DNA of 64,000 nucleotides. It comes from Prosthecobacter sp. Lineage in GTDB: Bacteria > Verrucomicrobiota > Verrucomicrobiia > Verrucomicrobiales > Verrucomicrobiaceae. This document shows positions 1 to 64,000 of the stretch, one piece after another. The notes below the pieces were generated by a model, which was not told the origin of the DNA, did no database searches, and worked only from the letters and a program-made list of their open reading frames with translations. The translations under genes were made by a program, and so were the position numbers. The stretch covers positions 42,158-106,157 of the forward strand of contig JAUREI010000001.1 in the NCBI GenBank assembly GCA_030827515.1, given 5' to 3'. The stretch's first letter is position 1; each line of letters begins with the position of its first letter.

Positions 1-2463
1 ATCGAACTGGCCATGCCCGAGGCCAACGGCAAGAAAATCGGCTGGGGTTGGACCCACCTGCCGATTCTGCCACGCGAGTTCGAACTGAAGCCCATCGACG
101 ACAGCGCCGACCGTTACAAGGTGCTGATCCGCTTGATGAAACGGAAAGACGTCGACCGCCTCATCAACGCCTGCGATGCCGGCCGCGAGGGCGAACTGAT
201 CTTCCGTTACATTGTCGAGGCTGCCGGCATCAAGAAACCGGTTCAGCGACTTTGGATGCAGTCGATGACCCAGGGCGCCATTCTCGAAGCCTTCAAGAAA
301 CTGCGCAGCGACGACGAAATGCGCCCGTTGGCGGATGCCGCCAAGTGCCGCAGTGAATCCGACTGGCTGGTTGGCATCAATGCCACCCGCGCGCTCACCG
401 CTTTCAATTCCCGCAACGGCGGCTTTCGTCTGACTCCGGCCGGCCGTGTGCAGACACCCACCCTGACCATCCTCGCCAAGCGGGAACTGGAGATCCAGTC
501 GTTTGTGCCGCGCACCTACTATGAAGTGCACGCCCTCTTCGAGGTCCCTGCAGGACGGTATGAGGGGCGCTGGTTCGACGAGTCCTTCAAGAAGGACGAG
601 ACCGACGAGCACCGGAAGGCCGAGCGACTATGGGATGAAGCGCAGGCGCAGGCCATCGTCGATCGTTGCATCGGCAAGCCGGGCAGGATTGAGCAGACCA
701 CCAAGCCCACCAAGCAGGCCCCCCCGCTGCTCTACGACCTGACCAGTCTGCAGCGCGAGGCCAGCAACCGCTTTGGATTCTCCGCCCGCCGCACCCTGCA
801 AATCGCCCAGGCCCTGTATGAGAAGTACAAGGTTCTGACCTATCCGCGAACGGATTCCCGCTACCTTCCCGAGGATTACCTCGGCACCGTGAGCGACACC
901 CTGAAGACTTTCGCCAGCCACGACAGCCGCAAGCAGGATGCCCTGCCCCATGAACTTGGCACACATGCCGCCACCGCGCTTGACCAAGGCTGGGTGCGCC
1001 CCACCAAGCGTGTCTTCGACACTAGCAAGGTGAGCGACCACTTCGCCATCATCCCCACCGGCCTGATCCCGCCGAAGGAACTGCCTGAAGCCGAACAGAA
1101 GGTCTTCGACATGGTTTCCCGACGCTTTGTCGCCGTATTCTTCCCGCCCGCCGAGTTCGAGGTCACCACCCGAATCACCCGGGTCGGCCAGGACGCCTTC
1201 AAAAGCGATGGCAAGGTCATGATCGAGCCGGGTTGGCTCGCGGTCTATGGCCGTCGCGCCGCCGCCGAAGCTAGTGGCGAGGGCGACAACAAGGACCGCC
1301 TCATCGTTCAGGCCCGGGATGGCGACACCGCCAGCACGATCGACGCCAAAACCGAAGAACTGGCCACCAAGCCGCCGGCCCGCTTCAATGAAGCCACCCT
1401 GCTTTCTACGATGGAGAATGCCGGCAAATTCGTCGAGGACGAGGAACTGGCCGAGGCGATGAGCGAACGCGGCCTAGGCACGCCGGCAACTCGCGCGGCG
1501 ATCATCGAGGGATTGATCCAAGACAAGTACCTCGAACGCAACGGCCGCGAACTGTTCGTCACCGCCAAGGGCCTGGCCCTGATCGACCAGATCAGCCAGA
1601 TCGGCATCGAAGCGCTCAGCAGCCCGGAACTGACCGGCCAGTGGGAGTACAAGCTGCGCCAGATGGAGCATGCCCAGCTGGATCGAGCGAGTTTCATGCG
1701 CGACATCCGCAGCCTGACCACCGAGGTCGTCGAGAAAACGCGCGCCTATCTCAAAATTGCCAAGGATAAGGTCTATCCCGACTTCGAGGCCCGCTGCGGC
1801 CTGTGTGGCCAGCAGGGCTTCAAGCGAACCGAGGATCACCTCAGCTGCAAGAACCCGGACTGCAAGGTGCGCGTCTACAAGATCATCGCCGGCCGCACCC
1901 TCAGCGACGAGGAGATGCGTGACCTCCTGGAAAAACGCTTTCTGCCGCCCATGGAGGGTTTCCGCAGCCGCAAGGGCCAGGAGTTCACCGCCGGCATCGA
2001 GATCAAGGATGATGGCAAAACCGGGTTTGTCTTCGCCGGCGGCGAAAACGACCCCGACGCGCCACCGCCTTTCGACTTCAGCATCGCCACGCCGTTGGTG
2101 CCGACCTGCCCCGTCTGTGCCAAAAAGGGTCGAAAGGGCGCCATCTACGAAACTCCCGACAACTACGTCTGCAACGTGGCCGCCGGGGATCCCAAGGCCT
2201 GCAACGCCAAATTGCCCAAAACTCTCTGCCAAAAGGAGATCACGCCGGAGAACGCCATTCTGTTTTTCACCGACGGCAAGACTGGTCTGATCGAAGGAAT
2301 GATTTCCAAGCGCGGCCGTCCCTTCAAGGCCTTCCTGAGCTGCAAGGCCGGCGAAAAACGCCTGCTCGGCTGGGAGTTCCCGCCGCGCGAGGCCAAGCCG
2401 AAACCTGAAGGTGGCACCGCTCCCAAGCGCAAAAGCCGCTTCGGAAAAAAGGACCAGGCCTGA
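1..2463 (+). CDS. Type IA DNA topoisomerase (topoisomerase III/I-like), 5' end truncated by the window
   Basis: Frame is open to base 1 ([12 protein letters not shown]...). Motifs: [46 protein letters not shown], plus C-terminal CxxC zinc-ribbon-like modules. Confidence 0.93.
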
Positions 2464-2481
2464 CCCCCTCGCCACTCCGCC

Positions 2482-3699
2482 ATGAGCCCCTGCCCCAGCC
2501 TGACCACCGCGGAAGGACGGGAGCAACTCGCCGCATTCTACCGGGGGCAACTCGTCGACAACATTCTGCCGTTCTGGCTGCGCCACGGCATGGATGCCCG
2601 GCACGACGGCATTCTCACCTGCCTGGATCGCGACGGCAGCCTGGTCGACAGCGACAAGAGCATCTGGTTTCAGGGGCGATCCGCCTGGACATTCGCCACG
2701 CTTTACCAGCACGTCGAACCGCGCCGGGAGTGGATCGATGCGGCGGGTTCCTGCCTCAGTTTCCTGGACCGCCACGGTTATGCCACGGACGGCAAACTCT
2801 TCTTCACCGTCACCCGCGACGGTCACCCCCTGCGGATGCGTCGCTACGCCTTCAGCGAGGCCTTTGCGGCCATCGGGCACGCGGCCTATGCCCGGGCCAC
2901 GGGCGATCATCACTATCATGAGGCGGCCGTGCGCGACTTTGCCTCCTTTCTGAGGCTCTCCTTTGAGCCCGGCGGCATGAGCCCGAAGGTCAACGCCCAG
3001 ACCCGGCCCATGATCGGCATCGGCGCACCGATGATCGGCATCGCCACGGCCCAGGAACTGCGCGCCAACCTCGGCCATGTCGAGGTCGCCGGCCGCAGCG
3101 CCACCGAGTGGATCGACCGTTTCATCTACGAAATTGAGCGGCTATTCTTCAAGCCCGAACTCGATGCCCTCATGGAGACCGTGGCGCCGGACGGCAGCCT
3201 GATCGATCACTTCGACGGCCGCTGCCTGAACCCCGGCCACGCGATTGAGTGCGCCTGGTTCATCCTCCATGAGGGACGACTGCGCGGAGAAACCAGCTAC
3301 ATCCGCCTTGGGCTGCGCATTCTCGACGCCATGTGGCGGCGCGGCTGGGATGCCGAGCACGGCGGCTTTTTCTACTACCGCGATGTCTTCGACAAACCGG
3401 TGCAGGAATACTGGCAGGACATGAAGTTCTGGTGGCCCCACTGCGAAGCCCTCATCGCCGTCGCCCTGGCCTATCAGGTCAGTGGCGAGGACAAGTATGC
3501 GCGCCTGCACCAGCAGGTTCACGAATGGACTTTCAACCACTTCCCGGACCCGGAGTTTGGTGAATGGTACGGCTACCTGCATCGCGATGGCACTCCTTCC
3601 ACCCGACTCAAAGGCAACCTCTGGAAGGGGCCCTTCCACCTTCCGCGCATGCTCGACTACCTGTCACGTCTTCTGGCTGAGCCGGCGAACGCACGCTGA
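2482..3699 (+). CDS. AGE-family N-acylglucosamine 2-epimerase / mannose isomerase-like
   Basis: 405 aa; FQGRSAWTFA, EYWQDMKFWWPHCEALIA and YGYLHRDG...KGNLWKGPFHLPRML are typical of the alpha6/alpha6-barrel AGE family. Confidence 0.85.
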   Translation: MSPCPSLTTAEGREQLAAFYRGQLVDNILPFWLRHGMDARHDGILTCLDRDGSLVDSDKSIWFQGRSAWTFATLYQHVEPRREWIDAAGSCLSFLDRHGYATDGKLFFTVTRDGHPLRMRRYAFSEAFAAIGHAAYARATGDHHYHEAAVRDFASFLRLSFEPGGMSPKVNAQTRPMIGIGAPMIGIATAQELRANLGHVEVAGRSATEWIDRFIYEIERLFFKPELDALMETVAPDGSLIDHFDGRCLNPGHAIECAWFILHEGRLRGETSYIRLGLRILDAMWRRGWDAEHGGFFYYRDVFDKPVQEYWQDMKFWWPHCEALIAVALAYQVSGEDKYARLHQQVHEWTFNHFPDPEFGEWYGYLHRDGTPSTRLKGNLWKGPFHLPRMLDYLSRLLAEPANAR

Positions 3700-3708
3700 G
3701 GGAGGAGC

Positions 3709-4374
3709 TTAGAGCATCGTGTGCTCTAGCGCCTGCACCTCTTTCTTCACCAGAGCACCGACACGGTGCTTGGCAAGGTAGACCTGGGCGGCGTTGATGC
3801 CGAGCGCCTCGCTGGTCTTCTTCACGCCCCAGCCCTTCATGACGTAACAGTCGAAGATCTGAAACTGACGGGGAGAGACCTTGGCCTTGACCCGCTCCAA
3901 GGCGGCGGCCGTGATGTTGTCGCGCCACTCGCGGTCCCAGATCTTTTCCAGCATGTTGTCCTTCTCGTTGGAAAGACGGTCGAGAGCTAGATTGCTGGAC
4001 TCCTCACTGTCGGCGTTGCCCTGGTCAGCCAGCGAGGGCTGGCGCTTGCGCGCACGAAAGACATCGAGCACACGCCAACGGGTCATCTGCAGAAGCCATG
4101 CCTTGAAGGAACCGGCGCGGGGGTCATACTGGCCCTTCTGGACCTGGCGGGCAATGGCAATGATGGTCTCCTGGATGACATCAAAGGCCTCTTCACGGGT
4201 CAGGCCGGCCTTGGTGGCCACACTGTAAATGAGGCGCCAGTAGGTCTGATAAAACTCATTCCAGGTGCGCTGATCCTCCCAATTGTTGAGACGCTCAATC
4301 AGGCTCTTGCGGGTCTTCTCCCACAGGCCTTTCTCTTTTTTGGCTTCTTCTGGAATGTCGGGCGTCTCCTCCAT
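3709..4374 (-). CDS. RNA polymerase sigma factor, ECF/sigma-70 family
   Basis: Region 2-like YWRLIYSVATKAGLTREEAFDVIQETI...WLLQMTRWRVLDVFR and region 4-like HTH VMKGWGVKKTSEALGINAAQVYLAKHRV. Confidence 0.9.
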   Translation of the reverse strand: MEETPDIPEEAKKEKGLWEKTRKSLIERLNNWEDQRTWNEFYQTYWRLIYSVATKAGLTREEAFDVIQETIIAIARQVQKGQYDPRAGSFKAWLLQMTRWRVLDVFRARKRQPSLADQGNADSEESSNLALDRLSNEKDNMLEKIWDREWRDNITAAALERVKAKVSPRQFQIFDCYVMKGWGVKKTSEALGINAAQVYLAKHRVGALVKKEVQALEHTML

Positions 4375-4565
4375 TACTGGAATCCATAGTCACCGCTTGT
4401 CCGCCCATGTCAAACGGCGGATGCACCCCCTCCACCACCGTGAAAAAAAGGTTTTTCTATCGTTTTTCGCTTCTTTTCACCGCCCGACGCCTCCCGCGGT
4501 TGCACAGGCTCCGGCCCCGGTGCTAAAATGGGCTTTCCCATGCTCCGAACTGCCGGAACCCCTTC

Positions 4566-5537
4566 ATGAAGATCCTCGTCACCGGCGGCGCCGGATTCAT
4601 TGGCTCGCACACGGTCGAACGCCTGCTCCGCGATGGTGCCGGCGAGGTGACGGTGCTGGACAACTTCAACGACTACTACAATCCCGCCATCAAGCGGCGC
4701 AATCTGGCGGCAGCAGCCGACCGCATCAACCTGTGCGAAGGCGACCTCACCGACGCCGCCTTCGTCCGCGACGTGTTCGAAAAGGGTCGTTTCGACTCCG
4801 TCATCCACCTCGCGGCCCGTGCCGGGGTTCGTCCCTCGATCGCCGAACCCGAACTCTACATCGACACCAACATCAAGGGCACCTTCCATCTTTTGGAAAA
4901 CGCCCGCCGGACCGGCTGCACCCAGTTCGTTTTTGCCAGCAGTTCCTCGGTCTATGGCGTCAACACCAAGGTGCCCTTCAGCGAGGAGGACCCGATCCTG
5001 CAAACGATCAGTCCGTATGCCATGACCAAGATGGCCGGCGAACAGATGTGCTCGAACTACAGCCACTTGTATGGACTGCGCACCGTCTGCCTGCGCTTCT
5101 TCACGGTCTACGGCCCCCGCCAGCGCCCGGACCTGGCGATTTCCAAGTTCACCCGCCTCATCGAGGACGGCCTGCCCATCGACAAATACGGCAGCGGCGG
5201 CACCGCCCGCGACTACACCTACATTGACGACATCGTCGAGGGCGTCATTGGCGCCCTTCACCTGAGCAGCGGCCCGCTCTGCCAGATCGTCAACCTTGGC
5301 GGCTCCCAGACTGTGACCCTGAACGAACTCATTGCCACCCTCGAGTCCGCCGTCGGCAAACAGGCCCTCATCAACGCCTTGCCTGACCAACCGGGAGACG
5401 TGCCCCTCACCTCGGCCGACGTCAGCAAGGCGGCGCGACTGCTCGGATTCCGCCCGCAAACGCGCGTCGCCGAGGGAGTCGCCCGCTACGTCGAATGGTT
5501 CCGTCAGATGCGTCGCGACGGCGTGGTGGTCTGCTGA
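4566..5537 (+). CDS. NAD-dependent nucleotide-sugar epimerase (UDP-glucuronate 4-epimerase-like SDR)
   Basis: GGAGFIGSHTVERLL Rossmann motif, DNFNDYYNPAIKRRNL, SSSSVYG, YAMTK catalytic motif. Confidence 0.9.
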   Translation: MKILVTGGAGFIGSHTVERLLRDGAGEVTVLDNFNDYYNPAIKRRNLAAAADRINLCEGDLTDAAFVRDVFEKGRFDSVIHLAARAGVRPSIAEPELYIDTNIKGTFHLLENARRTGCTQFVFASSSSVYGVNTKVPFSEEDPILQTISPYAMTKMAGEQMCSNYSHLYGLRTVCLRFFTVYGPRQRPDLAISKFTRLIEDGLPIDKYGSGGTARDYTYIDDIVEGVIGALHLSSGPLCQIVNLGGSQTVTLNELIATLESAVGKQALINALPDQPGDVPLTSADVSKAARLLGFRPQTRVAEGVARYVEWFRQMRRDGVVVC

Positions 5538-5560
5538 CGCCCGAGACCACGAGTCGCGAA

Positions 5561-6850
5561 TCAGGCAAGCAGGGGTCCACGCAGCGGTTCGGCCAGGGCC
5601 GACTGCACGCTGGTCACCACCGCCTCCGCCGCCACCTCGGACTGCTCGCGGCTGACCAGGTTTTTGACCATGACCTGCGGGTATTCGGCACCGAAGACCA
5701 CGGCAAATCGGGCATTCTGGTTTTCCGCAGCCTGGAACTGCTTGTTCACCTTTTGCGGGGCCATGCTGTAATCGGTCTTCACTCCTGCCCTGCGCAGGGC
5801 CTGCACAGCCGCCAGGGCCGGTGCCCGCTGCGCCTCATCGGCAACCACCACATAGACATCAACCCCCTGCGCAGCATTGAGGTAATCGGTCAGGCGGGCC
5901 TGGGCCGACGGGGTCTTGGAAAGCAGGATGCCCAGGACCACATCCCCCATGGCGAAGCCTGCGGCGGGCATGTCGACGCCACCATCACTGATCAGGGCGC
6001 AGAGACGGTCGTAGCGACCACCGCCTGCAACGGCACGCAGTCCATGCCTGACATCGAAGACCTCGAATACAGTGCCGGTATAGTAGGCCAGTCCCCGAAC
6101 GATGGAGGCGTCGATCTTGACGCAGTCCCACAAACCGCGCGCCGTAAGGTCGACACGCAGGTCGGTAAAGGCGGGATGGCTTTCATCGGTGCCGGCCATG
6201 AAGTCACGCACGACTTCCAACTGCAGGCCAATGGCGGTGAGTCTGGCAGCGGTTTCCTCGGGTTTGGCCCTTTCAATTTTGTCCACGATCTGCAGGAAGG
6301 CCGGCGCATGCTCATCGGCCACCCCCTGGTCGCGCAGGAACTGGTTCCAGATCTCGCGGTTGCTCAGACGGATGCGAAAATCTTCCCGCTGCAGCCCAAA
6401 GTCGAGCATCACCTCGACCGCTAGGGCGATCAATTCGGCGTCGGCCCCGGGCGAGGCATCCCCCAGGATGTCGGCGTTGAACTGGATGAACTCCCGGGTG
6501 CGCCCCTCCTGGGGTTCCTCATAGCGAAAGCAGGACCCAATCTGGAACCACTTGAGCGGCTTCTTGAAATCCCGCTGTCGGGCCGTGGCCATGCGCGCCA
6601 GTGATGGGGTCACTTCCGGGCGCAGGGCGATCTCGCGCTGGGCCTTGTCCTCGAAGCAAAACAACTGGCTGGTGATCTCATCGCCGCTTTTCTTGCGGTA
6701 CAGGTCGGTGCTTTCGATCACCGGTGCCTCGTATTCGAGAAAACCGCAGCGGCGAGCGGCGGCACGCCAGGTGTCGGTGACATAGTTGCGCAACGCGCAC
6801 TCCCGGGGGAAGAAGTCGCGAAAGCCTTTGACGGTGCGGAAGGAGGCCAT
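5561..6850 (-). CDS. hisS: Histidyl-tRNA synthetase
   Basis: Class II aaRS motifs: VKGFRDFFP, LRPEVTPSLARM, FQIGSCFRYEEPQEGRTREFIQFNADI, GLAYYTGTVFEVFD, AGGGRYDRL. Confidence 0.95.
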   Translation of the reverse strand: MASFRTVKGFRDFFPRECALRNYVTDTWRAAARRCGFLEYEAPVIESTDLYRKKSGDEITSQLFCFEDKAQREIALRPEVTPSLARMATARQRDFKKPLKWFQIGSCFRYEEPQEGRTREFIQFNADILGDASPGADAELIALAVEVMLDFGLQREDFRIRLSNREIWNQFLRDQGVADEHAPAFLQIVDKIERAKPEETAARLTAIGLQLEVVRDFMAGTDESHPAFTDLRVDLTARGLWDCVKIDASIVRGLAYYTGTVFEVFDVRHGLRAVAGGGRYDRLCALISDGGVDMPAAGFAMGDVVLGILLSKTPSAQARLTDYLNAAQGVDVYVVVADEAQRAPALAAVQALRRAGVKTDYSMAPQKVNKQFQAAENQNARFAVVFGAEYPQVMVKNLVSREQSEVAAEAVVTSVQSALAEPLRGPLLA

Positions 6851-6903
6851 TAGAAGGGCCGGACTGATGCCCGCCAGGCCTGCAAGTTCAACCGTTTTTC
6901 CCG

Positions 6904-7965
6904 ATGCTGACCGAGCTGTTCGCGCGTGACTTCCGCTGCTTCGCGGAGTGCCGGCTGCAGCCTCACCCGGAACTGACGCTGCTGGTGGGGCGCAATGCCC
7001 AGGGAAAGACCTCCCTGCTGGAGGCGGCCTGCGTGCTGCTGCGCCTGCAGTCGCCGCGCACCACCACCCGGACCGAACTGATTCGCCTTGGCACGGCCAA
7101 CTGCCTGATCGAAGGCCGTTTCAGCGAACAAGGCCTGCGCTTCGCCCAGAATGAGCGCGTGCGGCGGGTGGCCGTGGATGGCGCACCCTGCCCGCGCACG
7201 GCCGACTACCTCGCACGCAGCGGGCGGGTGGTCTGGATGGATCACCGCGACATGGGCCTGCTGCGCGGCGGCGCTGAACAGCGGCGCCGCTACCTTGATT
7301 TTGCCGCCAGCCAGATTTTTGCCGATTACCTGCCCGCCCTGCGCGGCTACGAACGGGCACTGAGGGGCCGCAACCACGTGCTCAAACGTGATGCCACCAT
7401 CTCCTGGCGGCAGGCGGATGCCTTTGCCGGGGTCATGGACGGTTTTGCGCGCGTCCTGCGCGCCCGGCGAGCGGAGCTGACCGGAGCGCTCGCCCCTGAA
7501 ACCGCCCGTGCCCACGCCCACCTCTCCGCCAAAGCCGAAGCGGCGGAAATCGCCCACCTCTCCGGCCAGGAGCAGAACGATCTCGCGGCCCAGCTCGCCG
7601 GTCTTCGCGCCGAGGAACAGCGCCAGCGGGTCACCCTCGCCGGCCCCCATCGGGACGACCTTGCCCTGCGGCTCAACGGCCTCGATGCCACCGCCTTTGC
7701 CTCCGAAGGCCAGCAGCGCAGCCTGGCCGTGGCCCTCAAGGTCGCGCAGGCGCGCGTGCTGGAGGCGGCCTGCGGCATCCCTCCCCTGCTCTTGATCGAC
7801 GACGTCTTCGGCGAACTTGATGCCCATCGGCGCCGCGCCCTGCTCGAACTGCTGCCTGCCGGCACCCAGAAGATCCTGACCACCACGAGTCTGGAATGGG
7901 CATCGGCCGACGGCGTCAACGGCGACGTCTGGCGCGTTGAGGGCGCGCAGGTTTACCGGGATTGA
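6904..7965 (+). CDS. recF: DNA replication/repair protein RecF
   Basis: N-terminal FARDFRCFAECRLQPHPELTLLVGRNAQGKTSLLEA; AGPHRDDLAL, SEGQQRSLAVALKVAQ, LLLIDDVFGELDAHRR. Confidence 0.93.
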   Translation: MLTELFARDFRCFAECRLQPHPELTLLVGRNAQGKTSLLEAACVLLRLQSPRTTTRTELIRLGTANCLIEGRFSEQGLRFAQNERVRRVAVDGAPCPRTADYLARSGRVVWMDHRDMGLLRGGAEQRRRYLDFAASQIFADYLPALRGYERALRGRNHVLKRDATISWRQADAFAGVMDGFARVLRARRAELTGALAPETARAHAHLSAKAEAAEIAHLSGQEQNDLAAQLAGLRAEEQRQRVTLAGPHRDDLALRLNGLDATAFASEGQQRSLAVALKVAQARVLEAACGIPPLLLIDDVFGELDAHRRRALLELLPAGTQKILTTTSLEWASADGVNGDVWRVEGAQVYRD

Positions 7966-7974
7966 ACCCGCCCC

Positions 7975-10167
7975 CTAGGCCTGCCCGAGAAAGACCGTGC
8001 CAAGCGGGGGCAGGTCGATGAGGATGCTGTAAGGCCGCCCCTGCCAGGTGGTCTCGCCGGCCGGAAGCGGCAGCGGATTGATCATGCCACTGCCGGCGTA
8101 CCCCGGGGCATCCGTGTTGAGCAGTTCACGATAACTGCCCGGTTTGGCAACACCCACGCGGTAGCCCTTGCGCGGCACCGGCGTGGCATTGACGATGACA
8201 TAGACACTGCCGCCCTGCCGGTCGCGACGGACAAAGGCAAAGATGCTGTGATCGGCGTCACCCGCATCCAGCCATTCGAAACCCGCCGCCTCATGATCGG
8301 CCTCATGGAGGGCCGGGGTGGTTCGGTAGAGCCAGTTGAGATCCTGCACCAGTTTCTGTGCAGCCGCGTGCTCCTCGCCCAGGAACAGGTGCCAGTCGAG
8401 GCTCCGCGCGTGGTTCCATTCGTTCCACTGGGCAAATTCACCTCCCATGAAGAGCAGTTTTTTCCCGGGATGCGCCCACATCCATGCATAGAAGAGGCGG
8501 AGGTTGGCGAACTTCTGCCAGCGGTCCCCCGGCATCTTGTTGATCAGACTGCCCTTGCCATGCACCACCTCGTCGTGACTGAGGACGAGGATGAAGTTTT
8601 CATCGTAGGCGTAGAGCATGGAGAAAGTGGCTTCCCCGTGGTGATACTTCCGGTGGACCGGCTCCTCCTGCATGTAGTGAAGGCTGTCGTTCATCCAGCC
8701 CATGTTCCACTTGAAGCCGAAACCCAGTCCACCCGCATCCGTCGGTTTGGAAACCCCGGGCCAGGCCGTGCTCTCCTCGGCGATGATCGTGATGCCCGGG
8801 TGTTTCTCGTAGCAGACACGGTTGAGTTCGCGCAGGAAATCGATGGCCTCAAGGTTCTCGCGGCCTCCATACTTGTTCGGCACCCAGGCCCAGGGCTTGC
8901 GCGAATAGTCGAGGTAAAGCATTGATGCGACGGCGTCAACGCGCAGGCCGTCGATGTGGAATTCCTCCAGCCAGAACAGGGCGTTGGCGAATAGGAAGTT
9001 CTTCACCTCGGCACGACCGTAGTTGAAGATGAGAGTTCCCCAGTCCTGATGCTCGCCCTGGCGTGGGTCGGCGTGTTCATAGAGTGCGGTGCCGTCAAAC
9101 TTGGCGAGTCCGTGGGCATCCTTCGGGAAATGTCCGGGCACCCAATCGAGGATGACCCCAAGACCGGCCTGGTGGCAGCGGTCAACAAACTGACGAAACT
9201 CGTCGGGATTGCCGAAGCGACTGGTAGGCGCGAAGTAACCGGTGATCTGGTATCCCCACGAGCCGTCAAAGGGATGCTCGGCCACCGGCATCAATTCGAT
9301 GTGCGTGAAGTTGAGGGACTTGACGTAGGGGATGAGGTCATCCGCCAGTTCCAGGTAGGATTTGGGCCTGTTCCCCTGCTCTGGGATGCGCTTCCATGAA
9401 CCGAGATGCACCTCGTAAACGCTCATTGGGGCGCGATAGAGGTCGGTGCGGGCGCGCTTCTCCATCCACTCCTGATCGCTCCACTGGTAACGATCGAGGT
9501 CAAAGACCAGGCTGGCTGTCTGCACGCCATGCTGGCCAAAAAAGCCCACCGGGTCCGATTTCAGCAGAAGGTGGCCCTCGGCGGTGAGAACTTCGAACTT
9601 GTAGTGGCTCAGTTCGACGATGGCCGGCAGGAAGATTTCCCAGATGCCGCCTTCAATGCGGAGGCGCATGGGGTTGATGCGACCATCCCAGTCATTGAAG
9701 TCGCCAACCACCGAAACACGGCGGGCATTGGGCGCCCAGACCGCAAATTGCACGCCGCTGACACCGTCGATGGTGCGCGGCCGCGCCCCCAGGCATTCCC
9801 AGAGACGCTGATGGGTACCCTCCCGGAAAAAATAAATGTCCTGCTCGCCCAACAGCGGCGGAAATGAATAGGGATCGGCACTGCGGGTGACGCGACCGTC
9901 ATAACCGACCACTTCCAGCTCATAGGCAAGACAACCGGGAAGTTCCGCCACAAACAGGCCGTGATGATGTTCGCGACGCATCGGCCAGGCCCCGCTGCCA
10001 TCACGTGCCAGCACCCGAACCGCGTGAGCCTTGGGGAGGAAGGCTCGCACCGTCACGCCACCTCCGGGCTCCACCTGCGGGCCAAGAAACCCGAAGGGAT
10101 CTCCGTGACGGGCTTCCAGGAGGGCGAGGGCGTCAGTGGAGAAACCAGGCTCGTCGTTCAGGCTCAT
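7975..10167 (-). CDS. glgB: 1,4-alpha-glucan branching enzyme (GH13)
   Basis: Probable start MSLNDEPGFSTDAL; motifs GSWGYQITGYFAPTSRFG, DGLRVDAVASMLYLDYSR, EESTAWPGVSKP, LSHDEVVHGKGSL. The extended ORF N-terminus (to 10494) is probably non-coding in this frame. Confidence 0.95.
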   Translation of the reverse strand: MSLNDEPGFSTDALALLEARHGDPFGFLGPQVEPGGGVTVRAFLPKAHAVRVLARDGSGAWPMRREHHHGLFVAELPGCLAYELEVVGYDGRVTRSADPYSFPPLLGEQDIYFFREGTHQRLWECLGARPRTIDGVSGVQFAVWAPNARRVSVVGDFNDWDGRINPMRLRIEGGIWEIFLPAIVELSHYKFEVLTAEGHLLLKSDPVGFFGQHGVQTASLVFDLDRYQWSDQEWMEKRARTDLYRAPMSVYEVHLGSWKRIPEQGNRPKSYLELADDLIPYVKSLNFTHIELMPVAEHPFDGSWGYQITGYFAPTSRFGNPDEFRQFVDRCHQAGLGVILDWVPGHFPKDAHGLAKFDGTALYEHADPRQGEHQDWGTLIFNYGRAEVKNFLFANALFWLEEFHIDGLRVDAVASMLYLDYSRKPWAWVPNKYGGRENLEAIDFLRELNRVCYEKHPGITIIAEESTAWPGVSKPTDAGGLGFGFKWNMGWMNDSLHYMQEEPVHRKYHHGEATFSMLYAYDENFILVLSHDEVVHGKGSLINKMPGDRWQKFANLRLFYAWMWAHPGKKLLFMGGEFAQWNEWNHARSLDWHLFLGEEHAAAQKLVQDLNWLYRTTPALHEADHEAAGFEWLDAGDADHSIFAFVRRDRQGGSVYVIVNATPVPRKGYRVGVAKPGSYRELLNTDAPGYAGSGMINPLPLPAGETTWQGRPYSILIDLPPLGTVFLGQA

Positions 10168-11218
10168 GAATGTTTGCAAGTAGCAGAGGCTCAAGATGTT
10201 CCAAGCAGATTTTCGCCAGATCATGGATCCGCAGCAGGGTCTTGCGCGTTTGTCCGGCCGGGTCGGCCCTCCACCACTGCATGATTCGTGCCGAGACTTC
10301 CTCAGGCGACGCCGAAAGTTCAAAAAAATGCGCCCCGGAACCGAGAACTTCCCGATGCACCGGCAGGTCGGTGCACCACACCGGCAGGCGGTGCGCCACC
10401 GCCTCCAAGAGGGGCAGGCCAAAGCCCTCGCCTGAACTCGGAAAGAAAAGAGCGTCCGCAGCCTGGTACAGTCCTCGAACCTCCCCATCATCAAGCGGTG
10501 CCTGCTCGCCGAGAAAGTTCACCGCCGATCCGAGGCCCAGATCCTCCCGCAGGCTGCGCAATTCATTCAGGTAGCGAATGCCGTCGGCCTGGTGCGGATC
10601 GGGCGCGCCGGTGATGGCGCAGGCGGCATCGACCCCCGCATTTCTCAGCGCAGCCGTGACGCGGAGACTGAACTGAATGTTCTTGCGACGAATCAGGCGG
10701 GCGGGATGCGCCAGCACCAGTTCGTGTTCCCAGAGCGGCAGGGTGGCCACTTGTGCCGGCAGGCCAAGGACGGCCTGCAGGTCAATGCCGTTGGGAATCA
10801 CCCGCACCGCCTCAGGCGCCAAACCGGTCGCCTTCAGGTAGTCGCGCCGGCGCGCCTCCGACACCGCCACATGGCGGGCCGCAGGAACCGGTTCCTTCCA
10901 ACCGGCGGCGGCATACTGCGGATTCACCGCCGCGACGTCATGTACCCAGTTGATCCAGCACAGGTGCGGATGGGTCTCGGACAGGGTGGTCAGTTCACGC
11001 GTCCACTCCAGATCGAAGGGCATGGTGAAGACATTGTGGACCAGAACCGCCCCACCGGCCGGATTCTCCAGCCAGGCACGAAACTGGGAACGGTCCGTGC
11101 GACTGAACAGCGTCACGTCATGCCCGAGCAGCGTCAGCGCCCGGGCCTGATCTCCCACCAACCGCTCGACCCCGCCGATCACGGGCGGCAGGGTGTAGTG
11201 GAGCAGGGCCAGGCGCAT
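10133..11218 (-). CDS. Glycosyltransferase (GT4/GT1-like, GT-B fold)
   Basis: MRLALLHYTLPPVIGGVERLVGDQARAL, IPNGIDL, HPARLIRRKNIQFSLRV, LFFPSSGEGFGLPLLEAVAHRLPV. Its 3' end overlaps the glgB start by about 35 bp. Confidence 0.87.
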   Translation of the reverse strand: MRLALLHYTLPPVIGGVERLVGDQARALTLLGHDVTLFSRTDRSQFRAWLENPAGGAVLVHNVFTMPFDLEWTRELTTLSETHPHLCWINWVHDVAAVNPQYAAAGWKEPVPAARHVAVSEARRRDYLKATGLAPEAVRVIPNGIDLQAVLGLPAQVATLPLWEHELVLAHPARLIRRKNIQFSLRVTAALRNAGVDAACAITGAPDPHQADGIRYLNELRSLREDLGLGSAVNFLGEQAPLDDGEVRGLYQAADALFFPSSGEGFGLPLLEAVAHRLPVWCTDLPVHREVLGSGAHFFELSASPEEVSARIMQWWRADPAGQTRKTLLRIHDLAKICLEHLEPLLLANIHEPERRAWFLH

Positions 11219-11353
11219 GGGTTCACCTTGGCGCGCCCCATGGCTCCGGCAAAAGAAAAAGGCCGGCATCGAATGCGCAGTTGCGCTTGCGGCGGGAAAT
11301 GCTCTCGTCCTGACTCCGGCCACGCGCCCCACCCTTCCAACCCGATCCCCGTC

Positions 11354-12364
11354 ATGAGCAAGAACACCGCGAAAAAAATCATCAACGACCCCCTCAAGTG
11401 CGCTGACGAACTCTTCGAAGGCCTGGTTCTCGCCTACGACGGCAAGGCCCGCCGGGTGGGCAAACGCTCGATCGTCATGAACGACCTCCGCCCGGACGCG
11501 CCCGCCCTGCTGATCGGCGGCGGAGCCGGCCATGAACCCATTTACCACGGCTTGGTTGGCAAGGGCATGGGCGATGGCGCCGCCGTCGGCGACATCTTCG
11601 CCGCCCCGCCCCCCGACATTGTTCTGGAAGCCACCCAGGCCGTGAACCGCGGCAAGGGCGTTCTCTACCTCTACGGCAACTACGCTGGAGACGTCATGAA
11701 CTTTGACATCGGCGCCGAACTCGCCGCCGACGAGGGCATTGAGGTCAAGACAGTCATCATCAACGACGACGTCTGCTCGGCGCCGCCGACCGAGAAGGGC
11801 AAGCGCCGCGGCATCGCCGGCCTGGTGCCCGTCGTCAAACTGGCTGGCGCCGCCGCCAGCCAGGTCGACAGCCTCGACGAACTCGCCCGCATCGCCCAGA
11901 AGGCCGTCGATATGACCCGCACGGTCGGCGTCTCCACCAAGCCCGGCTCCATCCCGGCCACCGGTGCACCAACCTTTGAACTGCCCGAAGAACTCATTGG
12001 CCTCGGCATGGGCATCCACGGTGAAAAAGGCGTCGGCCTGATTCCCATGTGCACTGCCGACGAACTCGCGGCCAAGCTCCTCGAACTGCTGTTCGCCGAT
12101 GACCTGGAACTCAATGCCGGTGATGAGATCGTCTTCTTCGTCAACAGCCTTGGCAGCACCCACCTCATGGAACTGCTCATCCTCCTGCGCGCCGCCCGCC
12201 CGATCCTCGAAGCCCGCGGCCTGAAGGTGCACCAGACAATCTGCGACAACATCGTCACCTGTCAGGAAATGGCCGGTGTCAGCTTCAGCGTCACCAAGCT
12301 CGACGCCGAACTGAAGCAACTCTGGGACCTGCCCTGCGAAAGCCTCGGCTACACAAAACTCTGA
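11354..12364 (+). CDS. dhaK: Dihydroxyacetone kinase subunit DhaK
   Basis: LLIGGGAGHEPIYHGLVGKGMGDGAAVGDIFAAPP, NYAGDVMNFDIG, FELPEELIGLGMGIHGEKG, FFVNSLGSTHLMEL. Start taken at MSKNTAKK rather than the ORF-track start at 10592. Confidence 0.92.
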   Translation: MSKNTAKKIINDPLKCADELFEGLVLAYDGKARRVGKRSIVMNDLRPDAPALLIGGGAGHEPIYHGLVGKGMGDGAAVGDIFAAPPPDIVLEATQAVNRGKGVLYLYGNYAGDVMNFDIGAELAADEGIEVKTVIINDDVCSAPPTEKGKRRGIAGLVPVVKLAGAAASQVDSLDELARIAQKAVDMTRTVGVSTKPGSIPATGAPTFELPEELIGLGMGIHGEKGVGLIPMCTADELAAKLLELLFADDLELNAGDEIVFFVNSLGSTHLMELLILLRAARPILEARGLKVHQTICDNIVTCQEMAGVSFSVTKLDAELKQLWDLPCESLGYTKL

Positions 12365-12375
12365 TGACTCGCCCG

Positions 12376-12405
12376 GACCTGTGGATTCCGGCGAATCCAC
12401 AGGTC
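12376..12405. other. Perfect 13-bp-arm hairpin between convergent dhaK and sialate esterase genes
   Basis: GACCTGTGGATTC-CGGC-GAATCCACAGGTC, read directly. Confidence 0.85.
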
Positions 12406-12435
12406 AAATCCAGCAAGTTAGCGGATGGGTTTGGC

Positions 12436-12452
12436 GATCACGATTCGTGATC
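12436..12452. other. Second palindrome GATCACGA-T-TCGTGATC in the same intergenic gap
   Basis: Perfect 8-1-8 inverted repeat. Confidence 0.85.
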
Positions 12453-12462
12453 ACGATGGCGG

Positions 12463-14241
12463 CTACTTCTGCCCCGCCCCGGCCTTGAACTTGGCCATGA
12501 GTTCGAGGAAGCGCTTCTGCTTGGCCTGATACTCGGGGGAACCGCGCGGGTGGCTGTCGCGCTCGACCGCCAGGGCCCGGATCTCGGCGCCGAGGGCGCG
12601 ACGGGCGGTAGCGGCAGCGTTGGCCTGGGCGGCGGCCGGGGCGACCTTGGGTTCAACATCATCCCAGTCATCCGTGCGGAAGACTGAAGCCGGAAGACCG
12701 GCGCTGTTGATGAGGTTGGCGCCCTCGGGGTTGGAAGCCCATGCATATCGCACCGCCACCGGGGCGGCAACGGCCGGGCTGCGCACGAGCAGGCTGTCCG
12801 GACCGGCAACTTCAGCCTCGCCCCAGTGCCAGACCTTGTCGGCCCCGGCGATCTCAAAGCGCTTCAGGGCAGCGCCGTCACGGGCACGCAGGCCCTTGCC
12901 GGCGTGATCGAACTGCACGCGCATGGAACCGCCCTCGACGCGGCTTTCCCGATAGAGCGGCCCGGAATAAATCATGTCGCGACCATAATCCTTGGCCAGG
13001 GCCCAGAGGGCGAGACGTTCCCCGGGATCCTTCTTGTTCTTCGGATGGATGTCATCCGCCTCGCCAACATCGTTGGTGACCGCCATGCCGGTCTTCGGGG
13101 TGGTGGCGAGTACGAGCCGCATGCGATCCTGCAGCAGCGGCCAGGGATCGGGTGTGCCGGGTGCAGTCGAAGGCGCACGGTAACCGGCGAGTTGGACATA
13201 GTAGAAGGAGAAGCTGTCGCCCCAGCGCTTTCGCCAGTCGCCGATCATCAGCGGCAGGGATTGATCGTAAGGCACCGCTCCGGCCTTGGCATTGCCCTCT
13301 CCCTGATACCAGATCGCCCCGCGCAGGCTGTAGCCGACAAAGGGGTGAATCATCGCATTGTAAAGAACGCCCGGCTTGCCTTCGGTGTCGAGCGGGCGCT
13401 TCGGAGGCATCGGTTTCTTGGGCAGACGGCGACGTTCCTCGGCCGACTTGCCCTTGGCGGCGGCCATGGTCGCCTGCCATTCCGCGAGTTTCGTTTCGTA
13501 GGCAGCCTGAGACTTCGCGGGATTGTAGACGGCATCCTCCTTCAGCAGCGCGTCGACAAGGGCCTTGGTGCCCGGCAGCGTGTTCAGGGCCTCCCGACTG
13601 GTGAAGGTTTCGACCGGCTTGCCACCCCAGGCGGTCTTCAGCACGCCGACCGGGACGCCGAGGTCGAGGTGGAGTTTACGGGCGAAGAAAAAGGCCACGG
13701 CCGACCAGCCTGGCACCGTTTCAGGCGTGGCCGAGGACCAACTGCCATCGATGTCCTCCTGCGGCTCCACCGCCGTCACCAGCGGCGCATTGAACATGCG
13801 CAGGCCCGGATGGTTCGACTTGGCGATCAGTTCGGCATAGTCGGGAACGCGATCCATGGTGAAAAACATGTTCGACTGGCCGGAGGCGATCCAGACCTCA
13901 CCGACAAGCACGTCGCGGAGGGTGCGTGTTTCCGTACCGGAAACGACCGTCAGTTCCGCACCGGAGGCATCGGCCGCGCCGGTTTCAATGGCAACGCGCC
14001 AGCGTCCGCCGGCATCCGCCTTGGCGGTGGCGGACCGCCCCTTGAAGTTGACGCTCACTTCTGCACTCGGAGCGGCCTTGCCCCAGACGGCGGCAGCGCG
14101 CTCGCGCTGGAGCACCATGTGGTCCGAAAAAAAGTGTGGCAGGCTGAGTTGGGCGGAAACGGAGCCGGCCAGGCTCAGCAGGAGAAGACAGAGGAAACGT
14201 TGCATGGTGGTGAAGAGCGAACGATGGACTGACGATTTCAT
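12463..14241 (-). CDS. Sialate O-acetylesterase family (SASA) secreted esterase
   Basis: Signal peptide; LPHFFSDHMVLQRERAAAVWGKA, EVWIASGQSNM (GDS-like Ser), LRGAIWYQGEGNA. Start at 14241 forms an ATGA overlap with the upstream gene stop. Confidence 0.9.
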   Translation of the reverse strand: MKSSVHRSLFTTMQRFLCLLLLSLAGSVSAQLSLPHFFSDHMVLQRERAAAVWGKAAPSAEVSVNFKGRSATAKADAGGRWRVAIETGAADASGAELTVVSGTETRTLRDVLVGEVWIASGQSNMFFTMDRVPDYAELIAKSNHPGLRMFNAPLVTAVEPQEDIDGSWSSATPETVPGWSAVAFFFARKLHLDLGVPVGVLKTAWGGKPVETFTSREALNTLPGTKALVDALLKEDAVYNPAKSQAAYETKLAEWQATMAAAKGKSAEERRRLPKKPMPPKRPLDTEGKPGVLYNAMIHPFVGYSLRGAIWYQGEGNAKAGAVPYDQSLPLMIGDWRKRWGDSFSFYYVQLAGYRAPSTAPGTPDPWPLLQDRMRLVLATTPKTGMAVTNDVGEADDIHPKNKKDPGERLALWALAKDYGRDMIYSGPLYRESRVEGGSMRVQFDHAGKGLRARDGAALKRFEIAGADKVWHWGEAEVAGPDSLLVRSPAVAAPVAVRYAWASNPEGANLINSAGLPASVFRTDDWDDVEPKVAPAAAQANAAATARRALGAEIRALAVERDSHPRGSPEYQAKQKRFLELMAKFKAGAGQK

Positions 14242-16817
14242 TTCACATGGATCCAAAGCGGCGAAGACCAGGCCATGTTGCCGTCGGCCTGTTCGATGCG
14301 CAGGTAATAGCGGTTTTCACCCGCCAGCGGTGCCGGATCCGTCCAGACCGTGTCGACGGAAGGGGCTCCCGGCTCGAGCACGTGGTGATTCTGCTCGTTG
14401 CGCACGACGGTCAATCGCTTGACCGCGGCGGTGCCCTCGACACGGATGCGCAGTTCCGGCTTGCCGGTGACGTCAAATACCTCACCCATGAGGTGGTCGC
14501 CGCTGCTCAGTTCGACAAAGATCTTGTCGGTGGCGGCGCAGGTGCGCCGAGCCTTGAAGCCGGCAATCAGGCCTTCCCGCGTGAACTCCTCGACATAGAC
14601 GCCTCCAAACGAGGTGTGCGTGGCAATGTGGTCGCTGGAGGCGAACACCCCGAGCTTGTGACCGACAGCGAGCGCCTTCTGGTAGACGCCGTTGTTGTAG
14701 CCCTGCGGCTTTTTGAAACCGGCATCGAAGTCGGTGATGGCACCGGGAGGCTTGGGATGCTCGTCGCCGGCGAGCCTGTGCGGGGTGTAGTTTTCCCCCT
14801 GACGCAGACCCACCGTTGGCTGCGGCAGCCCAAGCCCCTCGTAACTGACACGCGCTCCTTGGAAGATTTCGACGGTGTTTTCATGGGTGCCGTCGATGCC
14901 GTTGTCGTAGCGGGTCCAGTCGGTGCCCATGCCCGTGGCTCCGGTGTGGCTGATGACCGCACAGGGCTTGTCATGCCGTTTGAGCAGATCCCAGAGTTCG
15001 GTCGGCTGAATGGGTTGAATGCCGGCGGCAACCGGCAAATCCTTCTGCCAGGGCGAGGCACGGTAGGTGGCACGGTTGATGTAGATCATGGGGCCGCCGC
15101 GCCGGGCGAAGACGATGTTGCGGTGGCCCCATGGGAAGGGCTGCTCGCGTTCATAGGCGTAGAGCGAGGCAAACCGGCCTGGGGCATGGAAGACATCGAC
15201 CTGGCGCTGGGTGTGCCACCATTCATAAGGCGAATAGATCTTGCCGATGTCGGTGTGATCGGATGTGCCGAGGAAATCCAGGCCGGCGAGGTCGTAAGCA
15301 TAGCGGTAGTGCTCGACGATGCAGCCGTCGAAACCGGTGCGGCAATTCGACAGATCGGTGTGCCGATGCAGGTCGCCCCAGACCAGGCGGTAGGTTTTGC
15401 CACCGATCGTCCAGGTGTGATGCTCGTCGAGGGCTCGTGGCGGCGTCTCGTCGTTGAAGTAGGCCTCCGGCTCGGGGCTGCGGGCAATCCCTGGCGCGGA
15501 CTCTTCGGGCAGCAGGGGCCAGTCGGCATCGTGCCGGAGCTGCGCAGTGTGGATTTCAGCGATGCCACTGGCCTTGCTGATGCGGCGATCCGTGGCCCAG
15601 GATATCCAGATGCCACCCTTGGGACCAACATGCAGTTCCTGACGACGATCCTGACCCATCGTGCTTTCCGGCAACGCCGCCGGTTCCGCCCAGCGGCCAG
15701 TGGCCGGGTCGTAACATGTCACCACGCCACGCCAAAACGTGTTGGCGAAGCTGCGATACCCCAGCCAGACCTGTCCCTCGCGGACGGCCACCGAAGGCAG
15801 ATTGACAGCGAAGCCCGGACTGGGATCCGGTGCCGGCGTCGGCCGACCTTTCTCAGGGACCGGAACCTCGGTGAACACCCCCGTCGCGGGATCATAACGA
15901 CCGAGCAGCAGGCGTTTGTGGGCATTGAGCCCCATGTCATTTTCATGGCCGCGTGAATCGAGCCCCCACTGGCGACGACCGCGTTCGGCGGCAATCCAGA
16001 GACCGCCCTTCTCATCGGCCGCAATGCTGGCACGGGCCTCGTATTCGGGGGTAGCCACCAGCACGCGGTCATCCACCGCGCCATCGAGGCCCACTCGGGC
16101 AAGCCGGAGGTTGAACTCACTGCCGGCTGAGCCGTCATAGACGATCCAGCCCCCCCTGGCATCGGTGAAGGCAAGGCGTGGCTCCCAGTTGCCGCCCTCG
16201 ACCGAGGTGGAAACACGGGTGGGCGGTGACCACAGGCGGGTGTCCGGACTCCAGTGGCGTGTCCAGACCTGCGAGGTGCCGGGGCGGATCTCCTGCCAGG
16301 TCACCCAGACCCGACCGGCGGAATCCGTGCCGGCGTCGGCAAAACTGTGCCCGGCATCTTCCGAGGCCGCCAACTCCACCACCGGACCCGTGACACCCTC
16401 CGCATGACGGCAGGCACGCAGGGTCATCACCTCGCGTTCATTCACCTGCCCCCAAAAGGCCCAGACCCCCTTGCCACCATCGGCCGCCAGCGTCGGCTGG
16501 TGAATGACACCGGGGGCGGACATGGCCGCGACAGGCTGCCAGCCCCCCTCAGCCCGAGTCAACAAGCGCACAATGTCAGACTTGCCGTCATGCTCCACAC
16601 AGACGGCCCAGAGTTTCAGGTCATCGGCGATGACGAAGTCGGGAAAGTCGCGGTGCAAGGCAGGGTCCGCCAACTTCAGGTGCTGGGCCAACGGCGCCTG
16701 CCACTGTGTTGCCACAGCTGCCACCCCGGCCTTTTTCTTTTTCGTGGCAGGTTTGTCCTGAGCCGGCAACATCAGCGGCGCGACCAGAAAAAGGGGAAGG
16801 AGAAAACGCAGCATCAT
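14238..16817 (-). CDS. Exported DUF3604-like protein: N-terminal propeller-like repeats plus PHP-like metal-site domain
   Basis: Signal peptide (MMLRFLLPLFLVAPLMLPAQ); C-terminal VWGDLHRHTDLSNCRTGFDG, FLGTSDHTD, PWGHRNIVF, PCAVISHTG, VFASSDHIATHTSFGGVY. Confidence 0.8.
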   Translation of the reverse strand: MMLRFLLPLFLVAPLMLPAQDKPATKKKKAGVAAVATQWQAPLAQHLKLADPALHRDFPDFVIADDLKLWAVCVEHDGKSDIVRLLTRAEGGWQPVAAMSAPGVIHQPTLAADGGKGVWAFWGQVNEREVMTLRACRHAEGVTGPVVELAASEDAGHSFADAGTDSAGRVWVTWQEIRPGTSQVWTRHWSPDTRLWSPPTRVSTSVEGGNWEPRLAFTDARGGWIVYDGSAGSEFNLRLARVGLDGAVDDRVLVATPEYEARASIAADEKGGLWIAAERGRRQWGLDSRGHENDMGLNAHKRLLLGRYDPATGVFTEVPVPEKGRPTPAPDPSPGFAVNLPSVAVREGQVWLGYRSFANTFWRGVVTCYDPATGRWAEPAALPESTMGQDRRQELHVGPKGGIWISWATDRRISKASGIAEIHTAQLRHDADWPLLPEESAPGIARSPEPEAYFNDETPPRALDEHHTWTIGGKTYRLVWGDLHRHTDLSNCRTGFDGCIVEHYRYAYDLAGLDFLGTSDHTDIGKIYSPYEWWHTQRQVDVFHAPGRFASLYAYEREQPFPWGHRNIVFARRGGPMIYINRATYRASPWQKDLPVAAGIQPIQPTELWDLLKRHDKPCAVISHTGATGMGTDWTRYDNGIDGTHENTVEIFQGARVSYEGLGLPQPTVGLRQGENYTPHRLAGDEHPKPPGAITDFDAGFKKPQGYNNGVYQKALAVGHKLGVFASSDHIATHTSFGGVYVEEFTREGLIAGFKARRTCAATDKIFVELSSGDHLMGEVFDVTGKPELRIRVEGTAAVKRLTVVRNEQNHHVLEPGAPSVDTVWTDPAPLAGENRYYLRIEQADGNMAWSSPLWIHVK

Positions 16818-16916
16818 GACCGCAGGGTGAACGGCGTGGGATGGAGGAGCTTGCGAAGGAATCCGCATCCTGCACCGCCTTTTGCACCTGAGACCGGCGA
16901 TCGAACTCACCCCGAC

Positions 16917-19259
16917 TCACTGCAGCACGTTTTCGCCACGATTCTCCTTCTGCTGGAGGGTCACCGGCCAGCCAGGAAACTGGTTCGACGGCTTGCCATC
17001 CGTGGCATCAATGAGGAAGCGGAAAGACTCGATGTGATAGGTCAGTTTTTCGGTGTCAAAGGTGATGAAACCGAAGCCACTGCCCTTCTCGTGCGCCTTG
17101 TCGTAGCGGTTGGGAGCCTGACCGACGAGCGGGTTGCCAACGGCATAGACGTAGGCCTTGTTGCCAAGACCCTCGATAAACTCGCCGGTGTCGGGCAGAC
17201 CGTGCCGAGGCCGGTTGGCGTGCGGCATCTTCAGGTCGTCGGGCCGCCACCAGCGCGGATAACCGGCGGCGATGGCCGGTGTGCAGAACGACCAGTTGCT
17301 GTCGCGCTGCTTTTCCACGCCATACTGCACCAGAGTGGTCAAGTGCTGGTCGCCGTTGATGTGCAGGGCCATGGAGGAACGCATCAGATCGATCGTGCGA
17401 TTGCGCGGAGTCTGCGGCCAACCGCCGGAATCGAGGTCGGCCTTCAGATAACCGTCGAAGCCGCCGTGATGGGTGGCGACGTTGGCCAGGACCGTCTGGC
17501 TCAGCACGGCCTTGAGCTTGTGCCCCCGCCAGTCGCCGGCCCATTCCTTGAGGAACTGCTCCTGGCGCTCGCCCAGCAGGACCAAGCCGAGTTGATCGAG
17601 TTTTGACGTGTCGAAATCGGCGTCCAGAACGTGGTCGGCGCGACCGCCGCCAGTGTCGACCTTCTCCGGACCACTTTTCCATTGGCGGTCGGCCAGGATG
17701 GCGAAGCTGACACCGCCATAGACCATGTCGCCGTAGTAGACGCTGATGTCCTGCAGCACCGGCTTGCTGTCATAGGGATCCGGGTGATGGGCGCAGTTCG
17801 TCTTGTGGACGGCATTGACCATGCGCGCCGGCTGAATGTAGCCCCCCTTCGAGGAGGCCCCGCTGTCGCCGACGTCCATCGGCTTGCCACCCTCTCCCCA
17901 GATGTTGCCCTGGAAGACGTCGTGATCGTCGGGCAGGCAGAGCGTGGGGGCGTTGCGCATCACCTCGCGGAAGGCCCAGCCGTGCTGGTAGAACTTGCGC
18001 AGGTAGTTCAGAATGGCGCGTTCGGCGTTGTCGCGAATGATGCCAAAACCGCCGTGGTTTTCATAGATCTGGTCTCCGGAAAAGAAGACCAAGTCGGGAT
18101 CGAGCCTGACCAGGTTTTCAGCGACCGGCGCATACGGGAAGCCATAGTCGTTCTGACAGGTGAGCGCCGCCATGCGCAGGGGTCGCCCCTCGGGATTGGC
18201 CTTGATGGTCCCGGCCCACTCGTGGTCGGTGTGGCTGCCGTCGGTGTGTTTTTCACGGTAGACAACCTTGTAGGGGGTGGCGCGTTTGGCGTCCCAGTTG
18301 GGGATGCGAAAGGTCGCCGTCCAGGCATCGGTGTCGAGCCGGGCGGTGCCGAGCGACTTCCATCCGCCGTCCTTTTCGATGCGCAACTCGACATCCGGAT
18401 GGTCCTTGGCACCGAGGGGGCCGGTGAGGGCACTGAGCTTCATGACGAACCCCTCCGCTCCCCGCGAGTCACTCAGCGAATACATGGTCCAGAGGATCGG
18501 ACCGAACCGGTTGGCCTCGTTGACGGTGAAGGCGTCCCCTTCGAGGGTCCAGTTCTGGAATCGGTATCGACCTCCGGTCGCATTGCCCCCGGCCTTGCCC
18601 TTCTTGCCCTTGGCGGCACCGGCGCCGCCGGCCGCGAAGTTGTTGGCAATCGAAATGTTGCCAAGCACCTTGTCAGCCGGGACTCGATGGCTGACGCTCG
18701 CGAGAGCCGTCCCACGATCGGCGTCGGAAGCCGTCAGGGTGAGCAAGCACTCCGCCCCCTCGGTCCTGCCCTGGAGGACCAGGCGCAGGCGCGGACGGGT
18801 CGCCCCATCGGCAACAGCCGCATTCTTCGGACCCAGAATGAGTTGCCCTCCCTGCCAGCCGGCGTTGATGCCGTTCTGCACAAAACAGTTGCTGCGATGC
18901 TCGTCGATTTCGCTGCGCAGGCCGATGCGAAAACCGGCTCCGCCGTCGCTTTTCAAGGTCTCCAACCGCGTCAGGGTGACAGCCATCGAGAAGGAACCGG
19001 CCTGCGTGACCTGATGGGTGAGCGAGTGAACGCTGCGTCCAGGTCCCGCATTGAGACATTCGGCGCCGCCGTCACGCACACACCAGTCCTCCATCGGATT
19101 GGCCCAGAATTCACCGCCGAGAAAGACGCGATCGTGGGTCCGCGCCCACGGATCCACGGACGGTGCCGCTGCGGAAAGTGGCTCGCGACCCGTGAAGCTG
19201 GCGAGGGTTCCGGCAGTGAAAAGCTTGAGGCTGGTGCGTCGGGTCAGGGGCGTGCTCAT
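16917..19259 (-). CDS. PhoD-like alkaline phosphatase / metallophosphatase with Tat-like signal
   Basis: [18 protein letters not shown]-terminus; [51 protein letters not shown]. Confidence 0.85.
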
Positions 19260-19318
19260 GAACCCCTGAAAACGTCCAAACCAGGCAAAACGATCAGCCT
19301 TTTTTGGTTGGATCGCTG

Positions 19319-21277
19319 TCAGGGTTCACAGAGCCTGCGCAGGGCCTCGATGTCGCCATACTTCACCGCGCCCGGCACAAAATGAACGCTCCAAGGATCG
19401 GTCAGATCGGCAAAACGAAAACCGTCCGTCTCCGCCTCCACATCCGTCAAACCGAGCAGGGCACCGGCAGCGAGGGCGATGGGGCCGGCCCCATGGGTGC
19501 CACGCAATTGCAGTTTCTTCAGGGGGTATTCGGCACGTCCTTGCATCATGGTGACCATCGTCATGGCGTCATGAACGCGCCGGGCGAACAAGCTGGGATT
19601 GTAGCCGAAGGTGTAACCGCTGAACTCGCGAAAATCGTTGGGCTTCGTGCGCAGGTTGTCGCCCGCCTTCGGCTGTTCGGTTGCACCCTGCAGGTACAGG
19701 ACCGGACAAGCCACCGCCTTGCCGTCATCCAAAAGGGCGCGCGCGGCCGGCGTCGGGCCCGATGCACCATGGATGCTTTCGCCCCCCTCCAGACTCAGCC
19801 AGAGCACGGCTTCGCCACGCCAATCTTTGGGGTAGAGAAAGGTTGCACGAACTTCCTCGCCCTGCGCCTTCAGGCGGGTGACGCCCTCCATGAGCAGATA
19901 ATCGCCGCGATCCTCCTTGCTGAGCAACTCGTACTCGACCTGGTCCGCGGCAGGGGCACCGCGGCCGATGAGAACCTCCCAGGCCGTCCCCACGGTGGCA
20001 CGCAGCGTCGCCTTGTCAGCCCCGTGCACGAGCGGCTCGATGCGGCTGGAATCCTGCTCACTCATCCAGGCGCAGATGGCCTCCTCGTGCGGAGTGCCAA
20101 CCTGGTCGCCCTTCGGCGCGGGATGACCACCGGTCCAGACTGACAACTCCTCACGACCGAGCACTCGGAACTCGCGCTCCTGCCCGGGGTTGTCCAGCCC
20201 GAGACGGAAATGGCGGTTGTAAAAGGCGTACATCGCCTTGCGTGAGGGCAGGTTGTAGTTGTGCGGAAACTGGGTCGCGATATGGGCGGTGATGCGGTCG
20301 GGGACACCCAGTTTTTGATACAAATCCTTCAGCTCCGGCAGGCCCTTGGTGGCAAGCTCCTTGGTCCAGTCATCAGCGGCCGTGACCCCAAGCGGGCGCG
20401 GGGCGACAAGAGCCGCGATGTCGATGTTACCCTGGCCGATGCGAAGGTGGTGGCTGTTCTCACAGGTGCAGCCCCCCTGCATGGCGGTGGAAACCATGAC
20501 GCAGGGAAAGGCTGCGGCCACACGCGGATCAAGACCGGCAATCATCATCGTCTGAGTGCCACCGCCACTGGCGCCGGTGCAGCCGATGCGGTCCGGATCA
20601 ACCCCATCGAGGGTGAGAAGGAAGTCAACCGCACGCAGTCCATTCCAGGTCTGCAATCCAAAGTAGGTCTGCAGGCGAAGGTCGGCCGACGGGCTGAGGA
20701 AACCTGTTTTGGCGGCACCATGGCGGTGTGCGGTGAACTGCACGGAGTCGGCATAACCGAGCATGTCATACAGAAAGGCCGCGCAGCCCATGCGCGCGAG
20801 CTGGATACAGCGTGCCTGAAGGGGCGAACGCGCGGCGCACTCCAATTCCTCGGCACCGGTGTCGAGTTCCTTCTTCGTCGCCGGCGAACCCGCACCGCGG
20901 TCCATGAAACGGCCGTCCGGCCAATGGCCATGCGGACAGAGCACGGCGGGCATCTTCGCCGGCCGCTTTTTCGGCAGATACAGGCTGCCGGTGACAAAAT
21001 GTCCCGGCAGACTCTCGAAGAACACCCGGTCGACCGTGTAGTCATCTTCCTCGACACGACCGTGGATGACGGCGTTGAGCGGGGTTTTTTCCGGCATGGG
21101 CCAGAGACCCGCGGCGACGGCCACTCGGCGCTCAATCTCGGTGCGGCGCGCCGGCCAGGCCTCCTTCGAGGCGACCGGGGTCATGGGGAAGTAGCCGTTG
21201 AGGTCGCGCATTTCGCGCGTGGGCGTCTGGGCCTCGGCAAGACCGGCGGCGAAGAGAAAGAGGAGGAAGGGCTTCAT
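19319..21277 (-). CDS. Exported alpha/beta hydrolase (acetyl xylan esterase / dienelactone-hydrolase-like)
   Basis: Signal peptide [31 protein letters not shown], nucleophile elbow [14 protein letters not shown]. Confidence 0.8.
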
Positions 21278-21351
21278 GGAGGCAGATCAACCCCATACGC
21301 CGGCCGCCGCACCGATTCATCAGCGCGACGCAGAAGTTCTGCGCCACCGGC

Positions 21352-22449
21352 TCAGTTGAGCGGCTTCAACTCGGGCAGAACGAACTTGCCATCCTTGCGG
21401 ATCAGCTTGCCATCGAAGCGAATTTCGCCGCCCCCATATTCGGGGCGCTGGATGCAAACGAGGTCCCAGTGCACCTGGCTGCGATTGCCGTTGTCGGCAA
21501 TGCCCTCGTAGGCCTGCCCCGGAGTGAAATGGAAGCTGCCACCGATCTTTTCGTCGAAAAGGATGTCGCGCATCGGCTCGCGGATTTCGCGATTGAAGCC
21601 GATGGCGAACTCGCCGATGTAGCGGGCGCCCTCGTCGCTGTCGAGGATGCGGTTGATCGCCTCGGTGTTGTTGGCCGTGGCCTTGACGATGCGGCCCTTG
21701 CTGAATTCCAGGCGCACGGAGTCGAAGGCGATTCCCTGGTAGATGGTCGGCGCGTTGTAACTGATGATCCCCTCGACACTGTCGCGCACCGGCGCGCTGA
21801 AGCATTCACCGTCGGGGATGTTGTGGCGGCCGCCGCAGGCGATGGCCTTCAGACCCTTGAGGCTGAAACGAAGGTCGGTGCCCGGCCCCTTGATGTGGAC
21901 TTCGCGGGCCTTGTCCATGAGCTTCTTGAGGGCATTCATCGCCGGCTGCAGGGCGGCGTAATCGAGCAGGCAGACCTTGAAATAAAAGTCCTCAAAGGCC
22001 TGGGTGCTCATGCCGGCCTGCTGGGCCATGGCCGACGTGGGCCAGCGCAGCACGCACCAGCGCGTGTCGTTGACCCTCTGGTTCTGCACGGGTCGCATCA
22101 GAGACATCACCATCTTCATCTTCTCGGCCGGCACATCACTGTGTTCGGTGATGTTATGGCTGCCGCGCACGGCAATGTAGCAGTCCATCCGCTTCATCAA
22201 GGCCAAGTCGCTGTCGGCTATGGCCCCAATCTGGGCGGGGTCGGCGAGGCGCATCAATTCACGGCTGACCGTGGTGTCATGCAGGCGCACCACCGGCCGG
22301 CCCTTGGCCTCGACCACGGCGCGGATCAGGGCCTGGGGGACGCAGGCGGGAACATCAAAGCAGTCAATCCAGACGAAGTCGCCCTTCTTCACCTTGGTCG
22401 AGTAACGGACGAGCTGGCGGGCGAGTTGGTCAACGCGGGGGTCGTGCAT
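21352..22449 (-). CDS. M29-family aminopeptidase (thermophilic metalloprotease type)
   Basis: [89 protein letters not shown]. Confidence 0.85.
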
Positions 22450-22508
22450 GACCGCAGCTTGGGCGGCGGCGAACGACTGGCAAAGGGATTTTTCGGTCCG
22501 CCACCGGC

Positions 22509-24800
22509 TCAGCGGACCGCTCGCGGATCGCCCAGATGGCGGCGCAGGAAGTCGAAAGTGCCGACCCCGTGAATCGTGTGAGGACCGTCAAAGTGCTCTA
22601 TCTCGGCGCGTTCACCGACACCGAGCTTGTTGTAAAGCCGGCGCACCTTGGCAAACTCGTAATTCACCCACTCGTCGATGCCGACGCCATCATTGTGGCC
22701 GCGCTCGACCATGAAGGGCCGCGGGGCGATGAGCGCGGCCATCTCGGCATAGTTGAAGGTGCCGCCCAGATTCCATTCCCAGATTTCATACTCGTGGGTG
22801 AACACATAGCTCAGCGGCAGGTCGGTCGTGGCACACTTGCGCACCCACTCGTTGAAGTCGCCCGAGCAGATGCTCAGGCAGTAGTCGGTCAGCACCGCCG
22901 GCGTGCGCATGGCCGATTTGCCACCGTAGCTGAGCCCGTAGAAGGCGATCTTGTCGGGCCGGGTGAAGGGCTGGCCCTTCAACCATTCGAGGATGCGCTG
23001 GTGTTGACCGTTGATGACCGAGTAAAGGCTCAGCCCCAGCGGGTTGAGCTTGCGCTGCAGGCTACGGAAGGCGTCCATGCCGCGGTAGAGATTGTGCGGT
23101 GCAAAGGTGACATAGCCCTGCTCGGCCAGGCGCAGAGCGAAGGCCTTGTAGGCGGCAAAGGCGCGCCCGGAGGAATCGGTTTCAAAGCAGTGTTCCGGCA
23201 GGCCTTCCAACCCATGCTGGCAGACCACCACCGGTCGACGCTCCCCCGGCTTCAGATCCCTGGGAAGAGCGAGCCATCCCCAGGCAAAGACATCGTCCCA
23301 GACATCGAGCACGACCTCGTAGATCGCGACCGTGTCGGTCTCGCGCACCAGGCGGCTGCGGGGATTCGCCGGTCGATCCGGGTCCGGCAGGCGACCAATG
23401 ACCTCGTTCCAGAAGCGCTCGCGCTCGCTGGCCGTGCGTGTTTCAAACGCGTCGAGCGGTTGCAGGGGCAGCGGCTTCCAAAAGCTCTCGTTGCGTTCGG
23501 TCTCGACGATGGCGAGACGGCGCTGGGCGAAGGCTTCCAACTCGCGCACCTGTCGGCGTTGACGCTCACGCACGGACTCGGGCGAGGTCGGTGCGAGGAC
23601 TGTCACCGCGGGTGTCTCCTGGGACATGCGCGCCGCCACTGCCTCGGCGGTTGATGCAGGCAGCAGATGCCGCAGCATTTCCACCGGGGCTGCGTTGGCT
23701 TCAAAGAGCCGAACCCAGCCGGGATCAAGTCCACGCGTCAAGTCGAGCGCGCGTTGCAGTTCGGCCTGCACGGCCGCGAGCGACGGCGCGCTGAGCACCC
23801 CCGGGGCCGCCACGGCACGCAGCCCCTGCCCCGGCGACGGCGGTCCACTGACCTCCGGGTAGCCGTCATGCAGGAGGGCCAGGCGCCGCGGCGCGATCAG
23901 GCTGGCGAGTTCGGCGTCGCCAAACTCTCGCAGCAGACCGAAGACACTGCGTTCGAGCGGCTCTCGCCAAAGGGCCTCGCGCGGCGCAAAGTGACCGGCA
24001 ACAAGGACCGAGCCGACACGCTCGTCAACGGCACCGGCGTAGAGCGCCAGCAACCCGCCCTCTCCCGTGCCACTGACAGTGATCGGCACCTGCTCAGGCT
24101 GTGCGGTGAACCAGTCGATCAAGGCCAGCACCTTCTGGATTTCATCGCCGATGACATGTCGCCCCAGAATGAAGGACTGACGGTAAATCCATTCGCGGTG
24201 GGTCACATTGGTCCATCGCTTGAGCCGCTCGCTGCCGGAAAACTCGGCCTCCCGGCTGAGCAGAACCGGAATGACCACCTGGACACCGGCTTGCAAAAAT
24301 GCAGGATCTGGCTTGCCGCCCTCAAGTCCCAACCATCGTTCCGGGGTCATGCCGGCATCGGGCAGGCTCACCACCCGCGCCAGCACCCTGCCCTTGGGTT
24401 GGATGAGCAGACCCTCGCCATGAACGCCCTCGAAGACCGGCCAGCGCACGCGGTGAATGCTGGCATCAGCGGTCTCGGCAACGAGCGAGGGTGAACCGGT
24501 GCCGCCGACGAAATCCAGTTCCCGCACCGACAGGCGGGGATCGACCACCCCAAGTTGGCGCGCCAGTCGCTCACGGTTCGGCTTCACGGAGGCGGCGTGA
24601 GCGGCGATCGAGGTGGTGTCGCGCATCCAGAAAGCTGCACGGCCAGCCGCGGAGGCCTCGGTGGCGCGATCCAGGTAGCGATGGACACCGGCGACCATCG
24701 TCGCTGAGAAATCCGGGTCCGGGGCAAGTGGCTGAGTTCCGGGCAACTGAGCGGCTGCGGCGGCAAGAAGGACGGGCAGGAGCATGAGGCCACTACGCAT
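22509..24800 (-). CDS. Exported large alpha/beta hydrolase (acetyl xylan esterase-like, possibly duplicated fold)
   Basis: Start [18 protein letters not shown] (signal peptide); [38 protein letters not shown] elbow, FDGPHTIHG catalytic His region. Residues upstream of 24800 in the ORF track are antisense to metK. Confidence 0.78.
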
Positions 24801-24915
24801 CCTGAAGGACGCATCACACGATCCGGCCGAAATCCGCATTGACGACCGGACAGGCGGCGATAACTTCAAACTTCGCATCAACGCATCAGCATTTATCAAT
24901 ACAAACACGCTCCTC

Positions 24916-26118
24916 ATGTCCCGCTCGTTCATTTTCTCCTCGGAATCCGTCGGTGAAGGCCACCCCGACAAGGTTTGTGACACCATCTCGGATGCCGTGC
25001 TTGACGCCTGCCTCACCATCGACACGAAGTCCCGTGTCGCCTGCGAAACCTTTGCCAAGAGCAACATCGTCGTCGTTGGCGGTGAAATCACCATCCCGAA
25101 GATCGGCCAGAAGCCGATCGGTGACGTCATCAACATCGACAAGGTGATCCGCGACGCCGTGCGCGGCATCGGCTACGTCAATGACGATGACATTTTCCAT
25201 GCCGACCGCATCTTCATCAACAACTACCTGACCACGCAGAGCCCGGACATCGCGCAGGGTGTTGACGCCAAGAAGGCGGAAGGCAAGAAGCACGCCGAAC
25301 AGGGCGCCGGCGACCAGGGCATCATGTTTGGTTACGCCTGCGACGAGACGCCCGAGCTGATGCCGGCGCCGATCATGTTCGCCCACCGCCTCGGCCGTGA
25401 ACTGACCCGCATCCGCAAGGCCGGCAAGCTCGCCAAGTGGCTGCGCCCGGACGCCAAGTCCCAGGTCTCGGTCGAATACGTCGATGGCCGGCCGACCCGC
25501 ATCGTCAATGTCGTCATCTCGACCCAGCATGCCGCGGACGTCAAGCACGCCGCGATCGAGAAGTTCTGCATCGAGCAGGTCATCCGGAAGGTGCTGCCGA
25601 AGAACATGCTCACCAAGCAGACCGAATTCCTCATCAACCCGACCGGCAAGTTTGTCGTCGGCGGCCCGCAGGGCGACAGCGGCCTGACCGGACGCAAGAT
25701 CATCGTCGACACCTACGGCGGCATGGGCCGCCACGGTGGCGGTGCCTTCTCGGGCAAGGACCCCTCGAAGGTGGACCGCAGCGCCGCCTACATGGGCCGC
25801 TGGGTGGCCAAGAACGTCGTCGCCGCCGGCCTCGCCTCGAAATGCGAGGTGCAGTTTGCCTATGCCATCGGTCACCCCCTGCCGGTGAGCGTGCACATCG
25901 ACACCTTCGGCACCGGCAAAATCAGCGACGAAAAAATTCTCGCCGCCGTGCTCAAGGTCTTTTCGTTCAAGCCGGCCGACATCGTCAAGCAGCTCAACCT
26001 GCTGCGCCCGATCTACTCGAAGAGCACGAACTACGGCCACTTCGGCAAGATCGACGACGCCGACCTGACCTGGGAAGGCACCACCAAGGCGACCGCTCTC
26101 AAGAAGGCAGCGAAGTAA
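24916..26118 (+). CDS. metK: S-adenosylmethionine synthetase
   Basis: [88 protein letters not shown]. Confidence 0.97.
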
Positions 26119-26161
26119 GCAATTCCAGGGTGGACAGCCGCCCACCCCACTGGCAACTTCA

Positions 26162-26202
26162 GGCGCCGCATGTTCCGGACAGCGCTCCGGTCCTGCGGCG
26201 CC
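26162..26202 (+). other. Strong imperfect stem-loop in the metK-frr intergenic region
   Basis: Outer arms GGCGCCGCA (26162-26170) / TGCGGCGCC (26194-26202) are perfect 9 bp; inner arms CCGGA (26175-26179) / TCCGG (26186-26190). No U-tract follows. Confidence 0.6.
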
Positions 26203-26232
26203 GCTTGTTGCCAACCTTTTCCCGACCCCTTT

Positions 26233-26799
26233 ATGGATCCTGAAATGACCCTGCTGGAATGCGATGACGCGATGACCCGCGCTGTCGAGCATGCCATCCA
26301 CGAATTCGCCGCCGTCCGCACCGGCAAGGCCTCGCCGACCCTGGTCGAGGGCCTGGATGTTCATGTCATGAGCTACGGCTCGCACATGAAGCTCAAGCAG
26401 TTGGCGATGATCACCACGCCGGACCCCCGTCTGATCCGCATCGAGCCCTTCGACCCGGCAACCCTGCAGGACATCGACCGCGCCATCCGCGAGTCCAGGC
26501 TCGGTCTCAACGGCAGCATTGAGGGCAAGGTCATCCGCCTGCCCATCCCCGTGCTTTCGCAGGAACGACGCGAGCAGATGGTCAAGCTGGTCCGCCAGAT
26601 GGGCGAGGAGGCCAAGGTCCGGGTTCGCTCCGCGCGCCGCGACGCCATCGAGGCCCTCAAGAAGGGCCAGAAGGACGGCCTCATCACCGAGGATGACCTG
26701 CACCGCCGTGAAAAGGAGGTTCAGACGCTGACCGACAAGAAAGTGACCGAACTCGACCAGCACGTTGCCTCCAAGGAAAAGGAAGTCCTGACTGTCTGA
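26233..26799 (+). CDS. frr: Ribosome recycling factor
   Basis: AVEHAIHEFAAVRTGKASPTLVEGLDV, LRQLAMI-like KLKQLAMITTPDPRLIRIEPFD, ESRLGLNGSIEGKVIRLPIPVLSQERREQMVKLV. Confidence 0.95.
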   Translation: MDPEMTLLECDDAMTRAVEHAIHEFAAVRTGKASPTLVEGLDVHVMSYGSHMKLKQLAMITTPDPRLIRIEPFDPATLQDIDRAIRESRLGLNGSIEGKVIRLPIPVLSQERREQMVKLVRQMGEEAKVRVRSARRDAIEALKKGQKDGLITEDDLHRREKEVQTLTDKKVTELDQHVASKEKEVLTV

Positions 26800-26816
26800 G
26801 CACGGGGCCCGCTGCC

Positions 26817-27491
26817 ATGCATCGCGCGACCGACTACCTCGACCTGAACCGAACCCGGCACGGGATCCTGTTCCCGCCGGATGAGCCGGTTTGGACGGCG
26901 CTGTCGCGCATCGATTCCTACCTGGAATTCCGCCTGCAGCGCGAGGTTCGCGCGCAAATCCCGCCCGGGGCGCACATTGGCGAGGATGTCTTCATCGACG
27001 AAGGCACCATCATCGAACCGGGGGCCCTCATTCTGGGTCCCGCCTGGATCGGCCGCAACTGCATGATCCGCGCCGGCTGCTACATCCGCGGCAATGTCCT
27101 CGTCGGCGACGGCTGTGTTCTGGGCAACTCCTGCGAATTCAAGAACTGCATCCTCTTCGACCACTGCGAGGTGCCCCACTACAACTACGTCGGAGACGCC
27201 ATCCTCGGCCACCGCGCCCACCTCGGGGCGGGTGCGGTGCTCTCCAACGTTCGCCTCGACCGCGGCGAGGTGGTCGTCCAGGACCCGGGCGGCGCCATCG
27301 CCACCGGCCTGCGCAAGTTCAGCGCCGTCATTGGCGACCACGCCGAAATCGGGTGCAACAGCGTCATCAATCCGGGTTCGCTGATCGGGCGGCGCAGCCT
27401 CGTCTATCCGTTGAGCAGCTACGCTGGGGTCCTGCCGGCCGACAGCATCCTGAAAACGCGGCAAACGCAGCAGGTGGTCCGCCGAACCTGA
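26817..27491 (+). CDS. Left-handed beta-helix (hexapeptide) acyltransferase / GlmU-C-like protein
   Basis: Hexapeptide repeats: IGEDVFIDEGTIIEPGALILGPAWIGRNCMIRAGCYIRGNVLVGDGCVLGNSCEFKNCIL. Confidence 0.8.
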   Translation: MHRATDYLDLNRTRHGILFPPDEPVWTALSRIDSYLEFRLQREVRAQIPPGAHIGEDVFIDEGTIIEPGALILGPAWIGRNCMIRAGCYIRGNVLVGDGCVLGNSCEFKNCILFDHCEVPHYNYVGDAILGHRAHLGAGAVLSNVRLDRGEVVVQDPGGAIATGLRKFSAVIGDHAEIGCNSVINPGSLIGRRSLVYPLSSYAGVLPADSILKTRQTQQVVRRT

Positions 27492-29234
27492 TCAGGCGCG
27501 CTCCAGCTTGGCGCGCAAGGCCAGTTCCACCCTGCCAAGTGGCAGGCAGTTGACGATGTCGCGCCGGGTCAGCCAGCCCTTGCGTGCGGCACGCACGCCG
27601 AACAGGACATCCTGCAGGCCGCGAGTGCTGTGGGCATCGGGATTGATGCTGCAACGCACCCCCTTTTCCTTCGCCAGCCGCCACCAGCGCCAGTCCATGT
27701 CCAGGCGCCAGGCGCTGGCGTTCAATTCAATGATCGTGCCGGTGGCCGCCGCCGCCTCAATGACGGCGGGCACGTCGACCGCGTAGGCGGGACGCTGCAG
27801 CAACAACCGGCCGGTGAGATGGCCGAGCATGGTGACATGGGGATTTTCGATCGCCCGGATGAGGCGACGGGTCATCTCCGCCTCCGGCAGATTGAAGACA
27901 TTGTGCACGCTGGCGACGCAGTAATCGAGTTCGGCCAGCACCTCGTCGGCAAAATCCAGCGAACCATCCTTGAGGATGTCCACCTCCGTGCCGGCAAACA
28001 CGCGAAACTCGCCCTCGAATTCGTCATTGAGCTCGCGGATGGCCCGCACCTGGGCGCGCAGGCGGCGCTCGTCGAGACCGTTAGCCTGAAAACTGCTCTT
28101 GCTGTGGTCGGCGATGCCAAGGTATTGCAGGCCGAGGTCGCGGGCCGCATCCGCCATTTCGCGCAGGCTGGCCCGCCCGTCGCTCGCCGTCGTGTGGTTG
28201 TGAAAGACGCCGCGCAGGTTCTCGAGCCTGACCAGTTCGGGCAACCGGCCGGCTTCGGCCGCCTCCAGTTCGCCGGCGTTCTCGCGCAACTCCGGCTCGA
28301 TGAAGTCGAGTCCGAGCGCGCGATGGACATCGGCCTCCTCATGGACCGGCGGCACTCCCTCCCCAGACCCGCCGTCAACCGGCGTGAAGGCGTATTCGTT
28401 GAGCGACCAGCCCCGGGCCAGGGCACGCTGTCGCAGGGCGACATTGTGTTCCTTGCTGCCCGTGAAGTAAACCAGCGCGAAGGGAAACTCCGCATTGCTA
28501 ACCACGCGCAGGTCGCACTGGAGGCCATCCTCGAGGTGAACACTCGCCTTGGTGTCACCACGGGCGATCACCGATTGCACCTGCGGCAGGGCGATGAAAG
28601 CGTCGATCACCTCCAGGGGCCGCTTGGAGGCGGCAAGAAAATCGAGATCGTGCACCGTTTCCTTGCCGCGCCGGAAGCTGCCGCAGACGTCCGCCCGAGC
28701 CACCTGCGGCAGAGCGCGCAGGGCTTCCAGCAGGGTCATTGCCGGCCCGCAAACCTGGTCGATCCGAAACTCCGAGGCGTGCTCCTCCCGGAAGGCGATG
28801 CTGGCAAGAATCTTCACCACCGTCTTGTCGCCAAAGCCGGAGAGGCGCGCCGCCTCGCCGCTCTCGCAGACACGGCGCAGATCGGCGACACTGCCAACGC
28901 CAAGTTCGCGGTGCAGAGCGGCGATCTTTTTCGGGCCGAGCCCCTGAATTTCAAAAAGCTCGGGCAATCCCTCCGGGAACTCCCCGCGCAGCTGCTCATA
29001 AAACTCCAGGCGGCCGGTCGTCGCCAGTTCATGCAGCTTGTCACGCAGGGCCTCGCCCAGCCCCTTGACCCCGTCGAGCTGATTCTCCCGAGCCAGGCGC
29101 ATGATATCCTCCGGGTGGCTCTCGACAATCTCCGCCCCCGTCCGATAGGCGCGAATTTTGAACGGGTTGTCGCCCCTGAGTTCCATCAGCAGAGCGATGT
29201 TCTCGAAGATCTGGGCAGCGGCTTCACGGGTCAT
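27492..29234 (-). CDS. polX: DNA polymerase X family with PHP domain (PolX)
   Basis: FENIALLMELRGDNPFKIRAYRTGAEIV, GFGDKTVVKIL, ADVCGSFRRGKETVHDLDFLAA, C-terminal PHP: GVFHNHTTASDGRASLREMADAA, IADHSKSS, INPDAHS. Confidence 0.93.
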   Translation of the reverse strand: MTREAAAQIFENIALLMELRGDNPFKIRAYRTGAEIVESHPEDIMRLARENQLDGVKGLGEALRDKLHELATTGRLEFYEQLRGEFPEGLPELFEIQGLGPKKIAALHRELGVGSVADLRRVCESGEAARLSGFGDKTVVKILASIAFREEHASEFRIDQVCGPAMTLLEALRALPQVARADVCGSFRRGKETVHDLDFLAASKRPLEVIDAFIALPQVQSVIARGDTKASVHLEDGLQCDLRVVSNAEFPFALVYFTGSKEHNVALRQRALARGWSLNEYAFTPVDGGSGEGVPPVHEEADVHRALGLDFIEPELRENAGELEAAEAGRLPELVRLENLRGVFHNHTTASDGRASLREMADAARDLGLQYLGIADHSKSSFQANGLDERRLRAQVRAIRELNDEFEGEFRVFAGTEVDILKDGSLDFADEVLAELDYCVASVHNVFNLPEAEMTRRLIRAIENPHVTMLGHLTGRLLLQRPAYAVDVPAVIEAAAATGTIIELNASAWRLDMDWRWWRLAKEKGVRCSINPDAHSTRGLQDVLFGVRAARKGWLTRRDIVNCLPLGRVELALRAKLERA

Positions 29235-29369
29235 GCCTGCACGATGGCGAGATGGTCGAAAAACTCAATGCCGGTCGTCCTGGCACGGAAAGAGCGCTGC
29301 GGCAGGCGCTGTTTGATTGGCAGTCACGATTTTGCATTGCAATTTGATTAACATACATTAACTTTCATC

Positions 29370-30446
29370 ATGGTGAGCTTATTGACGCCCATCCGCCTAC
29401 TGACGATTGCCACCGGACTGCTTGCCAGCTGCAGTTCCCCGGAGTCGTCCTCGGAAGTGGTGGTCAGTGTGAAGGACCAGAAAATGGGCATTTATTCCGA
29501 GGGCACGCTCAAGAAGGAATATGCCATTTCCACGTCCAAGTTCGGCCTTGGCGACGAACCCAACAGCTACCGAACGCCGCTTGGCAAGCACGAGGTGATA
29601 GCCAAGATCGGCCACGGACTGCCACCGGGTGCGGTCCTGAAAAGCCGCCACTGGAATGGCGAGGTGCTCAAGCCCAACGCCCCGGGTCGCGATCCCATCG
29701 TATCGCGCATCCTGTGGTTGAACGGGCTTGAAAACGGCAATTCCAATGCCCGCCAGCGCTTCATCTACATTCATGGCACCCCCGAGGAAAGCCGCCTCGG
29801 CCAACCGGCAAGCTACGGCTGCATTCGCATGGGCATGAAGGATGTGGTGGATGCCTTCAACGAAGTGAGCATTGGCGACAAGGTGGTGATCACCAAAAAG
29901 CCCCTGCCTGCAGGCAAGGCCCCGCCCACTCCGCCGGAAACGGCTCCGGAGGAGAAGGTGGAATCCCCCGCGGCTTTGACGCCCGAGCCTGCAGTGATCG
30001 CAAAGACCCCGGCACCCGCTGCGGATCCCGCCCCGACCGCCGAACCTGTCAAAGTGGCCGAAGCATCCCCCAGGGAAGCCTTTCCCGCCTTTTTCAGGCG
30101 CCTGTTCTATGGCCCTGTAACGGAACCGGCCACACCCACTGAACCGTCGTCCGCCACGACGGCCGTTGTCGCCTCCGAACCGTTGCCAGCCAGCGCCGAG
30201 GCACCGGTCCCGTCAACCGAGGCCGTCCCTGGCTCCGAAAAACGCTCTTTCCTTTCGCGCCTGCGCATCAGCAGGAAATCTGCTCCCCCCGCCTCCGAAC
30301 CACCCGCTGAAACAGGCAGCGATGTCCGGGTCGGTCCTGAAAAACCGGCGGAAGTGGCCAAACAGCGCGGCATTCGCGAAGCACGCGCCGATTCCCTGTC
30401 GTCGACACGCCCCCATCAGGCCACAACCGCCAGCAGCCGCGCCTGA
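29370..30446 (+). CDS. L,D-transpeptidase (YkuD) with Pro/Ala-rich C-terminal tail; lipobox-like N-terminus
   Basis: TGLLASCSS lipobox-like; IYIHGTPEESRLGQPASYGCIRMGMKDVVD contains the HG...SxGCIR YkuD active site. Confidence 0.88.
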   Translation: MVSLLTPIRLLTIATGLLASCSSPESSSEVVVSVKDQKMGIYSEGTLKKEYAISTSKFGLGDEPNSYRTPLGKHEVIAKIGHGLPPGAVLKSRHWNGEVLKPNAPGRDPIVSRILWLNGLENGNSNARQRFIYIHGTPEESRLGQPASYGCIRMGMKDVVDAFNEVSIGDKVVITKKPLPAGKAPPTPPETAPEEKVESPAALTPEPAVIAKTPAPAADPAPTAEPVKVAEASPREAFPAFFRRLFYGPVTEPATPTEPSSATTAVVASEPLPASAEAPVPSTEAVPGSEKRSFLSRLRISRKSAPPASEPPAETGSDVRVGPEKPAEVAKQRGIREARADSLSSTRPHQATTASSRA

Positions 30447-31403
30447 TCAGAACTTGTTTGCCTGGATCACATCCGGCGCACCCTGGAGGAAATTCACCAG
30501 ATTGAGGGTGGCACGCATCGCCTGCCGTGGCACGCTCTCGTAGGTGCGCGAGCCGATGTGCGGGGTAATCAGGGCACGCGGATGGCGCAGCAGAGGGTGG
30601 TCCGCCGGCGGCGGCTCCTCATCGAGCACGTCGGTCGCATAACCGCCAACGGTGCCGGCGTCGAGCGCAGCCAGCATGTCGGGCATGTGGACCAGTTCGG
30701 CACGCGAGGTGTTGACGACCAGCAGTCCCGGCCGCGCGAGGGCAATGCGATCGGCACGAACCAGATGGCGTGTGCTTTCGCTGAGGTTGGCATGCAGGCT
30801 GAGCACGTCGACGGCGGTGATCAGGCTGTCGATGGTTTCATGCCGGACGACACCTTGTTCGTTGGCAAACGCCTCGGGCCAGTAGAGGTCCATGGCATGC
30901 ACTTCCATGCCAAAGGCGAGCGCACGTTTGGCCACCTCCTGGCCGATTCGCCCCAGCCCGACGATGCCCATCTTCTTGTTCCAGATTTCATGCCCGGTGA
31001 CACGCTTCCACTCGCCGTTGCGAACGGCATTGGCACTGTCGACCAAGTTGCGGACGAGGGCCAGCAGCAGGCAGAAGGTGTGTTCGGCGACCGTGGTGTG
31101 ATTGACACCCGGCGTGAACAACACCGGCAACTTGCGCCGGGTGCACTCCATAACATCGATCTTGTCGAGGCCGATGCCGTACTTGCTGATGACCCGGAGT
31201 CGCGGCTGGGCCTTGTCGAGCACGGCTTGGGTGATTTCATCGTCGCCACAGAGGAAGGCATCAAAATCACCGGCAAGTTGGAGCATGCGCGCCTCAGGAA
31301 GAGGTCCACGTTCGCGGTGAATGTCAAATCCCTGCGACTCGAGCAGGGCATGATGGTCTCCGGGAGTGTCTTGGTAGCTGGTGGTGGTGAGCAGGACGCG
31401 CAT
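30447..31403 (-). CDS. D-isomer-specific 2-hydroxyacid dehydrogenase (PGDH-like)
   Basis: MGIVGLGRIGQEVAKRALAFGMEV nucleotide-binding motif, NTSRAELV (Arg), DVLDEEPP (Glu), ITPHIGSRTYE (His). Start MRVLLTTTSYQDTPGDHH at 31403. Confidence 0.92.
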   Translation of the reverse strand: MRVLLTTTSYQDTPGDHHALLESQGFDIHRERGPLPEARMLQLAGDFDAFLCGDDEITQAVLDKAQPRLRVISKYGIGLDKIDVMECTRRKLPVLFTPGVNHTTVAEHTFCLLLALVRNLVDSANAVRNGEWKRVTGHEIWNKKMGIVGLGRIGQEVAKRALAFGMEVHAMDLYWPEAFANEQGVVRHETIDSLITAVDVLSLHANLSESTRHLVRADRIALARPGLLVVNTSRAELVHMPDMLAALDAGTVGGYATDVLDEEPPPADHPLLRHPRALITPHIGSRTYESVPRQAMRATLNLVNFLQGAPDVIQANKF

Positions 31404-31458
31404 GCAATTCCTAGCATGAGCGGTTCCGGCGCTCGGGCAAGCAGGAATGGACGCCAGG

Positions 31459-31773
31459 CTACTTGAGCTTGGTCCAGACAATCTCCCCTGCCAGATCACC
31501 ATGGTTGTCGATCTGCACCTGGGCCAGCCAGGGATCGAAGCCCAGCATCATGGCCCGTGAGCAGATGCTGTCATGGTCGTGCTGGGAAATCTCCTCGGCA
31601 TGCTGCGGAGCGATGGCGGTGTTGACGTAGACGAGCAGGTTGTTCTCGCCGCCGCGCGCCTCGAAGTTCTTGATTCCCTGACGCTGCTGATGGTGACAGT
31701 GGTATCCCTGTGCCGTCAGCCACTTTTCCGCGTGGCGCTCCCCGTATTCCGCGATGTCGGTTGGTCTCAACAT
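31459..31773 (-). CDS. Small conserved-looking protein, possible degenerate PD-(D/E)XK/YraN-like fold
   Basis: 104 aa; YGERHAEKWLTAQGYHCHH...NFEARGGENNLLVYVNTAI resembles the GE..A..wL...GY...lvfVEVK layout without the catalytic Lys. Confidence 0.5.
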   Translation of the reverse strand: MLRPTDIAEYGERHAEKWLTAQGYHCHHQQRQGIKNFEARGGENNLLVYVNTAIAPQHAEEISQHDHDSICSRAMMLGFDPWLAQVQIDNHGDLAGEIVWTKLK

Positions 31774-31867
31774 GGCCTGACAAGGTAAAGTTCGCCCGCA
31801 CCACCATGGCTCGGGAATTAATCGTTTTTAACAAACTCCGCCGCCCAGGGCAAGCCTGCCGGGGTCA

Positions 31868-33010
31868 TTAAGGCAGAATCTCAACGGGCGTCCCTATCGG
31901 GGTCTCGCGAAAGAAAATTTCCGCCATGCGCGCCGGAAGGCGTATGCAGCCATGCGAGGCAGGAAAACCAGGAAGGTAACCCGTGTGCATGCCCGTGGCC
32001 CCGGTGATGCGCATGAAATGTCGCATGTCGGCCCCGTCAAAGCGGGCACCGGCCGGTCGCGGATCTTTGCGGACATCGACATCCCCCTTCAAGACATTGC
32101 CATCGGCATCAACATAGTCGCCATAGAGCGAAGACTCGTGATCGATGTCCTTTTCACAGACGGCGAAGCGTCCGGTCACCGTCTGGAAACCCTCGCGACC
32201 CGAGGACATGGGCGATTCGCCAACGAGTTGATCCCCCCGGTAGTAACGCACCTTTTGCTCGCTCAGCCGAATCTGAATTCGGGGACTGCCCATCACCCCC
32301 TCGCCACGCCAGAACGAGGTCTCCACCTTGGGTTCAACGGTACGTCGCCCCCAAGGCCACCAGGAGGAACGACGCCGAACCACCGTAAGTTCGGCCACCG
32401 GCTTGTCCTCGGAGGTTGCAGCGACCGCTCGCCGACGACTCCACCAGGAAGCTTTCGATTCCGGCCTGGGGGGCGGATCCACTGGAGCGACGGACGACTC
32501 GGCGACCGCTTCAGGTCGAGCCGAATGGCGCGGCTGACGAATCCACCAAGGAGATTTAGGAGCCTGATCGGGCTTCGATGAATCTGCCGGAATCGCATTC
32601 GGGACAGGCCTCGGGCGGGGCGGTGCCGGCATGGCCGCCACCCGTTTACGACTCCACCAGGACGCTTTCGGTTCCGGCCTGGGGGGCGCATCCACTGGAG
32701 CGACGGACGACTCGGCGACCGCTTCAGGTTGAGCCGAATGGCGCGGCTGACGAATCCACCAAGGAGATTTAGGAGCCTGATCGGGCTTCGATGAATCTGC
32801 CGGAATCGCATTCGGGACAGGCCTCGGGCGGGGTGGTGCCGGCATGGCCGCCACTCGTTTCCTTTCCGACGAACGGTCCACCCGGATACGTTCCACATAG
32901 GTGCCGCCGCCCGGGGCGGGCCGGCGAATTTCCTGATAGGAAGGGCCTGAACAACTGGTGATCATCACCACGGCTAGAAACGATGAAACGGCATGGGAGG
33001 AGGAAGTCAT
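31868..33010 (-). CDS. L,D-transpeptidase (YkuD) with tandemly duplicated Pro-rich linker
   Basis: Lipobox-like VVMITSCSG; TGMHTGYLPGFPASHGCIRLPARMAEIFF active site; two near-identical 71-aa repeats before the catalytic domain. Confidence 0.85.
   Translation of the reverse strand: MTSSSHAVSSFLAVVMITSCSGPSYQEIRRPAPGGGTYVERIRVDRSSERKRVAAMPAPPRPRPVPNAIPADSSKPDQAPKSPWWIRQPRHSAQPEAVAESSVAPVDAPPRPEPKASWWSRKRVAAMPAPPRPRPVPNAIPADSSKPDQAPKSPWWIRQPRHSARPEAVAESSVAPVDPPPRPESKASWWSRRRAVAATSEDKPVAELTVVRRRSSWWPWGRRTVEPKVETSFWRGEGVMGSPRIQIRLSEQKVRYYRGDQLVGESPMSSGREGFQTVTGRFAVCEKDIDHESSLYGDYVDADGNVLKGDVDVRKDPRPAGARFDGADMRHFMRITGATGMHTGYLPGFPASHGCIRLPARMAEIFFRETPIGTPVEILP
32435..32860. repeat. 213-bp tandem direct repeat, 2 copies (32435-32647 and 32648-32860), in frame inside the L,D-transpeptidase gene
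   Basis: Manual alignment at offset 213 shows 6 mismatches by eye; 213 = 71 codons, so the frame is kept. Confidence 0.93.
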
Positions 33011-33073
33011 GAGAGTCTAGGGAGACGAGGAAGTGAAGCACAGACCGGCCGCTGCGCCAAGAAAAAGCCGGCT

Positions 33074-33880
33074 TCAAGCCGTTCCGCCAGAGGCAAAGCC
33101 ACGAAAAAAACCGAGGGCTGTCCGGGTCGTGGTCCGCGCGGTTTCCTCAAGGGTCTGGCCGCGCAGTGTGGCAATGGCTCGCGCCGTGTCGGCCACATGC
33201 GCCGGTTCGCAGCGCCGCCCGCGATAAGGCACCGGCGCCAGATAAGGCGCATCCGTCTCAAGCATGTAGCCGCCATCCGGCACTAGGCGCGCCGTCTCGG
33301 CAGCCGGGCCTGGATTCTTGAACGTGACAATGCCGGTGAAGGAGATCAGGTGACCGGCCTCAAGCAGCGGTCGCGCCTGCTCCAGAGTTCCGGTATAACA
33401 GTGAAAGACCGCGCGCAAGCGCGCCTGAAAGGGTCTCACCTCGCTGACAAGATCGTCCCAACTCTCGCGATTGTGCAGGACAACGTTGAGACCGAGTTCA
33501 ACGGCCAACTCAAGCTGGAGGCGCAGACAGCGCACCTGCCTGGCTTTCCATCCCTCCACTGTGAAGCCAGCCGGCGGCGCATGAAAATAGTCGAGACCTA
33601 TTTCGCCAATCGCCGCCACTTGGGGCCGGCACGCCAACTCGCGCAATTCATCCACCCAGCCATCCCCCTCCACAGAATCAACATCACAGGGATGGATGCC
33701 GGCGGCGACACGAACGTCGGGCTCGTTCTCCGCCAGGACCAGCAGCCGGCGCGTGCTCTCGAGATCGACCGCAGGTGCGAGAAAACGGGTCACGCCAGCG
33801 GCACGCGCCCGTGCCAGCACCTGCGGCAGATCGTTCTCGAACTGGCGGCTTGCCAGGTGGGTGTGGGTGTCAAACAGCAT
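33074..33880 (-). CDS. tatD: TatD-family hydrolase / DNase
   Basis: MLFDTHTHLASRQFENDL, AAGIHPCDV, AIGEIGLDYFH, VLHNRESWDDL, FHCYTGTLEQA, LETDAPYLAPVPYRGRRCEP. Start at MLFDTHTH. Confidence 0.9.
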   Translation of the reverse strand: MLFDTHTHLASRQFENDLPQVLARARAAGVTRFLAPAVDLESTRRLLVLAENEPDVRVAAGIHPCDVDSVEGDGWVDELRELACRPQVAAIGEIGLDYFHAPPAGFTVEGWKARQVRCLRLQLELAVELGLNVVLHNRESWDDLVSEVRPFQARLRAVFHCYTGTLEQARPLLEAGHLISFTGIVTFKNPGPAAETARLVPDGGYMLETDAPYLAPVPYRGRRCEPAHVADTARAIATLRGQTLEETARTTTRTALGFFRGFASGGTA

Positions 33881-33944
33881 ACCCGCAGCTTGGCGGAGCG
33901 TGCCGGCACGCGCAAGAGCGCCCTGGCCGTTGCGTTCACCACCC

Positions 33945-35570
33945 ATGCTTCGTTTCCTGCTTCCATGGTTCGCCCTGCTCCTGTCCGCCGCTGGGGCCAA
34001 CAAGCCCAATCTGATGTTCATTCTAGCCGATGACCTGGGCTGGTCGGATCTTGGCTGCTATGGGGGCGAAATTGCGACTCCCGAGCTGGACGAGCTTGCG
34101 GAAAACGGCCTGCGGTTCACCCAATTCTACAATACCGCCCGCTGCTGGCCAACGCGAGGGGCCCTGCTCAGTGGTTATTACGCGCAGCAGATTCATCGCG
34201 ATGAACTGCCCGGAGTCGGAGGCGGCGGGCGCGGGGTTCGCCAACCTTGGGCGCAACTGCTTCCCGAACTGCTCAAACCGGCCGGCTATCGTAGCTACCA
34301 CAGCGGCAAGTGGCACATCGATGGCAAGGTCCTCGATGCAGGCTTCAATCGATCGCTCGACGTGCGCAATCAGGGCAACTTTTTCACGGCTGCCGGCAAC
34401 TCCCTCGATGATGTGCCCGTCAAACCAACCGACGACGAGGCCGGCTATTATGCCACCACCGCCACCGCCGACCATGCGATCGAGTGCCTCAGAGATCATG
34501 CCAGCAACCACCGCGACCGCCCCTTTTTTCACTACATTGCCTTCATTGCCCCGCACTTCCCCCTGCACGCACCGCCCGAGGACATCGCCCTCTACCGCGA
34601 CCGCTATCTCGAGGGCTGGGACAAACTTCGCGAGGGCCGCCACGCCCGTCAGCTCAAGCTCGGTCTGCATCACAGCGAATTGTCAGCGCTTGAACCCCGG
34701 GTGGGGCCCCCGTACGACTTCCCCGACGCCTTTGAGAAACTCGGCCCCGGTGAGGTTAATTATCCCCTGCCCTGGGACAGCCTGAACGAAGAACAACGGC
34801 GCTTCCAGGCCACCAAGATGGCGATTCACGCCGCCATGGTGGATCGTATGGATCGTGAAATCGGGCGGGTCATCGAGCAACTCAAGAGGATGGGTGCCTT
34901 AGAAAATACCCTCATTCTGTTTGCCTCGGACAACGGTGCAAGCGCTGAAATCATGGTCCGCAGTGGTGGCCACGACCCCGCCTCCCCTCCCGGCAGTGCC
35001 GCCAGCTACCTCTGCCTCGGCCCGGGATTTTCCAGCGCCAGTAACACCCCCTTTCGCCGACACAAGACCTGGGTACACGAAGGCGGCATCAGCACCCCGC
35101 TCATCGCCCACTGGCCGGCCGGCATCCCCGCCCGTGGCGAACTGCGTCAAACACCGGCGCATGTGGTTGACTTCGTGCCCACGGCCCTGGAACTCGCCGG
35201 ACTGCCCCGCCCACAACAATGGCAGGGCGAGCCGCTGCCGCCCGCGCCAGGCCGGAGCCTGATTCCAGCCTTTGCGGCCGACGTCACCCTTGGGCGTGAT
35301 TCCCTCTGGTGGCTGCATGAGGGCAACCGCGCGATCCGGGTTGGCGACTGGAAACTCGTCGCGGTGAAGGACGGCCCGTGGGAACTCTACAATCTCGCCG
35401 AAGATCGTGCCGAGCAGCATGACCTCGCCGCCCGCGAACCGGACAGGGTGCGGGAACTCTCCGCGGCCTGGCAGCGCCAGACCGAAAGCTTCACCGAACT
35501 GGCCCGCAAGACCCTGCACCTGCAGCCCGCACCGGCAGCCGGCAAGAAAAAGAAGCCCAAGCAGCCCTGA
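33945..35570 (+). CDS. Exported type-I sulfatase (formylglycine-dependent)
   Basis: Signal peptide MLRFLLPWFALLLSAAGA; NLMFILADDLGWSDLGCYGG; FGly motif CWPTRGALLSG (C-x-P-x-R). Confidence 0.93.
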   Translation: MLRFLLPWFALLLSAAGANKPNLMFILADDLGWSDLGCYGGEIATPELDELAENGLRFTQFYNTARCWPTRGALLSGYYAQQIHRDELPGVGGGGRGVRQPWAQLLPELLKPAGYRSYHSGKWHIDGKVLDAGFNRSLDVRNQGNFFTAAGNSLDDVPVKPTDDEAGYYATTATADHAIECLRDHASNHRDRPFFHYIAFIAPHFPLHAPPEDIALYRDRYLEGWDKLREGRHARQLKLGLHHSELSALEPRVGPPYDFPDAFEKLGPGEVNYPLPWDSLNEEQRRFQATKMAIHAAMVDRMDREIGRVIEQLKRMGALENTLILFASDNGASAEIMVRSGGHDPASPPGSAASYLCLGPGFSSASNTPFRRHKTWVHEGGISTPLIAHWPAGIPARGELRQTPAHVVDFVPTALELAGLPRPQQWQGEPLPPAPGRSLIPAFAADVTLGRDSLWWLHEGNRAIRVGDWKLVAVKDGPWELYNLAEDRAEQHDLAAREPDRVRELSAAWQRQTESFTELARKTLHLQPAPAAGKKKKPKQP

Positions 35571-35635
35571 GGCATCCGGGCCGCAACGCCCCGCTTTACT
35601 TCCCGACGCGGCTGGGCATGGGTCGAGCTGTCCGC

Positions 35636-36877
35636 ATGCCCCGCCCCCACGATACCTCCCGCCGCCCCCGACCGCCCGCCGTCAAAGACCCGCCCCCCGG
35701 CAGCGAGTCCTGGGAACGTCCTTGGGCACAGCTGAAATATTACACCTTCCACCCGGCCATTTTCCCGAACATGGTCGGCGCAACCTCCGCCGATGCGGGC
35801 GCCGGCGATCTGGTCCGGGTTTACGACAAGGAGGGCAAGCCCTTCGGTGCCGGCTGGTATAATCCCAAGGCCCGCGTGCCGCTGCGGGTTCTCCACCATG
35901 GCGGGGAGGCGTTTGGCGAAGGCGACCTTGATGCTCGCCTGCGTGCCGCCGCGCAGTTGCGCACCCGGATTCTGAAGCTGGGTGAAACCGGCGACGCCTA
36001 CCGCGTCGTCCATTCCGATGCCGACGGCCTCAGTGGCTTGGTGGTCGACCGCTATGACGACACCCTTTCCGTGGAGGTCACCTCGCTCGGCGCCTGGCGC
36101 AGGCTGCGCCGCTGGCTTCCGCTCCTGCATGAGGAACTCGGCACGAACCGTCAGGTCATCCACACGGACCCCGACATTGCGCTCATCGAATCCATGAGGC
36201 GGGCCGACGTGCCCGAAGCCGATGAACCCGCACCGGCTTCGGTCAAAATTCGCGAGCATGGCATTCGCTACCTCGTCAATTTTGCCGAAGGCCACAAGAC
36301 TGGCTTCTTTTGTGACCAGCGCGAAAACCGCTTGCGCCTCGGCAGGCTAGCGCGCGGCCGGGTGCTGGATCTCTGCAGCTACACCGGCGGCTTCGCCCTC
36401 GCCGCACGAATGCTCGCCGGTTGCGAGGACGTCATCGGTGTGGATCTTGACGAAAAGGCGGTCGCCCAGGCACGCCAAAACGCCAACCTGAACCAAACCC
36501 GCATCCAATGGACCCACGCCGATGCCTTTGGCTGGTCCAGGCAGATGATCCGCAACGGAGAACAGTGGGACACCCTCGTGCTGGATCCGCCCAAGTTCAT
36601 TCATCATCGCGACCGGCAGGAGGAGGGGATTTTCAAATACCGCGACCTCAATGGACTCGCACTGCAGTTGGTGCGCCGCGGCGGTCTGTTCGTCTCCTGT
36701 TCCTGCTCCGGCCTGCTGAACACCGAGGACTTCGAGCAACTCGTCATCGGTGCCGCCCACCGACAAGGCCGCAAGCTGCAGATCCTTGACCGGACCGGCC
36801 CCGGCATGGATCATCCCGTAATGTCCAACTGCCCGGAAAGCCGTTACCTCAAGGTCGTCTGGGCGATCGTCCACTGA
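35636..36877 (+). CDS. Class I SAM-dependent 23S rRNA methyltransferase, RlmI-like (PUA + Rossmann)
   Basis: PAIFPNMVGATSADAGAGDLVRVYDKEGKPFGAGWYNPKA, GHKTGFFCDQRENR, VLDLCSYTGGFALAA, LDPPKFI, VSCSCSGLLN. Confidence 0.88.
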   Translation: MPRPHDTSRRPRPPAVKDPPPGSESWERPWAQLKYYTFHPAIFPNMVGATSADAGAGDLVRVYDKEGKPFGAGWYNPKARVPLRVLHHGGEAFGEGDLDARLRAAAQLRTRILKLGETGDAYRVVHSDADGLSGLVVDRYDDTLSVEVTSLGAWRRLRRWLPLLHEELGTNRQVIHTDPDIALIESMRRADVPEADEPAPASVKIREHGIRYLVNFAEGHKTGFFCDQRENRLRLGRLARGRVLDLCSYTGGFALAARMLAGCEDVIGVDLDEKAVAQARQNANLNQTRIQWTHADAFGWSRQMIRNGEQWDTLVLDPPKFIHHRDRQEEGIFKYRDLNGLALQLVRRGGLFVSCSCSGLLNTEDFEQLVIGAAHRQGRKLQILDRTGPGMDHPVMSNCPESRYLKVVWAIVH

Positions 36878-36898
36878 GGCGGCTCAGAGGGCCGCCTC
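36876..36898. terminator. Candidate bidirectional hairpin between convergent genes
   Basis: GAGGCGGC (36876-36883), 7-nt loop, GCCGCCTC (36891-36898); overlaps both stop codons. No U-tract. Confidence 0.4.
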
Positions 36899-38095
36899 CA
36901 GAATCTGGGCGGCAAATCCCGGCAATTCCTCGAGGGCCTGCGCCGGTGGCGGCCGCATGCCGGGCATGTGCAGTCCCGCGCTGCTGACATCGGCATGCAG
37001 CGCGTCCAGGGCCGCGGTGAAAGTCTGCAGGGCATGCTCCTCCTCGGCGCGATCAAAGACCAGTCCGTTGAGCAGGGCGACGTGTTCGTAGCGGCATAGC
37101 CATTCCGGCGCTCGCGTTTCCCGGTAGCAGCGGAGGGCCTTCTCCAGGGGCGCGGCGCGATCCTTGACCGGCAGATCCAGGAGGATCTGCCAGGCCAGGC
37201 AGCGGGCGACATCCGCCGCGGCGGCGACCAACCCGTGCTCGATGCCGGGAACCAGCAACTGGCGATGGCGGTGTTCGTAGTGAAAGCCCAGATCGACCTG
37301 ACATTGCGACTCAAGGGGCAGGTGCCGGTGTGCCTCGCCCAGCATGGCCACCTCCAGACCCCAGGCCGAAGGCAGGCTGAAGCGGGCGAGTGAATCGAGG
37401 TCACCGGCAAACTCACCGGAAAGCGGGTAGCGATAACTCTCCAAGTGGTGCAGTAGGGGCTGCGGGCCCAGCACGTCCTGAAAGGCCCGGATGAGGGGAA
37501 AAACGAGCAGCCGTGTCACCCGGCCAAACAAACGGTCACGAACCCGGCTGTAATAGCCCTTGGCAAAGCGGTAGCCCATGCCTGAATGCAAGACCGGGTG
37601 GCAGAGGCGCGCCGGCACCGAAGCCTCGTAGTTGAGGATGTCGGTGTCATGGCTGATGACGACGCGCGCCTTTCCGGCTGCCTTGAGGTACGCCAGTCCC
37701 ATCCAGATGTTGGCTCCTTTCCCGCCACTGCCACCATCCCAGCCCATCTCCGCGAGACGACCGTGAGCCGCCTGCAGGGCCGGACCGTCATTCCACAGAA
37801 TGCGCACCGGCTTGCCGGATGCCCATTCCCTGCACCAACGGGCCGCCTCCTGGGCCTGCTCCGCGTTCATGACGTTCATGCTGAGCACGATCTCCCCGAC
37901 GTAGGGTGCCTCGGCCAGAGTGCCTAGAATCAACGGCAGTGCCGGGCGCTGCGTCTCCACAAAAAGAGCCGGCAGTAGTACGGCCACCGGGCGGTTCCGC
38001 GACAGTTCGGCGAGTTCTTCATCCCGCGCAGCCGGGTCGGGCGTCGCCAGATGATGCAGGGTGGGAAGCTGCGAGTGCTGATAAAAATCCGCCAT
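36884..38095 (-). CDS. Glycosyltransferase, glucosyl-3-phosphoglycerate synthase / GT81-like
   Basis: MADFYQHSQLPTLHHL; RPVAVLLPALFVETQRPALPLILGTL, GKGANIWMGLAYL, VVISHDTDILNYEASVPARL (DxD-like), GLEVAMLGE. Confidence 0.65.
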   Translation of the reverse strand: MADFYQHSQLPTLHHLATPDPAARDEELAELSRNRPVAVLLPALFVETQRPALPLILGTLAEAPYVGEIVLSMNVMNAEQAQEAARWCREWASGKPVRILWNDGPALQAAHGRLAEMGWDGGSGGKGANIWMGLAYLKAAGKARVVISHDTDILNYEASVPARLCHPVLHSGMGYRFAKGYYSRVRDRLFGRVTRLLVFPLIRAFQDVLGPQPLLHHLESYRYPLSGEFAGDLDSLARFSLPSAWGLEVAMLGEAHRHLPLESQCQVDLGFHYEHRHRQLLVPGIEHGLVAAAADVARCLAWQILLDLPVKDRAAPLEKALRCYRETRAPEWLCRYEHVALLNGLVFDRAEEEHALQTFTAALDALHADVSSAGLHMPGMRPPPAQALEELPGFAAQILEAAL

Positions 38096-38120
38096 CCTGA
38101 TGAACCTCTCAATCGCTCGC

Positions 38121-38981
38121 TTACTGCCGGATGGCGGCCTCATCCCCAGCTTCGCCGTGAACATTCCGGCGCGGCACCTCAGACTCCTCGGTGAGTTCCC
38201 CGTTTTCGCACTCAATCTCGATCTCCTGCCTCCAGCGACGGGAGATCCATGGCCTGGCAAGGCCGTAAAGCAGGTAACTGACAAAGAGAACCGACGGCAT
38301 CCACTGCCAGTTGCGAACCGAGAAGGCGAGCAGGATGATCGACACCAGCACCCAAGCCGGCGAGCGACGGGTCCGCCAGTTGATCGACTTGAAGCTCGGG
38401 TATTCCAGATCGCTCATCATCAGCACCGACAGCAACACCATCAACACGGCGAGACCGTACTTCCACGGACCGATCTCCTTGTTGCCCTCGTCCAACCAGA
38501 GCATGAGCAGGGTGAGCGAGGCAATCACCCCGGCAGCCGCGGGGATCGGACAGCCGCGGAAATGCTTGCTGGCCGTCTTGTCATCCGTGGCGGCAAGGCA
38601 GTTGAAGCGCGCCAGCCGCATGGCTCCGCAGACCAGATAGACGCTGGCGATCAGCCAGCCAATGCCGGCGGGTCTCTCGATGCTGGACAACACGATGTCG
38701 TGCACAAGAAGGGCCGGCGCCACACCAAAGCTGACAATATCAGCAATGGAGTCCAACTCACGGCCAAAGGGTGACTCCTGACCGCCAAGACGGGCCACAC
38801 GACCGTCAAGGACGTCAAACAGGCAGGCGGCGAGGATAGCGATGATGGCCCAGTAATAGTGCTCGGTCACCATGCCCTCGCGTCCCTTGAAAATCTGCAG
38901 GATGGCCACGAATCCGGACAGGATGTTGCCGGCCGTCATCAGGGTCGGCAAAACGTAAATGCGTGGTTCGCGATCGATCAT
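38121..38981 (-). CDS. pssA: CDP-diacylglycerol--serine O-phosphatidyltransferase
   Basis: YVLPTLMTAGNILSGFVAI; CDP-alcohol motif DVLDGRVARLGGQESPFGRELDSIADIVSFGVAPALL. Confidence 0.9.
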   Translation of the reverse strand: MIDREPRIYVLPTLMTAGNILSGFVAILQIFKGREGMVTEHYYWAIIAILAACLFDVLDGRVARLGGQESPFGRELDSIADIVSFGVAPALLVHDIVLSSIERPAGIGWLIASVYLVCGAMRLARFNCLAATDDKTASKHFRGCPIPAAAGVIASLTLLMLWLDEGNKEIGPWKYGLAVLMVLLSVLMMSDLEYPSFKSINWRTRRSPAWVLVSIILLAFSVRNWQWMPSVLFVSYLLYGLARPWISRRWRQEIEIECENGELTEESEVPRRNVHGEAGDEAAIRQ

Positions 38982-39065
38982 CGAGCCACTCTAGAACGAC
39001 CCGACGACGATTGCACCCCCGAACTTTGCGGTTTCCTCGCCGTCAACCCGCGCTATCCGTTCATC

Positions 39066-39629
39066 ATGCCCGCCCCGGACGCCCCCCCGCTGACGCCCGA
39101 CACCACGCTTGCCCAGGTGCTGCAGAGCTACCCGGGTGCGCGCCGTTCGCTGTTTGCCCGCTACCACATTGGCGGCTGCAGTGCCTGCGCATTCAGCCCG
39201 ACCGAAACACTGACCGAACTCTGCGCACGCAACGGCGCCATTCCGGTCGACGAGCTGATCGAACACATCCGCAGCAGCCACGAGGAGGACGTCAAACTGC
39301 AGATCACGCCGGCCGAACTCGCTGACTGGCTGTCCCGGGATTCAAGGGTCCGCCTGCTCGATGCCCGCACCCGCGAGGAACACGAGGCCGTCTGCATTCC
39401 CGGCTCCCAGCTTGTCACCCAGGAGCTTGTGCAGGAAGCCTTCAATTACTGGGACAAAAACGCCCCCCTGGTCATTTACGACCACACCGGCAGCCGCAGT
39501 CTCGACATCGTCGCCTACTTCATCGGTCATGGCTTTGACAACGCCCGCGGCCTGGCCGGCGGCATCGACGCCTACAGCGCCGAGGTCGATCCCAGCCTGC
39601 CCCGGTATCGCGTCGAACTCGAGGACTGA
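39066..39629 (+). CDS. DUF1858/ScdA-N-like domain fused to a rhodanese-like domain with no active-site Cys
   Basis: N-terminal TTLAQVLQSYPGARRSLFARYHIGGCSACAF; C-terminal VRLLDARTREEHEAVCIPGSQ...VIYDHTGSRSLDIVAYFIGHGFDNARGLAGGIDAYSAEVDP. Confidence 0.8.
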   Translation: MPAPDAPPLTPDTTLAQVLQSYPGARRSLFARYHIGGCSACAFSPTETLTELCARNGAIPVDELIEHIRSSHEEDVKLQITPAELADWLSRDSRVRLLDARTREEHEAVCIPGSQLVTQELVQEAFNYWDKNAPLVIYDHTGSRSLDIVAYFIGHGFDNARGLAGGIDAYSAEVDPSLPRYRVELED

Positions 39630-39633
39630 GCCC

Positions 39634-40710
39634 ATGAGTGCAGCCGACTTTCAACCCCTGAGTGTCGCCGAAGCCGCCCTCTGGCGCGATGAACTCGACG
39701 CCCGCGGCCACCGTCTGGTTTTCACCAACGGCTGCTTCGACCTGCTTCACGCCGGCCACGTCCGCTATCTGAATCAGGCGCGAGCCCTCGGCGATGCTCT
39801 GCTGGTCGCCGTCAATTCCGACGCCTCGGTGCGCGCCCTCAAGGGGCCTAGCCGGCCGGTCAACCCGGAGCATGACCGCGCCGAGGTGCTGGCGGCCCTG
39901 CGCGCCGTCGACGGCGTTGTCATCTTTGGCGAGGAGCGCGCCACCCGCCTCATCGAAGCCATCCGCCCTCACGTCTATGCCAAGGGCGGGGATTACACGA
40001 TCGATTCGCTCAATCCCGAGGAACGTGCCGCGCTGGCGGAGGCCGGCAGCGCCATTCGCATCCTGCCACTTGTCCCGGGTCGCTCCACGACAGCCACCCT
40101 GCAGCGCGCAGCCATACCGGAAGGCGGCCCTCGCCGGCTACGACTCGGCGTTCTCGGCTCCGGCCAGGGCTCGAATTTCCGCGCCATCCTTGACGCCATC
40201 GCCGCCGGCAGCCTCGACGCCGAAGTCGCGCTCGCCATCTCGGATCAGGCCGATTGCGCGTTTCTGGAAACGGCGCGCGTGGCCGGCATCGAGGCACGCC
40301 ATGTGGACCCCGGCCCGCAAGCCCGTCGTTTGGGCGACGCAGCCCAAAAGGAAATCGCCGAGCACCTGCGCCGCGCCCGTGTGGATCTCGTCGTGCTCGC
40401 CGGTTTCATGAAAATCCTGCGTGACCCCGTGTTGAACACCTTCGACGGACGCATCATCAACGTCCACCCCTCCCTGCTGCCGAAGTTCAAAGGTGTTAAC
40501 GCCCCCCGCCAGGCCCTGGAAGCTGGTGAACGCGAATCGGGTTGCACGGTCCATCTCGTCGCCGCCGAAATCGACGCAGGCCGAATCCTTGGCCAGGCCC
40601 GTGTTCCCATTCTGCCGGATGACACTCCGGACAGCCTACATGAGCGCATCAAACGGGCCGAGCACGAACTGCTTCCCACAATCCTTGCGTCATGGTCGCC
40701 CGAAACTTGA
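39634..40710 (+). CDS. Fusion protein: D-glycero-beta-D-manno-heptose 1-phosphate adenylyltransferase-like (RfaE2) + GAR transformylase-like (PurN)
   Basis: N-terminal FTNGCFDLLHAGHVRYLNQAR...VYAKGGDYTIDSL...VPGRSTTATLQRA; C-terminal LRLGVLGSGQGSNFRAILDAI...VVLAGFMKIL...NVHPSLLPKFKG...CTVHLVAAEIDAGRILGQ, in one continuous frame. Confidence 0.88.
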   Translation: MSAADFQPLSVAEAALWRDELDARGHRLVFTNGCFDLLHAGHVRYLNQARALGDALLVAVNSDASVRALKGPSRPVNPEHDRAEVLAALRAVDGVVIFGEERATRLIEAIRPHVYAKGGDYTIDSLNPEERAALAEAGSAIRILPLVPGRSTTATLQRAAIPEGGPRRLRLGVLGSGQGSNFRAILDAIAAGSLDAEVALAISDQADCAFLETARVAGIEARHVDPGPQARRLGDAAQKEIAEHLRRARVDLVVLAGFMKILRDPVLNTFDGRIINVHPSLLPKFKGVNAPRQALEAGERESGCTVHLVAAEIDAGRILGQARVPILPDDTPDSLHERIKRAEHELLPTILASWSPET

Positions 40711-40743
40711 ATTCCGGCCCGTCTCCCGGGGCCTTCATGCACT

Positions 40744-40762
40744 AATGCAAATATTTTGCTTT
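40744..40762. promoter_or_regulatory. Putative Fur-family (Zur-like) operator 1: AATGCAAA-TAT-TTTGCTTT
   Basis: 8-3-8 inverted repeat with 7/8 arm complementarity (perfect GCAAA-TAT-TTTGC core), upstream of zinc-type genes. Confidence 0.6.
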
Positions 40763-40777
40763 TTTGCTTGCAGCGTT

Positions 40778-40796
40778 AATGCAATTGTATTGTATT
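40778..40796. promoter_or_regulatory. Putative Fur-family (Zur-like) operator 2: AATGCAAT-TGT-ATTGTATT
   Basis: 8-3-8 inverted repeat with 7/8 arm complementarity; same TAATGCAA half-site as operator 1; centre-to-centre 34 bp. Confidence 0.6.
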
Positions 40797-40814
40797 TGCA
40801 GCACCTCGCTGACC

Positions 40815-42071
40815 ATGAAGCACCGCCTCCTCCTTCTGAGCTCACTCTCTGCCTGCAGCCTGACTCTTCAGGGTCACGATCAATTCGAACAGTTGCGTCA
40901 GGGGCGCTACGCCTACACGCCCTTCACCGCCCTTTCTTCTCCCGTGGTCCTGCCCATGGACGGCAAGGTTGAAGAGGCCGACTGGCTGACAGGTTTGGAT
41001 GTCAGCGTGGCCGACCTGATCTTTCCCCATGTCCACATGGACACTGCCTATGGCACCGCCTCGCTCCCTCAGGAGGAACTTGCCGCCGGTCATCATGACC
41101 CGATTCGCCGCGACAAGTTCACCGTGCAGAATCTCGAATTCTCCCTTTCCGGCCGGCTCAATGAGTACAACGAGTTCTTTGTCACCTATGCCGGCCCGTT
41201 CGGCGAGGGGGATGTTTATGACGGAATTTTCGAGGAATGGTTCTGGAAGCTGAAGAACCTTCCGGGGGGCTTCGAAGTGCGCGGAGGCCGGGTTTACAAC
41301 CGCTTTGGCATCCAAAACACCTATCATGTTCACGGATTCGACTGGGTTGACCAGTATCTCGTCAACACGCGCATGTTTGGCGACGACTCCCTGACAACGA
41401 TCGGCGCCGAAATCACCTGGCTGGCCCCCCTACCCTGGACCTCGCAGTTCGATGTCGCCATCGGCGTCGCTCCCGGCCATGACGAGCACGATCACGGCGT
41501 CTTTGGTGGTCGCTTCAATCCCGATGAATCCCACTTTGCCGAGGACGAAACCGTGGCCGTCGCCAACTGGACCAACGTCTGGAACTGGAATGACTTCCAT
41601 CAGTTCCGTGGTGGCGTCTCCGGCGCCTGGGGTGAGAATCATTCAGGCTTCGACACCAGCGTTTACGGGGCACACTTTGAGTACCAGTGGCGCCAAAACG
41701 GCTTCGATCCCGGCGGTCGCTATTTCCGCGTCCGTTCCGAGGCGATGCTCAGCGATTTCCAGGTCGAGGATGAATTCGGCCTGACCGACCACCCGTCCGC
41801 CCAGCGCGACTTCGGCGCCTACCTCAGCCTGCTCTACGGATTTGCCGACAACTTTGAACTCGGCCTGCGCGGCGACATGGTCTCCGGCAACTGGGAGACC
41901 GGACAGGACACGCGATTCCGTGTCAGCCCCGGCCTCACTTGGTATGCCAACACCGCGCGCACCCTGCGCCTCCGCCTGCAATACAACTGTGACCAATCCA
42001 ACCAGCGCGGTACCGACCACTCCGTCTGGGCCCAATGCAGCCTGACCTGGGGTGGCCCGGAGGTGCGGTGA
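40815..42071 (+). CDS. Zinc-regulated-type outer membrane protein (beta-barrel)
   Basis: Signal peptide MKHRLLLLSSLSACSLTLQG; FTVQNLEFSLSGRLNEYNEFFVTYAG...GGFEVRGGRVYNRFGIQNTYHVHGFDWVDQYLVNTRMFGDDSLTTIGAEITWLAP; His/Asp-rich GHDEHDHG. Confidence 0.75.
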   Translation: MKHRLLLLSSLSACSLTLQGHDQFEQLRQGRYAYTPFTALSSPVVLPMDGKVEEADWLTGLDVSVADLIFPHVHMDTAYGTASLPQEELAAGHHDPIRRDKFTVQNLEFSLSGRLNEYNEFFVTYAGPFGEGDVYDGIFEEWFWKLKNLPGGFEVRGGRVYNRFGIQNTYHVHGFDWVDQYLVNTRMFGDDSLTTIGAEITWLAPLPWTSQFDVAIGVAPGHDEHDHGVFGGRFNPDESHFAEDETVAVANWTNVWNWNDFHQFRGGVSGAWGENHSGFDTSVYGAHFEYQWRQNGFDPGGRYFRVRSEAMLSDFQVEDEFGLTDHPSAQRDFGAYLSLLYGFADNFELGLRGDMVSGNWETGQDTRFRVSPGLTWYANTARTLRLRLQYNCDQSNQRGTDHSVWAQCSLTWGGPEVR

Positions 42072-42123
42072 TGCCGGGAGAAGGATTTCGCCCGCACCTC
42101 CGTTGTTGAACCTGAATTACCTG

Positions 42124-43017
42124 ATGAAACTGACTCTACTGATCGTCCTGGCCGCCGTGTTCAGCCTGCCCGCCCAGGCCGCGCTCAAGGTCGCCACCCT
42201 GCACCCCCTGCTCGCCGACCTCGCCCGCCAAGTCGGCGGCGAGCGCGTGGAGGTGGTGGAAATTCTCAAGGCGGGTTCCGACATCCACCATTTCGAACCG
42301 GGTGGCCGTGACATTGCCGCGATGCGCGGCGCCCGCTACATCCTTGCCTGCGGCAAACATCTGGAATCGTATCTTGACAAGTTGCGCGACAGCGTGGGTT
42401 CAAGCATCGAGGTGATCGAGGTGGGCCGCACCATTCCCTCGCTCAAGATGGAACCTGGCCAGGAAATCTTCCTGTGCTGCCCGCACCATGCCCACAGCAG
42501 CATTGATCCCCACTGGTGGCACAGTGCCGACAACATGCGCCGGGCTGCGCGTGTCCTCGCCGCGGTCTTTGCCGAAGCCGACCCGGACGGCGAAAAGGCT
42601 TACGAGCATGCCGCCAAGGCCGCCGGCGACCGCTTTTCCCAGCTGAAAAAATGGGCACAGAACGAGATTGCGGCGATTCCGCGCGGCGATCGCAAGCTGG
42701 TCACGGCCCACGCCGCCTTCGGCTACTTTTGCAAGGAGTATGGTTTCAAGAGCCTGCCGGTTCTGGGCATCGGACGCAGCGACGACATCTCCGCCCAGTA
42801 CATCGCCCAGGCGATCCAGATCATCCGCGACAACCAGATTCGCGCCGTCTTTCCGGAGGACCAGGCCAATCCCAAGGTCATGGCGGAAATTGTCCGCAGC
42901 ACCGGCGCCAGAACCGGACGCCCGCTCATTGCCGATGGCACGGCAAGTGAGGCACACACCTTCGAGACCATGCTTGCGCACAACGTCCGCGCCATTGTGG
43001 AGGCCCTGAAACCCTGA
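42124..43017 (+). CDS. Metal ABC transporter substrate-binding protein (ZnuA/TroA cluster A-I)
   Basis: Signal peptide MKLTLLIVLAAVFSLPAQA; VATLHPLLADLARQVGGERVEVVEILKAGSDIHHFEP, CCPHHAHSSIDPHWWHSADNM, VTAHAAFGYFCKEYGF, PLIADGTASEAHTFETML. Confidence 0.92.
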   Translation: MKLTLLIVLAAVFSLPAQAALKVATLHPLLADLARQVGGERVEVVEILKAGSDIHHFEPGGRDIAAMRGARYILACGKHLESYLDKLRDSVGSSIEVIEVGRTIPSLKMEPGQEIFLCCPHHAHSSIDPHWWHSADNMRRAARVLAAVFAEADPDGEKAYEHAAKAAGDRFSQLKKWAQNEIAAIPRGDRKLVTAHAAFGYFCKEYGFKSLPVLGIGRSDDISAQYIAQAIQIIRDNQIRAVFPEDQANPKVMAEIVRSTGARTGRPLIADGTASEAHTFETMLAHNVRAIVEALKP

Positions 43018-43065
43018 TGGCGCCCGCTTGACGCCGGCGGCTTCCACCCCGACATCTCGCCTGAC

Positions 43066-43494
43066 GTGCGCGGTTCCCCTCCCATCCAGCTCTTCCTTCT
43101 GGCACTCGCCTTTGCCCTGCTGGCCTTTCCGCTCGCGCACCTGACAGGTGACGCGGAGGCGTCGGCACCGGTGTCCGCCGCAATGCCCGCGAAGTCAGAA
43201 CTTCCCGCCTTGATTCGCCTGCGTTTTGCCCACCCGCCCCGCTCGGTGAGCCTAACCCAGGAGGGTCGCGAACTGCTCACCGGTGCGGACCTGGCCACTT
43301 CACCCGTCGAACTGGAAGCGCGCCTGCGACTCGGAAGCGATGGCGAGGAGCTGCGACTGGAGGCCGCCTGGCCGGAGGGAACTCCCGACACGGCCATCAC
43401 CGTCGAAATCGAACCCGAGGGCCACGAGGCGCGCGAACAGACTCGCTGGTCCGTGGGACCGGAACTCAACGAACTGCTGCTCTTCCAATGGTAA
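43066..43494 (+). CDS. Hypothetical N-terminally anchored protein between SBP and ATPase genes
   Basis: 142 aa, one hydrophobic segment IQLFLLALAFALLAFPLA; its stop overlaps the next start codon (ATGGTAA). Confidence 0.6.
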   Translation: MRGSPPIQLFLLALAFALLAFPLAHLTGDAEASAPVSAAMPAKSELPALIRLRFAHPPRSVSLTQEGRELLTGADLATSPVELEARLRLGSDGEELRLEAAWPEGTPDTAITVEIEPEGHEAREQTRWSVGPELNELLLFQW

Positions 43495-44252
43495 AGCCCG
43501 AGGACCATGTCTGCTGGGGTGCCGGTCTCGCCCATCCCCATCACCACCGGCTGGAAGTGCGCGACCTGCAGGTCAGCTACCAGCGCGTGATGGCTCTTGA
43601 AGGCATCGGTTTCTCCAGCGAATGCGGACGCAGCATCGCCCTCATTGGCCCGAACGGCGCCGGCAAGAGCACTCTGCTCAAGTCCCTGGCGGGCCTCCTG
43701 CGGGCCGACGGGGGCAGCATCCTCTGGCGGGGCCGTCCGCTGACCCGCAGCAGCCACGAGATCGCCTATCTGCCGCAGCGCGGAGAAGTGGACTGGAATT
43801 TTCCCATCACCGTGCGCGGTCTGGTGGAAATGGGCCGCTACCCCAACCTCGGCTGGTGGCGTCCGTACTCGCGCCATGATGGCGACATCGTCCAGCGCGC
43901 CCTGCGCGCCATGAACCTGCTGGACCTTGAAGACCGGCAGATCAGCGCCCTCTCCGGCGGCCAGCAACAACGCGCCTTCATCGCCCGTGCACTCGCCCAG
44001 GAGGCCCATGTCCTGCTGCTCGACGAACCCTTCACTGGCCTCGACAAGCCCGCCCAGGAAAACCTGGCAAGGCTCTTCCGCGAACTGACCGCCGAAGGCC
44101 GACTCCTGATCGCCAGCCACCATGACCTGCAGACCGTCGGAGGGATCTTTGACGATGTCCTGCTCATCAAGCGCCGACAGATTGCCTTTGGCTCGGTGGC
44201 CGGGGCGTTCACGAAGGCCAATATCGAACTCGCCTACGAGACGGCGCCCTGA
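43488..44252 (+). CDS. Metal-type ABC transporter ATP-binding protein (ZnuC/MntB-like)
   Basis: LIGPNGAGKSTLLKSLAGLL Walker A, YLPQRGEVDWNFPITV, LSGGQQQRAFIARALAQEAHVLLLDEPFTGLD. Confidence 0.93.
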   Translation: MVKPEDHVCWGAGLAHPHHHRLEVRDLQVSYQRVMALEGIGFSSECGRSIALIGPNGAGKSTLLKSLAGLLRADGGSILWRGRPLTRSSHEIAYLPQRGEVDWNFPITVRGLVEMGRYPNLGWWRPYSRHDGDIVQRALRAMNLLDLEDRQISALSGGQQQRAFIARALAQEAHVLLLDEPFTGLDKPAQENLARLFRELTAEGRLLIASHHDLQTVGGIFDDVLLIKRRQIAFGSVAGAFTKANIELAYETAP

Positions 44253-44989
44253 GTCTCGGCCGCCGCAAGCTCACCCCGAAGCCGGCGCACAAAGGCCGCA
44301 CAGGCCGTGCCCGAACGGCGGCGAAAATCGGAGGTCGTCACGCCAAGGACACGCAGGCAATGCCGGTGATCCCAGGCCACCGCCACCGCGGTGACGGCAT
44401 GCACGGCCACGAACTGCCAACACCAGAGCCTCTGCGCCGCCGGCGTCAGCCTCAGCAGTCGCGCGGCCAGAAACTCGCGCTGAAAGGCGAGGTGGCTGAC
44501 CTCGTCACGAAGGATTTTGCCGGCAACCCTCCGCACCGCGGGGTCTCCGGCGCGCAGGTACAGCATGCCGTAGTAGACCTCGGCCACCAACTCCGCAGTA
44601 AGCAGCATCTGAATGGCGAACTCCAGTCCTGCCAGACCGCGCAGTTGGCGGAAAAGGCCGTTGCTCCACTGCTTCCGCCGCAGGCTTCCGCCAAGATGAG
44701 CGACGAGTCGCGCCAGCAGGCGGCCGTGCGATTGTTCCTCGGCAATGAAGCGGTCAATCGCTTGCGGGTAACCGCTCCAGCCGGCCTCGGCGGCCAGGCC
44801 GGCGGCGTGGCGTCGCAGGCGCGTGCCCCCGCCGGTTTCACCGAGCTGGAAAACCGCGAGCGACTCAGCTAGGGGCCGGCGCACCGATTCGGGCAACAGG
44901 CAGGCGGATCCCGGCAACGTCAGGGCATCGTTGAGCGGGGTGTTCTCTTCAAAATGGCGGGTCCAACGAATTGCATTCATGGTGGTCAT
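44234..44989 (-). CDS. Ferritin-like (diiron four-helix) domain protein
   Basis: RFIAEEQSHGRLL, ELVAEVYYGMLYLRAGDPAVRRVAGKILRDEVSHLAFQREFLA: two E...ExxH half-sites. Confidence 0.75.
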   Translation of the reverse strand: MTTMNAIRWTRHFEENTPLNDALTLPGSACLLPESVRRPLAESLAVFQLGETGGGTRLRRHAAGLAAEAGWSGYPQAIDRFIAEEQSHGRLLARLVAHLGGSLRRKQWSNGLFRQLRGLAGLEFAIQMLLTAELVAEVYYGMLYLRAGDPAVRRVAGKILRDEVSHLAFQREFLAARLLRLTPAAQRLWCWQFVAVHAVTAVAVAWDHRHCLRVLGVTTSDFRRRSGTACAAFVRRLRGELAAAETQGAVS

Positions 44990-45008
44990 GGCGTTTGTTC
45001 GGGATTGA

Positions 45009-45845
45009 TCAGGAAAAGGTTTTCAGTCGCTCGACGACGGCGGCGACGGTTTCATCCAGGGTCGACGTGCCGGCGGTGACGCCCACCTCGGCAAGGCCCG
45101 CGAACCATCCGACCTGCAATTCATCGGCGGTCTCGACCGCGAAAACCTGCACACCGAGGCCGCGCGCCTTGTCGGCAAGCTGCCGGGTGTTGTTGCTGTT
45201 GCGACCCCCAACCACGACGATGGCCTGGCAGTAACCGGCCAACTCCTCAAGGGCCGCCTGACGCTGCTTGGTTGGCCGGCAGACCGTGTCAAAAAAGCGA
45301 ACCTCGGCCGAGGGACGGGATCGTTTCAATGCGTCCAGGAGACTCAGCACCCGTTCCAGCGGCTGGGTCGTTTGTGCGACAACCCCAAAACGCGGAGTCG
45401 TTGTGGGCAGACCCGCCAAATCCTCCAGCGTGTCGATCACACAGGCAACTGGGTGATCCCCGATCAGCCCGCGCACTTCAGCATGGCCCGCCTGCCCAAT
45501 GACCACCGGGTGACAGCCCTCCGCCACCAGCAGGGCCAGCGCCTCATGCGCCTTGCGCACCAGCGGACAGGTCGTGTCGGTGATCGTATGCCCGGCCGCC
45601 AGCCAGCGGTCGCGCTCGACAGCGGCAACCCCGTGGGCGGTGATGACCACCCGCGAGGTGGCCGCCGGCGCATCCAGCGCTCCGCGTCTCACACCGACGG
45701 CCCTGAGATGGCGGTCAACGACCGGATTGTGGACGAGTTGACCGAGGACCGTGACGGGTTCCTGCGAGGCGGCGACGTGGGTGGCACGCAGGGCGTCACG
45801 GACGCCGAAACACATGCCTTGGTGACGGGCGAGATGGAGGTTCAT
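45009..45845 (-). CDS. ispH: 4-hydroxy-3-methylbut-2-enyl diphosphate reductase
   Basis: Start MNLHLARHQGMCFGVRDAL; VLGQLVHNPVV, ITAHGV, DTTCPLVRKAH, GHAEVRGLIG, FFDTVCRPTKQRQAAL: all three cluster-ligating Cys present. Confidence 0.93.
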   Translation of the reverse strand: MNLHLARHQGMCFGVRDALRATHVAASQEPVTVLGQLVHNPVVDRHLRAVGVRRGALDAPAATSRVVITAHGVAAVERDRWLAAGHTITDTTCPLVRKAHEALALLVAEGCHPVVIGQAGHAEVRGLIGDHPVACVIDTLEDLAGLPTTTPRFGVVAQTTQPLERVLSLLDALKRSRPSAEVRFFDTVCRPTKQRQAALEELAGYCQAIVVVGGRNSNNTRQLADKARGLGVQVFAVETADELQVGWFAGLAEVGVTAGTSTLDETVAAVVERLKTFS

Positions 45846-45889
45846 GCGGTTGATGGGGTGGGTGTCTTGCTTGTGGTTGTGGGTTTTTA

Positions 45890-45904
45890 CTTTGTAATAC
45901 AAAG
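45890..45904. promoter_or_regulatory. Perfect 7-1-7 palindrome CTTTGTA-A-TACAAAG upstream of ispH
   Basis: Read directly; lies between the regulator stop (45922) and ispH start (45845). Confidence 0.65.
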
Positions 45905-45921
45905 CTTAAAGGCAAAAAAGG

Positions 45922-46221
45922 TCAGCCGCGGGACGACCGCACAATCTGTTCGAGCAGGTCGAGGTAGCCCGTGAAGGCGCGCCGGCCGGAGGCGCTCAGC
46001 CGGTAACTGGTGCGGGGACGCGATCCGCTCTCATCACGGTGCTCAAGCACGTAACCTGCAGCCGCCAGGGTGCGCAGGTGGGTGATCAGGTTGCCGTCGC
46101 TCATGCCCAGTTCTGCCTTGAGATCCTGGAACGACCAGTCGCCGCGCCCGGCAAGCAGGGTCATAATCGACAGGCGACCCTTTTCATGGATCGTCTTGTC
46201 GAGTTGGCTGAAATCAATCAT
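45922..46221 (-). CDS. Winged-helix transcriptional regulator (MarR/PadR/HTH_34-like)
   Basis: 99 aa: KGRLSIMTLLAGRGDWSFQDLKAELGMSDGNLITHLRTLAAAGYVLEHRDESGSRPRTSYRLSASGRRAFTGYLDLLEQI. Confidence 0.88.
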   Translation of the reverse strand: MIDFSQLDKTIHEKGRLSIMTLLAGRGDWSFQDLKAELGMSDGNLITHLRTLAAAGYVLEHRDESGSRPRTSYRLSASGRRAFTGYLDLLEQIVRSSRG

Positions 46222-46864
46222 CGGAAGCCGGGGCGGTTGGACGACGAAGAAACACGGCGACCGCATAAGCCACGTGCAGCAGTCCGAAGGTGAGGCCCAT
46301 GACCACCGCCGCCGGCGCCTCGTCGGAGGGCAACTGGCGCACGCGGTCATCAGCCACCCAAGCGAGGAAGAGGACCAGACCCGTGACCACGAAGGCCCAA
46401 CCAAGACGAGTCAGCGAACGTGGCGAGAAACTCGCCGTCGCCAGCAGGCCTAGACCATGGCAGAGCGCCCAGATCAGCGCCCCCAGCGTGAGATTGTGCA
46501 AGCCAAGCATGAGGCCGAGTCCGAGCACCCCACCCACTCCCAGCGGCGGACACAGGGCCCGCAGCGCCGCCCGCATTCCCGGTGAAACGAACGGCCGCCC
46601 GTGGCGCAATGCCTCGCGTCGCAGCAGCGCCGTGTTGAGCGCCGAGACCAGGATCAGCAACCCCAGCCAAGACAGCACAAAGCCCTCCGGCCGGGACGCA
46701 TCGACAAGGGCCATTCCCTCGCGCAACTGCAATGTCGAGAGAGCGACGGCCAGCAGACCTCCCGCCATTGCGGCCGGGGCTGAAATGGCGCGGTAGACGT
46801 GGGCCCGCTCCATCAGTGAGCGGATGACCCGCAGGTTCTCAAGTGCATCGTCTTGGTGGCTCAT
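46214..46864 (-). CDS. Integral membrane protein upstream of and overlapping the regulator gene
   Basis: MSHQDDALENLRVIRSLMERAHVYRAISAPAAMAGGLLAVAL...; about six hydrophobic segments; 8-bp overlap with the regulator start. Confidence 0.75.
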   Translation of the reverse strand: MSHQDDALENLRVIRSLMERAHVYRAISAPAAMAGGLLAVALSTLQLREGMALVDASRPEGFVLSWLGLLILVSALNTALLRREALRHGRPFVSPGMRAALRALCPPLGVGGVLGLGLMLGLHNLTLGALIWALCHGLGLLATASFSPRSLTRLGWAFVVTGLVLFLAWVADDRVRQLPSDEAPAAVVMGLTFGLLHVAYAVAVFLRRPTAPASDD

Positions 46865-46871
46865 GAATTCA

Positions 46872-46886
46872 CTTTGTAACAAAAAG
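46872..46886. promoter_or_regulatory. Operator-like near-palindrome CTTTGTAACAAAAAG upstream of the membrane protein/regulator operon
   Basis: 13/15 match to CTTTGTAATACAAAG; shares the 9-mer ACTTTGTAA. Confidence 0.5.
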
Positions 46887-46905
46887 TAAAACCGCGCAAC
46901 AAAAA

Positions 46906-46920
46906 CTTTGCTTCACAAAG
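46906..46920. promoter_or_regulatory. Operator-like palindrome CTTTG-CTTCA-CAAAG
   Basis: 5-5-5 inverted repeat, 34 bp from the previous site; reverse complement matches CTTTGTAATACAAAG at 12/15. Confidence 0.45.
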
Positions 46921-48459
46921 TCAGATTTTCTCCCGTCCGGCAAAGGCCGGTGTCAGTTGGATCCCGGAGGCTCGTTCAAAAACGTCACCGTAGGCCAGCA
47001 GCCTCGCCTCCGACCAGGCATCCCCCATGAACGACAGACCCACAGGCAACCCATCCACCGCGCCCATCGGCACGGTCAGGTGCGGCCAGCCGGCAACCGC
47101 GGCAGGGGTCGATGCCGTACGCCCACCCCGATCGCCCTCGGCAAGCCGGATCGGCGTTGCCGGATCATTGGTGGCGCAGATCAGTGCGTCGAGACGGTGT
47201 TCCCTGAGAGTCGCGCCAATGCCCTTCGGACCTGCGAGTTCAATCGCCAGTTGTCGCGCCTCGGCGGCCTGTTCCTCGCGCCCCGCACGGCTCTCGGCCT
47301 CCTGAAAGAATTCCTGACCAAAATAAGTCAGTTCCCGATCCGCATGACTGGTGTTGTAGGCAATCACCTCGGCCAGCGAGCGAACCCTCCCGCCACGACG
47401 CTCCAGATAGGCATTGAGATCGCCGCGGAACTCGGTGAGCAACGCAAGCCAGGCCAAACCCGAAGCCTCGCGCTGATGAGGGATCTCCACGCCTTCCACC
47501 ACCACGGCGCCGGCGGCACGCAACTGACCCAGCGCCTGCTCGAGGATCTCATGCACCCTGGGGTCCTTGCCGCAGAGCGAGCGCACGACCCCGAGACGGA
47601 CGCCGCGGAGGGCGTCACCTCCCAGTCCTGCGGCATAATCGGTTTCGCGCCGCTCATCGACTCCCCCGGTCTGGGGATCCAGGGAATCCTCCCCGGCGAG
47701 GGCATTCAGCAGCAGGGCGGCATCACGAACGGTACGGGTCATCGGCCCGGCGCTGTCCTGCCAGCGGCTGAGGGGAATGATGCCGGCACGGCTGATCAAT
47801 CCCACGGTCGGCTTCAGGCCGACAATGCCACAGCAGGATGCCGGACTGACAATCGAGCCGTTGGTTTCCGTGCCAAGCGCCGCCGGTACCAGCCCAGCCG
47901 CCACCGCCGCCGCGGACCCTGAACTGGAACCGCTGGCCGTGCGACGCAGGTCGTGCGGATTGCGGGTCAGTCCGCCGCGGGCACTCCAGCCGCTGGTCGA
48001 GCGCGGGGACCGCAGGTTGGCCCACTCGCTCAGATTCGTTTTGCCAATCAGGACCGCCCCGGCCGCACGCAGTCGGGCGGCGACGGTGGCATCCCGTGCC
48101 GGTGTTGGCGCCTCCACCATGGCCAGCGAACCGGCGGTCGTGAGCATGCGATCCGCCGTGTCGATGTTGTCCTTCAGCAGGATCGGCACGCCGTGCAGGG
48201 GCGCGCGATACGCCCGCCTATCGAGTCGGCGGGCGATCTCGGCGGCGTCGGGATTGCGCTCCACCACCGCGCGCAGGGCCGGCGCTACTTGCTCGCAGGC
48301 GTCCATGCGCCTCAGGGCGTCGGCCACAAGATCCATGGCACCCCAGTCACCCGCCCTCATCCCCGCCAAATCGAGTCCTCCTTCCGGAATGCGCCGGCAC
48401 CCGGCCAACGGCGCGGCCAGGACAGCGGCGCCAGCGGAGAGGACGGCTCGCCTTTTCAT
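46921..48459 (-). CDS. Amidase signature family protein (exported / lipoprotein-like N-terminus)
   Basis: [78 protein letters not shown] (Ser-cisSer-Lys). ATGA overlap with upstream gene. Confidence 0.93.
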
Positions 48460-49010
48460 GGCGTCGGCAGACCGCTGATCTTGCAACCCTCGGCCCGATG
48501 CTGGGTTTCCGCCACGGCACGACCGGCCAGCACGGCTTCGAGAGCGTCGCGCAGGTCGCGGGTGGTGGCAGTGCGCTGTCGCTTTGTCGGCCCAAGATAG
48601 AGATCGTTGATGCGCCCGCGGTATTGAATGACACCCCGGGCAAAAACGACCGCCTCGGGAGTGGTCCGCGCGCCCGTCTCGGCGGCGAGCTTCTGGCCGT
48701 GATCCAGCAACACCGGCATCGTCACCTGAAACAGGTCGGCATGCTGCAGGGCGACCTCCGGCGTGACGGCGGGATCAGCGTGAACGAGATAGAAGCGTGC
48801 GGACCCGGCATGATCGGCCGCGATGCGGACGATCTCGGGCATGAAGGAACGCACGGTCGGACAGAACGGCGAGACGAAAAACAGCACCGCCGGCTGCGCA
48901 TTGGCGGCCAGTGGTGCATGCAGCCTGGAGTCGGTGTCGGGAAGCTGCAAATCGGCGGCGATCGCGCAGCCCGCAACCAGCAGGAGGAGAGAGAGAATCT
49001 TGGCCATCAT
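48456..49010 (-). CDS. Thioredoxin-fold redoxin-like exported protein
   Basis: Signal/lipobox [69 protein letters not shown]. Confidence 0.75.
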
Positions 49011-49115
49011 CGCACTCACCATCCCCCGCCCCGGGCCGGCTTGCAACGCCGGCTGGAGGGTCCCCGTGGGAAAATTGCGATTGCAAGAACGCCACCTCCG
49101 TGCGTTTTGGCGAAC

Positions 49116-50609
49116 ATGCACCGACTGCAAATCACCCTGCTGTCCGCCGTCTTCAGCCTCGGCCTGGTTCTAACCACCGCCGCCGCCCCACGGCCCAACA
49201 TCCTTTTCATCCTGACCGACGACCAGCGCTGGGATGCCCTGGGACTTGGTGGCAGCCGGCACCTGAAGACGCCCCACATGGACCGTCTTGGCCGTGAAGG
49301 CGTGCATTTCCGCAATGCCTTCTGCACGACCTCCCTATGCTCGCCCAGCCGCGCCAGCATTCTCAGCGGCCTGTATGCCCACAAGCACGGAGTCGTGAAC
49401 AATTTCACCGAGTATCCCGCCGGATTCAAAAGCTTCCCCATGGTGCTGCAGGAGCAGGGCTATGACACGGCCTACATCGGCAAGTGGCACATGGGTGAAA
49501 ACAACGATGAGCCCCGGCCGGGCTTCAACTGGTTTGTCACCCACAAGGGACAGGGCAGCTACTTCGATACCGAATTCAACTTCAACGGCACCCGCCGGGA
49601 AGTCGTCAAAGGCTACTACACCCATGTCGTCACCGGCATGGCCGAGGAATGGCTGGGCCGCAAACGCGGCGACAAACCCTGGTGCCTGATGATCGGTCAC
49701 AAGGCCCCGCATAGCTTCTATTACCCGGAACCGAAATATGAGAAGTCCTTCGAGGGCGTTCGTATCCCCTACCCCGAGTCGGCCTTCCATCTGGAGGACA
49801 AGCCAGAATGGATCACCGACCGCCTGCGCACTTGGCACGGCATCTATGGACCTCTCTTCGACTGGCGCAAGCAGTTCCCGGACGACAGCCCGGAAGCCGT
49901 CAAGGACTTCGAAGCCATGACCCGCGCTTACTGGGGAACCCTGCTTTCCGTGGACGACAGCGTCGGCCACCTCTACCAGCTTCTCCAGCAGCGCGGTGAA
50001 CTCGACAACACCGTCATCGTCTTCATGGCCGACAACGGCATCCTCAATGGCGAGCACGGCATGGTCGACAAGCGCACGATGCACGAGCCCAGCATCCGCA
50101 TCCCCCTTCTCGTCCGCTATCCAGGCCTGACGCCACCCGACCAGCCCAGAGTCATTGACCAGCAGGTTCTCACCCTGGACATGGCCCCCAGCCTGCTTGA
50201 ACTCTGCGGCGCTCCAGCGCTTCCCGACGTTCATGGCAAGTCCTGGGTCAAGCTTGTGAAATCAGGCGATCCGGACTGGCGCAAGAGCTGGCTGTATCAC
50301 TACAATTACGAAAAGCAGTTCCCCTACACCCCGAACGTTCGCGGCGTGCGCACCGAGTCCTGGAAATATGTCCATTATCCCCATGGCGACGGGAGCCCCG
50401 ACCGTCACAAGGCCGAACTCTACAACGTCGAGTTCGATCCCGAGGAACGTCACAACCTCATCGACAACCCAAAGTATGCCGGCATCGTCGCCGAACTGAA
50501 GGTTGAACTGAATCGGTTGATGACCGAAGCCGGTCTGCCCGAAGGGACTGACCGCATGCCGCTTGACGAGGGAATCAAGTCCGAACTGCCCGACAAGACC
50601 ATCCGTTAA
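49116..50609 (+). CDS. Exported type-I sulfatase (formylglycine-dependent)
   Basis: Signal peptide; [19 protein letters not shown]; FGly motif [43 protein letters not shown]. Confidence 0.94.
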
Positions 50610-50652
50610 TTGTCCCGCGTCTGGCTGGCCGGGCCAACCGGAAGAAAAGGCG

Positions 50653-50681
50653 GTGACAAGCTTTGGCCGCCAATGTATAAT
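50653..50681 (+). promoter_or_regulatory. Sigma-70-like promoter GTGACA-17-TATAAT
   Basis: -35 GTGACA 50653-50658, 17-bp spacer, -10 TATAAT 50676-50681; next ATG at 50697. Confidence 0.65.
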
Positions 50682-50696
50682 TAGGCATTCGAATCA

Positions 50697-51566
50697 ATGA
50701 TGCCGCCCCCCAGTCGACCCTCCGTTTCGCCGACAAGCGGCTGCAGTGTTCTCGTCGGCGGCATCGAAGACCGCCTGCGCGTTCTGGGCAGCCGTCTCCC
50801 TGACCTTAGCCTGCAATTCTGCACTGCGGATGCCGGCTATGCGGAACAGGTCAGCCTGCTCAAGGAAGCGGACTTTGGCGTATTCGTGCACTCGGCACCC
50901 ATCCATGACGCCGCCATTGGCGCTCTCACTGCAGCCCTGGAGAAGGCCGCCGGCCCGGAACTTCATGTCCTTCTGCTTGTGGACCAGCCGGAAAACCTGA
51001 AACCCTGGCGTGAGCGTCTCGACTTCCTCGGCAACCGCCTCCTGGTCGTGGCGGAACCTCTGCATGAACTGGAACTCATCCAGCTGCTCAACTTGCTGAG
51101 CGACAAACGTCGCCTCGAGCAGGCCGCCACGCTGGTTTCTGGAGGACGTAATCCCCCTCCCGCGGAGAGCGCCCCGTACATCGATGCCGCCCAGGAATTC
51201 ATCCTCGTCGTGGACGACGATGAAACCATCACCCAGATCATGTCTCAGGTGCTGGTCGCCCATCAACACGCCACGATCACAGCCCACAATGCCGACGAGG
51301 CCTGGCGGCTTTGGCGCAGGCACCTCGATCGCATCTGTCTGGTCATCACCGACATCAACATGCCGGGCGGCGCCAATGGCGTGGAACTGGCCAGAGCCAT
51401 CCAGCAGGACCGCCCCAACATTCCCGTGATTTACACGAGCGGCCAGCGGGCCACGGCCGCCCACTCCACCCTCAAGGCGGGCGTCAACTACCTGCCGAAA
51501 CCCTTTGGCATGAACGACCTGCTTCATGTCGTGCAACTGAATCTCGGCGCGGACAAGCCGCAGTGA
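50697..51566 (+). CDS. Response regulator: N-terminal pseudo-receiver-like region plus C-terminal canonical receiver
   Basis: ILVVDDDETITQIMSQVLV, LVITDINMPGGANG, VIYTSGQ, YLPKPFG are canonical REC residues; the first ~150 aa lack them. Confidence 0.8.
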   Translation: MMPPPSRPSVSPTSGCSVLVGGIEDRLRVLGSRLPDLSLQFCTADAGYAEQVSLLKEADFGVFVHSAPIHDAAIGALTAALEKAAGPELHVLLLVDQPENLKPWRERLDFLGNRLLVVAEPLHELELIQLLNLLSDKRRLEQAATLVSGGRNPPPAESAPYIDAAQEFILVVDDDETITQIMSQVLVAHQHATITAHNADEAWRLWRRHLDRICLVITDINMPGGANGVELARAIQQDRPNIPVIYTSGQRATAAHSTLKAGVNYLPKPFGMNDLLHVVQLNLGADKPQ

Positions 51567-52125
51567 GCGCGGACAGCGCTCCCTCCACCCATCCCCCTCA
51601 CTCGCCGACCGAGGAAGCAGCCCGCCTTGAGGCCCTACACACCTACGGGGTGCTGGACACGCCGCCGGCACCCGCCTTCGGCACGCTCAAACCCTCGGGC
51701 TAAGCCTGAGCGAAGTCACCGACAAGCCCGTGCGCTCCGGCAGGGGTGCGGTGATGCTCCTCATCGACGACGAAGAACCCGCCGTGACCAAGATCACAAG
51801 CCGCACCCTTGAGGCTCACGGCTACCATTTGCTGACCGCGGGAGACGGGGCCGAGGCGGTTGCCCTCCATGCCAGACACCAGCCCAGCATTCAGCTTGTC
51901 CTGACCGATATGATGATGCCCATAATGGACGGCGCCATCACCATTCAGGTGCTCAAGTGCGTCAATCCGAAGGTGCAAATCATTGCCGCGAGTGGACTTA
52001 GCGACGCAAGCACCCCGGAAAAGGCCCTGCATTTCGGCGCAAGGCGCTTCCAGCCCAAGCCCTGCTACACCGAAGCCCTGCTCGGTGCCATTCGCGAGAT
52101 TCTCGACGAGCGCCGAAGAGGCTGA
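51563..52125 (+). pseudogene. Remnant of a GAF-domain hybrid histidine kinase (N-terminal stub + out-of-frame C-terminal receiver)
   Basis: GTG at 51563 overlaps the upstream TGA (GTGA); EEAARLEALHTYGVLDTPPAPAF stub stops at 51703; receiver MLLIDDEEPAVTKITSRTLEAHGY...LTDMMMPIMDG...FQPKPC in another frame from about 51754. Confidence 0.7.
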
Positions 52126-52163
52126 CGGCCACCCGGCGAAATCCAGCAAACGCTCGGCCGGAC

Positions 52164-55100
52164 TCAGACGCGGGTGAGTTGGCGGCGCAGGGAGATCTCC
52201 AAGATCGTAATGAAAGCTCCCAGGCTCAACAGGATGACCATGCTGTTGATCCACACAGTCTCAAATTCGGTGCCAAAGTAGGTCTTCGAGGTGCCAAAAA
52301 AAACATTGGGACTGCTCTTCCGCCGGTAGTCGGTGCGCTCCATCTCGGCTTTGGTGACCAGGTCCAGGACCTTGCGGTTGACGTAAATTTCCTCCGCGCT
52401 GACCCCATCCTGCTGGGCAAGGGCGCGCTCCAGCAGTTCGGGGGTCAACCGACCCCGCAGAGTGGCATCCCAGATTTCGCCGAGCATGCCGGCCGCGGCG
52501 GCACTGTTCTGCGCGTACAACCCCGAGACCACGGCCAACCCCTGCTTGGCGGCGTCGAGTTCACGCTGCTGGGCCGGAGTCATCTTGACTTCCGGCGGCA
52601 GGTTGACGAGTTGCTGGATGCGCGACTCCAGAAGATCCTGGGCGCGTGTCAGCGGGTTGAGCTTGGCCTGGGAAATCAGCATGGCCTCATAGCTCCAGCG
52701 GAGCGGCATGAACTGGCAGATGAAGGGGACCTTGAGCTTGGTCTTGCTGTCCTCCTCGGCGCCGACGCCGGCCTTGGCCAACCAGGGCCTCAGCGAGTAA
52801 ATGAGGTCGAGATTGCGGTTCATCTCCTCGTACTTGATGAGGGCCCCTCCAAGGATGATCTGCGGAATCAGCAACAGTGGAATGGTGTTGATGGCGGTGC
52901 GGCTGTCGTTGACCAGGCTTGAAACCAGCAAGCCCAGGCAGGCGCCCGTCAGGGCGGTCAGGAACATCCACCAAAGGTGGACAAAAAACATGTCGCGCAC
53001 CTCCAGCATCCAGTTGCCAATGAGCAGGTAAATGAAGCACTGGACGAGAGCGAAGGCACTGAGCGAGAGGATCTTGCCGCAGAGGTAGTAGAAGGTGCGC
53101 AGGTTGTGGTTCCGCTCCCGGTTGAGCAGGTGGCGGTCGCGGATGATCTCGTCGGCACTGTTGGTGAGGCCGAGGAACATGGCCACCACCAGGCTCATGA
53201 AAAGCCAGGTGGGTATGTGAAAGGCGGTGGCAAAGGTGTAGCTGTCCTCCTCGCTGTACTTGAGCACGCTCGAAATCAGGAAGGCCAGCAGCGGTGCCTC
53301 GAGAAGCGTTGTCAGCAGGTTGGTGCGGTTGCGCAGCTTCGAAAGGAAGGCGCGCTTGAGCATGGTGTAAAAGAGAATGCTCTCCTCGCGCACGGTGTGC
53401 CGGGGCGGCCGCGGCACGGTTCTGGCACGACTGCCCGTCTGGGTGTCCTCGCGCGGGCGGGCGATCAGGTTCGTACTGCCCGGGGCTGACTGCGCCTTGG
53501 CCATGCTTTCCAGCAGCAGATGGCTCTGGTAGCGGTCACGCCAGAAGTTGGGCGGGAAGCGGCGGGCCGCCACCAGGTGTCCGTCGGCGCTCCGCTCCTG
53601 AATGATGTCGCCGCCAATGTCGCGCAAAGGCGTCTCGAGCACGTCAAATACAAAATCCGGCGTGAGGTTGGCGGGCAACTCCGCTTCGGGTTGGCCGGTC
53701 TCGTCATTGTAGGCCTTCCAGAAATACTCGATCATCGCCTGGGGCGTGCCGAAGAAGGCCATGCGGCCGCCTTTGTCGAGCAGCAGGGCCTTGTCGAACA
53801 TCTGAAGCAGCTTCATGCTCGGCTGATGGATCGAGCAGATGACGATCTTGTGCCGGGCCAGGCTGCGGATGATCTCAAGGACGTGCTCGCTGTCCTTTGA
53901 GGAAAGGCCCGAGGTCGGCTCGTCAAACAGGTACACGTCCGAGATGCCGATCATGTCGAGACCAGCATTCAGGCGCTTGCTCTCGCCGCCCGAGAGAAAT
54001 TTTTGCTGAGGCGTCCCGGCCAAGCGTTTGCGCAGATCTGCGAGGCCAAGTTCCGCGAGCTTGGCCTCGACCCGCTTGCGCCGCTCTTCAGTTTTCAGGT
54101 GCGGGCAGCGCACGGCCACCGAGAAGTCGAGGTTTTCCTGAACCTTGAGCAGGGGGTCGAAGGCGTCCTCCTGGGGAATGTAGGCGATGTAAGGCGTCAG
54201 GTTCGGTAAGTTCTGGTAGAGCGACAACCCGTTCATGCGGATCTCGCCGGAACGGGTGCGCAGATGGCCGCCGAGGGCCCTCAGCAGGGTGCTCTTGCCG
54301 CAACCGCTAGGACCCATGACACAAATCATCTCACCACGCCGTGCCTGAAAGCTGATGCCGTCGAGCGCGGTGTCCTTGCTGTCGTACCGATGCGCCAGTT
54401 CACGCACCTCAATCTGGCGGATGATGTTGCGCTCCTCCTCAATGATGCGATCGGCGAAATGGCAGCGCAGGAACTGACCCTCGCCGAGTGTGATTGTGTC
54501 GCCGTCGCTCAGCGCGATGCGGTCACGCACAAGCACCTGGCCGACGTGCACCGGCCGCGAGGCACGCAGCAGTTCAAGGGCGCCGGTCTTGTGGGCATAG
54601 TTGCACTCGATGCGCAGGAGAATCTCCCCCTCGGTGTCCTGGGAGAGCAGAATGTCGCCCTCGTCGAGCAACTCGGGGTTGTTGGAGACCAGGTAGGTGT
54701 TGCGGCTGCCCTCGAGGCGAAACTGACCGCCGAATTCCTGGGCACGCACCCGCAGGTCGCGCAGGGAGATCTCGATTTCCCCCTTGGCGATGAGACTGTC
54801 CTCAATCGACGCCTCGACGCGGGTGCCGGCCCGCAGCGGCACCCCATTTAGGGAGGCATCCGTGTTGCGCAGTGCCTCGACCGTGACCCCCAGTCCGAAA
54901 CTGATGCGCAGCTCGGTCCCACGCGCCCGCTGTGGCGCGATTTCGGCGTCACCCGTGTCGGTGAGGGTCAGGTAAAGCTGGGTGCCGGCAACGGTCTTCT
55001 TCGCGTTGAAATAGGCGATCAGGTCGTTGTAATCCAGGGTAACGTCCTCCAGCAGCACCCGCTCGCCGGGATACAGGCGGGAAAAGTCCCCCGCGGCCAG

Positions 55101-55808
55101 GCGGCGGCTGCGCACCAGCACCGGCAGTTCGCCCGTGTTCTTCAGCAGCACGAGCGTCTGGTAACGAAAGGCCATCACGGAACAGCCCGATGAAAGCGAG
55201 CGAAGCAGGACGTCACAGCCCTCCCCCGAACCGATGCGCAGCGTCTCCAGCGGTTGGCCCGATTTGGAGGCAAAGTCCTCATCGGCGGGCCGGTCGCCGG
55301 AATTGAGCTGGTAAACGATGTCAATCGCCTGGGCGGCAATGCCCAGGTTGGTCGTGAAGAGGTAGAACTCGACCATCATGCGCTGGTCGGTGAGCGAGCG
55401 GGAGATCAGAAGATAAAGCTGCACGCAGAGCAGCACCTTCTGCTCGAGGGTGAGTTCGTCGCTCAGTTCGTTGGCTCGTTTGTTGAGATCCTGAGGCTGC
55501 TGCAGCGCCTCGAAATACAGGCGGCGCAGGTCCGCGTAGAGAGCTCCGCTGTAATCGTAGCGCAGGTACCCGAGGGAGGATTCAATTTCATCCTCCTCCA
55601 CCGAGCCATCGAGCTTGGAAAAGCCGGCAAACACCTCAATCAGCACAGGCAGCATGGCATTGCCATCGCGCGCGGCCAGCCCCGCCCCGGCGGGCTCGCC
55701 ACCCCGCCCCATCCAGCGGGCCACCCTGCGCAGGATTCCCTCGGGACCGTCCGGCGTCGTCTCGGGACGCCGTGTCAGGCTCGGGCGTGGCAGTTGGGAG
55801 GTGCTCAT
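52164..55808 (-). CDS. ABCG-like ABC transporter (ATPase + ABC-2 membrane domain) with N-terminal TerB-like and FHA-like regions
   Basis: VLIEVFAGFSKLDGSVEEDEIESSLGYL (TerB-like); MGPSGCGKSTLLRALGG, FLSGGESKRLNAGLDMI, VYLFDEPTSGLSSKDSEHVLEII; C-terminal membrane segments. Confidence 0.88.
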   Translation of the reverse strand: MSTSQLPRPSLTRRPETTPDGPEGILRRVARWMGRGGEPAGAGLAARDGNAMLPVLIEVFAGFSKLDGSVEEDEIESSLGYLRYDYSGALYADLRRLYFEALQQPQDLNKRANELSDELTLEQKVLLCVQLYLLISRSLTDQRMMVEFYLFTTNLGIAAQAIDIVYQLNSGDRPADEDFASKSGQPLETLRIGSGEGCDVLLRSLSSGCSVMAFRYQTLVLLKNTGELPVLVRSRRLAAGDFSRLYPGERVLLEDVTLDYNDLIAYFNAKKTVAGTQLYLTLTDTGDAEIAPQRARGTELRISFGLGVTVEALRNTDASLNGVPLRAGTRVEASIEDSLIAKGEIEISLRDLRVRAQEFGGQFRLEGSRNTYLVSNNPELLDEGDILLSQDTEGEILLRIECNYAHKTGALELLRASRPVHVGQVLVRDRIALSDGDTITLGEGQFLRCHFADRIIEEERNIIRQIEVRELAHRYDSKDTALDGISFQARRGEMICVMGPSGCGKSTLLRALGGHLRTRSGEIRMNGLSLYQNLPNLTPYIAYIPQEDAFDPLLKVQENLDFSVAVRCPHLKTEERRKRVEAKLAELGLADLRKRLAGTPQQKFLSGGESKRLNAGLDMIGISDVYLFDEPTSGLSSKDSEHVLEIIRSLARHKIVICSIHQPSMKLLQMFDKALLLDKGGRMAFFGTPQAMIEYFWKAYNDETGQPEAELPANLTPDFVFDVLETPLRDIGGDIIQERSADGHLVAARRFPPNFWRDRYQSHLLLESMAKAQSAPGSTNLIARPREDTQTGSRARTVPRPPRHTVREESILFYTMLKRAFLSKLRNRTNLLTTLLEAPLLAFLISSVLKYSEEDSYTFATAFHIPTWLFMSLVVAMFLGLTNSADEIIRDRHLLNRERNHNLRTFYYLCGKILSLSAFALVQCFIYLLIGNWMLEVRDMFFVHLWWMFLTALTGACLGLLVSSLVNDSRTAINTIPLLLIPQIILGGALIKYEEMNRNLDLIYSLRPWLAKAGVGAEEDSKTKLKVPFICQFMPLRWSYEAMLISQAKLNPLTRAQDLLESRIQQLVNLPPEVKMTPAQQRELDAAKQGLAVVSGLYAQNSAAAAGMLGEIWDATLRGRLTPELLERALAQQDGVSAEEIYVNRKVLDLVTKAEMERTDYRRKSSPNVFFGTSKTYFGTEFETVWINSMVILLSLGAFITILEISLRRQLTRV

Positions 55809-55941
55809 GCGGGACGTGCGATCCAGCCTTCGGCGCGGGGGTCTGCGCTTGCAAGTTTCAAGTTGGGGCATTCACGACCGCCTCCCCCGGTTTTTTGCAG
55901 ATGCGTCTCGCCAAGCCGCCCGATTTCAGGTTGAATGGAGC

Positions 55942-56187
55942 ATGCTACTTGAGGCCGCCATTCCCGCCCTTTGCCTCCTCTGGGCCCTACTTTGCCTGCG
56001 TTTTTACACCCTGATCAGTCGCGACAACATCTGGCAGCGCCGCCTCATCGCCATAGGTGCCGGCCTCGGTGCCGGTCTGATCTGGCTGCTCGGCTCCATG
56101 CTCCTGCCCTTTCTGTGTCACACGGAACCCCCGCCATCGAGCGCGATCGAGTCCGCCGACGAAGTTCGCATCCGACCCGCCCAGTGA
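55942..56187 (+). CDS. Small membrane protein, hypothetical
   Basis: MLLEAAIPALCLLWALLCLRFYTLISRDNIWQRRLIAIGAGLGAGLIWLLGSMLLPFLCHTEPPP; two hydrophobic segments. Confidence 0.45.
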   Translation: MLLEAAIPALCLLWALLCLRFYTLISRDNIWQRRLIAIGAGLGAGLIWLLGSMLLPFLCHTEPPPSSAIESADEVRIRPAQ

Positions 56188-56251
56188 CGGATCCGCCCCT
56201 TTTTGCGCCTTGCCAGCGCGCTCCAAGTCGTCACTGTGCCGGCAGCCAACC

Positions 56252-58069
56252 ATGACCCTTGACCTCGGCGCCCGGCTGCCGCGTTCCTATCAGCGCCAAC
56301 TTTACCGCCTGCTTGCGCCCGCCATCGAGGGTGCGCTCGGGCTGCGCGGTCTCGAATCCATCTATCAGCGTGCGGTCGCCCTGCAGGAATCGCACCCGGA
56401 TGGAAGCAACTGCCGCACCTGGTTCGAATCCGTGCTCGGCGCCATGGATGCCGCCGGTGAATTTGAGGAACCGGCAGACTTCGAATTCCCCGGCACCGGC
56501 CCGCTCGTCATCTTCGCCAACCACCCGTTTGGCATTCTTGATCCGGTCATCCTCGCCCACTATGCCGCCCGTCACCGGCCCGACGTCAAGGTGATGACCA
56601 ACGCCCTGCTTGGCGCCTTTGAGCATCTCCGTCCGCACATCATCCCGGTGAACCCCTTTGGCGGACCCACCGCCGCGAAGGAAAACCTCGCCGGCATGAA
56701 GGAAGCACTCTCGCACCTTCGACGCGGGGGGGCTCTGGTGATCTTTCCCTCCGGCGAAGTCTCCCGCTACCGCCCCGGCCGGGGCATTGAGGATCCCGTC
56801 TGGAGCAGCCACGTCGGTTCCCTGGTCCGCCGCACCCAGGCCACCGTGCTGCCGGTGTTCTTCCCCGGTCGAAACAGCGCCCTGTTCCATGCCGCCGGAC
56901 TGATCCACCCGCGCCTGCGCACCGGACTGCTGCTGCGCGAATTCTGCAACCAGCGTGGCACCCGGGCGCCCATGCGCGTCGGCACGCCCCTGCCCTTCGC
57001 GCGCTTGAAGAAGTTCGCGGACGACGAGGCCCTCACCAAGTTCCTGCGCATTCACACCTTCGTTCTTTCGGGCCGGCGAGCCGGGACGGAGGAAGTTCCC
57101 GCCCCACCCGCCAACGCCGCAACTCAGCGCCTGGAACCGGGCAGGCGGGACATCCTGGATGAAGTCACCCGGCTGCGCGAGAAGGGATCCCGCCTCGTCC
57201 ATCAGGGGGGCTTTGGCGTCTACATCGCGCACTGCCATGAAATCCCGACCACCCTTCAGGAGATCGGCCGACTTCGCGAGCAGACCTTCCGCCAGGTCGG
57301 CGAGGGCACCGGTCTGGAGGTCGATCTCGACCGCTTTGACCGCCATTACGAGCACCTGTTTCTTTGGGACGAGACCCAGGGCCGGATTGCCGGCGCCTAC
57401 CGCCTGGGACGGGCCGATCTCATCCTGCGCGAGTACGGACCGTCCGGTCTTTACACCAGCACCCTGTTCAAGTTCGAGAAACCCTTCCTCGCCAGCCTCG
57501 GCAGTGCCGTGGAAATGGGGCGCAGCTTCATCACCCGGGACTACCAGCGCAACCTGAGCTCCCTGCCCCTTCTGTGGCGCGGCATCGCCCAGTGGATGGC
57601 CCGCAACGAGCGCTACACCAAACTGTTCGGACCGGTCAGCATCAGCAAGGACTACGACAGCCTGAGCCGGAAGATGATGGTCGAGTTCCTCCAGGAAAAC
57701 TGCCTGCACGAAGACCTCGCCAGCTATGTCAAACCGCGCAACCCCTTCCGCTACCTGCGCGGGCGGCGCATGATGCGCGAGTTCATCAGCGCCAATCTGC
57801 GCGATGTCGACGACTGCTCGGCGCTGATCTCCAGTGTGGAAACCGATGGCAAGGGCATCCCGGTGCTGCTCAAGCATTACCTTCGCCTGAACGGCACCAT
57901 CCTCAGTTTCAACGTCGACAAGGATTTCTCCTCCGTCATCGACGGCCTCATCCTCGTCGACCTCACCGAGACTGAACCGCGCCTGCTGGCCAAATACATG
58001 GGCGAGGAACAGTGCCGCGCCTGGCTTGCCCGGCATCGCCCCGACGTGGACGACACCATCCGCGCTTGA
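56252..58069 (+). CDS. Fused acyltransferase: N-terminal PlsC-like + C-terminal OlsB/GNAT-like (OlsF-type ornithine/amino-acid lipid synthase candidate)
   Basis: VIFANHPFGILDPVILAHY (HxxxxD-like), IPVNPFGG, VIFPSGEVSR; C-terminal EIGRLREQTFRQVGEGTGLEVDLDRFDRHYEHLFLWDETQGRIAGAYRLG, EMGRSFITRDYQRN. Confidence 0.8.
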   Translation: MTLDLGARLPRSYQRQLYRLLAPAIEGALGLRGLESIYQRAVALQESHPDGSNCRTWFESVLGAMDAAGEFEEPADFEFPGTGPLVIFANHPFGILDPVILAHYAARHRPDVKVMTNALLGAFEHLRPHIIPVNPFGGPTAAKENLAGMKEALSHLRRGGALVIFPSGEVSRYRPGRGIEDPVWSSHVGSLVRRTQATVLPVFFPGRNSALFHAAGLIHPRLRTGLLLREFCNQRGTRAPMRVGTPLPFARLKKFADDEALTKFLRIHTFVLSGRRAGTEEVPAPPANAATQRLEPGRRDILDEVTRLREKGSRLVHQGGFGVYIAHCHEIPTTLQEIGRLREQTFRQVGEGTGLEVDLDRFDRHYEHLFLWDETQGRIAGAYRLGRADLILREYGPSGLYTSTLFKFEKPFLASLGSAVEMGRSFITRDYQRNLSSLPLLWRGIAQWMARNERYTKLFGPVSISKDYDSLSRKMMVEFLQENCLHEDLASYVKPRNPFRYLRGRRMMREFISANLRDVDDCSALISSVETDGKGIPVLLKHYLRLNGTILSFNVDKDFSSVIDGLILVDLTETEPRLLAKYMGEEQCRAWLARHRPDVDDTIRA

Positions 58070-58104
58070 CCTGCGCCGCTTGCTTTCCTAGGTCGGGAGC
58101 GCGC

Positions 58105-58878
58105 ATGACCCGCTTCCGCCCCTGCATCGACCTCCACGAAGGCAAGGTCAAACAAATCGTCGGTTCCACCCTCCGCGACCACGGTCCCGGTCCGCGTGTC
58201 AATTTCGTCAGCGATCGGGATCCGGCCTGGTTTGCGGAATTGTACCGCCGAGACGGCATCACGGGCGGGCACGTCATCCTCCTCGGCCCCGGAAACGAAA
58301 CCGCCGCCAGGGCCGCGCTTGCCGCCTGGCCGGGCGGACTGCAGGTCGGTGGCGGCATCCGGCCTGAAAACGCGTCGCACTACCTGGAGGCCGGCGCCAG
58401 CCATGTCATCGTCACCAGCCATCTTTTCGAGGCCGACGGTCATTTTTCCGAGGCCCGGCTCGACGCCATGGTGCGCGCCACCGGTCGGGAACGGTTGGTC
58501 ATCGATCTCAGTTGCAAAACCGTCGACGACGGCTGGACCGTGGCGATGAACCGCTGGCAGACCCTCACCGACCTCGAGATCACGCCCGCCACCCTGCAGC
58601 ACCTGGCCGGCAACTGCAGCGAATTCCTCATCCACGCCGTTGATGTCGAGGGTAAGTGCGAGGGCATGGACGAGGCCCTGGTGCGATTCCTCGCCGAACA
58701 CAGTCCGGTGCCCGCCACCTACGCCGGCGGGATCCGCCACCTCGATGACCTGCACCGTCTCGACGAACTCAGCGGCGGTCGCCTCGACGGCACCATCGGC
58801 AGTGCCCTCGACCTGTTTGGCGGTTCGGGCGCGCGCTACGAAGACTGTGTTGCCTTCAACCGCCGCCCCGTGCCATAA
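58105..58878 (+). CDS. hisA: Phosphoribosylformimino-5-aminoimidazole carboxamide ribotide isomerase, eukaryotic (HIS6) type
   Basis: RFRPCIDLHEGKVKQIVGSTL, GGHVILLGPGN, LQVGGGIRPENA, HVIVTSHLF, LVIDLSCKT, TVAMNRWQTLTD, EFLIHAVDVEGKCEGMDE, TYAGGIRHLDDL, GSALDLFGG. Confidence 0.88.
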   Translation: MTRFRPCIDLHEGKVKQIVGSTLRDHGPGPRVNFVSDRDPAWFAELYRRDGITGGHVILLGPGNETAARAALAAWPGGLQVGGGIRPENASHYLEAGASHVIVTSHLFEADGHFSEARLDAMVRATGRERLVIDLSCKTVDDGWTVAMNRWQTLTDLEITPATLQHLAGNCSEFLIHAVDVEGKCEGMDEALVRFLAEHSPVPATYAGGIRHLDDLHRLDELSGGRLDGTIGSALDLFGGSGARYEDCVAFNRRPVP

Positions 58879-58890
58879 AGCCTTTCCCCC

Positions 58891-59691
58891 ATGCGAATCC
58901 TCCGTCACCTCGATTCCACCGGCAAGACCGCCTACGCCGCGCTGCAACCCGACGGCCGTGCGCTTGCCATCGAAGGCTGCATCTTCAGCGAGCACACCGT
59001 CACCGATCGCGAGGCGGACATCGTCAAGCCGCTCGCTCCGCTGAAGCCGCGCGCCATTCTCTGCATTGGACTGAACTACAGGTTCCATGCCGAGGAAAGC
59101 GGCGCCGCCATCCCGGAGAACCCGGTGCTGTTCATGAAGCTGCCCGGTTCCGTGCAGAATCCCGGCGACCCCATTCTGATCCCCACCCACCTGAAGAGCG
59201 ACCGTGTCGACTACGAGTGCGAACTCGCCGTCGTCATCGGCAAGACCGCCAAAAACGTCAGCCGTGAGGAGGCCCTGGATCACGTGCTTGGCTACACGTG
59301 CGCCAACGACGTTAGCGCCCGCGACTGGCAAAAGAGTGGCGGTGGTGGCCAGTGGTGCAGGGGCAAGACCTTCGACACCTTCTGCCCGCTTGGCCCCGTG
59401 CTGGTCACCCGCGACGAGATCCCAAATCCGAATGCACTCGCCATCAAGACCGTGCTCAACGGCGAGACGGTCCAGAACTGGAACACGAACGACATGATCT
59501 TCGACGTGCCCACCCTGATTGCCTTCCTCAGTGGCAGCACGACCCTTGAGGCCGGCACCGTCATCCTGACCGGCACACCGCACGGCGTCGGCATGGCGCG
59601 CAAACCCCCGCTCTGGATGAAGGATGGCGACACCGTCACGGTCGAAATCGAAGGCATTGGCACCCTCACCAACCCTGTCCACAACGAATAG
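58891..59691 (+). CDS. Fumarylacetoacetate hydrolase family protein
   Basis: ILCIGLNYRFHAEESG, VDYECELAVVIGKTAKNVSREEALDHVLGYTCANDVSARDWQ, GKTFDTFCPLGPVLV, LTGTPHGVGMARKPP. Confidence 0.92.
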   Translation: MRILRHLDSTGKTAYAALQPDGRALAIEGCIFSEHTVTDREADIVKPLAPLKPRAILCIGLNYRFHAEESGAAIPENPVLFMKLPGSVQNPGDPILIPTHLKSDRVDYECELAVVIGKTAKNVSREEALDHVLGYTCANDVSARDWQKSGGGGQWCRGKTFDTFCPLGPVLVTRDEIPNPNALAIKTVLNGETVQNWNTNDMIFDVPTLIAFLSGSTTLEAGTVILTGTPHGVGMARKPPLWMKDGDTVTVEIEGIGTLTNPVHNE

Positions 59692-59695
59692 CCGC

Positions 59696-61192
59696 ATGCC
59701 CGCCTCCGCCTACGGCCAACTCGTCGCGCTTGCCCGCGAGATCGCCCTGCTTACTTCAACCGAGGCCCTGCTCTCCTGGGACCAGGAGACTTACATGCCG
59801 GCCGGCGCGCTCGACCATCGCGCGCGCCAGCTCGCCTACCTCAACGGCAAGGCCCATGGCCTCGCCACCTCGAACGCCTTCCGACGCCTGCTCGACAAGG
59901 CCGAAGGTCAGACATCGGAAACCCCCTATCATGCCGGCAACCTCCGTGAGCTCCGACGCCAGCACGAGCGCGCGGCCCGCCTGCCCCAGCTTCTGGTTCA
60001 GGAGGAGAGCGCCGCCTGCGCCCATGCCAAGGCCGCCTGGACGGAGGCCCGACGCAAGACCGACTTCACGAACTTCGCCCCGCATCTGCAGGTTCTGGTC
60101 GACCTCGCCCGCCGCAAGGCGGACCTTTGGGGCTACACCGACGAACCCTATGACGCCCTGCTCGAAACCTATGAGCGCGGCGCCCGCACCCGCGCCATCG
60201 CGGAACTTTTCGACCGACTGCGACCGGAACTGGCGGCCATCGCCCAGGAGGCCGTGGCGCGCAGCGCCGGACGCAAATCCGCCCTGCCCGGCGGTCGTTA
60301 CCCGGTGGCAAAGCAGCAGCAGCTCAATGCCGAAATCGCCGCCAGCATCGGCTTCGATCTCGACTGTGGCCGCATCGACACCACCGCTCACCCCTTCTGC
60401 ACGACCCTCGGCCCGCGCGACGTGCGCCTGACAACCCGCTACGACGAGCGTGATTTCACCTCCTCCCTCTTCGGCGTTCTCCATGAGGCGGGTCACGGAC
60501 TCTACGAGCAGGGTCTGCCGCCCGGTGACTTCGGCCTGCCCTCCGGCACCTCCTGTTCGCTGGGCATCCACGAGTCCCAGAGCCGGCTCTGGGAAAACCA
60601 CGTCGGCCGCTCGCGCCCCTTCTGGGAAAAATGGCTGCCGCGCGCCCGGGAGCTTTTCCCACAGCTGCGCAAGGTGCGCCTGAACGATTTTCTGCGCCAC
60701 CTGCACCGCGCCCGCTACTCCTACATTCGGGTGGAGGCCGACGAGGCCACGTACGATCTGCACATCCTGCTGCGTTTCGACATTGAGCGACGCCTCATCC
60801 TCGGTGAACTGCCGGTGGCACAGGTGCCCGAGGCCTGGAACGCGGGATTCCGCGAGCTCTTTGGCATGACTCCCCCGGATGCCGCCCGCGGCTGCCTGCA
60901 GGACATCCACTGGAGCATGGGCGGACTTGGCTACTTTGCCACCTACACCCTCGGCAACCTCAATGCCGCCCAGTTATTCGCCACGGCCCGGCGTCAGCGC
61001 CGGATTGCCGCGGGTCTGGAGAAGGCCGATTACGCCCCCCTGCTGGCTTGGCTGCGCGAAAAAGTCCACAACCAGGGGGGCGCCCTCCTTCCCGGCGAAA
61101 TCATGGCAAACGCCACCGGCAAGCCCACCCAGGCCCAGTGGCACCTGAAGCACCTGCGCGCCCGCTTTTTGCAAAACGCAAAAAAATCGTGA
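59696..61192 (+). CDS. Carboxypeptidase Taq (M32 metallopeptidase)
   Basis: HExxH zinc motif in LHEAGHGLYEQGLP, GIHESQSRLWENHVGRS, STEALLSWDQETYMPAGA. Confidence 0.92.
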   Translation: MPASAYGQLVALAREIALLTSTEALLSWDQETYMPAGALDHRARQLAYLNGKAHGLATSNAFRRLLDKAEGQTSETPYHAGNLRELRRQHERAARLPQLLVQEESAACAHAKAAWTEARRKTDFTNFAPHLQVLVDLARRKADLWGYTDEPYDALLETYERGARTRAIAELFDRLRPELAAIAQEAVARSAGRKSALPGGRYPVAKQQQLNAEIAASIGFDLDCGRIDTTAHPFCTTLGPRDVRLTTRYDERDFTSSLFGVLHEAGHGLYEQGLPPGDFGLPSGTSCSLGIHESQSRLWENHVGRSRPFWEKWLPRARELFPQLRKVRLNDFLRHLHRARYSYIRVEADEATYDLHILLRFDIERRLILGELPVAQVPEAWNAGFRELFGMTPPDAARGCLQDIHWSMGGLGYFATYTLGNLNAAQLFATARRQRRIAAGLEKADYAPLLAWLREKVHNQGGALLPGEIMANATGKPTQAQWHLKHLRARFLQNAKKS

Positions 61193-61285
61193 AACTGCCG
61201 ACAGGGCTCCGCGTTTAAGGCGCATCGCACAGGGTTGGCCCCCGCCAAAACCCGGCGCTTTCAAACCAAACACACCAACGAGAAC

Positions 61286-61558
61286 ATGAAATCCATCGCA
61301 ACCCTCCTCGCCCTTCTGGCCTTCGCCGGCATCGCCCTGGACGCCTCCGCCCAGGAAAAGAAGAAGCAGGATCCTGAAAAGGTCTTCGCCAAAAAGGACG
61401 CCAATGGCGACGGCAAACTCAGCAAGGAAGAATTCGCCAAGGGCGCCAAGGACGCCGCCATGGCCGAAAAAGCCTTCGGTGCCAAGGACAAGGACAAGGA
61501 CGGCAGCCTGAGCAAGGAAGAGTTCGCCGCTGCTCCGAAAAAGAAGAAGGGCGCCTGA
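61286..61558 (+). CDS. Small exported EF-hand protein
   Basis: Signal peptide MKSIATLLALLAFAGIALDASA; EF loops DANGDGKLSKEE and DKDKDGSLSKEE. Confidence 0.85.
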   Translation: MKSIATLLALLAFAGIALDASAQEKKKQDPEKVFAKKDANGDGKLSKEEFAKGAKDAAMAEKAFGAKDKDKDGSLSKEEFAAAPKKKKGA

Positions 61559-61580
61559 TCCTTCCTCAAAATCCAACCCG

Positions 61581-61617
61581 ACACCGCACCCGCCCCGCGC
61601 GTGTGCGGTGTTTTTTT
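61581..61617 (+). terminator. Rho-independent terminator after the EF-hand gene
   Basis: ACACCGCAC (61581-61589) ... GTGCGGTGT (61603-61611) perfect 9-bp arms followed by a T run. Confidence 0.9.
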
Positions 61618-61669
61618 GTAACTCCACCCCCTGAAAGCCCGGCCACGGAAGCGACGAAATAATCTGTTC

Positions 61670-63994
61670 ATGCGCCTGCCCGCCCTCCTGCCCTGCGTTC
61701 TCCTGCTCGTTCCCTCCGCCCTGCCGGCGGCGGTCGACTACCTGGCGCAGATCAAACCCCTGCTTCAGACCCACTGTGTGAAGTGTCACGGCACCAGCAC
61801 TCAAAAGGCCGGTCTCCGTCTCGACACCGCCGCAGCGGCACGCAAGGGGGGCGGTCGCGGGAGCGCCTTCATTCCGGGCCGGCCCGAAGACAGCCTGCTT
61901 TTTCAGGCCGTCACCGGTACCCATGCGGAAATCGCCCAGATGCCCTACAAGCGCGGTCCGCTCGATTCCTCGCAGCTGGATCTCCTTCGCCTGTGGCTCC
62001 AGGAGGGAGCCACCGCTCCCGCAGAGGAAACGCCCAGTGACGACCGTCACTGGGCCTACATCGTTCCGGTTCGACCGCCGGTTCCTGAACGTGCCGATGC
62101 CCCGCACCCCATTGATGCCTTCCTGCGCACCCGCCTCGACCAGGCCGGCCTGAAACCCTCCCCGCCCGCCGCGCCGGAAACCCGCCTGCGCCGGCTTGCC
62201 CTTGATCTGACCGGCCTGCCTCCAACGCCGGAGGAAATCGAGCGTTCCCTCACCGGCGGCGATGAGGCGGCGGAAATCGAACGCCTGCTTGCCAGCCCCG
62301 CCTACGGCGAGCGATGGGGGCGCTGGTGGCTCGACCAGGCACGCTACGCCGACAGCAACGGATACAGCATTGATGCCCCGCGCAGCATCTGGCCCTGGCG
62401 CGACTGGGTGGTCCGCGCCTTCAACGCCGACCTGCCCTTCGATCAGTTCACCGTCGAGCAACTGGCCGGCGACCTGCTGCCCGGGGCCACACGCGAGCAA
62501 CGGATCGCCACCGGCTTCCACCGCAACACCCAGATCAATCAGGAGGGCGGCATCGACAAGGAACAGTTTCGCATCGAGAGCGTCTTCGACCGGGTCGCCA
62601 CCACCGGCACGGTCTGGCTGGGTCTCACCGTCGGCTGCGCCCAGTGCCATGACCACAAGTTCGACGCCCTGAGCCAGCGCGAATTCTACCAGTTCTTTGC
62701 CTTCTTCAACAATCAGGACGAGCCCACCCTGCCCGTCCCGGATCCCGGCCAGGATCCCGAGCGCCAGAGGGCCGAACTCAGGGAGGTTCAAGCCCGTCTC
62801 GATGCCCACATTGCGGCACGACGCGACGCGCTTGTGGCTTGGGAAAAGGACCTCAACGCCACCGCCCGCAAGGCCCTGCCCGCCGCCGCCGCCAAGAGCC
62901 TTGCCAAGCCTTCGGCGAAACGCTCAGCCGCTGATCAGCGGCTTCTGTTCAAGGCCATGACCGGCACCGGTGACCCGGTGTTCAACCCCCTCTTCGACCG
63001 GCAACTGCAGATTGAGGACGCGCTTGCCAAGGGGCCAACCACCCTCGTCCTCAGTGAACGGTCCGAACCCCGCCGAACCACGGTCTACGTGAAGGGCGAC
63101 TTCACGCGACCAGCCGAGGAGGTGACCCCGGCCACGCCGGCGGTCCTGCCTCCCCTGCAGGCGAAACAACCCACCCGTCTGGATTTTGCCCGCTGGCTGG
63201 TGCGCCGCGATCACCCGCTCACCGCCCGTGTGCTCGTCAACCGCGTCTGGCAGCAATACTTCGGCCGGGGCCTCGTCGAAACTGAGAACGACTTCGGCAC
63301 CATGGGCACCCTTCCCTCGCATCCCGAACTGCTCGACTGGCTCGCCGTCGAGTTCATGGACAAGGGCTGGAGCCTGAAAAACCTGCATCGTCTCATCGTC
63401 AGCAGTGATGCCTACCGTCAGTCCAGTGCCGTGACCCCTGAGGCACGCAAGGCGGCCGCCGGTGTCGATCCCGACAATCGTCTGCTCTGGCGACAAAACC
63501 GCCTGCGCCTCGACGCGGAAATCGTCCGCGACGTCGGCCTTGCCGCCAGCGGCCTGCTCTCGCCCAAACTCGGCGGTCCTCCCGTGTATCCTCCCATCCC
63601 CGAGGGCGTGATGTCCCTTGGACAGGTCAAGCGAGCCTGGCCGGTCAGTCAGGGGGAAGACCGCTACCGGCGGGGGCTCTACACCTTTGTTTTCCGGGCC
63701 ACCCCGCCGCCGGGTCTGAGTGTCTTCGACGCCCCCGACGGCTTCAGCACCTGCACCCGCCGCCTGCGCAGCAACACACCCCTTCAGGCGCTGACCCTGC
63801 TCAATGACGCCGCCTTCGTCGAGTTCGCCAAGGCCCTCGAAAAACGCATCGCAAGCGAAGGCCTGGAAACGGCCTTTCGCCGCTGCACCGGACGCCGGCC
63901 CTCCGCCGAGGAAATGACTTCCCTGGCAGCCCTGACGTCCTTCGAGGCGGCGCGGGTGCTGCTCAACCTCGATGAAACCATCACGCGGGAGTGA
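61670..63994 (+). CDS. PSCyt1 (cytochrome c-like) + DUF1549/DUF1553 (PSD1) protein
   Basis: [23 protein letters not shown] (CxxCH), [88 protein letters not shown]. Confidence 0.93.
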
Positions 63995-64000
63995 ACCCGA

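Follow-up and report, generated by a model that had tools for sequence, protein, structure and literature searches.

Two closely spaced palindromes precede a metal-uptake operon in a genome of Prosthecobacter sp., and the locus raises the question of whether they are operators and, if so, which regulator reads them. The window that we analyzed is a stretch of 64,000 nucleotides located on a 106-kb contig (the assembly comprises 4.05 Mb in 315 contigs). A sequence-only reading had proposed tandem 19-bp palindromes, AATGCAAATATTTTGCTTT at 40744-40762 and AATGCAATTGTATTGTATT at 40778-40796, each with 7/8 self-complementarity in an 8-3-8 arrangement, with a common opening TAATGCAA, a start-to-start distance of 34 bp, and a location in an AT-rich patch of GC-rich DNA. 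All these features were confirmed; the patch (40711-40814) has 47% GC, compared to 64% for the GC-rich DNA. We consider it very likely that these palindromes serve as tandem Zur operators of the metal-uptake operon.

The 19-bp unit was correctly centered, but its length was wrong. In orthologous promoters, the full operator motif is TTAAYGCAA-N5-TTGCRTTAA, i.e., a conserved unit of 23 bp (9-5-9), of which the outer TT..AA had been missed. The candidate upstream operator, box 1 (CTAATGCAAATATTTTGCTTTTT), therefore spans 40742-40764, and the candidate promoter-overlapping operator, box 2 (TTAATGCAATTGTATTGTATTTG), spans 40776-40798. Using a scoring matrix trained on orthologous promoters only, with the window excluded, we obtained 27.5 bits for both boxes and 11.3 bits for the runner-up within the window. 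To avoid circularity, we also searched 29 orthologous promoters for motifs de novo, without a seed, again leaving the window out. This search yielded TTAATGCAAaatAnTTGCAaTTA with a log-likelihood of 343, compared to 73-78 in shuffled promoters, and the de novo motif, when applied to the window, picked exactly positions 40776 and 40742, with box 2 as the best site.

An AT-rich intergenic patch with a GC content this far below that of the GC-rich DNA could in principle contain palindromes by chance. The original pattern, allowing up to two mismatches, occurs at only two places in the 64 kb; shuffling gives an expectation of 0.12, and 0 of 100 shuffles reached 4. The probability per position of the boxes is 1e-10 at the base composition of the window and 3e-8 at 60% AT; thus, the AT-rich patch does not explain the pair, and the expected frequency is negligible even at 60-70% AT. 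At least one box is present in all 30 promoters orthologous to that of the first gene of the operon, and at least two boxes in 22 of them, whereas control stretches of equal length contained 0 boxes. This conservation, together with the recovery of the motif with the window held out, rules out chance palindromes, the probability of which we regard as practically nil.

The arrangement of the boxes is consistent with operators placed over a promoter. In the relatives, most boxes of a promoter are 32-34 bp apart, which corresponds to roughly three turns of the helix. In nearly all promoters from the same genus, TTGACN or TTGATG ends directly before box 2, so that box 2 fills the spacer between the -35 and -10 elements, as expected for a Zur operator. 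By analogy, the putative promoter hexamers of the window are TTGCAG (40768-40773) and TGTATT (40791-40796), separated by 17 nt on the forward strand (40768-40796). Because these hexamers are weak matches and a consensus promoter scan of the window made no call, the promoter position was taken from the relatives. Pairs of boxes at -35 and -10 have been described in the promoters of S. coelicolor znuA and B. subtilis yciC (PMC6103462).

The operon behind the boxes is encoded on the forward strand. Its first gene (40815-42071) encodes an outer-membrane beta-barrel protein with a signal peptide and His-rich loops that matches no Pfam or NCBIfam family and is related in sequence to no solved structure. 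The predicted model has an all-beta secondary structure at low confidence (mean pLDDT 47). Orthologues were found in 42 of 96 relatives, and the protein of the closest named record, Verrucomicrobiaceae bacterium UBA2429, is 82% identical. Next are a ZnuA-type metal-binding protein of an ABC transporter (42124-43017; PF01297, 1.2e-60), a small membrane-anchored protein of no known family (43066-43494), and an ABC transporter ATPase (43488-44252; PF00005), for which the nearest NCBIfam models are Deinococcus MntA and AztA. The small anchored protein is conserved in this position, flanked by the binding protein and the ATPase, in several genera. The permease of a ZnuABC-type transporter is missing from the window operon; its orthologue is located on another contig (C93:10999-11769), with no box before it. 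In one related locus (L142), the same gene order is followed by an ABC-3 permease. In another (L192), the boxes are followed by the outer-membrane protein, ZnuA, the small protein, the ATPase, the permease, and Zur. As to the metal, the transporter models, all of which stay below their cut-offs, do not tell zinc from manganese. We infer zinc as the cargo from the co-regulated genes.

These co-regulated genes were identified by scanning related genomes with the motif. Throughout the genus, we found 129 matches with up to three mismatches, compared to 43 for a reversed control; with up to two mismatches, there were 37 matches versus 2 for the control in 41 genomes (counted by eye from the table). 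Across the order, 124 of 241 genomes have a match with up to two mismatches; outside the order, few genomes match with one mismatch. As the sequence-only reading had anticipated, the motif recurs before zinc-uptake and zinc-sparing genes across Verrucomicrobiales, namely znuA, COG0523, hisI, TonB-receptor and merC genes, so that non-recurrence can no longer be held against a Zur box. The genes behind the boxes encode three kinds of COG0523 GTPases, ZnuA, TonB receptors, HisI, MerC, a FeoB-like protein, and an unclassified protein of ~200 aa. For 86 distinct box places, those fetched by the DNA pattern alone, 45 adjoin COG0523, ZnuA, HisI or Zur-like genes, and 55 (45 + 10) adjoin any gene of the zinc set, both being raw tallies. 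The former is the fairer figure because some members of the set (the FeoB-like, outer-membrane and ~200-aa proteins) owe their definition to these loci or to the window. MerC and TonB genes are found among the remaining places.

Several unnamed proteins are found at such loci. The ~200-aa family has a QQMFFWG motif and no Pfam or NCBIfam match (L174:1524-2129, L096:4042-4746, L204:4370-5092); it repeatedly adjoins boxes, COG0523 genes and a second Zur-like gene, and is a candidate zinc-starvation protein. A FeoB-like GTPase-gate protein of ~550 aa (L103:2356-4023, L100:2337-4001, L097:15619-17265), encoded behind the same boxes, is a candidate zinc transporter. In two genomes, a box-like site (L069:1501-1523, L104:8454-8476) precedes genes that encode a small protein resembling a lipoprotein and an ATPase of the ABC type.

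The metal ambiguity of the transporter bears on the regulator. If the operon encoded a manganese transporter, the boxes could be operators of a manganese regulator (MntR/DtxR); Deinococcus MntA is the closest model to the ATPase, and the genome has one gene of the DtxR family. However, the same box precedes COG0523 and HisI genes, known from other phyla as genes of zinc starvation (PMC2770081), the Zur gene belongs to the L192 operon, and an unsystematic look revealed no link between the DtxR gene and a box. We therefore consider a manganese regulator very improbable, and Zur remains the preferred reader of the boxes.

It should be noted that the genome encodes three Fur-family proteins. Judged by the nearest solved relatives, the protein encoded on contig C276 is PerR-like, that on C129 is Fur-like, and that on C218 (C218:3283-3804; PF01475 over the cut-off) is Zur-like, with the Zur proteins of Synechococcus (7ne9) and Streptomyces (7vo0) as its best solved relatives. 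The C276 and C129 genes are set among other genes. Nearly every genome of the family has a Zur of the C218 type. Boxes were found in 36 of 69 genomes with Zur compared to 1 of 16 genomes without it (P = 6e-4, an optimistic value because the genomes are related and phylogeny is ignored). The single exception is a Zur-negative genome with three boxes (G064). The firmest link is physical, Zur being the last gene of the boxed L192 operon. In several genomes, a second Zur-like paralogue is found in COG0523 clusters near boxes.

With three Fur-family genes in the genome, a likeness among the boxes of this family, and a FeoB-like GTPase gene behind the same boxes, it is conceivable that the boxes serve another paralogue, either the ferric Fur of C129, responding to iron, or the PerR-like protein of C276. 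Against this, the targets are a zinc-sparing set (COG0523, ZnuA, HisI) with no siderophore genes, and the L192 operon ends in Zur, not Fur. Three genomes with matches to the Fur type that lack Zur (G051, G077, G080) have no box at two mismatches. In a small-genome genus of a sister family, there is at most one Fur-family protein, which is PerR-like, and no excess of boxes (4 matches versus 4 for the control over 43 genomes, counted by eye); PerR is therefore an unlikely reader of the boxes. Both the C129-type Fur and Zur are missing in this genus, so that it cannot by itself separate Zur from Fur. Taken together, a Fur or PerR reader appears improbable, though less so than a manganese regulator. 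Zur is strongly favored, because the L192 operon ends in Zur and genomes lacking Zur almost always lack boxes.

The presumed sensor of the C218 Zur was analyzed as well. Its structural Cys4 site is retained, all four Cys being invariant, as expected of a FUR domain. None of 30 orthologues deviates at His120, Asp122, Cys139 or His159, and these residues are kept in 48-49 of 49 sequences once distant orthologues are added. An alignment to the Streptomyces Zur, read by eye, indicates that three of the four canonical site-2 ligands are missing. The Zur of Synechococcus WH8102 (SynZur, 7NE9) binds its sole sensory zinc through Asp77, His79, Cys95 and His115, and also lacks three of the four canonical site-2 ligands (PMC9337993); thus, canonical site 2 is not required of every Zur. 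The residues His120, Asp122, Cys139 and His159 match this AspHis2Cys site, and the missing site-2 ligands and the Cys4 site are further likenesses. In contrast to SynZur, the first ligand pair is swapped in order (Asp/His), the C218 protein has an extra His-rich N-terminus (HHHxHHxxC), and its operator and phylum are not those of SynZur. The likenesses suggest that the C218 Zur has a sensor of the SynZur type.

In this genome, the window operon is the only target that we found, a narrow regulon for a Zur. The scans were based on patterns with up to three mismatches; since they relied on patterns only, weaker sites may have escaped. The sole COG0523 gene of the genome (C91) has no box nearby, and neither the zur gene nor any of its 29 orthologues has a box before it. 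A Zur site before zur is a feature of some lineages and is not required. The proposal of a lineage-specific Zur box is supported by the recurrence of the motif and by the presence of a Zur gene. A box does accompany a Fur-family gene in G501. In a genome of the same class outside the order, a Fur-family gene (L240:1005-1472) lies ~30 bp downstream of a box, and it is possibly an autoregulated Zur.

Other matches in this genome (C38, C78, C254 and C277:91243) were dropped, as they scored below 15 bits. Two perfect 14-bp palindromes, AATGCAATTGCATT, at C292:9278-9323 (locus L017:6283-6330) fit the original pattern; this site was not counted as a Zur target because it precedes a PrlF-type antitoxin gene (NF007429). 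We read the ORF downstream of this gene as the YhaV toxin, and the palindromes are probably the antitoxin gene's own operators. Contig C292 itself is possibly foreign to the genome.

The Zur boxes of E. coli, Bacillus, actinobacteria, Caulobacter and cyanobacteria have been reviewed (PMC6103462; Caulobacter in PMC4176598). The system described here resembles them in having palindromes over promoters of zinc-uptake genes, 23-bp palindromes having been reported, and in having znuABC, COG0523 and TonB receptors as targets. By sequence, however, TTAAYGCAA-N5-TTGCRTTAA differs both from the motif of E. coli (TRWNAYRWTATAWYRTNWCA; PMC6103462) and from sites in Caulobacter, for example GATGTTATATCATAACAAT (PMC4176598). 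In proteobacteria, Zur sites are likewise established in front of COG0523 and HisI paralogues (PMC2770081); compared to those clusters, the verrucomicrobial ones add the outer-membrane protein, the FeoB-like GTPase-gate protein and the ~200-aa family. In the open-access papers that we consulted, we found no zinc-repressor motif for Verrucomicrobiota.

We infer DNA binding, zinc as the co-repressor and cargo, and repression as the sign of regulation, and the following model can be proposed. A dimer of zinc-loaded Zur (C218:3283-3804) would bind each 23-bp box; box 2 would cover the -35/-10 spacer, with box 1 immediately upstream and facing the same side of the helix, and the occupied boxes would keep RNA polymerase off the promoter of the operon of the outer-membrane protein and the znuA-type gene. 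Under zinc shortage, Zur would lose its zinc and dissociate from the boxes, allowing production of the outer-membrane channel and the components of ABC uptake.

In a broader context, we somewhat favor the view that Verrucomicrobiales have their own zinc-starvation code, which would combine a distinct 23-bp operator, a Zur with a SynZur-type site as its only sensor (so far shown only for cyanobacterial Zur), and a regulon that includes unrecognized zinc-acquisition proteins, i.e., the outer-membrane barrel, the FeoB-like GTPase-gate transporter and the ~200-aa QQMFFWG family. With the operator in hand, sequence data alone would suffice to list the zinc regulon across a large order that is for the most part uncultured, and the motif nominates unnamed proteins for zinc import. 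These results also suggest that the unusual zinc sensor of cyanobacteria is more widespread.
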